This document shows, piece by piece, positions 1 to 20,507 of a stretch of 20,507 nucleotides of DNA. A program made the translations under genes and the position numbers. A model generated the notes under the pieces. The model searched no databases and was not told where the DNA came from. It worked only from the letters and a program-made list of their open reading frames with translations. The DNA comes from a virus. The stretch is taken from IMG/VR virus record IMGVR_UViG_3300035204_000841, positions 1 to 20,507 of that record. One strand, 5' to 3'. Within the stretch, counting starts at the first letter, position 1. Every line of letters begins with the position of its first letter.

Positions 1-2282
1 CCAGGACTACGAGAATTACCATCATCATCTGGGATTAAACCCATAGTTAAATCTACACCAGAATCAACAGCTGTAGTATAAGGGGTGCTCTGTGGAAAGT
101 CTTGTATTAAATCGGATATAAGATACTCTTCAAGAAATGGAACTTTAGCGTCAGATGTGATACCTACATCCATATGATTTTCACTATGAGCTATAATTAT
201 ATTGCTTGGGTCGGAAACACTATGAATCATTGCAACTGTGGGTACAGATAATTCAAATCTTTCACAAGTGGCATTAGTCCCACTTGTAGTAATTTTATAT
301 AAACGTGTAGTCCCTGCTACAATCCCATATAAAAGGAAATCAGCACTACCAGTATGAATAAGCACACTATGTGTAAAGGAAAATGCTATATCTTCTAAGT
401 CTGGAGATACTAGTTTATCTTTAAAGATTTTCCATTCTTCATCACCACTTAAGGCAAATAGGTCATCTTTATCAGGTCTGTCTTTATAATCAATGTTAGA
501 TAAAACTCTGTTATGAGTTTCTCCAGTTCCTATGTAAACTTTTCCAGCTTTAGCATTATAATCTATAACACTATCTATAGGAATATCTTTAGCCCCGTTT
601 AAATCTTCGTATTGAACATCGAATGAGAAATAGTCTCTAGATACATAATAATCATGTGTAATAGAAGGTAAGTCTTCTAATAGGGCGTTTTTAACTGACA
701 TATTCATACTATAAAGCCCCTCTTCTTTTTCAACATACGTTAAAGTATATGGGACTGCTTGACTAGTAAGAAATGGATTTAATGTAGCTACAGCACCTTG
801 GTTAAAATTTCCTGTAAATAGTGCACGTATTGCACCTCTACCATCTATAATACCTGTTACTTCTTTAGGGCCTGTAGTTAATTCTGTTACTCCTTCAATA
901 GAAAGTGTTGGATAGTAATCCATTGAATAAACATAAGGGCAAGCCTCTACAGGAGAAGCACTTAATCCTGAAAAAAGAGATGTTAATGTTACATTCTTTA
1001 TACGTGCTACCCTTCCATCTACGAGGTATCCTATAGGAATACTAATTTTAATATCTGCATAATCTATCTCGTCGGGGACACCCTCTACCCATGCTGTTAC
1101 ATCAAACTCTACATCAGCTAATTCTGATGTAGCAACACCTAAATTATCTACAGTACATGCGTAAGACGTTGTATCTTCAAATACGCCATAATCAGTGTAA
1201 TTAGAAATTTCTATATCAAAGGTTACATTGCCAAGTAGAGCACTATAAGTATCTTGCGAAATCCAAAAGTCTAAAGTGTTTTGGCTTAAGTCTGCAAATT
1301 TAGTCCAACCTGGAGTATCAATATTTAAGATTTCATTAAATATTGTATCTTCACCTTCTACACCTGCATATACCTGTAATTCTTCAGTACTAAAATATCC
1401 TATCCTCCATGCAAACATAGCAAATCCCATTGCATTTGCAGAAGCAGAACCAGTACTATAAACATGCTCTCTAAATAATACTGTTTGATTTCCAAGTCCA
1501 AAGGGTAGTTGTATACCATTTGTATCTAAACCTAATTGTACAGTATTTGTAGCAGACATTTCTAAATCATTTAATCGAGGTCCTGCAAAAATAAAAACAG
1601 CACTACCTAGAAATGCATTATAGTCTATTGACAGTTGTTCATAGCTGAATCCCCCTGTAAGTTGTGTTACATTTGCTGTTTCATCAGTTGTTGCTATGAT
1701 TTCATAAACATTAGTATTTATTCTTTTTGCTACATGTAGATATGTGCCGACAGCCCCAAAAGGTTCACTTGCTGATGAGGCATCTGAATAGTTACTTCCT
1801 TGCGTATAATACGCCATAGGTAAAGCTCTAAAATTTAAGTCAAAAGTAGCACTACTTATATCTGCAATAGAAAGGTCTCCTGCTACGCCAGACCATGGAT
1901 TCAGTGCGTTTTGAGCCGATAAATAAGTAGACTCTACAAGATGCTCCCATGTCGACCAAGGATTCGCATACCCTCCTCTAAACTTACTGATATATCCTGT
2001 GCTTTCGTCTCCTTCTAAAGACCATGTTGAATCTCCCCATTCAGGATGGTCTCTATTGTAATAGAAGAAATTAAACATAGACCCGTTATCGACATGTGCT
2101 GTTTCTAAACAGGAGAAACCATGAACTTCATACTGATATTCAACTATAGGAGGAGTGCCACCACCACCAGTACCACCACCAGGAGTTATCCCTCCACCAG
2201 AGCCTCCAGGACCAATGTTACCACCACCATTTCCATCTTCACCAGTTGGACCATCATCAAAATATGGATGTAATCGAATCAA
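1..2282 (-). CDS. Large virion protein, 3' end beyond window
   Basis: An uninterrupted minus-strand reading frame runs from 2282 to the left edge, about 760 codons with the C-terminus missing. No ATG is available near the 5' end. The best start is the TTG at 2282, whose last two bases form part of the TGA stop of the upstream gene (TTGA overlap), with GGAG 11 bases before it. The N-terminus reads MIRLHPYFDDGPTGED, then a Gly/Pro-rich low-complexity linker covers roughly residues 17-44. The rest is rich in Ser, Thr, aromatic and acidic residues, as expected for a beta-rich tail or receptor-contact protein, and the last visible part has repeated hydrophobic strands that could be propeller blades. 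It closes the leftward virion operon as far as visible. I recognise no domain with certainty. Its neighbour at 2279-2629 looks like the N-terminal piece of a propeller-type virion protein, so the two may act as one split protein. Confidence 0.8.
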   Translation of the reverse strand, partial: MIRLHPYFDDGPTGEDGNGGGNIGPGGSGGGITPGGGTGGGGTPPIVEYQYEVHGFSCLETAHVDNGSMFNFFYYNRDHPEWGDSTWSLEGDESTGYISKFRGGYANPWSTWEHLVESTYLSAQNALNPWSGVAGDLSIADISSATFDLNFRALPMAYYTQGSNYSDASSASEPFGAVGTYLHVAKRINTNVYEIIATTDETANVTQLTGGFSYEQLSIDYNAFLGSAVFIFAGPRLNDLEMSATNTVQLGLDTNGIQLPFGLGNQTVLFREHVYSTGSASANAMGFAMFAWRIGYFSTEELQVYAGVEGEDTIFNEILNIDTPGWTKFADLSQNTLDFWISQDTYSALLGNVTFDIEISNYTDYGVFEDTTSYACTVDNLGVATSELADVEFDVTAWVEGVPDEIDYADIKISIPIGYLVDGRVARIKNVTLTSLFSGLSASPVEACPYVYSMDYYPTLSIEGVTELTTGPKEVTGIIDGRGAIRALFTGNFNQGAVATLNPFLTSQAVPYTLTYVEKEEGLYSMNMSVKNALLEDLPSITHDYYVSRDYFSFDVQYEDLNGAKDIPIDSVIDYNAKAGKVYIGTGETHNRVLSNIDYKDRPDKDDLFALSGDEEWKIFKDKLVSPDLEDIAFSFTHSVLIHTGSADFLLYGIVAGTTRLYKITTSGTNATCERFELSVPTVAMIHSVSDPSNIIIAHSENHMDVGITSDAKVPFLEEYLISDLIQDFPQSTPYTTAVDSGVDLTMGLIPDDDGNSRSP

Positions 2283-2629
2283 TTTGTAATATTCTCCGAA
2301 ATAGGTTGTTGATTAGCAATAGCATTAGAATTGTTAACATTATCTTGCCAATTCTTTAAAATAACCAAAGAAGCTGTAGCATTGTTTCCTTTTTTATCTA
2401 AAGCTAAAAGATACTTAATTCCTTTATCTTCAAATGCATATATAGAATCTAAATTAGCTGTACCTTGGTATATATGTTTATCTGCCTCTATACCTTGAAG
2501 AGTCCCAGAAGGTGCTCTACTATCTATATTAATAGCATAAGAAGGATGTTCATCTGGAATATCTGCTTCATCAGCATTAAAGATTACACCTCCTTGAAAT
2601 GTTCTTATTTCTTTTAACTCTTTAGGCAC
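2279..2629 (-). CDS. Small virion protein, N-terminal propeller-like segment
   Basis: This 116-residue protein begins at a GTG that overlaps the TAG stop of the upstream gene (TAGTG). Its N-terminus (EIRTFQGGVIFNADEADIP, then NIDSRAPSGTLQGI) resembles the first strand and repeat of large phage virion proteins that open with a 'GG...D...P.....NID.R.G.L.G' pattern and continue as beta-propellers; this is a resemblance from memory. A single blade-like segment follows (SIYAFEDKGIKYLLALDKKGN), then an Asn-rich tail. The protein is too short for a propeller by itself. The next frame begins inside its stop codon, shifted by -1, and is very long, so this may be one half of a split protein. No canonical X-XXY-YYZ slippery heptamer is visible at the junction, so coupled translation is more likely than frameshifting. 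Confidence 0.75.
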   Translation of the reverse strand: MPKELKEIRTFQGGVIFNADEADIPDEHPSYAINIDSRAPSGTLQGIEADKHIYQGTANLDSIYAFEDKGIKYLLALDKKGNNATASLVILKNWQDNVNNSNAIANQQPISENITN

Positions 2630-3903
2630 TATTCAAAAGCCAATACTCTAACAGTTGCTACAGTTTCCCCTACTAAATTCCCAGGACCTGCGTTACCTGA
2701 TGCTGTACCAGTAGGTATACTACGTGCATAAATACCTTCCAATGAATTACCAAAGTGGTCGAGATGGTCTACCAGTACATTTCCTGAGTGCGAGGAGTCA
2801 AAATTCCATGCAAATTCCATACCAGAATTTACAGGCATACCTTCCAATGCAATACCTAATTCACCTGCATCGTAAGAAGATATGGTGCCAGTACCACCTG
2901 CTTCACGTGTTATAGTTTTATCTCCATTATCCCATGCAATATTATCATTATCAGTTGCTGTACCTACTGCTGGAGCAAGTTCTGTTTCATCAGGGATTGT
3001 ACCACTATCAAATATAGATGTTCCAGCTGTTGGGTCATCTAAAGCAATAGTACTTCCAGTATCCTTTAAGTCTGAAGTAACAATTATATCACCATCTGAA
3101 CCTATATCAATACTGCATCTTAAATCAAGAGCTTCAATCGCATCGTGAATTTTAGCTAACACTCCATTACCAGAAGTAGGAGAACCCCAAGTTACATCAG
3201 TAGCGTCAGTAGTAAAACTTACATCTGTTGGGCCTCCTCCATCTACATCAATAGATAAACCATATGTTGTACTTGCAGTTAATCCAGTATCTGTTTTACT
3301 GGTTTGTGCTGGCTGTTTATTAGCTATATACCCAAAACCTTGGTATCCTGCTTTATAGAATAACACTCTTAAACTCCCAGGAACTATGCCACCAGTGTCA
3401 GTCCCACCACAAGATATAGTTAAATCTGTACTATCCCATCTACCTTCACCATCTGTTGTAGTAGCACCATAAGTACTTTCTGTACCTACAGTAACCTTTG
3501 CAAATGCTTGTCTATTAGCATTACCCCCAGAGGTTTTTTCATCATAAAGAAGACCTCTAACATTTGGTAGTGATATAATTTCATCAGGAGCTAATATGTA
3601 ATGTAGATAGAAAGTTGCTTCACCTATATCGGTAGTATAGCTATGTTGATTATATTTTAAAGCAACTTCTATAGCTCCAGAACCACTTGCATTCTGTATT
3701 AATATTTGCTTCGGATTAGAAGGGCTTGCCCCTAATGTGCCTTCACTGGCAAATAACAATACATCATCAAAGGAATCACTTGGGCCTAATTTAACTTCTG
3801 AATCAAATATTTCAGATATCTCAGCAGTACGTGTGACATTCAAGCTGCGATTAGCCTTATCTGTACTTCCTGTGCTTGTAATTATACTTTTAAATGTTCC
3901 CAT
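2629..3903 (-). CDS. Putative virion structural protein, 424 aa
   Basis: An ATG start is preceded by AGGAG at good spacing. The protein is acidic and rich in Gly, Thr, Ser and Asp with no membrane segment, as is usual for extracellular beta-rich phage proteins. In the middle (about residues 205-260) is a segment reading 'DTGLTASTTYGLSIDVDGGG...SFTTDATDVTWG...VLAKIHDAIEA'. I take it as a small self-contained beta domain plus a helix that recurs in phage virion proteins, without a name I can defend. The N-terminal 120 residues contain strands typical of a virion attachment region (QILIQNASGSGAIEVALKY). Its stop TAG overlaps the GTG of the next gene. A tail-fibre, head-fibre or decoration role is plausible from position, but function is not established. 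Confidence 0.7.
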   Translation of the reverse strand: MGTFKSIITSTGSTDKANRSLNVTRTAEISEIFDSEVKLGPSDSFDDVLLFASEGTLGASPSNPKQILIQNASGSGAIEVALKYNQHSYTTDIGEATFYLHYILAPDEIISLPNVRGLLYDEKTSGGNANRQAFAKVTVGTESTYGATTTDGEGRWDSTDLTISCGGTDTGGIVPGSLRVLFYKAGYQGFGYIANKQPAQTSKTDTGLTASTTYGLSIDVDGGGPTDVSFTTDATDVTWGSPTSGNGVLAKIHDAIEALDLRCSIDIGSDGDIIVTSDLKDTGSTIALDDPTAGTSIFDSGTIPDETELAPAVGTATDNDNIAWDNGDKTITREAGGTGTISSYDAGELGIALEGMPVNSGMEFAWNFDSSHSGNVLVDHLDHFGNSLEGIYARSIPTGTASGNAGPGNLVGETVATVRVLAFE

Positions 3904-3912
3904 TTTTTTCTC

Positions 3913-4536
3913 CTAAAAGTCTTGTCGAGTAGGCTGTGGCCCAAAAGCAGTTGAGGGGTTACGACCTACATAAGTATCTTCAGTTGGATTGTTAAGATAC
4001 GCAGGTGCTCCACCTTCACCTTGTGCCATTTCTGGTGCAATAGGACCTCTATTTGATTTAGGTTGTCCAAAACCAAAACTATCTTTAGCTTTATGAGCTA
4101 TGTAATCCTCATCGCTATATTTACCTTGAGCTTTACGTAAAGCAGATTCTGTCTTATAACCGAAAGCACCATCAACACCTAACTCACTCCCATCATAATC
4201 TGAAAAGCCAGCCTTATTCAAATAGTTTTGTAATTGCATTACTTGTGCTTTATTTTGAGGGTCAATCTGTTGCTTTAATATATTAACACCAAAAGCAGCT
4301 TCCTCTGGTGAAGCATTCTCGTTCATGCTCTTTTGCATTGCTAAAGAGGTGTCATCACCTCTATCTTGATACTTCTGATTCCAAAAAGAGTTATCATTAA
4401 ATACTTGTTGTGCTCTTTCCTGTTCTAGTTCATCTGCACTATCTTTAACCCTGCCGAACATACGACCTTCTTTACCACCCTGAAACAAACCTTTATCGTC
4501 TGTCATTTTATCTTTTATAATGTCCCAAAAACTCAT
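3913..4536 (-). CDS. Virion-associated protein with peptidoglycan-binding domain
   Basis: This 207-residue hydrophilic protein carries a PG_binding_1-like domain at about residues 96-138. The hallmark GVDGAFGYKTESALRKAQ lies at 120-137 and is preceded by the helix QVMQLQNYLNKAGF. In that family the three-helix domain binds the cell wall and usually accompanies an enzyme, but no catalytic domain is visible here. The N-terminal 90 residues are charged and helical (SFWDIIKDKMTDDKG), and the C-terminal 60 are Pro/Gly/Asn-rich and probably disordered. It lies between the metallophosphoesterase and a virion protein. It could be a virion component that contacts the wall at entry, or an assembly factor in which the fold has been reused. 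The start is ATG with a GAAGGAT sequence upstream that overlaps the stop of the previous gene. Confidence 0.7.
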   Translation of the reverse strand: MSFWDIIKDKMTDDKGLFQGGKEGRMFGRVKDSADELEQERAQQVFNDNSFWNQKYQDRGDDTSLAMQKSMNENASPEEAAFGVNILKQQIDPQNKAQVMQLQNYLNKAGFSDYDGSELGVDGAFGYKTESALRKAQGKYSDEDYIAHKAKDSFGFGQPKSNRGPIAPEMAQGEGGAPAYLNNPTEDTYVGRNPSTAFGPQPTRQDF

Positions 4537-4541
4537 ATCAT

Positions 4542-5303
4542 TTATCCTTCTATTACATCACCCCACAATGTGGTGCGACCTTTTATTATTTCAACAACTT
4601 CCACTTTGAAAGTTCCGTTCTTAAACCAATCTATTATTGCAAAACCATGATTCCAGTTATGCAATCTACCCCTTAACCATTTATTCTTTTCACGACTCAT
4701 ATCTTTTAAACAACCTAAAGACCAAGCCCCGATTGTACCACCAAGTTTAGTAAGTGTATGCCTCTGGAAATCGTGTACGTGTCCATATATAATATTCTCT
4801 CCGTAACATTCCAAATGCTTCTTAGCATGGTATGTAGTAGCATAAGCACCATGTATAAACGTTAATTTTCCTATTTTAAGAGGCTCATTGTAACTAAGGT
4901 ACTTGTAACCACGTTCTTTCCATTTACATGCCTTCTTGAAGGTATATTCGTCCATGTAAGGGTATCTCTCAACGAATGCATCTAACCACTCATCATGATT
5001 ACCTGCACAGATGTAACGCTTCTTGCATTTCACTTCATCAAGTACAGTATCAATCTGGTCTATGCCTTCGTTGACCTTTTCAATCTCTGAGTCAATTAAA
5101 GGTATCTGATATTCTAATGGAGGTAATTTCTTGCCTTTATACCTCCATGCGCTCACCGTTTCCCACTCCCCTACATCACCAAGGTTAATAAAGATATCTG
5201 GCTTAATCCTCTTTATTCCTTTCAATACCACATTCAGAGCTGTTTGGTCGTGAATGGGGAAGTGTTGGTCAGGTATTACGACTGCTCTTTTGGATAATTC
5301 CAA
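4542..5303 (-). CDS. Calcineurin-like metallophosphoesterase
   Basis: This 253-residue protein has every motif of the binuclear metallophosphoesterase fold in order: PDQH (D12, H14), LGDVGEW (D43), GNHDEW (N102, H103), FIHG (H151) and GHVH (H175, H177). Enzymes of this fold use two metal ions to hydrolyse phosphomono- or diesters; the substrate cannot be read from sequence. No signal peptide is seen. The start is a TTG at 5303 because a TGA lies two codons upstream in frame; GGGAG sits 11 bases before it. The gene follows the endolysin, with a possible 27-codon ORF bridging the gap, and precedes virion genes. Metallophosphoesterases in phages are more often found with replication genes, so a place in the late lysis/virion operon is notable. 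Confidence 0.92.
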   Translation of the reverse strand: MELSKRAVVIPDQHFPIHDQTALNVVLKGIKRIKPDIFINLGDVGEWETVSAWRYKGKKLPPLEYQIPLIDSEIEKVNEGIDQIDTVLDEVKCKKRYICAGNHDEWLDAFVERYPYMDEYTFKKACKWKERGYKYLSYNEPLKIGKLTFIHGAYATTYHAKKHLECYGENIIYGHVHDFQRHTLTKLGGTIGAWSLGCLKDMSREKNKWLRGRLHNWNHGFAIIDWFKNGTFKVEVVEIIKGRTTLWGDVIEG

Positions 5304-5359
5304 GAGTAATCAGACTCCCAATAGTTAACAAAATATGTAAAAGAGCTATAGTAGTACAT
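5276..5359 (-). CDS. Possible 27-residue coupling ORF
   Basis: An ATG at 5359 shares its A with the TAA stop of the endolysin gene (TAATG) and opens 27 codons ending in TAA at 5276-5278, overlapping the first 28 bases of the phosphoesterase gene. The peptide begins MYYYSSFTYFVNYWESDY and is very aromatic. Its translation would carry ribosomes across the otherwise untranslated 55-base gap and up to the weak TTG start of the phosphoesterase. The same stop/start overlap is used by several certain genes in this operon, which is the main support. The peptide resembles nothing I know, and a chance ORF is quite possible. Confidence 0.3.
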   Translation of the reverse strand: MYYYSSFTYFVNYWESDYSWNYPKEQS

Positions 5360-5718
5360 TAATATACTCCTATTCCTTGATTAGTTTTACCTTTACCTAT
5401 ATGTATAAAAGTATCACCAATCGCTAAATCTTTAAAGTAGTCATTGTTTAATAAAGCCTTGAGTAGTTTAGCTCTGAAATATCTACTCTTAACTTTAATA
5501 TCAACTGCTAATCCTCTAGGATGGTCTCCTGCTGAATTTGAAGATACTTCAGCATTATGCTTCTCACATCTCCATCCAGAATTAGGGACCATAGGATAAC
5601 CATAATCATTACGAATCTTCTGTAGTTCTATCATAAATGTTTTGTCCATCTCTTGTTTATTACAACAAGGACAGACAAATTCAGACTCGTAAAAATTCTC
5701 TGTAAGTTTAAGAGGCAC
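5359..5718 (-). CDS. Peptidase M15 family endolysin (D-Ala-D-Ala carboxypeptidase-like)
   Basis: This 119-residue protein is a compact M15A/VanY-like zinc peptidase. It has the N-terminal signature ENFYESEFVCPCC, then SGWRCEKHN (47-55), the zinc motif GDHPRGLAVDI (H66 and D73 as ligands) and a terminal FIHIGKG giving the third ligand H106. The family cleaves peptide bonds in peptidoglycan cross-bridges or stem peptides, and single-domain versions of this length are common phage endolysins. No secretion signal is present, so it would need a holin to reach the wall. It starts at a GTG that overlaps the TAG of the upstream gene. Immediately upstream are a 54-residue protein and a holin-like membrane protein, which together form the lysis module. 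Confidence 0.92.
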   Translation of the reverse strand: MPLKLTENFYESEFVCPCCNKQEMDKTFMIELQKIRNDYGYPMVPNSGWRCEKHNAEVSSNSAGDHPRGLAVDIKVKSRYFRAKLLKALLNNDYFKDLAIGDTFIHIGKGKTNQGIGVY

Positions 5719-5882
5719 TACTTCAATGCTTTCTTAACTTCATCCCATAAGGTATCATCAAGTTTGTTAGAACTCTTAGCTATAAAGTAATCACCTAGCT
5801 TAATAAGGATTGCTTTAATAACCTTCTCTGACAATACACCTTTAATTATTGCTGTACCAACAGCTGCTATTGCGTTTCCCAT
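5718..5882 (-). CDS. Small conserved-style lysis-module protein, 54 aa
   Basis: I place the start at the ATG at 5882 because AGGAG lies six bases upstream; a longer frame back to 5987 exists but would overlap the upstream gene heavily and read through it out of frame. The peptide begins MGNAIAAVGTAIIKGVLSEK, continues with a second hydrophobic helix (VIKAILIKLGDYFIAK) and ends in a charged helix (LDDTLWDEVKKALK). The two hydrophobic stretches are short and amphipathic, not classic membrane spans. Its place between the holin-like gene and the endolysin, with a TAGTG overlap into the latter, suggests an accessory lysis role such as a second holin or antiholin. That is inferred from position only. 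Confidence 0.75.
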   Translation of the reverse strand: MGNAIAAVGTAIIKGVLSEKVIKAILIKLGDYFIAKSSNKLDDTLWDEVKKALK

Positions 5883-5890
5883 CTTATCTC

Positions 5891-6130
5891 CTATCCTATA
5901 TTTAACCAACCCATTTTTAGAAAGAAAGCAAGTAAAGCAGATATTGTAAAAGCTACTTTCAAACCTCCCATAAACTGGTCTTTCCAAGACTCTAGGTTAG
6001 AAACTCGTCCGTTAGTTAATTTAACTTGTTCTAATATCTCGTCAGTTCGTTTATGAATGACTTTAAGTTTATCGTGCATATCTTCTCTCATTGCCTTGCA
6101 TTCTCTTTCATATGTACTTAATTTTTCCAT
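5891..6130 (-). CDS. Holin-like / XhlA-type membrane protein
   Basis: This 79-residue protein has a charged N-terminal helical region with coiled-coil character (residues 1-50, including DEILEQVKLTNGRVSNLESW) and one C-terminal membrane span (about 54-73, GGLKVAFTISALLAFFLKMG). That architecture, with the 'TNGRVSNLE.W' sequence just before the span, is typical of XhlA/hemolysin-like phage proteins, which act with holins at the inner membrane. The start is an ATG overlapping the TAA of the upstream gene (TAATG), with GGAGAGG before it. Its position directly upstream of a 54-residue protein and an M15 endolysin supports a lysis function. Whether it forms the hole itself or assists is not decidable here. 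Confidence 0.82.
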   Translation of the reverse strand: MEKLSTYERECKAMREDMHDKLKVIHKRTDEILEQVKLTNGRVSNLESWKDQFMGGLKVAFTISALLAFFLKMGWLNIG

Positions 6131-6693
6131 TACGCCTCTCCTATGACAGTAAGTGTAATGTTTTCAGATTCTATCTCTATAGGGGTACCAGTATCATCTG
6201 TATCAAGAGATGTCATTATAAATTTAACTTTTCTTGTTGCTCCTGAAACATTAGATATTAAAGTTGAATTTAGGTTTTTAGAATAATACGCATCTAGTAA
6301 CTCTGTTGTATCTGGAGATATATTGCTAGAGTAAATTACTGTTCCACCTGTTGTCGTAACTACTAAAGTGCAATAGTTTATTCTTTCTGTGAAATACTGA
6401 GCATGCATTTCAAAATTAATAGTATCCCCGTAATGGATTGTTCCGTTTAATATTTCTATATCGCTTTTCCCTTTTACTATTTTAACATAAGAGGGAGCGC
6501 TTACCCAGCCCAAAGAAGGCCGATAGAATGTTGCTTTATAATTATATAAACCTACACTAGGAGAGATTGTTGTCTCCCAACTATCATTTAATGGAAAGTT
6601 TGCACTCCAAATCACATCATACCCTTTTGTTGACCACGAGGTAGGTGACCCCCATCCTTGCTGTGATTCTATTTTTACATATCCTATTGGCAT
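6130..6693 (-). CDS. Putative virion protein, Ig-like beta-rich, 187 aa
   Basis: Not recognised as a named family. The protein has alternating hydrophobic and polar strands throughout (YVKIVKGKSDIEILNGTIHY, then CTLVVTTTGGTVIYSSNI, then RKVKFIMTS) and ends in a strand-rich segment 'ENITLTVIGEA'. This pattern fits two immunoglobulin- or fibronectin-like beta-sandwich domains, common in phage surface proteins. No signal peptide, membrane span or catalytic motif is seen. It is the last gene before the lysis module and is joined to the holin-like gene by a TAATG overlap. Upstream it lies two bases from the stop of the 346-residue virion protein, so it is certainly co-transcribed. Confidence 0.65.
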   Translation of the reverse strand: MPIGYVKIESQQGWGSPTSWSTKGYDVIWSANFPLNDSWETTISPSVGLYNYKATFYRPSLGWVSAPSYVKIVKGKSDIEILNGTIHYGDTINFEMHAQYFTERINYCTLVVTTTGGTVIYSSNISPDTTELLDAYYSKNLNSTLISNVSGATRKVKFIMTSLDTDDTGTPIEIESENITLTVIGEA

Positions 6694-6695
6694 GC

Positions 6696-7736
6696 TTAAT
6701 AAACAATCTCGCCACCTATAGTTACGTTTGTTCCAGGGACAATTACATAATTATTAGGAGTAGTTATTGTCGCAGCACCTGGAGAACTTAAATCACAAGA
6801 TAATGTTAAACCTGAATCTGTAAAAGAACTATCTGTCGCTAAACTATAGCCTTGAGCTACACCTAATCCATCGTCTCTCCACCCTAATCCTAGGTTGAAA
6901 GTTTTATTTGTATCACTATTATTGGCCTGCAAACCTAAGAAGTCTAAATCTATTTCTACTACATCTGATACGAATAATCCACCAGCGAACTGTAAATGTA
7001 ATGAAGCATCAGCATTAATGTGCCAGAAATCACTTTCTGCTCCAAAAACTATCGGCAAATCTCCATACTCTAATGCAGTATATAATTCGTAAGTTCCCCA
7101 TCCTGGATTAAAGGTTATTGGAAACTCTTTATAACCTGCGTCAGATTCATTTCCTGACATTATAAACTTTTGAGTAATAGGTATATTTACAATAACATTA
7201 TTAGTTGCGTCATCTGTGTCTGTTATCTCAAGATTAAAGTTTTGCATATGGGAACCCAATATATCAAAATTCCAAGCACCTGCCTCACCAATAGAAGGAA
7301 TAAAAGCAATGTTTTGCATATAAAATCTATTAGTAGGAATTTCCGCAATATCATTATTAATCCCTGAATATGTTTCATAATCAGAATCATCCCAATGGTC
7401 CGAAGGGTCGTCAGCGTCACTCTTGTCTTCATACCAAACTATAGTAGATAGCTTTACATCTCCAGGAGGATATAGATAAACAAGCTCGCTTGTTGCCGTA
7501 TCTTCACTAGTTATCCCAGAATCCATGATACTTACAACTCTTAACGGAAGTATCAAGCTAGGGTTGGCTAAATTTATTGGAGCTGCACTTTTCCATGTAT
7601 TTGTAGTTGTGTTTATATATGAACCATCTGCTGTTTCACTGCCACCACTTCCTATATCATTAGCAGCTACCGTTATTGTGTCTAAGACTAAAGGTGTTGC
7701 TGCTGAATCTCTTATTTCTATACTTTCTATTGCCAT
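6696..7736 (-). CDS. Putative virion protein, 346 aa, possible paralogue of next gene upstream
   Basis: The ATG is preceded by AGGAGAGGAA. The protein is acidic and beta-rich with no membrane span. A segment near residues 60-100 reads 'LRVVSIMDSGITSEDT', then 'SELVYLYPPGDVKLSTIVWY'. The upstream protein (7745-8596) has a matching series, 'VKAKSIADDGDEQSTEEQ', then 'IFLYHPDLENTSTAVLIW', so the two are probably distant paralogues. Both also contain a 'WNF' strand in their later part. The C-terminal 100 residues are rich in Ser, Thr, Asn and Gly and end with 'VTIGGEIVY'. Position in the late operon suggests a fibre, decoration or head-surface protein; the actual role is unknown. Confidence 0.65.
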   Translation of the reverse strand: MAIESIEIRDSAATPLVLDTITVAANDIGSGGSETADGSYINTTTNTWKSAAPINLANPSLILPLRVVSIMDSGITSEDTATSELVYLYPPGDVKLSTIVWYEDKSDADDPSDHWDDSDYETYSGINNDIAEIPTNRFYMQNIAFIPSIGEAGAWNFDILGSHMQNFNLEITDTDDATNNVIVNIPITQKFIMSGNESDAGYKEFPITFNPGWGTYELYTALEYGDLPIVFGAESDFWHINADASLHLQFAGGLFVSDVVEIDLDFLGLQANNSDTNKTFNLGLGWRDDGLGVAQGYSLATDSSFTDSGLTLSCDLSSPGAATITTPNNYVIVPGTNVTIGGEIVY

Positions 7737-7744
7737 TTCCTCTC

Positions 7745-8596
7745 CTATGTACTTTCTTGTTCTGTAATTGTGCCGCTAATATGACCGCCATATTGTGTTC
7801 CACCTACTCCACCAGAGGCTATAATATCACCATCTTCGTTATGAGATGTTACTTCTAATACATCAGGATTATTAAAATTCCATGTCTTCTGACTACTTGA
7901 AGTGTGTTCGTCGCTCCAAAATTCAGTAGGGTTACTCCAATTATTATCATAATGGTTAACAGACCATTTTATCCTTAACTTTGCGTATCCCTCTGAACCT
8001 AAAGGTATTTCACTCTCTGTTACATCAAACCATATAAAATCAGACAGGCCTCCATTTTCTGCCACAGAATATGTTCTGACTTCAAATCTACTAGAATAAT
8101 CATCTTGCTCTTTAGTGTTGAAAGTAAAAACACCTAAATGTTTAGTTGCAGTTGAGTTATCACTGCTATCATAAAAGTCCAACCATAATTCACAACGATT
8201 TACTCCATATAACCCTATTTTATCACGACCATCTCCAGCGGTGGTAGGATTTGTATATACATCTTCTGAGTAATATACATTAGGGAAGTTTATTCCTACA
8301 TGTAACCTATTATCCTCCCTTGCATTCCCTGATATAGACCAAATTAATACTGCTGTTGATGTATTCTCTAAATCTGGATGATATAAGAAAATTTGTTGTT
8401 CTTCAGTCGACTGCTCATCCCCATCATCAGCTATAGATTTTGCTTTCACCCATGTAATATCATCTGAGCCACCTGTAAAACCATCATAATTTGTTGACCA
8501 TGTATCTACAGCTCCACTATCATCAACACCTATAGATGATGTATTTCCATTTGAAAAAGTTAATTGTACAGTACTTGCTGCTCTTGTATTCGGCAT
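7745..8596 (-). CDS. Putative virion protein, 283 aa
   Basis: The start ATG follows the TAA of the previous gene directly (TAAATG), with GGGAAG upstream. The protein is acidic and rich in Ser, Thr, Asp and Trp, with beta-strand periodicity and no membrane segment. It shares a central block with the next gene downstream (a 'K..SI.D.G..S.E' stretch, then 'LY.P', then a strand ending in Trp), which suggests duplication followed by divergence. Later segments such as WFDVTESEIPLGSEGYAKL and KTWNFNNPDVLEVTSHNED look like antiparallel strands of a jelly-roll or similar fold. No family name can be supported. A surface or fibre role in the virion is inferred from context. Confidence 0.65.
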   Translation of the reverse strand: MPNTRAASTVQLTFSNGNTSSIGVDDSGAVDTWSTNYDGFTGGSDDITWVKAKSIADDGDEQSTEEQQIFLYHPDLENTSTAVLIWSISGNAREDNRLHVGINFPNVYYSEDVYTNPTTAGDGRDKIGLYGVNRCELWLDFYDSSDNSTATKHLGVFTFNTKEQDDYSSRFEVRTYSVAENGGLSDFIWFDVTESEIPLGSEGYAKLRIKWSVNHYDNNWSNPTEFWSDEHTSSSQKTWNFNNPDVLEVTSHNEDGDIIASGGVGGTQYGGHISGTITEQEST

Positions 8597-8836
8597 TTAT
8601 TCTTCCCACTCTATACTATTATGAGTATCTTCTTCAATGCTTACAATAGTATGATTTAAGTTTTCTAAGTTAAAATTTTCAGTTATAACTATATTTCGCA
8701 TTATTCTCCCTGTCATACCTCTATAAACTAAAGAAAAAGTGTCACATACTATATCAGTAATCGTGTCTGCGTATTCAGTATCAACATCCCATTGACTCCA
8801 ATTAACTGTATTACTATTTTCTTCTTGCCAAGGCAT
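8597..8836 (-). CDS. Small virion-region protein with NT-x-W repeat motif, 79 aa
   Basis: The ATG shares its A with the TAA of a 12-codon mini-ORF (TAATG). The N-terminus reads MPWQEENSNTVNWSQWDVD, and the mini-ORF peptide contains a near copy, NTINWNELD. Small phage virion-cluster proteins often carry repeats of the form E-N-T-x-x-W, so this may be one of them. The rest (TITDIVCDTFSLVYRGMTG, then RNIVITENFNLENLNHTIVS) is strand-like and ends in an acidic tail. It is strongly acidic and lacks a membrane span or enzyme motif. Function is unknown; it is co-transcribed with the virion genes on both sides. Confidence 0.6.
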   Translation of the reverse strand: MPWQEENSNTVNWSQWDVDTEYADTITDIVCDTFSLVYRGMTGRIMRNIVITENFNLENLNHTIVSIEEDTHNSIEWEE

Positions 8837-8874
8837 TAGTAATCTAACTCATTCCAATTAATTGTGTTATCCAT
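8836..8874 (-). CDS. 12-codon mini-ORF MDNTINWNELDY, possible partial duplicate
   Basis: The frame ATG at 8874 to TAA at 8836-8838 encodes MDNTINWNELDY. It overlaps the start of the 79-residue gene by one base (TAATG), and its NTINWNELD matches NTVNWSQWD at the beginning of that protein, aligned from the start codon apart from an insertion. It occupies most of the only sizeable gap between 8836 and 8892. No strong ribosome-binding site is near; the nearest AGGTGAG is over 20 bases away. It could be a degenerate tandem copy, a coupling leader or chance. Confidence 0.35.
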   Translation of the reverse strand: MDNTINWNELDY

Positions 8875-8891
8875 TTTGCTTAATTTAGACA

Positions 8892-9188
8892 CTATCTCAC
8901 CTTTCTATCACTTGGAACTCTAGTGTCAGGTATAGACCCAAATACTTCATCACTAAAAATTCCAGGGTCTTTAAAACTTTGAGTATCTATAATTTCTCTT
9001 ATCTCTGTTGCTGTATATCCTTTATATTTACTATATGCTGAAGGTTTATGCTTTGACTGATAAGCCATTATAGTAAAATCATTATAAGAATATTTAATAA
9101 GAGGTTGATTAGTGTATTTAATACGAGCATCAACCATTATATTGTCTAATTCTGATTTGCGCACTAATATATATCTTCTATCCTTCAT
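8892..9188 (-). CDS. Hypothetical protein, 98 aa
   Basis: Not recognised. The ATG shares its A with the TAA of the LamG-like gene upstream (TAATG). The protein is basic at the start (MKDRRYILVRKSELD) and rich in Tyr, Lys and Ser. It contains the segment 'YKGYTATEIREIIDTQSFKD', which looks like a helix, and ends with a charged tail (PSDRKVR). Unlike its neighbours it is not obviously beta-rich and carries a net positive charge. It might be a chaperone or small assembly factor for the adjacent lectin-like protein, as fibre genes are often followed by such genes, but nothing in the sequence proves this. Confidence 0.6.
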   Translation of the reverse strand: MKDRRYILVRKSELDNIMVDARIKYTNQPLIKYSYNDFTIMAYQSKHKPSAYSKYKGYTATEIREIIDTQSFKDPGIFSDEVFGSIPDTRVPSDRKVR

Positions 9189-9895
9189 TAAAAACTATCC
9201 TCAACAATAGATGCCCCTGCATAAAGAGTTTGTGTTACAGATTCAGAACCATCATTAGTAATTGTACTACCCGCACCTCCATCAGAGTCCCCCATTCTCC
9301 ACCAATGTTTAGGACTTTCAGAAGATAAATCAAAAGATGAGTTCCAATTATCGCCTACCAATGTAGCGAGTGAAGAGGATACATCACCTTCAAAGATAGC
9401 AAATTCATCAATCTTTCCATCAAAATTAGTCCACCCAATCATCTGACCAAGCTCTACATTAACTGATTCCGTCCCATAAGTAGTTCCTGTTATATTGTCT
9501 GGAGGCCCCTGGTTTATTCCATTTTTCCATAGCTTATCATTAGCAGGATTTGTCCTGTCATAATATATAACGAGATTAGTCCAAGAACCATCTGGAATAA
9601 CACAATTATCCCAACGTGAATATGTCCCTTGACCATGATATAGATATAATTGGTACATCGTAAAAAATTTAAAAAACGCCAATCCAGCGAAATCATCAAG
9701 GTTATATAAACCAGTTGTTATTGACATAGTGCCTGGTTTTAACCACATAAATGATGTTATTTGGTTTCCACCTATATCTATTGGATTTGTATTTGCTGAA
9801 TAATCATTTACCCCATCTAATTCAAGTGAATAGGTGTTGGAATAAGCAGCAGAAGGTGTGTTAGCCTTATTTAATGAAAGTCCTAAACCTAACAT
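9188..9895 (-). CDS. Concanavalin A-like / LamG-type lectin-fold virion protein
   Basis: This 235-residue protein opens with MLGLGLSLNKANTPSAAYSN and then the signature start of a LamG-like jelly roll, YSLELDGVNDYSANTNPIDI (about residues 22-41). It is followed by family-typical elements: 'SFMWLKPG', 'GSWTNLVIYYDRTN', 'KLWKNGINQGPP', then 'IDEFAIFEGDVSSSLATLV' and finally 'HWWRMGDSDGGAGS'. In such proteins the fold binds carbohydrate or decorates the capsid. The final HWWRMGDS block, describing an ordered strand plus an acidic loop, is frequent in phage versions. There is no signal peptide or membrane span. It sits among capsid-proximal genes and is probably exposed on the virion, possibly as an adsorption or decoration protein. 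The ligand cannot be predicted. Confidence 0.85.
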   Translation of the reverse strand: MLGLGLSLNKANTPSAAYSNTYSLELDGVNDYSANTNPIDIGGNQITSFMWLKPGTMSITTGLYNLDDFAGLAFFKFFTMYQLYLYHGQGTYSRWDNCVIPDGSWTNLVIYYDRTNPANDKLWKNGINQGPPDNITGTTYGTESVNVELGQMIGWTNFDGKIDEFAIFEGDVSSSLATLVGDNWNSSFDLSSESPKHWWRMGDSDGGAGSTITNDGSESVTQTLYAGASIVEDSF

Positions 9896-9898
9896 TAC

Positions 9899-10180
9899 TT
9901 AACCAAAATATGCTATAACTTTACCAGAAGTAAGACAAAATACACTAAATCTACCAAATATTGTGAGTCCTGCTGGTATAGTAAAATCAACATCAGCATC
10001 CTCCATGGTCTCTGCTATATTAGTACAACGACTAACATCTACAACTGAATCTTCTATTGCTGTTATAGCAACAAAATCACCTGTATGTTGCGCTGTATCA
10101 TCTATAAAAACTGAACCTACTTGCCCTAAAGCTATATTTTGTGTCTCTTGTACTGTGTATTTATGTAAATTCTTTGCCAT
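9899..10180 (-). CDS. Small beta-rich virion protein, spike/decoration-like
   Basis: This 93-residue protein has 'MAKNLHKYTVQETQNIALGQ' at its N-terminus, then 'GDFVAITAIEDSVVDVSRC', then 'FTIPAGLTIFGRFSVFCLTSGKVIAYFG' split over two strands. The 'F.AITA.ED.V' and 'IPAG.TI.GRF....L.SGKVIAY' pattern is one I associate with short virion proteins of environmental tailed phages, likely a small trimeric or capsid-surface beta protein. AGAGGA lies seven bases before the ATG, which immediately follows the TAG of the connector-like gene. The small size and strong site suggest it may be made in many copies. Exact role is inferred. Confidence 0.7.
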   Translation of the reverse strand: MAKNLHKYTVQETQNIALGQVGSVFIDDTAQHTGDFVAITAIEDSVVDVSRCTNIAETMEDADVDFTIPAGLTIFGRFSVFCLTSGKVIAYFG

Positions 10181-10549
10181 CTAAAATTCCTCTCCTTTTA
10201 AATTATATCCTTTTACTCTTGTGTTAGCATATCTCTTTGCTTCTATAATAAAATCGTCATACTTGTTACGCCAGTATTGTGCTAATCCTAAAGTCTCAGG
10301 ATTCTTTTCATAAACTGATTCATTTACTTTTGCAATTAAACCTTCATGAAACATTGCTGGCAATTCACTTTCTTCAGCAGTATTTATACCTGCACCTATA
10401 GTGAAATGGTCTCCTAGTTTACTCGCCCATATACGCATTTCATGGTCGTTTGTTGTAGGAGATGTAAAATTGCTACCATTATCTGTAGTAGCAACACCTA
10501 ATTTATTTCTTTCAACCCACCACACATATCCTAAAGAATGCTTCGTCAT
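10181..10549 (-). CDS. Putative head-tail connector-region protein, 122 aa
   Basis: The start overlaps the stop of the upstream gene (ATGA), with AAAGGGA upstream. The N-terminal half is strand-like (LGYVWWVERNKLGVATTDNG, then EMRIWASKLGDHF), and the C-terminal half is helical and charged (ESVYEKNPETLGLAQYWRNK, then DDFIIEAKRYANTR). This order, and its place as the third gene after the capsid with two adaptor-like genes before it, fits a head-completion or connector component. I know no firm family name. The helical 'YW..KYDDFI.EAK..A' stretch may pack against a ring partner. It is probably assembled at the portal vertex. Confidence 0.6.
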   Translation of the reverse strand: MTKHSLGYVWWVERNKLGVATTDNGSNFTSPTTNDHEMRIWASKLGDHFTIGAGINTAEESELPAMFHEGLIAKVNESVYEKNPETLGLAQYWRNKYDDFIIEAKRYANTRVKGYNLKGEEF

Positions 10550-10809
10550 GATATATCCCTTTCATGCGGTCTCCCTGCTAATTCGTCTGCTGATTCATTC
10601 TCAATATCTATATCTATTATCTTAACAATAGAAGGGTCAAGCTCGTAATATCTTTGGTCGGCTATCGTATTGGCAGTGAATGTAGATTCTAAAATTTCAG
10701 TACGTCTGCAAAAATCATCTGATGCTCTATTTAACATCTTAATAAGTAAATTACTTGAAACATCAGGATGGGATTCTTTTAATATTTCCAGCATTTCTTT
10801 TAACTTCAT
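10546..10809 (-). CDS. Putative head-tail adaptor protein, 87 aa
   Basis: The protein has an N-terminal helix (MKLKEMLEILKESHPDVSSN), a second helix with 'IKMLNRASDDFCRRTEILES' and then 'IADQRYYELDPSIVKIIDID'. The pattern 'LN.A..DFC..T......T.AN...QRYYELP..I.KI' is typical of head-tail connectors and tail-tube-like adaptors in short-tailed phages, where a helical base is followed by a strand at the 'Q-R-Y-Y' region. It is linked by ATGA overlaps to genes on both sides, which suggests balanced production with them. The C-terminus ends abruptly after 'GRPHERDIS', so it is shorter than many relatives and may be a split or minimal form. Confidence 0.65.
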   Translation of the reverse strand: MKLKEMLEILKESHPDVSSNLLIKMLNRASDDFCRRTEILESTFTANTIADQRYYELDPSIVKIIDIDIENESADELAGRPHERDIS

Positions 10810-11414
10810 GATACCAACCTTTGTAATTCTGCTTGATATAAAGCCTGTAAACTTTGGAGTTCTACTTGCGTGGACTGGATTAACTCTAAATCTTGGTCAT
10901 CATGTATCAGGTAATTAACTATATTCTGCAATCCATAAACACATGCACCTAGTATAACAGCATAAGTAGCTGATTCAGGAAAGAATGGAATACTAGAGGA
11001 ATATATATTTACCTCTGGATAGCCAACATAATCAATAGTAGCTTCCCCTGCTCCTGTAGGATAGGTCTTTAAATCACCGTTACTAGCAATCACATAAACT
11101 GGAGATGTAGCATCTGCGTAATGTATAGAGTCGGAATCTACTATCTTAGACTCAAGACCTACATCTTTTGATTCTGCAATAACTCCATCTTGAATAACCC
11201 TTACAATACGTTTATTATAGACATCATCATATACATTACCAGTAGTAGTTACTGATTGCAAGTAAGGTAATAATACAGCATTAGGCAACATATCTGTTAC
11301 TGTCTTTGCTGATACATTAACCCAATCACTTATAGAACTACTGTTTACATTGTTGCCAGCAAATGTTCCTAAAGGGCCTATTATATCATATATTTGTTCT
11401 GTTATGATTTGCAT
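10806..11414 (-). CDS. Putative connector / head-completion protein, 202 aa
   Basis: This protein follows the capsid gene after a 59-base gap that holds a strong stem-loop. Its N-terminal 45 residues include a helix and an amphipathic stretch (AKTVTDMLPNAVLLPYLQSV). The centre is strand-like ('NKRIVRVIQDGVIAESKDVG', then 'SPVYVIASNGDLKTYPTGAG'), followed by 'ATIDYVGYPEVN'. The C-terminal 55 residues form long helices (ATYAVILGACVYGLQNIVNY and VELQSLQALYQAELQRL). This helical-barrel-plus-wing layout, with 'P..A..A....A...' near the end, is common in phage adaptor proteins that bind the portal. No SD-like sequence is clear before the ATG. The assignment rests on position and architecture. Confidence 0.6.
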   Translation of the reverse strand: MQIITEQIYDIIGPLGTFAGNNVNSSSISDWVNVSAKTVTDMLPNAVLLPYLQSVTTTGNVYDDVYNKRIVRVIQDGVIAESKDVGLESKIVDSDSIHYADATSPVYVIASNGDLKTYPTGAGEATIDYVGYPEVNIYSSSIPFFPESATYAVILGACVYGLQNIVNYLIHDDQDLELIQSTQVELQSLQALYQAELQRLVS

Positions 11415-11431
11415 AAATTTTTAAAGTTATA

Positions 11432-11453
11432 GGGGGTAGTTTCGGCTACCCCC
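11432..11453 (-). terminator. Stem-loop after capsid gene, possible partial terminator
   Basis: The arms GGGGGTAG (11432-11439) and CTACCCCC (11446-11453) pair perfectly over eight bases around a six-base loop. The stem lies 20 bases past the capsid stop in the leftward direction and 18 bases before the next start. On the minus strand it is followed by TATAACTTTAAAAATTT, which is AT-rich but not a pure U-tract, so I expect a partial terminator or an RNA-stabilising hairpin. It would let the capsid gene be more highly expressed than the connector genes. Confidence 0.6.
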
Positions 11454-11473
11454 ATTAAACTATTTAATCTCCT

Positions 11474-12751
11474 CTAGTCTGCTATTTTAAACAGATTGTG
11501 TGATTCGATTAACTGAACACCAACACCCTCATCTGAGAAGTATTGGTCTTTAACACCATCGTAACCATTATCAGTTTTGATATTAGTTTGATACATTGGT
11601 GAACGATACTGTGCATGGAATAAGTTAGCATCATCAACAACCAACATGTGTTTGTTGTATTCGCCTCTCAATGCAGGAGTAGGAATCAACTGTAAGATAC
11701 CATGAGGTGTTTCTAAGACTTTATAATTAAAACCTAAAGAGTCACGCTTCATATCACCTAAGTTAACTGTCCATCCTGACAATCCAGCAATACCAGTAGC
11801 ACCAGCCATTTTAGACCAGTAACCTAAAGCACCTGCACCACAGAAAGCACGCTTAACACCAGATTCTGGAACGTATTGGAATACTTTTTCCATGTCATCC
11901 ACAAAATCTTCATATTTGTAAGTTGCCTCTGAAATGGTAAATACAGATTGGTTGTCGCCTGAGCCTGCACCGTATTCTTCAATAGCACTTACTATACCAT
12001 AAGTAGTTCTGATTTTACGACCATCTGCGTCACTTCTACCGCCATCTGACAATGCACCATCAGTACCACCTAGATTAGTACCACCAAAACGTTTACCAAA
12101 CAAAAATGCTTTTTCTTTCTGCATTTTATGTTCTTGGTTCTTCTGTTCACGTAATCGTGCTAATTCAGAAGATTCGCCTCGTAGTGCTGCTTGTAATAAT
12201 GTACCTGTTACTTCAACAGGAGTCTTGAAGATTTGTGCAGAGTTATACACTACTTCAAGTTCGTCAGCCCAAGCGTCAGGCGAGTAACTACCTTCACCGA
12301 ATGCTGAACCGATTACATTTAATACAGTATCATCAGGTAGTGTAAAGCCACTATCTAACGCCTTCATTGTAAGGTCGTTACCACTTACAGCAGTACATAC
12401 CATAACACCTATATCATACGCTTCAAAAACTAAGCCTAGATAGGAATTGTCTGGTGTTCCTGCGAGATTTGCTATCCCGTCAACAGTTACTGCAATACCA
12501 TAGTCATCATTAGGCACAACAACACCTGCTGCATCGTCTACTGTTACTGATTGTTTTACCCATGGATTTCTATGTTCAAACATTTTAAACAATGGGTCAT
12601 TTACTTGTCGTGTCTCTTTATTTGAGATAAGTGTTGTGAATGGAGCTACGTCGGTCCACAGTTCTTTAACAACTTGTGGGTCGATGTAGAAATCACGTCT
12701 ATCTGTATAAAGGACACCGCTGGCTCCGCCACTATATAAGTCTTTAGCCAT
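11474..12751 (-). CDS. Major capsid protein
   Basis: This 425-residue protein follows a Gln-rich scaffold gene and a portal, the usual position for a major head protein. GGAG lies six bases before the ATG, the best site in the operon. The N-terminal region 'YIDPQVVKELWTDVAPFTTLISNKETR' and 'FKMFEHRNPWVKQ' resembles N-arm and early-strand regions of several phage capsid families. The helical stretch 'LRGESSELARLREQKNQEHK' and 'QKEKAFLFGKR' fits the long spine helix of an HK97-type fold. Later segments include 'ESGVKRAFCGAGALGYWSKM' and 'RSPMYQTNIKTDNGYDGVKD'. I cannot name the exact capsid family. No proteolytic delta-domain is evident at the N-terminus. A stem-loop follows the gene. Confidence 0.8.
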   Translation of the reverse strand: MAKDLYSGGASGVLYTDRRDFYIDPQVVKELWTDVAPFTTLISNKETRQVNDPLFKMFEHRNPWVKQSVTVDDAAGVVVPNDDYGIAVTVDGIANLAGTPDNSYLGLVFEAYDIGVMVCTAVSGNDLTMKALDSGFTLPDDTVLNVIGSAFGEGSYSPDAWADELEVVYNSAQIFKTPVEVTGTLLQAALRGESSELARLREQKNQEHKMQKEKAFLFGKRFGGTNLGGTDGALSDGGRSDADGRKIRTTYGIVSAIEEYGAGSGDNQSVFTISEATYKYEDFVDDMEKVFQYVPESGVKRAFCGAGALGYWSKMAGATGIAGLSGWTVNLGDMKRDSLGFNYKVLETPHGILQLIPTPALRGEYNKHMLVVDDANLFHAQYRSPMYQTNIKTDNGYDGVKDQYFSDEGVGVQLIESHNLFKIAD

Positions 12752-12753
12752 TT

Positions 12754-13734
12754 TTATCTCCTTCGATTAAGAAGTGCTGCACTAAATGCCTGTTCATCAT
12801 TCAACGTCTCGGCAGGTTTCCCTGTGTTTACAGTCGCTGATTGAGGTACATTCATTCTTTGTTTTTGCTGTTGCATTTGAACAGCTTTTTGTTGTGCCTG
12901 CACTTGCTCTGGATTGGGAGAGTGTGTCATTTCATATATCTTAGCTAAATGTTCCATAGTAACATTAGAAGGATTCTGAGACCATCGAACAAAGTCCGCT
13001 GATTTCTGTGCATCCCATCCAAAGTTATTTATAGCATATCCATGAGCTTGATTGACTACCATTTGCTCTTGTTGTTGTTGATAGGCAAGTTGTTGTTGTT
13101 GTTGCCTAACCTCTTCAACATTAGCATAATAGCCTAACATATCTTCAGTATACTTTTCTTTAGCTTTTCTATATTCCCATGATTTACTCTCGGGGTCATT
13201 AAACGCATCGACCTCGTTGTAAGAATCTGGTTTCTGTGGCTGTTCAGGTGTCTTTAGTGACATACCTTGATTTCCTTGGGTAGGAGAACCTTGGTATTGT
13301 CCACTAGAGCCGACTCTTTGCTCCAAAGTATCGAGTATATCAGGATGTTCTTGAATAGCACCTGCAATAGGTCCTAAAGTATTCTGATAATACTCTAATT
13401 CTTGTTGAAGTTTAAAGTTGTCATGCTTTGCCTTGTCTGCTTGAGATTGCCAGTATTGCATACGACTAGGGTCTTCTTTTGCTCCTACAGGGTTTTCTTC
13501 TGGTAATCCTTCGCCCATGTTAATTTCCTCACCTTGAGGGGTCTCAACAGGAGAAGTTTGACCAGTAGGTAATCCTTGGTTCATATCACCAGGATTAGTT
13601 ACATCAGCACCTTGTGGAAAAAACCCGTTTTCCACCCCTGTGGGCACGCCTATACCTGCATTTTCAGTAGGCATCTGTACGTTTTCAACAGGTGCATCAT
13701 TTGCATTTTGTACTTTTATGATGTCATCCATCAT
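12754..13734 (-). CDS. Capsid scaffolding protein (Gln-rich)
   Basis: This 326-residue protein sits between portal and capsid genes, the standard place for a scaffold. It is hydrophilic and has a disordered Pro/Gly/Asn-rich N-terminus (about residues 1-85), then a helical and coiled-coil section ('YWQSQADKAKHDNFKLQQEL'), a Pro-rich break, another helix ending in a Gln-tract ('VRQQQQQLAYQQQQEQ') and a basic C-terminus (AALLNRRR). A helical C-terminus with basic residues is typical for the part that contacts capsid subunits. Two in-frame ATGs lie at 13734 and 13731; AAGGAG is only three bases before the first, so the second is better spaced. The stop is two bases from the capsid start. The Gln tract corresponds to a CAA/TTG-rich microsatellite in DNA. 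Confidence 0.8.
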   Translation of the reverse strand: MMDDIIKVQNANDAPVENVQMPTENAGIGVPTGVENGFFPQGADVTNPGDMNQGLPTGQTSPVETPQGEEINMGEGLPEENPVGAKEDPSRMQYWQSQADKAKHDNFKLQQELEYYQNTLGPIAGAIQEHPDILDTLEQRVGSSGQYQGSPTQGNQGMSLKTPEQPQKPDSYNEVDAFNDPESKSWEYRKAKEKYTEDMLGYYANVEEVRQQQQQLAYQQQQEQMVVNQAHGYAINNFGWDAQKSADFVRWSQNPSNVTMEHLAKIYEMTHSPNPEQVQAQQKAVQMQQQKQRMNVPQSATVNTGKPAETLNDEQAFSAALLNRRR

Positions 13735-13771
13735 TTACTCCTTCTTCTTGGAATAATTGTTATTATCAGCA

Positions 13772-15991
13772 TTACTCCTCGATTCCGATTATCTTTTTAT
13801 TACGTTTAGACAGTTCAGTTTGAGTATCATCTTCAATATCTGATACCGCCTCTTTGAGTTTAGCAAGCTCATCACCTGCTCTTGACTTATAGAGTTGGGA
13901 AGCCATTTCAGCTTTCGCCTCTGCTTTTGCCAATTTTACTTCAAATTCTTTAAGTTCAACACGTTTCCTATCATGGAGAGATTCTCTTTGTGCTGTCTGT
14001 AAATCCCCTTTAAGTTTTTTAACTTCTTCTTGAAGTCCTTGAATTTCGCCTTGCATTTGGGATTCTCTGCCTGCACGTGCTAATACTCCTTCCATATCTG
14101 CTACATCTGTTTGCTTTAATAGTTCAACTTGGTCAATAACACCCATAGAGAATAATTCTTTATAATATTCAAACCTTGCCCATCTATTGTTAGGTAAGGT
14201 TGAGCCAGAAACTACCACTACATCATACGCCCCTACAGTTACATCATTGAGTTTCCCTAGAAACTCTCCTGTCAGTTCGTGATATATTGGTTGATTTATT
14301 GTTTCTTCTGCTATGGTATTGTTAGGTTGAAGGAGTCTAATAACCTTTTGGTCTGTGTATCCATATTGAATCATATTGACGATAACCTTCGCCATCTGGT
14401 TTAGGCTAGCCTCAATATCATCTTTTTTGGACCTTATACGCCTTTGGCCAAATTCATCAAGTGCGACTGTGCCTTTATATGTCTGGGGTGCTGAACCTTG
14501 GTCGCCTTGCATTAAAGCGTATATTCCCAAAATTTGCTCGATGTCAGCTTTAGCATCAGCTTCATTTTTATAGAGTTCGTTAGGTAGTGGTACAGGACCT
14601 GCAACTATAGGTTGCCCTAATTCTGGGTCATACTCTATTACAGCAGTACCTGCCCTACCCCACTCATTTTCCAGCTGTTGTTTGTTCATCGAACCACGAG
14701 GGATTAGTAACTTCGTGTTAGTAGATGTTGACGCATGAGCAATTATCAGACTCCGTAACTTGTTGATATATTGCTGTAATCCTTTTACCAATCTAACATC
14801 ACTATTTGGATAAGGATTTCTATTATGTCCATTCATAAATGGGACAATAGGATAATTATCTACAGGCATAACAGCATCAAACAATAACTGATTTCCTACG
14901 CATAAGGTTTGACTGATATGATTTCTAGTAATATTGTGAACTTCAATTTCACCATCTTCAATCATTTCAGCTTTAGTAAGAGGGATTAACTCTACTGTAG
15001 AACCAGGAATAGAACCTTGATGTTCATCACCTTTCATAGGAACAGCTTGCCCTGTCATAGGGTCTTGCATCATATGGAACTTACCATCAAACTGTTCATG
15101 CATCTGCTTTGCTTGAGCTACAGCACCTTCTTCAGTAATAAAACTCTGACCTTGTGCTGTTATGCTTAAAAATGCTTCTTCCATTACATACTCTTGGAAT
15201 TGCTCTTCATTTAGTATTCTTTCATCATTTGCATGTTTATCGAATACTCGTATGTATGGAATCTTAATCTTTGTATATTTTTCTAATATCTCTAATTCTC
15301 TATCTTCATCTGCTGAACGTACACCATTTCTACTTACAGGTAGTATCTTGTTGTCTGTATTACTCTCTCTACTAGTAGGAGTAGATGACAAGTAATTAGT
15401 TTCAGTAGCTTGAAGTATTATCTCTTCAAATTGAGGGTATAAATCTAGAAGCTGAGACTCCATGACCTTTTTACCTACAATTATATTAGAAGCATCTCTA
15501 CACCATGGGTCTTGAGATGCTGGGTCTATATAAACATCTAAAGGGTTTATAGACTTTAAAAATATCTCACCCTTTCCAAAATCTGCATTAGGGTCGAAAT
15601 ACGCATACATCGCCCCCATGCCCATAATATAATAGTCGTCAATGACTTGCTTAAGTACGGAGTTGCCATTAGAGTTGTCCCAAATCCAAGACATAAGGTC
15701 TGAGAATATCCGACCTGTCTTTACATCACTATCTTCACGTGCTGTGGATTGGAATCTAGGGGAATTAGAAGTAAGTAGAGCCTTTGCCTGCTCTACTGCT
15801 GAATGTAGTACATTGACGACTATTGGGTCTTGTGCACGGGCTTTGAGCTTTGCTTTCTGCTCTCTAGACCATTGGTCCCCGTTGCGAAATTCTTTATCTT
15901 CTACAGCTTGTGTAGCCCATCCAGCCCTAGCTGATGAGTACTCCTGTATTAATTCTTGTGTTAATTTTACTTGTTCTGGTATCTCTGGCAT
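13772..15991 (-). CDS. Portal protein, P22-like
   Basis: This 739-residue protein has the N-terminal pattern of P22-type portals: FRNGDQWSREQKAKLKA (about 35-51), then 'PIVVNVLHSAVEQ' and 'SNSPRFQSTA', followed by 'DDYYIMGMGAMYAYFDP' and 'INPLDVYIDPAS'. It also has 'PFMNGHNRNPYPNSDVRLV' and the helix-rich crown and stem region. The last 100 residues ('MQGEIQGLQEEVKKLKGDLQ' onward) form a long coiled coil, an extended C-terminal barrel like that of P22. Portals form a dodecameric ring through which DNA is packaged by TerL, encoded next upstream. The ATG at 15991 lacks an obvious SD sequence. An 82-base intergenic gap with nested inverted repeats precedes it. Confidence 0.92.
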   Translation of the reverse strand: MPEIPEQVKLTQELIQEYSSARAGWATQAVEDKEFRNGDQWSREQKAKLKARAQDPIVVNVLHSAVEQAKALLTSNSPRFQSTAREDSDVKTGRIFSDLMSWIWDNSNGNSVLKQVIDDYYIMGMGAMYAYFDPNADFGKGEIFLKSINPLDVYIDPASQDPWCRDASNIIVGKKVMESQLLDLYPQFEEIILQATETNYLSSTPTSRESNTDNKILPVSRNGVRSADEDRELEILEKYTKIKIPYIRVFDKHANDERILNEEQFQEYVMEEAFLSITAQGQSFITEEGAVAQAKQMHEQFDGKFHMMQDPMTGQAVPMKGDEHQGSIPGSTVELIPLTKAEMIEDGEIEVHNITRNHISQTLCVGNQLLFDAVMPVDNYPIVPFMNGHNRNPYPNSDVRLVKGLQQYINKLRSLIIAHASTSTNTKLLIPRGSMNKQQLENEWGRAGTAVIEYDPELGQPIVAGPVPLPNELYKNEADAKADIEQILGIYALMQGDQGSAPQTYKGTVALDEFGQRRIRSKKDDIEASLNQMAKVIVNMIQYGYTDQKVIRLLQPNNTIAEETINQPIYHELTGEFLGKLNDVTVGAYDVVVVSGSTLPNNRWARFEYYKELFSMGVIDQVELLKQTDVADMEGVLARAGRESQMQGEIQGLQEEVKKLKGDLQTAQRESLHDRKRVELKEFEVKLAKAEAKAEMASQLYKSRAGDELAKLKEAVSDIEDDTQTELSKRNKKIIGIEE

Positions 15992-16021
15992 ATAAAGTTC
16001 TACTTTAACTAATCCCTATAA

Positions 16022-16046
16022 CTTAACATAAGTTAAGACACTTATG
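16022..16046 (-). promoter_or_regulatory. Nested inverted repeats and promoter-like element before portal
   Basis: Two overlapping inverted repeats compete for the same bases: CTTAAC/GTTAAG (16022-16027 with 16032-16037) and CATAAGT/ACTTATG (16027-16033 with 16040-16046). On the minus strand this gap also reads TAACTTATGT (16035 down to 16026), which matches the first ten bases of the rightward element TACCTTATGTATGA at nine of ten positions. It lies about 35 bases before the portal start, so it may be a leftward relative of that promoter. The match may also be chance in AT-rich DNA. Confidence 0.35.
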
Positions 16047-16084
16047 CAAGTAAAGTTCCAATATTTTTATATTTATTTTTAAAT

Positions 16085-17581
16085 TTAAGCAGTCATCCAG
16101 TCTAATCCGTCTCTTAACAGAGGATTTCTGACTGGTTTCTCATCATTTTCTTCGCTATTATGACTAGGAGGGTATATCTTTTTAGTCGCATAATACAGAC
16201 CATCGAGCAAATCATCATGTTTTCCTCTTGGATACATCAACAGCTCATCATGTAAAGCCTGCATATTCTTATCCATAAAAAACTTGCCTTTTGCAAACCA
16301 TGGTTGCATAGTTTCAAGTCGAGACGACTTAGAGTTTCTTGGTGATTCTTTTATTTCTAATCCAGGAACAAATAGGTTTTCTTCTTCACATCTTTGACGA
16401 AGATACTCTCTTAACATCTCTTGATAACCAACAGATTCTATTCGTGTCTTCTCAGGTTTATACTTTTTAACTTGAGTCAAGATTGCTTCTGCTACTTTCA
16501 TAGGGGTAGCACGATTACGATAGTAAGGAAGTACAAATCTATTGTCTTCGTTATCCACAGCTACGGATACAACTACGGAGAAGTCGGCTGTTTGCCTTGT
16601 GGAAGAAGCTGGGTCTACCCCCATGAAAATATTAACAGGTCTTTTTTCATCGACCTTCACACCTTTTAATTCTTTTAAATGCATAACGGGGCCTGCATCT
16701 TCAAATAACAGGGCACCTTTATAATAGTTTATATATTCTTCTTTAAATAGTTGGTCTTCATCACCAACTACTTCACACATATATTCCCTATAAAAGACAG
16801 AAACTCTATTGATACTTTCAAGTTCTGCTTTCTTTTTTATAAGTTTTTTAAGAGGTTGCCATTCTTCCCACAATGCAACCTTTTTCTCAAGGTCTGGTTT
16901 GAATAGCATATTCTTCCAGCCTTCCATTTCTTTTAGTGTTTCCACTATACACCTTTGATGGATAGGAGTTCCTATAATTGCAATACGCCCTTTAATAGGG
17001 TCTAGTGAAGGTATTGCAGATTGTAATAACCATCTAAGGTTTGACTCCATAGCCTCTGAAGTCTTTGTATTATTCTCATCTTCTGGGTCATCTACGATTA
17101 TAAGGGTAGGTCTTTGATTCCCATGCTTAATACCACGTAACTGCTGGCCAGTACCTTTGCATATAATCATACTACCATCTTTTAACTCTATCTCAGATTT
17201 TGCCCAAGATTTTGCAGAGTTAACACCCCAGTACCCGAATAATGACCTAAATTGCTCTGAATAATCAAATACATCTTTAATAGTACCTAATAGCTTAATT
17301 GCATGGTCTTGAGTTCTAGATACAAGCACAATCAACTTAGGTCCTTTATCGAACATTAAGTGATGTAATGGAAACACGCCACCTACTATAGAAGACTTAG
17401 CATGTCCTCTAGGTGCTATAATGTTTAATTGCTTTTGTTTTTCGTTTAAAAGCTCTTCTGCTATCTGATAATGAAAATCAGGGGAAGCAGCAGAAAACAT
17501 ATTCGGCATTACTACCTTGCCGAACAATATCATGTTAGTAGATAACTTCTTTATTACTTCGGAGTGTTGTTTTTTATCCAT
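16085..17581 (-). CDS. terL: Terminase large subunit
   Basis: This 498-residue protein has the packaging ATPase motifs: Walker A-like APRGHAKSS (about 56-64), Walker B LIIVDDPEDEN (160-170) and coupling motif IIGTP (202-206). The C-terminal RNase H-like nuclease carries its acidic residues at MGVDPASS (D323), RIESVG (E382) and HDDLLDGL (D456/D457, D460). It cuts concatemeric DNA and pumps it through the portal. The length is normal. An in-frame TGA lies two codons before the ATG at 17581, so this is the earliest start; it has no strong SD and overlaps the 53-residue gene by 28 bases, implying coupled translation. A TerS-like gene lies two genes upstream. Confidence 0.96.
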   Translation of the reverse strand: MDKKQHSEVIKKLSTNMILFGKVVMPNMFSAASPDFHYQIAEELLNEKQKQLNIIAPRGHAKSSIVGGVFPLHHLMFDKGPKLIVLVSRTQDHAIKLLGTIKDVFDYSEQFRSLFGYWGVNSAKSWAKSEIELKDGSMIICKGTGQQLRGIKHGNQRPTLIIVDDPEDENNTKTSEAMESNLRWLLQSAIPSLDPIKGRIAIIGTPIHQRCIVETLKEMEGWKNMLFKPDLEKKVALWEEWQPLKKLIKKKAELESINRVSVFYREYMCEVVGDEDQLFKEEYINYYKGALLFEDAGPVMHLKELKGVKVDEKRPVNIFMGVDPASSTRQTADFSVVVSVAVDNEDNRFVLPYYRNRATPMKVAEAILTQVKKYKPEKTRIESVGYQEMLREYLRQRCEEENLFVPGLEIKESPRNSKSSRLETMQPWFAKGKFFMDKNMQALHDELLMYPRGKHDDLLDGLYYATKKIYPPSHNSEENDEKPVRNPLLRDGLDWMTA

Positions 17582-17715
17582 TCTTCAACAATAACTGACA
17601 TTGGTGTAAATTTGTTCTTACGCTTATCTTCTTTAAAAATTTCTTTATATTTTTTTTCATAGTCGTTAGACCATGGGATACGGGGCTTGTCGCCTTTTCC
17701 ATTAGAAGCATGCAT
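17554..17715 (-). CDS. Overlapping small protein between DUF3310 gene and TerL, 53 aa
   Basis: A frame from ATG at 17715 to TAA at 17554-17556 encodes 53 residues beginning MHASNGKGDKPRIPWSNDYE and ending EEWIKNNTPK. It overlaps the DUF3310 gene by 14 bases and TerL by 28 bases, so it fills a gap that would otherwise be 120 bases. The 'GKGDKPR' start and a following 'YEKKYKEIF' helix resemble a small recurrent phage protein type with 'KGD..R......Y...Y..IF', usually of unknown function. It is very basic, with Lys making up much of the middle. The tight overlaps support a real, co-translated gene. Alternative frames in the same stretch look non-coding. Confidence 0.7.
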   Translation of the reverse strand: MHASNGKGDKPRIPWSNDYEKKYKEIFKEDKRKNKFTPMSVIVEEWIKNNTPK

Positions 17716-17929
17716 TAGGTATCTCATCATCCTCTAAACGCTTAATAAGGTCATCTATGTACCATTTAGCTTTCTCAAGGTCTTCTATAGTTTTCCCTTT
17801 ATATGGACATCTTACTATATATTTTATAATATTACCTCTAAACCAGTCCATTTTCCATGAAGATATAAAGTCTGTAACTTCTATACCTTGCGTATAATGT
17901 TCAGGGTGATTAACCATATCTTTAGACAT
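17702..17929 (-). CDS. DUF3310 family protein
   Basis: This 75-residue protein contains the full DUF3310 pattern: VNHPEHYTQGIEVTDFI (6-22), WFRGNIIKYIVRC (29-41) and DLEKAKWYIDDLI (50-62). The family is common in phages and is part of or related to T7 Gp1.7-type nucleotide kinases, but most members have no assigned function, so I do not claim an activity. AGAGGA lies just before the ATG. It overlaps the TerS-like gene by eight bases and the 53-residue gene by 14. Such genes usually sit with nucleotide or replication genes, so its position inside the terminase cluster is unusual. Confidence 0.9.
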   Translation of the reverse strand: MSKDMVNHPEHYTQGIEVTDFISSWKMDWFRGNIIKYIVRCPYKGKTIEDLEKAKWYIDDLIKRLEDDEIPNACF

Positions 17930-18665
17930 TGTCTTCCTCTATCTTTTGTTCTAATTTTACTCTTTTATCTTCACCTTCTATAGCATCCATTATATCTCCA
18001 GTATAATCTAGCTCTACAGTATTTGTAGTAATTTTCTTACTAGGCATCATATCTAGCATATCAGTTAGCTTTTCAACTGCTCTAAGGTAATTACCTACAT
18101 CATTCTTGGCTTCAGCCATATTAAGTGCATTATTATAAAGGTCTAGTATCTTACCTTCAGTAATACCTTTATCTGCTAATAATTCCTCTAATTTCTTATC
18201 TACCATACTTTTTATCTTCTCCTGTTTAAAAAGTCTTTTTACTGTCTTATCAGGCCTTTGTTCATCTGGCCTGTAAATATTCCCTAACGTACCCCAGTCT
18301 ATGCCTTTATTACTTAGCATCATTTGTACATAGGCTGCTACAGTACGTTGAGTCCTCTGTTTCCTAGCTTCAGTCTCTACCCAATGACGTGGCTTAACAG
18401 AGTAATATATATTCGCAGAATAGTTGGGTTCAAACATAAACTTATCTGTGGGTGTAACCCAACCACATCCATGTGACATCTTTACAAATGTGCGAGTCTT
18501 GTAATCTTTACGTTCAAGACATTCACCTATATATCCATCATCTGAGATACACCAGTCTCCAGGGTATCCTTCTTTCCAGTAAACATACTCATGAGGTGTA
18601 TCATCTTTAGTATATACCTCAAATGAGCGGTTTACACCACCTATATTACGTTTGATTTCTATCAT
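17922..18665 (-). CDS. Terminase small subunit-like protein
   Basis: This 247-residue protein is the first gene of the leftward block. The N-terminal 90 residues form an unusual Trp/Tyr/Cys-rich region (EYVYWKEGYPGDWCISDDGY), and the 'CISDDGYIGECL' and 'CGWV' segments might chelate metal or form a compact fold. The C-terminal part is helical: 'VAAYVQMMLSNKGIDWGTLG', then 'IYRPDEQRPDKTVKRLFKQE', 'VDKKLEELLADKGITEGKIL' and 'NYLRAVEKLTDMLDM', which resembles the DNA-binding and oligomerisation helices of phage small terminases. Upstream position relative to TerL supports this, although two small genes lie between. GGAG is four bases from the ATG. The N-terminal domain could be an independent addition. 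Confidence 0.65.
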   Translation of the reverse strand: MIEIKRNIGGVNRSFEVYTKDDTPHEYVYWKEGYPGDWCISDDGYIGECLERKDYKTRTFVKMSHGCGWVTPTDKFMFEPNYSANIYYSVKPRHWVETEARKQRTQRTVAAYVQMMLSNKGIDWGTLGNIYRPDEQRPDKTVKRLFKQEKIKSMVDKKLEELLADKGITEGKILDLYNNALNMAEAKNDVGNYLRAVEKLTDMLDMMPSKKITTNTVELDYTGDIMDAIEGEDKRVKLEQKIEEDNV

Positions 18666-18690
18666 TCTTCTCCGTTACACGTGAACTACA

Positions 18691-18702
18691 TATCACGTGA
18701 TA
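18691..18702. promoter_or_regulatory. 12-base perfect palindrome TATCACGTGATA
   Basis: The sequence is identical to its own reverse complement over 12 bases and centred on CACGTG. A second CACGTG lies at 18678-18683, nine bases from the TerS-like start site's ribosome-binding region. The pair is placed between the upstream inverted repeat and the first late gene, a likely spot for an operator. What binds it is unknown. Confidence 0.5.
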
Positions 18703-18754
18703 AGTAATATACGTATGCAGTATTTTCTCGTGACATACAACACACGTATAACCA

Positions 18755-18794
18755 CTCCTTATGAATTATACCTTAAGTAATAATTCATGAGGAG
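18755..18794. promoter_or_regulatory. 40-base inverted repeat with embedded TATAAT
   Basis: The arms pair over 15 bases (one G-T pair), then two mismatches, then a CTTAAG centre. On the minus strand bases 18770-18765 read TATAAT, a perfect -10 hexamer pointing at the TerS-like gene, but no good -35 is seen. On the plus strand TACCTTAAGTAATA (18769-18782) matches the rightward element TACCTTATGTATGA at 11 of 14 positions. There is no U-tract, so it is more likely an operator over a promoter than a terminator. Confidence 0.45.
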
Positions 18795-18796
18795 GC

Positions 18797-18811
18797 GTGA
18801 ATACTATTCAC
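18797..18811. promoter_or_regulatory. 15-base perfect palindrome GTGAATACTATTCAC
   Basis: Two seven-base arms are symmetrical around a single central base. It overlaps the stop codon of the 78-residue gene and lies two bases from the 40-base inverted repeat. A repressor or other dimeric protein could bind it. It is too short and lacks a U-tract for a terminator. Confidence 0.4.
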
Positions 18812-19044
18812 CTCTCCTCTTCTTCCTCTATTCTATTAAGGCGTTGTTCTAACATACGTGTAATGATTTCACGTTCAGCAGTTAACGCTTGATGTATGTC
18901 CTCTACTGACATGTCACCCATATCACGTACTACAAACGTGCCTGTTTGCATATCAAAGACATCATACGTGTCATCTATATCACGTGTAACGCAGTCACTC
19001 TTGTGTTTCTTATCGTCTTTCATACGGATGAAGTTACGGTACAT
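18808..19044 (-). CDS. Small acidic hypothetical protein, 78 aa
   Basis: Not recognised. The frame runs from ATG at 19044 to TGA at 18808, with a second possible start at 19023 giving 71 residues; neither has a clear SD. The N-terminus is basic (RNFIRMKDDKKHKSD) and the rest is acidic, ending RIEEEEER. The C-terminal half (SVEDIHQALTAEREIITRML) is probably a single long helix. It is the only leftward gene in the regulatory right end, separated from the late block by 142 bases of palindromes. Its coding DNA carries several CACGT/ACGTG words, one of them inside the shared repeat TCACGTGTAACGCAG that recurs at 19128. A small regulator is possible but unproved. Confidence 0.6.
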   Translation of the reverse strand: MYRNFIRMKDDKKHKSDCVTRDIDDTYDVFDMQTGTFVVRDMGDMSVEDIHQALTAEREIITRMLEQRLNRIEEEEER

Positions 19045-19143
19045 TGATTGATAAAGTCAATAGTTTACGAATTTTTTTCTAAAAAATTTTATATCTTTCA
19101 TGTATTGTAGTCTACACGTTATACATGTCACGTGTAACGCAGA

Positions 19144-19177
19144 CGTCAGCTGACGAAAGTTAGACGAAACGACGAAA
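19144..19177. repeat. Palindrome CGTCAGCTGACG followed by three GACGAAA iterons
   Basis: The 12-base perfect palindrome (19144-19155) runs directly into three direct copies of GACGAAA at 19152-19158, 19163-19169 and 19171-19177, spaced 11 and 8 bases apart. The first copy overlaps the palindrome. Short phased repeats like this can be binding sites for an initiator or regulator. Confidence 0.5.
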
Positions 19178-19199
19178 ACTTTACGTAGAATGGGAGTGA

Positions 19200-19317
19200 G
19201 GGATATACATTAGATGTACCCCCCTACGTTTCAGGGTACACTCTTCCAGAACGGTTGAGTTCAAGTTGGTTCGTTCTGTTGAGTGTACTGGAGGTACACA
19301 TCTAATACATCTATCCC
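19200..19317. repeat. Long imperfect hairpin, 118 bases
   Basis: Nested complementary blocks occur in the correct order: GGGATA/TATCCC (19200-19205 with 19312-19317), ATTAGATG/CATCTAAT (19209-19216 with 19299-19306), TACC/GGTA (19217-19220 with 19293-19296), GTACACTC/GAGTGTAC (19236-19243 with 19281-19288) and CAGAACG/CGTTCTG (19247-19253 with 19272-19278), around an 18-base loop. About 33 base pairs are seen by eye, interrupted by bulges. It lies 44 bases before the first rightward promoter-like element. It could be an RNA, an origin structure or a binding platform. Confidence 0.65.
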
Positions 19318-19354
19318 CAACGCACACGCACACACAAGTAATGTAATCCACACG

Positions 19355-19375
19355 TTTTTTATACCTTATGTATGA
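19355..19375 (+). promoter_or_regulatory. Rightward promoter-like element 1 (TACCTTATGTATGA)
   Basis: A T-tract (19355-19360) leads into TACCTTATGTATGA at 19362-19375. The same 14 bases occur, identical, at 19793, 20027 and 20377, each before a small rightward gene. Here the next start codon is 47 bases downstream. No paired -35/-10 is needed to explain it, so a phage-type single-subunit polymerase promoter is a reasonable reading. Confidence 0.7.
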
Positions 19376-19422
19376 TGACATGGTGTTATCAAATTAACGT
19401 TAATTAAATGGAGTTAGATAAA

Positions 19423-19563
19423 ATGAAAATAGAAATCACATTGAAGCCAAGAAAACAACGAACTGTAACAATGGATGGTTCTACTGTTAAGAAGCCATTT
19501 ATATTGGTTAAAGGTATCCTTGAGGGTGCATACAATGGTGCTAAAGGTGCGGTTAAGAAGTAA
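19423..19563 (+). CDS. Small basic protein, 46 aa
   Basis: The frame from ATG at 19423 to TAA at 19561-19563 is preceded by GGAG nine bases upstream; an in-frame ATG at 19408 would place that GGAG inside the gene and is less likely. The peptide begins MKIEITLKPRKQRTVTMDGS and ends GAKGAVKK. It is strongly basic with little acidic content, has an N-terminal strand-like section and a short C-terminal amphipathic helix (LVKGILEGAYNGAKGAVK). No family is recognised. Its own promoter-like element and terminator make it a single-gene transcript. A nucleic-acid-binding or host-takeover role is a guess from charge and context. Confidence 0.75.
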   Translation: MKIEITLKPRKQRTVTMDGSTVKKPFILVKGILEGAYNGAKGAVKK

Positions 19564-19568
19564 ACATA

Positions 19569-19594
19569 AGAGGGGAGTTATCTCCTCTCTTTTT
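19569..19594 (+). terminator. Intrinsic terminator after 46-aa gene
   Basis: AGAGGGGAG (19569-19577) pairs with CTCCTCTCT (19582-19590) over nine positions with one G-U pair and a TTAT loop, followed by TTTT. It starts five bases after the stop codon. Confidence 0.85.
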
Positions 19595-19616
19595 AAACCC
19601 AGGCAAAAAGCATTGT

Positions 19617-19656
19617 ATTACACGTGTACTGTACTCTGACACATGTCACGTGTAAT
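19617..19656. promoter_or_regulatory. Inverted repeat ATTACACGTG / CACGTGTAAT
   Basis: Ten-base arms at 19617-19626 and 19647-19656 are perfect reverse complements, each containing CACGTG, with a 20-base spacer. The right side carries ACATGTCACGTGTAA (19641-19655), identical to 19123-19137 in the divergent gap. The span equals about four helical turns, a plausible site for a dimer of dimers. Confidence 0.55.
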
Positions 19657-19675
19657 GTTTGCTGTCAAACCCTAT

Positions 19676-19765
19676 ATCCCAACAGGACATGCCTCCCCTG
19701 TGTGTTTGTCTTACGAAATCATACAACTTAACGACAAAACACACACAACCCCATGTCCTGGGGAT
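19676..19765. repeat. Long imperfect hairpin, 90 bases
   Basis: ATCCC/GGGAT (19676-19680 with 19761-19765), CAGGACATG/CATGTCCTG (19683-19691 with 19752-19760) and TGTGTGTTTGTC with GACAAAACACACA (19699-19710 with 19733-19745, one bulged A) are nested around a 22-base loop. About 26 pairs are visible. It lies 27 bases before the second promoter-like element, echoing the hairpin before the first. Confidence 0.65.
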
Positions 19766-19787
19766 AACCTGATGTAATAGCGTATTC

Positions 19788-19806
19788 TTTTATACCTTAT
19801 GTATGA
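19788..19806 (+). promoter_or_regulatory. Rightward promoter-like element 2
   Basis: TTTTA followed by TACCTTATGTATGA (19793-19806). The start codon of the membrane protein gene is 20 bases downstream, with AAAAAGGAG between. Confidence 0.7.
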
Positions 19807-19826
19807 ACAACTAAAAAGGAGATAAA

Positions 19827-20003
19827 ATGCTACCGTATCAATCAGAAGATTTACGTTCTTTCAAAGAACTCTATCAAGAGTTAAGACAAGAGCGTGATGA
19901 ATTAAAGCAATTTAAGGAAAACATCACATGGTCTGTGTATGTATTTCTTGCTTGTGCTGGTTTCGCTATGATTTATAACATAGCGTCTAGTATATTATTC
20001 TAA
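19827..20003 (+). CDS. Small single-span membrane protein, 58 aa
   Basis: The frame from ATG at 19827 to TAA at 20001-20003 has AAAAAGGAG five bases before the start. The N-terminal 32 residues are charged and helical (SEDLRSFKELYQELRQERDE), and a hydrophobic stretch of about 22 residues follows (TWSVYVFLACAGFAMIYNIA, near 34-53), ending SSILF. It would sit in the inner membrane by one span with a short coiled coil on one side. No family is recognised. The last base of the stop is the first base of the terminator stem, an extremely compact arrangement. Superinfection exclusion or early membrane takeover are typical roles for such genes, but this is only a possibility. Confidence 0.8.
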   Translation: MLPYQSEDLRSFKELYQELRQERDELKQFKENITWSVYVFLACAGFAMIYNIASSILF

Positions 20004-20027
20004 GAGAGCCTCGTGCTCTCTTTTTTT
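20003..20027 (+). terminator. Intrinsic terminator after 58-aa gene
   Basis: AGAGAGC (20003-20009) and GCTCTCT (20015-20021) pair perfectly around a five-base loop, followed by a T-tract to 20027. The tract runs directly into the next promoter-like element. Confidence 0.9.
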
Positions 20028-20040
20028 ACCTTATGTATGA
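20021..20040 (+). promoter_or_regulatory. Rightward promoter-like element 3, fused to terminator
   Basis: The T-tract of the upstream terminator continues into TACCTTATGTATGA (20027-20040). Any -35 box would lie inside the terminator stem, which argues against an ordinary sigma-70 promoter. The next gene starts 157 bases downstream, beyond a structured leader. Confidence 0.7.
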
Positions 20041-20047
20041 ACAATAT

Positions 20048-20176
20048 AAGGGTAGGAGGTTCAGAGCAGGGGCACGTACCGGCCGTTTTGGATTTCGGCC
20101 GTAATTCTTTACGGAAGTCCGGTGTAAGTTCAGAAATGGACACGTGGTGGTTCAATCCCACATACCTCTTACCCTT
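20048..20176 (+). ncRNA. Structured leader with tRNA-like T-loop, possible regulatory RNA
   Basis: A 13-base closing stem pairs 20048-20060 (AAGGGTAGGAGGT) with 20164-20176 (ACCTCTTACCCTT), with one G-U pair. Inside, CGGCCG/CGGCCG (20080-20085 with 20096-20101) competes for bases with CCGTAA/TTACGG (20099-20104 with 20109-20114), so two folds exclude each other. Near the 3' end GTGG/CCAC (20147-20150 with 20158-20161) closes a seven-base loop that reads GTTCAATCC with its closing pair, matching the tRNA T-arm consensus GTTCRANNC. No D-arm, anticodon arm or CCA end can be drawn, so it is not a standard tRNA. It sits between the promoter-like element and the ribosome-binding site of the next gene, which suits a cis-acting RNA switch or a processed small RNA. 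Confidence 0.55.
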
Positions 20177-20197
20177 TCAATTAAAAGGAGATGAATA

Positions 20198-20353
20198 ATG
20201 AATCAAATAGAAAGAGATAGGGTCAATAGAAAGCTTGACACTGATGAGAAGATTGTAATAAAAGCTTTAACTGAAAAGGTTGCATCTTTAAAGTTTGAAA
20301 TCAAAAGATTAAAAGTTGAAAATGCAAGATTGGAAGGTGAGTTTAAGAAATAA
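20198..20353 (+). CDS. Small coiled-coil protein, 51 aa
   Basis: The frame from ATG at 20198 to TAA at 20351-20353 is preceded by AAAAGGAG; an ATG at 20191 in another frame stops after eight codons. The peptide begins MNQIERDRVNRKLDTDEKIV and continues with regularly spaced hydrophobic residues (ALTEKVASLKFEIKRLKVEN, then ARLEGEFKK). This is a typical dimeric coiled coil for almost the whole length. Nothing suggests an enzyme. Such small proteins can be adaptors that bind and alter a host protein. Its leader contains the structured element described at 20048-20176, so expression may be controlled at the RNA level. Confidence 0.75.
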   Translation: MNQIERDRVNRKLDTDEKIVIKALTEKVASLKFEIKRLKVENARLEGEFKK

Positions 20354-20377
20354 GAGGGCTTCGTGCTCTCTTTTTTT
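20353..20377 (+). terminator. Intrinsic terminator after 51-aa gene
   Basis: AGAGGGC (20353-20359) pairs with GCTCTCT (20365-20371) with one G-U pair and a five-base loop, followed by a T-tract to 20377. It is nearly identical to the terminator at 20003 and again starts on the last base of the stop codon. Confidence 0.88.
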
Positions 20378-20390
20378 ACCTTATGTATGA
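20371..20390 (+). promoter_or_regulatory. Rightward promoter-like element 4, fused to terminator
   Basis: The T-tract continues into TACCTTATGTATGA (20377-20390), as at element 3. The next start codon is 22 bases downstream after AAAGGAG. Confidence 0.7.
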
Positions 20391-20412
20391 GTTATTAATT
20401 AAAGGAGATGTA

Positions 20413-20507
20413 TTGGAATATATGTTGTTGGAAACTCCAATTCATCCAGATGGTATTAAACTCTATCAGGTATTGGACGTGGATTCACAAGAAATTGTGC
20501 GTGAAAC
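20413..20507 (+). CDS. Small rightward gene, 3' end beyond window
   Basis: The best frame starts at TTG 20413, five bases after GGAG, and stays open to the edge: MEYMLLETPIHPDGIKLYQV, then LDVDSQEIVRET. An in-frame ATG at 20422 is a second choice. The ATG at 20408 touches the ribosome-binding site and opens an implausible Trp/Cys-rich frame. No family is recognised from about 31 residues. It belongs to the same series of single-gene units as the three before it. Confidence 0.6.
   Translation, partial: MEYMLLETPIHPDGIKLYQVLDVDSQEIVRE

Follow-up and report, generated by a model that had tools for sequence, protein, structure and literature searches.

A non-coding site shared by a phage terminase locus and tRNA islands of Marinimicrobia is a candidate packaging start of satellite-like elements

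In the portions of the literature drawn on here, some phage satellites are packaged because they carry the cos or pac sequence of their helper (PMC6092414), the PICMIs are described as minimalist marine satellites of virulent phages (PMC10803314), and tycheposons and VEIMEs are named as further elements (PMC11389934). Pairing satellites with helpers is presented as an open problem, hard to solve because cos and pac motifs are short, degenerate or unknown (PMC11389934). The stretch of DNA analysed here (the window, 20507 bases) is one whole IMG/VR virus record and represents a genome fragment. A non-coding site of the window was found with the same layout next to the terminase genes of uncultured ocean viruses and at the edges of gene islands from ocean bacteria, which suggests that the islands carry the site to travel inside viruses.

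The phage lineage and a site kept at fixed spacing

The minus strand of the window codes for the large terminase subunit (TerL), the portal, the major head protein and further genes, while tiny genes occupy the plus strand from about 19.4 kb on (Table 1). Megablast of the whole window against 50,697 phage records gave zero matches; TerL showed about 25% identity to cultured phages, and the portal had no match among them. IMG/VR loci related by TerL were collected at 63–78% identity, 80 of the 105 qualifying ones being used. The 247-aa protein belongs to the small terminase subunit (TerS) family: PF03592 (Terminase small subunit) matched 18 of 33 family members (best 8e-4), the window member itself being unmatched, and the predicted model (pLDDT 75, pTM 0.42) had among its best rows in a second structure comparison phBC6A51 2ao9 (Z 7.8), NV1 TerS 7joq (5.5) and SPP1-like TerS 3zqq (5.5), values that the tool's own note places in a middling range. 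Foldseek alone retrieved no match to this model at E <= 0.001. Weak relatives (34–41%) of the 78-aa gene next to TerS were present in the same position in three of the loci retrieved by pattern (see below).

Table 1. Coordinates of the features described in the window
Feature	Position	Strand	Basis or remark
Large terminase (TerL)	16085..17581	-	phrog_38, E 1.8e-85
TerS-like gene, 247 aa	17922..18665	-	PF03592 in family members and structural rows
Paired CACGTG palindromes, TerS-side spacer	18678..18699	.	operator-like; relatives have other palindromes in the same spacer
Small gene, 78 aa, between shared site and TerS	18808..19044	-	no PHROG match
CACGTG-type inverted repeat TACACGT/ACGTGTA, upstream of shared site	19113..19136	.	
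Conserved shared site, ~94 bp	19170..19263	+	fixed-register columns in 88 non-redundant phage records
Hairpin 1, overlapping and following shared site	19200..19317	+	z -2.99
Promoter-like element 1	19362..19375	+	copy of TACCTTATGTATGA
Tiny gene 1, 46 aa	19423..19563	+	ribosome-binding site and ORF
Terminator 1	19569..19596	+	terminator scan
Second CACGTG inverted repeat ATTACACGTG/CACGTGTAAT, 10-bp arms	19617..19656	.	
Hairpin 2	19674..19767	+	z -7.37; no homologue identified
Promoter-like element 2	19793..19806	+	copy of TACCTTATGTATGA
Tiny gene 2, 58 aa	19827..20003	+	ORF
Terminator 2, T-run abutting element 3	20002..20026	+	terminator scan
Promoter-like element 3	20027..20040	+	copy of TACCTTATGTATGA
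Structured non-coding RNA with tRNA-like T-arm sequence	20041..20182	+	z -3.96
Tiny gene 3, 51 aa	20198..20353	+	ORF
Terminator 3, abutting element 4	20352..20376	+	terminator scan
Promoter-like element 4	20377..20390	+	copy of TACCTTATGTATGA

An 18-base pattern matched 87 IMG/VR stretches, which together with the TerL relatives made up 147 records, 88 of them non-redundant; two loci, L123 and L156, are probably chance matches. Across the relatives, records cut by contig ends being left out, a fixed register was observed, with an A-run at -11 to -8, TAGAATG at 0, then G.GTG.G.GATATA, ACCCCC at +32 and GTTGA near +68. The corresponding parts of the window are an A-run block, TAGAATGGGAGTGAGGGATATA (19186–19207), ACCCCCC (19218–19224) and GTTGAG (from 19254), in the order A-run, TAGAATGNGNGTGNGNGATATA, ACCCCCC at +32 and GTTGA at +68/69. 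This stretch, lying just before and inside hairpin 1, is the only part kept across phages at fixed spacing. A model of 94 positions, R1, built from 69 sequences including six host copies (see below), matched the window at 19174–19261 (E 1.8e-14), and the site was in single copy in the five phages searched with it; the list for alignment A1 left out L123, L156, L072, L073 and L178. The identity of the site with an integron attC was considered by eye and discarded, GTTGA preceding its complement in the site and the order in attC being the reverse.

In most pattern loci the site lies 0.16 to about 0.9 kb upstream of a TerS-like gene (up to 3.9 kb in a few) and, where terminase genes are visible, 0.9 to 4.8 kb upstream of TerL, on the opposite strand. 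Other arrangements were limited to truncated loci, to the chance matches L123 and L156 and to the bacterial locus L180. It points away from TerS and TerL even where TerL identity is 35–38%. Packaging sites typically lie at such a place upstream of TerS, as in lambda-like phages. The contig ends speak against a cos with defined cohesive ends, no peak of them being found at the site: 116 of 132 contigs run at least 300 nt past it, and the 11 ending within 150 nt downstream do so at scattered distances. If the site serves packaging, this lack of a fixed cut at contig ends would favour pac over cos.

A separate observation on this lineage concerns a 2651-aa late protein (L091:6291-14246, minus strand, with relatives in contigs G001–G003) having an invariant RVPxDSxSGxR...GGADKDSD stretch (DxDxD), which calls to mind two-barrel RNA polymerases, for instance the crAss-like virion polymerase. 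Pfam and PHROG gave no match for this protein, and PDB sequences no credible one. The T7-type RNA polymerase family PF00940 was found in none of 19 contigs, a result that is uninformative since the control gave no match either.

The site in Marinimicrobia chromosomes, at the edge of tRNA islands

Scanning genomes of all phyla with a 23-base pattern retrieved a single contig, from a Candidatus Neomarinimicrobiota MAG, with restriction-modification genes and, by eye, HipAB-like genes and a tRNA 3' fragment. Admitting up to two mismatches, the pattern had 12 occurrences, spread over 11 of the 245 genomes of Marinimicrobia (reversed control, 0), and model R1, searched in Marinimicrobia only, found 118 places in 69 of the 245 at E <= 0.001, often several per genome and clustered (e.g., G078:C2 at 71320, 72785 and 74370). 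Several of the matching contigs are 280–730 kb long, thus the site-bearing DNA is chromosomal. The window TerS was detected in none of the 245 genomes, in a search run without its own positive control, which makes the site loci unlike prophages of this phage family. Judging from the sharing of the site, the phage family very likely infects Marinimicrobia.

The surroundings were analysed for the 44 host copies that scored above 16 in fetched loci, out of the 118 places. A tRNA T-loop was found on the opposite strand 180–570 bases downstream of 25 of the 39 copies with sufficient sequence, 19 of them within 205–300 bases, as compared with 0 on the same strand downstream and with 3 and 2 on the other side; no tRNA end was in reach of the remaining 14. 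Pairs of direct repeats of at least 8 bases, about 75–165 bases downstream, accompanied 19 of the 44 copies (shuffled mean 1.1, largest 6), with no clear pair in 25, and the repeated word varied from copy to copy, as expected for integrase arm sites. The site sits at the edge of integrase-type tRNA islands, about 200–300 bp from tRNA 3' ends and beside paired direct repeats. G138:C106 and G157:C36 share one arrangement, in which the site is followed by a repeat pair, the tRNA 3' part, a second repeat pair and the 3' end of the integrase. A complete island of about 4.4 kb with tRNA is present in G157:C36, delimited by exact 54-bp att repeats at 588 and 5017. It contains an integrase fragment, the site at 4795 and, as judged by eye, genes for TetR-like, dehydrogenase-like and secreted proteins, and each of its ends has GTGTACCTT repeat pairs. 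Of 14 repeat-pair copies, this is the only one whose matching far pair falls inside the fetched stretch.

Integrase-family matches within 5 kb of the site on the same contig were obtained in 5 of 27 genomes (G138, G157, G140, G078 and G216), with two matches in G140 and only a fragment in G157; G185 has one at 8.6 kb. Among the genes flanking host sites are a type II methyltransferase, an HNH protein and the first part of a type I restriction enzyme. As to the AlpA- or Stl-type regulator and the primase-replication module characteristic of PICIs, HTH_17 was found in one island at E 2.8e-4, below the curated cut-off, and no primase was found among the ten proteins scanned.

Two further host loci were recorded. 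One (L234:4730-5467) has an HNH endonuclease and a winged-helix protein adjoining a copy of the site; in some phages there is a link between HNH proteins and cleavage at cos. The other (L224:6090-15334) has two neighbouring sites in G078:C1 with a predicted heavy-metal efflux pair between them (by eye), and an HTH_17 protein and an integrase after the second.

A site placed upstream of TerS, and carried at the att end by islands without this TerS, fits a packaging start borrowed by satellites. We propose that the site is cis-acting for phage machinery, most likely as a pac-like start of packaging carried by satellite-like tRNA islands, a proposal in which we place as much confidence as doubt. 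The phage terminase would start packaging at the single-copy site upstream of its genes; the Marinimicrobia tRNA islands, in which no phage genes were recognised, would carry the site at the end away from the integrase; during infection an excised island would be recognised via the site and then packaged. A role in packaging rather than in transcription or replication, binding by TerS and movement of the islands are what we infer from sequence comparison.

The orientation of neighbouring genes is explained more directly by a promoter and counts against packaging. So do the host copies out of reach of a tRNA end, those lacking a clear repeat pair, and the small number of integrase matches close to a site. 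Of the host copies, 36 have a near gene on the TAGAATG side, and it reads away from the site in 31 and toward it in five (eight copies are without a near gene); start codons are often 24–250 nt off, and the arrangement in phages is alike. The site could accordingly be a phage-responsive (late) promoter region, directed leftward into TerS and TerL or into island cargo, with ACCCCCC and GTTGA as activator sites. On the other hand, about 90 bp are conserved at fixed spacing to +73, probably more than a promoter usually needs, the island cargo is of mixed kinds, and co-direction with the tRNA gene could also produce the bias. On balance, we regard a late promoter as rather unlikely.

The first GTTGA is at +68/69 in 78 of 83 phages and in 32 of 43 host copies. 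Further GTTGA words at +74 to +150 numbered 38 in phages versus 4.5 in shuffled sequences (largest 12), and 9 in host copies versus 4.0 (largest 8), L123 and L156 being left out. The iteration in phages, like the single copy per phage in the five phages searched, would suit an origin for the phage replisome borrowed by satellites for amplification; likewise, in the complete island of G157:C36 no replication gene was recognised alongside the integrase fragment, the regulator and the cargo. The position upstream of TerS speaks against an origin, as does the large distance to the replication genes in a relative (primase-helicase at 31948–33723 of contig G004), and we hold this explanation to be improbable.

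Returning to the packaging start, a wider proposal is that satellites occur throughout the phylum Marinimicrobia, as cargo islands devoid of phage genes that would owe their transmissibility to about 90 bp of non-coding DNA from the packaging locus of one phage family, either copied or co-evolved. We put this forward tentatively, with slightly more reserve than conviction. If true, helper phages and satellites of an uncultured phylum would have been paired by a non-coding site, from sequence alone, and the spread of restriction-modification and other cargo among Marinimicrobia would be explained.

Hairpins, palindromes and small-gene units beside the site

According to the original prediction, a CACGTG inverted repeat, a long hairpin, a promoter-like element, a tiny gene and a terminator form a repeated module, perhaps a recombining cassette system. 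The two inverted repeats were found at the predicted coordinates, with the 15-mer ACATGTCACGTGTAA identical at 19123 and 19641. The window contains ten copies of CACGTG, where shuffled sequences have a mean of 1.36 (at most 5 in 100 shuffles), and seven of the ten fall in 18678–20146. Among 49 distinct spacers tested, 12 had an over-represented palindrome at the 5% level, AGTACT in eight and CACGTG in that of the window only. The CACGTG palindromes, which may be operators, are thus private to the window phage among these spacers. The CACGTG stem of unit 2, folded alone as RNA, was not unusual (z -1.51).

No other fold of the region is as strong as that of hairpin 2 (0 of 200 shuffles as good), and hairpin 1 was equalled by 1 of 200. 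Two 7-sequence alignments were used to search for covariation in hairpin 1; few pairs were supported, as the arms turn over and align badly, no convincing covariation was seen, and hairpin 1 is not proposed as an RNA family. The stretch from +20 to +165 folded with a mean z of -2.75 in phages (54 of 83 records below -2) versus -0.68 in host copies (8 of 43), leaving out L123, L156 (chance pattern matches) and records cut by contig ends. The hairpin is therefore an addition on the phage side; what phages and hosts have in common is the site. An early promoter followed by a leader RNA from 19186 onward, e.g., a put-type antitermination RNA reading through the unit terminators, would agree with the hairpins that follow in most phages and with the many terminators downstream. 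Retention of the site in islands that lack a strong hairpin argues against it, together with the poor covariation of hairpin 1 and its lack of an Rfam match, making a leader RNA very improbable.

The promoter-like element TACCTTATGTATGA occurs in four exact copies, all on the plus strand, while neither the reverse strand, at up to one mismatch, nor a reversed control pattern gave any match in the window. The terminator scan returned five terminator-like sites versus a shuffled mean of 1.0, recovering the three terminators of Table 1, and none of 200 shuffles folded as well as the structured RNA. The parts listed in the original prediction are real. The RNA, in a promoter-terminator unit of its own, contains GTGG-TTCAATC-CCAC, resembling a tRNA T-arm; ARAGORN did not match it, and Rfam at the gathering score matched no family in the window, hairpins and structured RNA included. 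By eye, L016 and L011 also have units that lack a gene and include similar GAGCAG and T-arm-like pieces, and a tRNA-Ile (anticodon aat) lies inside the early unit chain of L016 (228–304).

Elements 2–4 overlap no listed sigma-70 site (-35/-10 hexamers 16–18 nt apart), element 1 overlaps one 9-of-12 match, and the region has six such sites against a shuffled mean of 7.2. In two gene-less units (L010 at 1529 and L016 at 1543) the closing stems start, by eye, at the last G/A of TATGTATGA; transcription thus probably starts there, which is at odds with a sigma-70 -10 box.

Chains of units, about 80–400 bp each and a few longer, follow the site in relatives L010, L011, L013, L016, L017, L018 and L008, with a C/T-rich terminator end leading to a TATG(T/A)-type sequence, a ribosome-binding site, a small gene or none, and a terminator. 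An element matrix from 13 seed sequences, three of which look like chance matches, gave forward/reverse matches of 7/1 in L010, 16/4 in L011, 7/0 in L016, 12/2 in L008 and 4/4 in L007, and no forward match in L013, L017 and L018, which carry a diverged element, CTCTTTTTTTATG (by eye and separate pattern). The comparison comprised 56 units with protein (three first genes added by hand) and 21 without by a scripted rule that missed some genes (L011_u08, L017_u05 and, in unit 3 of the window, the gene located after the RNA). Homologous units were found at different ranks (L010_u05 and L018_u00), in swapped order (L008_u09/u11 versus L011_u10/u09) and duplicated (L011_u02 and L011_u04), indicating that element-gene-terminator units are exchanged between phages. 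Moreover, L013_u02 and L017_u09 have their first 48 bases in common and nothing further, and L017 and L018, which are near relatives, do not have the same first units. Exact search in IMG/VR for TACCTTATGTATGA with flank gave five single matches, taken as unrelated, and tiny gene 2 had one weak match, in a 354-kb contig.

The comparison with related phages therefore divides the cassette idea. Units of element, gene or RNA, and terminator do recur with varied content and order, and for these the idea stands; it is refuted for the palindromes and hairpins, neither being tied to the units. The outcome named in the original prediction as refuting it, CACGTG repeats unconserved in relatives or unlinked to the elements, is the one observed for CACGTG. 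Hairpin 1 belongs to the single-copy site next to TerS. Unit 2 is not a duplicate of unit 1, given that a search of the window with R1 gives no further site. Cassettes in which palindrome, hairpin and element move together with small genes are thus extremely unlikely. Early genes on the right side of the site are organised in promoter-gene-terminator units that phages exchange, and hairpin 1, after the site, is phage-specific.

Comparison with described satellites

PICIs such as SaPIs and EcCICFT073, as far as they are described in PMC6092414, resemble the islands reported here in being integrated, in carrying accessory genes and in sharing a sequence with a phage site near the terminase. The islands may also resemble them in having an integrase, matched near the site in 5 of 27 genomes, and in being free of phage structural genes, TerS being the phage gene searched for in the 245 host genomes. 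Unlike them, many of our islands have no recognised regulator, replication or capsid gene, the host phylum and the helpers are uncultured, and the packaging role is predicted. In the open-access literature searched, we found no report of satellites or of this site in Marinimicrobia. Tycheposons and VEIMEs are likewise mobile islands, of marine origin, bearing cargo and integrating into chromosomes; we know of no conserved non-coding site described for them in common with a named helper lineage.

I55-type genomic islands are tRNA/tmRNA islands too, with a tyrosine recombinase and with restriction-modification genes as cargo, and are transduced by a jumbo phage; the available part of PMC12595487 describes no shared packaging site for them, in contrast to the candidate one proposed here. 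PICMIs also are small and marine, with few genes and defence cargo, and have an integrase and no packaging genes, as the islands here may do; their hosts are Vibrionaceae and, within the consulted portion of PMC10803314, no cos or pac site was found. The islands of Marinimicrobia differ from PICMIs in carrying a long fixed-register site that links a phage family with islands of an uncultured marine phylum, gives host evidence for the phages, and offers a handle for finding further satellites.

Follow-up and report, generated by a model that had tools for sequence, protein, structure and literature searches.

Four copies of a short element in the early region of an uncultured tailed phage are predicted, by comparison with relatives of the phage, to be early promoters, and we regard this assignment as very probable. 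They are probably read by a giant single-chain RNA polymerase (RNAP) of the two-barrel type that would be carried in the virion, a candidate for which is encoded in the longer relatives. The window analyzed here is a 20.5-kb fragment of the phage genome (20,507 bp, the entire record G000). Its late genes run leftward and include members of the terminase, portal and major head protein families. Relatives were reached with the terminase large subunit (16085 to 17581, minus strand; phrog_38, E 1.8e-85), which is 72 to 77% identical to those of the five longer relatives compared; a portal search added L270 to L294, few of which include the early region. Nearby, a 75-amino-acid DUF3310 protein (17702 to 17929) carries the PHROGs label nucleotide kinase. 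No cultured phage is close to this one, and the window DNA had no match among phage records. The terminase found no relative in bacterial genomes, and a search with a 247-amino-acid gene returned no matches. One relative, G004, is 47,249 bp long with repeated ends.

The 14-base element TACCTTATGTATGA occurs in four exact copies, all on the plus strand, at 19362 to 19375, 19793 to 19806, 20027 to 20040 and 20377 to 20390. The preliminary description of this DNA had reported no exact copy elsewhere in the window, and this extends to copies with 1 or 2 mismatches (for the record as a whole, none at up to 1). Allowing up to 3 mismatches gave nine matches against a shuffle mean of 4.56, and the five that are not exact all sit at 3 mismatches. 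A run of T precedes every copy, with TA or TTT immediately before ACC, so the element can be written in a 16-base form as T[A/T]TACCTTATGTATGA. The elements end 47, 20, 157 and 22 nt ahead of a start codon that has a Shine-Dalgarno (SD) sequence, inside the 20 to 160 bases first given. Among the matches listed for other viral contigs (84 lines of 111 stretches), no stretch held the exact 14-mer more than once, and these single copies are best taken as chance background. Across all viral contigs, the 14-mer and TCTCCCKTATGTATGA gave only single copies outside the group, in contigs that, where checked, hold no relatives of the group's proteins.

A divergent region (approximately 19,050 to 19,400) contains a long imperfect hairpin, beyond which the small rightward genes start. 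This hairpin (19195 to 19320, z = -2.7) may have an origin, packaging or terminator function; 6 of the 10 CACGTG palindromes in the window fall within 18678 to 19647, and AGTACT clusters near the corresponding place in several relatives. Element 1 (TATACCTTATGTATGA, 19360 to 19375), the predicted first early promoter, has no hairpin directly upstream and follows a conserved block, CCCAACGCACACGCACACA - AATCCACAC (19316 to 19353, plus strand), that also stands before the first element in relatives, where CACACGCACAC and AATCCACAC are kept. It precedes a 46-amino-acid open reading frame (ORF) starting at ATG 19424 (19424 to 19563) and followed by an intrinsic terminator (19569 to 19593). Element 2 (TATACCTTATGTATGA, 19791 to 19806) lies 20 nt before the SD-start of a 58-amino-acid ORF (19827 to 20003), behind which a terminator (20002 to 20027; hairpin 20002 to 20022, -10.5 kcal/mol) adjoins element 3 (TTTACCTTATGTATGA, 20025 to 20040). 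A 51-amino-acid ORF (20198 to 20353) ends at a further terminator (20352 to 20377; hairpin 20352 to 20372) adjoining element 4 (TTTACCTTATGTATGA, 20375 to 20390), and the hairpins beside elements 3 and 4 are near-identical (repeat D2). From element 4 it is 22 nt to TTG 20413, the SD-start of an ORF that continues past the record end (20413 to 20507). All of these features are on the plus strand, and none of the three complete ORFs belongs to a known family.

Each copy had been described as standing before a small rightward gene, which holds for copies 1, 2 and 4; at copy 3 a structured RNA (20048 to 20176, plus strand) comes first and the ORF only follows from 20198. This RNA is tRNA-like, with a 13-bp closing stem and a T-arm-like GTGGTTCAATCCCAC (MFE -49.6 kcal/mol, z = -3.4), but it had no ARAGORN or Rfam match and no BLAST match to the relatives' loci. 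Rfam matches to mir-4510 and caiA were below the gathering score and were taken as chance. Folded RNAs also lie downstream of elements in G004, L124, L121, L120 and G024, and the early region of L124 holds a tRNA-Ile with the unusual anticodon AAT (228 to 304).

The relatives carry the same element in drifted form, alignable without gaps (TCTCCCGTATGTATGA, TCTCCCTTTTTTATGA, TCTCCTTTATGTATAA). On the early strand it reads TCTCCCGTATGTATGA in L124 and L121, TCTCCCTTATGTATGA together with many TCTCCCTTTTTTATGA in G004, TCTCCTTTATGTATAA in G002 and L120, TCTCCTTTATTTATGT in L195 and TCTCCCTTTTTTACAG in G024. As the preliminary description anticipated for related genomes, these further copies precede many early genes, mostly 13 to 35 nt before an SD-start and nearly all on the early strand. 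Matches to a strict pattern were divided between early and late strand as 9/0 in G004, 4/0 in L121, 3/0 in L124 and 1/0 in L195. A leave-one-genome-out matrix, trained on elements chosen by eye, gave 54 early-strand and 1 late-strand matches at 13 bits or more in seven records, with 2 matches in reversed sequence; the window's own copies fall below this threshold because they have TACC or TTACC in place of TCTCCC. An unseeded sampler is for both reasons the cleaner test, and it recovered CTCCCTTnTTTATG in G004, TCCTnnATTTnTAA in G002 and TGTCTCCCTTTTTT in G024 above shuffles, with TTCTTTnTnTATGn in G001 only marginally above them. No such motif was found by sampler or motif search in the distant relatives G008, G011, G013 and G016, although these have the same kind of giant protein (see below), and G023 showed no motif excess even though its giant protein is of the subtype that the motif carriers have. 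Counting k-mers over complete genomes gave a confounded result, the probable cause being antisense codon bias.

Seven phages share an orthologous first copy with AATCCA.AC upstream, and the element begins about 15 to 30 nt from the first base of that word. In L121, L124 and L195 the first element is preceded by a CCCAAYGCACAC... block with AATCCAYAC, and in G004, L120 and G024 by AATCCA.AC alone. These first copies are mostly ATGTATGA-like and lack a pure T run, whereas later copies are often merged with the U tract of a terminator, and in the relatives the elements often overlap or follow a terminator hairpin. Such a division between first and later copies suggests a promoter overlaid on terminators rather than a by-product of termination. 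Because terminator and next promoter abut or overlap in many places, transcription would stop and restart between genes.

That overlap also lends itself to another reading, in which the elements are the tails of intrinsic terminators or an RNA processing or termination signal. Many copies in the relatives end a hairpin, with CTCCC as its 3' arm and TTTTTT as the U tract, and the virion RNAP of P23-45 has a conserved terminator motif of its own (PMC10770324). We nevertheless consider this reading very unlikely, since the first copies sit in the divergent region with no rightward gene ahead of them and mostly lack a pure T run, the ATGTATGA variants are not U tracts, and in G002 and L120 the element comes after a complete terminator. 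Repeated sites before several genes are typical of regulons as well, and the elements could in principle be operators or leader elements bound by a regulator, the promoter itself being a different, unrecognised sequence close by. Yet the element is not palindromic, and a second promoter would have little room in the gap from the preceding terminator to the SD sequence, which makes an operator very improbable.

If the elements are promoters, which polymerase reads them must be asked, as early genes need one that is already present, whether it belongs to the host or is brought in. The early genes of many phages are transcribed by the host polymerase, and early promoters for host RNAP carrying either the main sigma factor or an alternative one, atypical because promoters of the host are atypical, would be compatible with the weak sigma-70-like pair that copy 1 overlaps (TCCACA - 18 - TATGAT, 9/12). 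Only copy 1 scores in this way, however, and shuffles yield equally many such pairs. Copies 2 to 4 read TATGAA or TATGAG, without the final T of the -10 hexamer, and the four copies share no -35, in agreement with the original observation that spaced -35 and -10 elements are lacking. The element also drifts among phages with terminases 72 to 77% identical, and such drift is more in keeping with a phage enzyme that coevolves than with a conserved host sigma factor, so we judge host promoters unlikely; a phage-modified host polymerase is a possible reader. The preliminary description had proposed promoters for a phage-encoded single-subunit RNAP or for a phage-modified host polymerase. The promoter part is well supported by a repeated motif that is strand-restricted, intergenic, orthologous among phages and placed directly upstream of early genes with SD-starts, whereas the single-subunit class is probably wrong. 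A compact block without separated hexamers does resemble T7/N4-type promoters in form, but a search for the matching polymerase gene found none: PF00940 was silent in 23 records, as was its control, and in G004, whose repeated ends are present, the sole early-strand ORF above 200 amino acids is a 592-residue primase-helicase, so no early-strand ORF is of fitting size and the class is largely excluded there. We regard promoters of this type as extremely improbable.

A better candidate enzyme is a protein of 2,500 to 3,700 residues with a DxDxD motif, encoded on the late strand of the longer relatives among structural genes. A giant late-strand ORF with GADxDxD was present in 14 of the 20 records examined, some of the others being short fragments; all 14 giant proteins found carry GADxDxD, a pattern that was itself part of the search, and a wider search led to 5 loci. 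The DxDxD signature expected of a two-barrel RNAP lies in a conserved block, RVP..SG.R.L.F.G....GADxDxD, which together with upstream lysines is invariant in 13 aligned members. AlphaFold models of the core (pTM 0.66 for G004 and 0.64 for G024) both had the phi14:2 virion RNAP 6vr4 as top Foldseek match (E 1e-9 and 1.7e-7), followed variously by the RDR2, QDE-1, P74, P32 and AR9 polymerases, giving an RNAP-like fold in two models at modest TM-scores of 0.40 and 0.31 by query length. Structure matches in BFVD include giant proteins of crAss-like phages. No sequence match was found in Pfam, PHROGs, PDB sequences or, by tblastn, 50,697 phage records, and the two-barrel identity is accordingly drawn from fold and motif, which argue fairly strongly that the modeled region is an RNAP core. 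The position of the gene suggests that the protein is packaged in the virion. In the window's phage the gene would lie beyond the left edge of the 20.5-kb window, as judged by synteny with G024, G004, G002 and G023. The giant proteins fall into two subtypes, GADKDSD and GADVDGD, dividing G004, G002, G001, G023 and G024 from G008, G011, G016 and others; the element was seen only with the first, within which G023 lacks the motif.

Taken with precedents in other phages, an element that drifts and is not sigma-70-like, in a group encoding a virion-type RNAP, points to early promoters of the giant polymerase. On phage entry, the virion-carried two-barrel RNAP would read the elements, each of approximately 16 bp driving one short early unit, either a small gene or a structured RNA. 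Transcription would begin at or just after TATGA, and a start there would leave a short leader, given the 13 to 35 nt to the SD-starts. More tentatively, these uncultured phages of about 40 to 50 kb may combine a giant virion two-barrel RNAP with modules that fuse terminator and promoter, a single U tract ending one transcript and starting the next, and with promoters and polymerase drifting together. Little is understood of how single-chain two-barrel phage polymerases recognize promoters, and if this proposal is true, the co-drifted promoters and polymerases form a natural series for studying it; as each phage has its own 16-bp element and candidate polymerase sequence, specificity is testable by cross-assays. 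As a way of producing many one-gene transcripts, the overlap of terminator and promoter would be uncommon, and a giant protein without a match in the sequence collections searched would widen the known range of virion RNAPs.

Several known systems offer comparisons. Coliphage N4 also has a giant virion RNAP for its early genes, but that enzyme is related to T7 RNAP and acts at hairpin promoters, whereas no hairpin is common to all element copies here. In the crAss-like phage phi14:2, gp66 (6vr4) is a giant single chain and the best PDB fold match of both models, although identity is about 10% over the alignment with no sequence-level match. The group's genome is about half the size of that of phi14:2, for which no promoter sequence was found in the literature searched. 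Early transcription of phi14:2 is reported to be rifampicin-resistant (review PMC10136315). For the Thermus phage P23-45, it has been proposed that the virion RNAP initiates at an AT-rich motif, one that is confined to relatives having the RNAP fusion (PMC10770324). The resemblance lies in a giant virion-type two-barrel RNAP, gp96, and a motif associated with enzyme-bearing relatives, but P23-45 is long-tailed, its RNAP forms a fusion with the tape measure, and the two core folds resemble each other only distantly. The early motifs of jumbo phages with virion RNAPs are AT-rich and about 10 nt long and vary from phage to phage, and phiKZ and AR9, whose virion RNAPs are multisubunit, likewise place a short, phage-specific AT-rich motif before early operons (PMC7598289). 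In contrast to phiKZ and AR9, the phages described here pair a genome of about 40 to 50 kb and a candidate polymerase in a single giant chain with a 16-bp element that has a C-rich 5' part and is often fused to a terminator.
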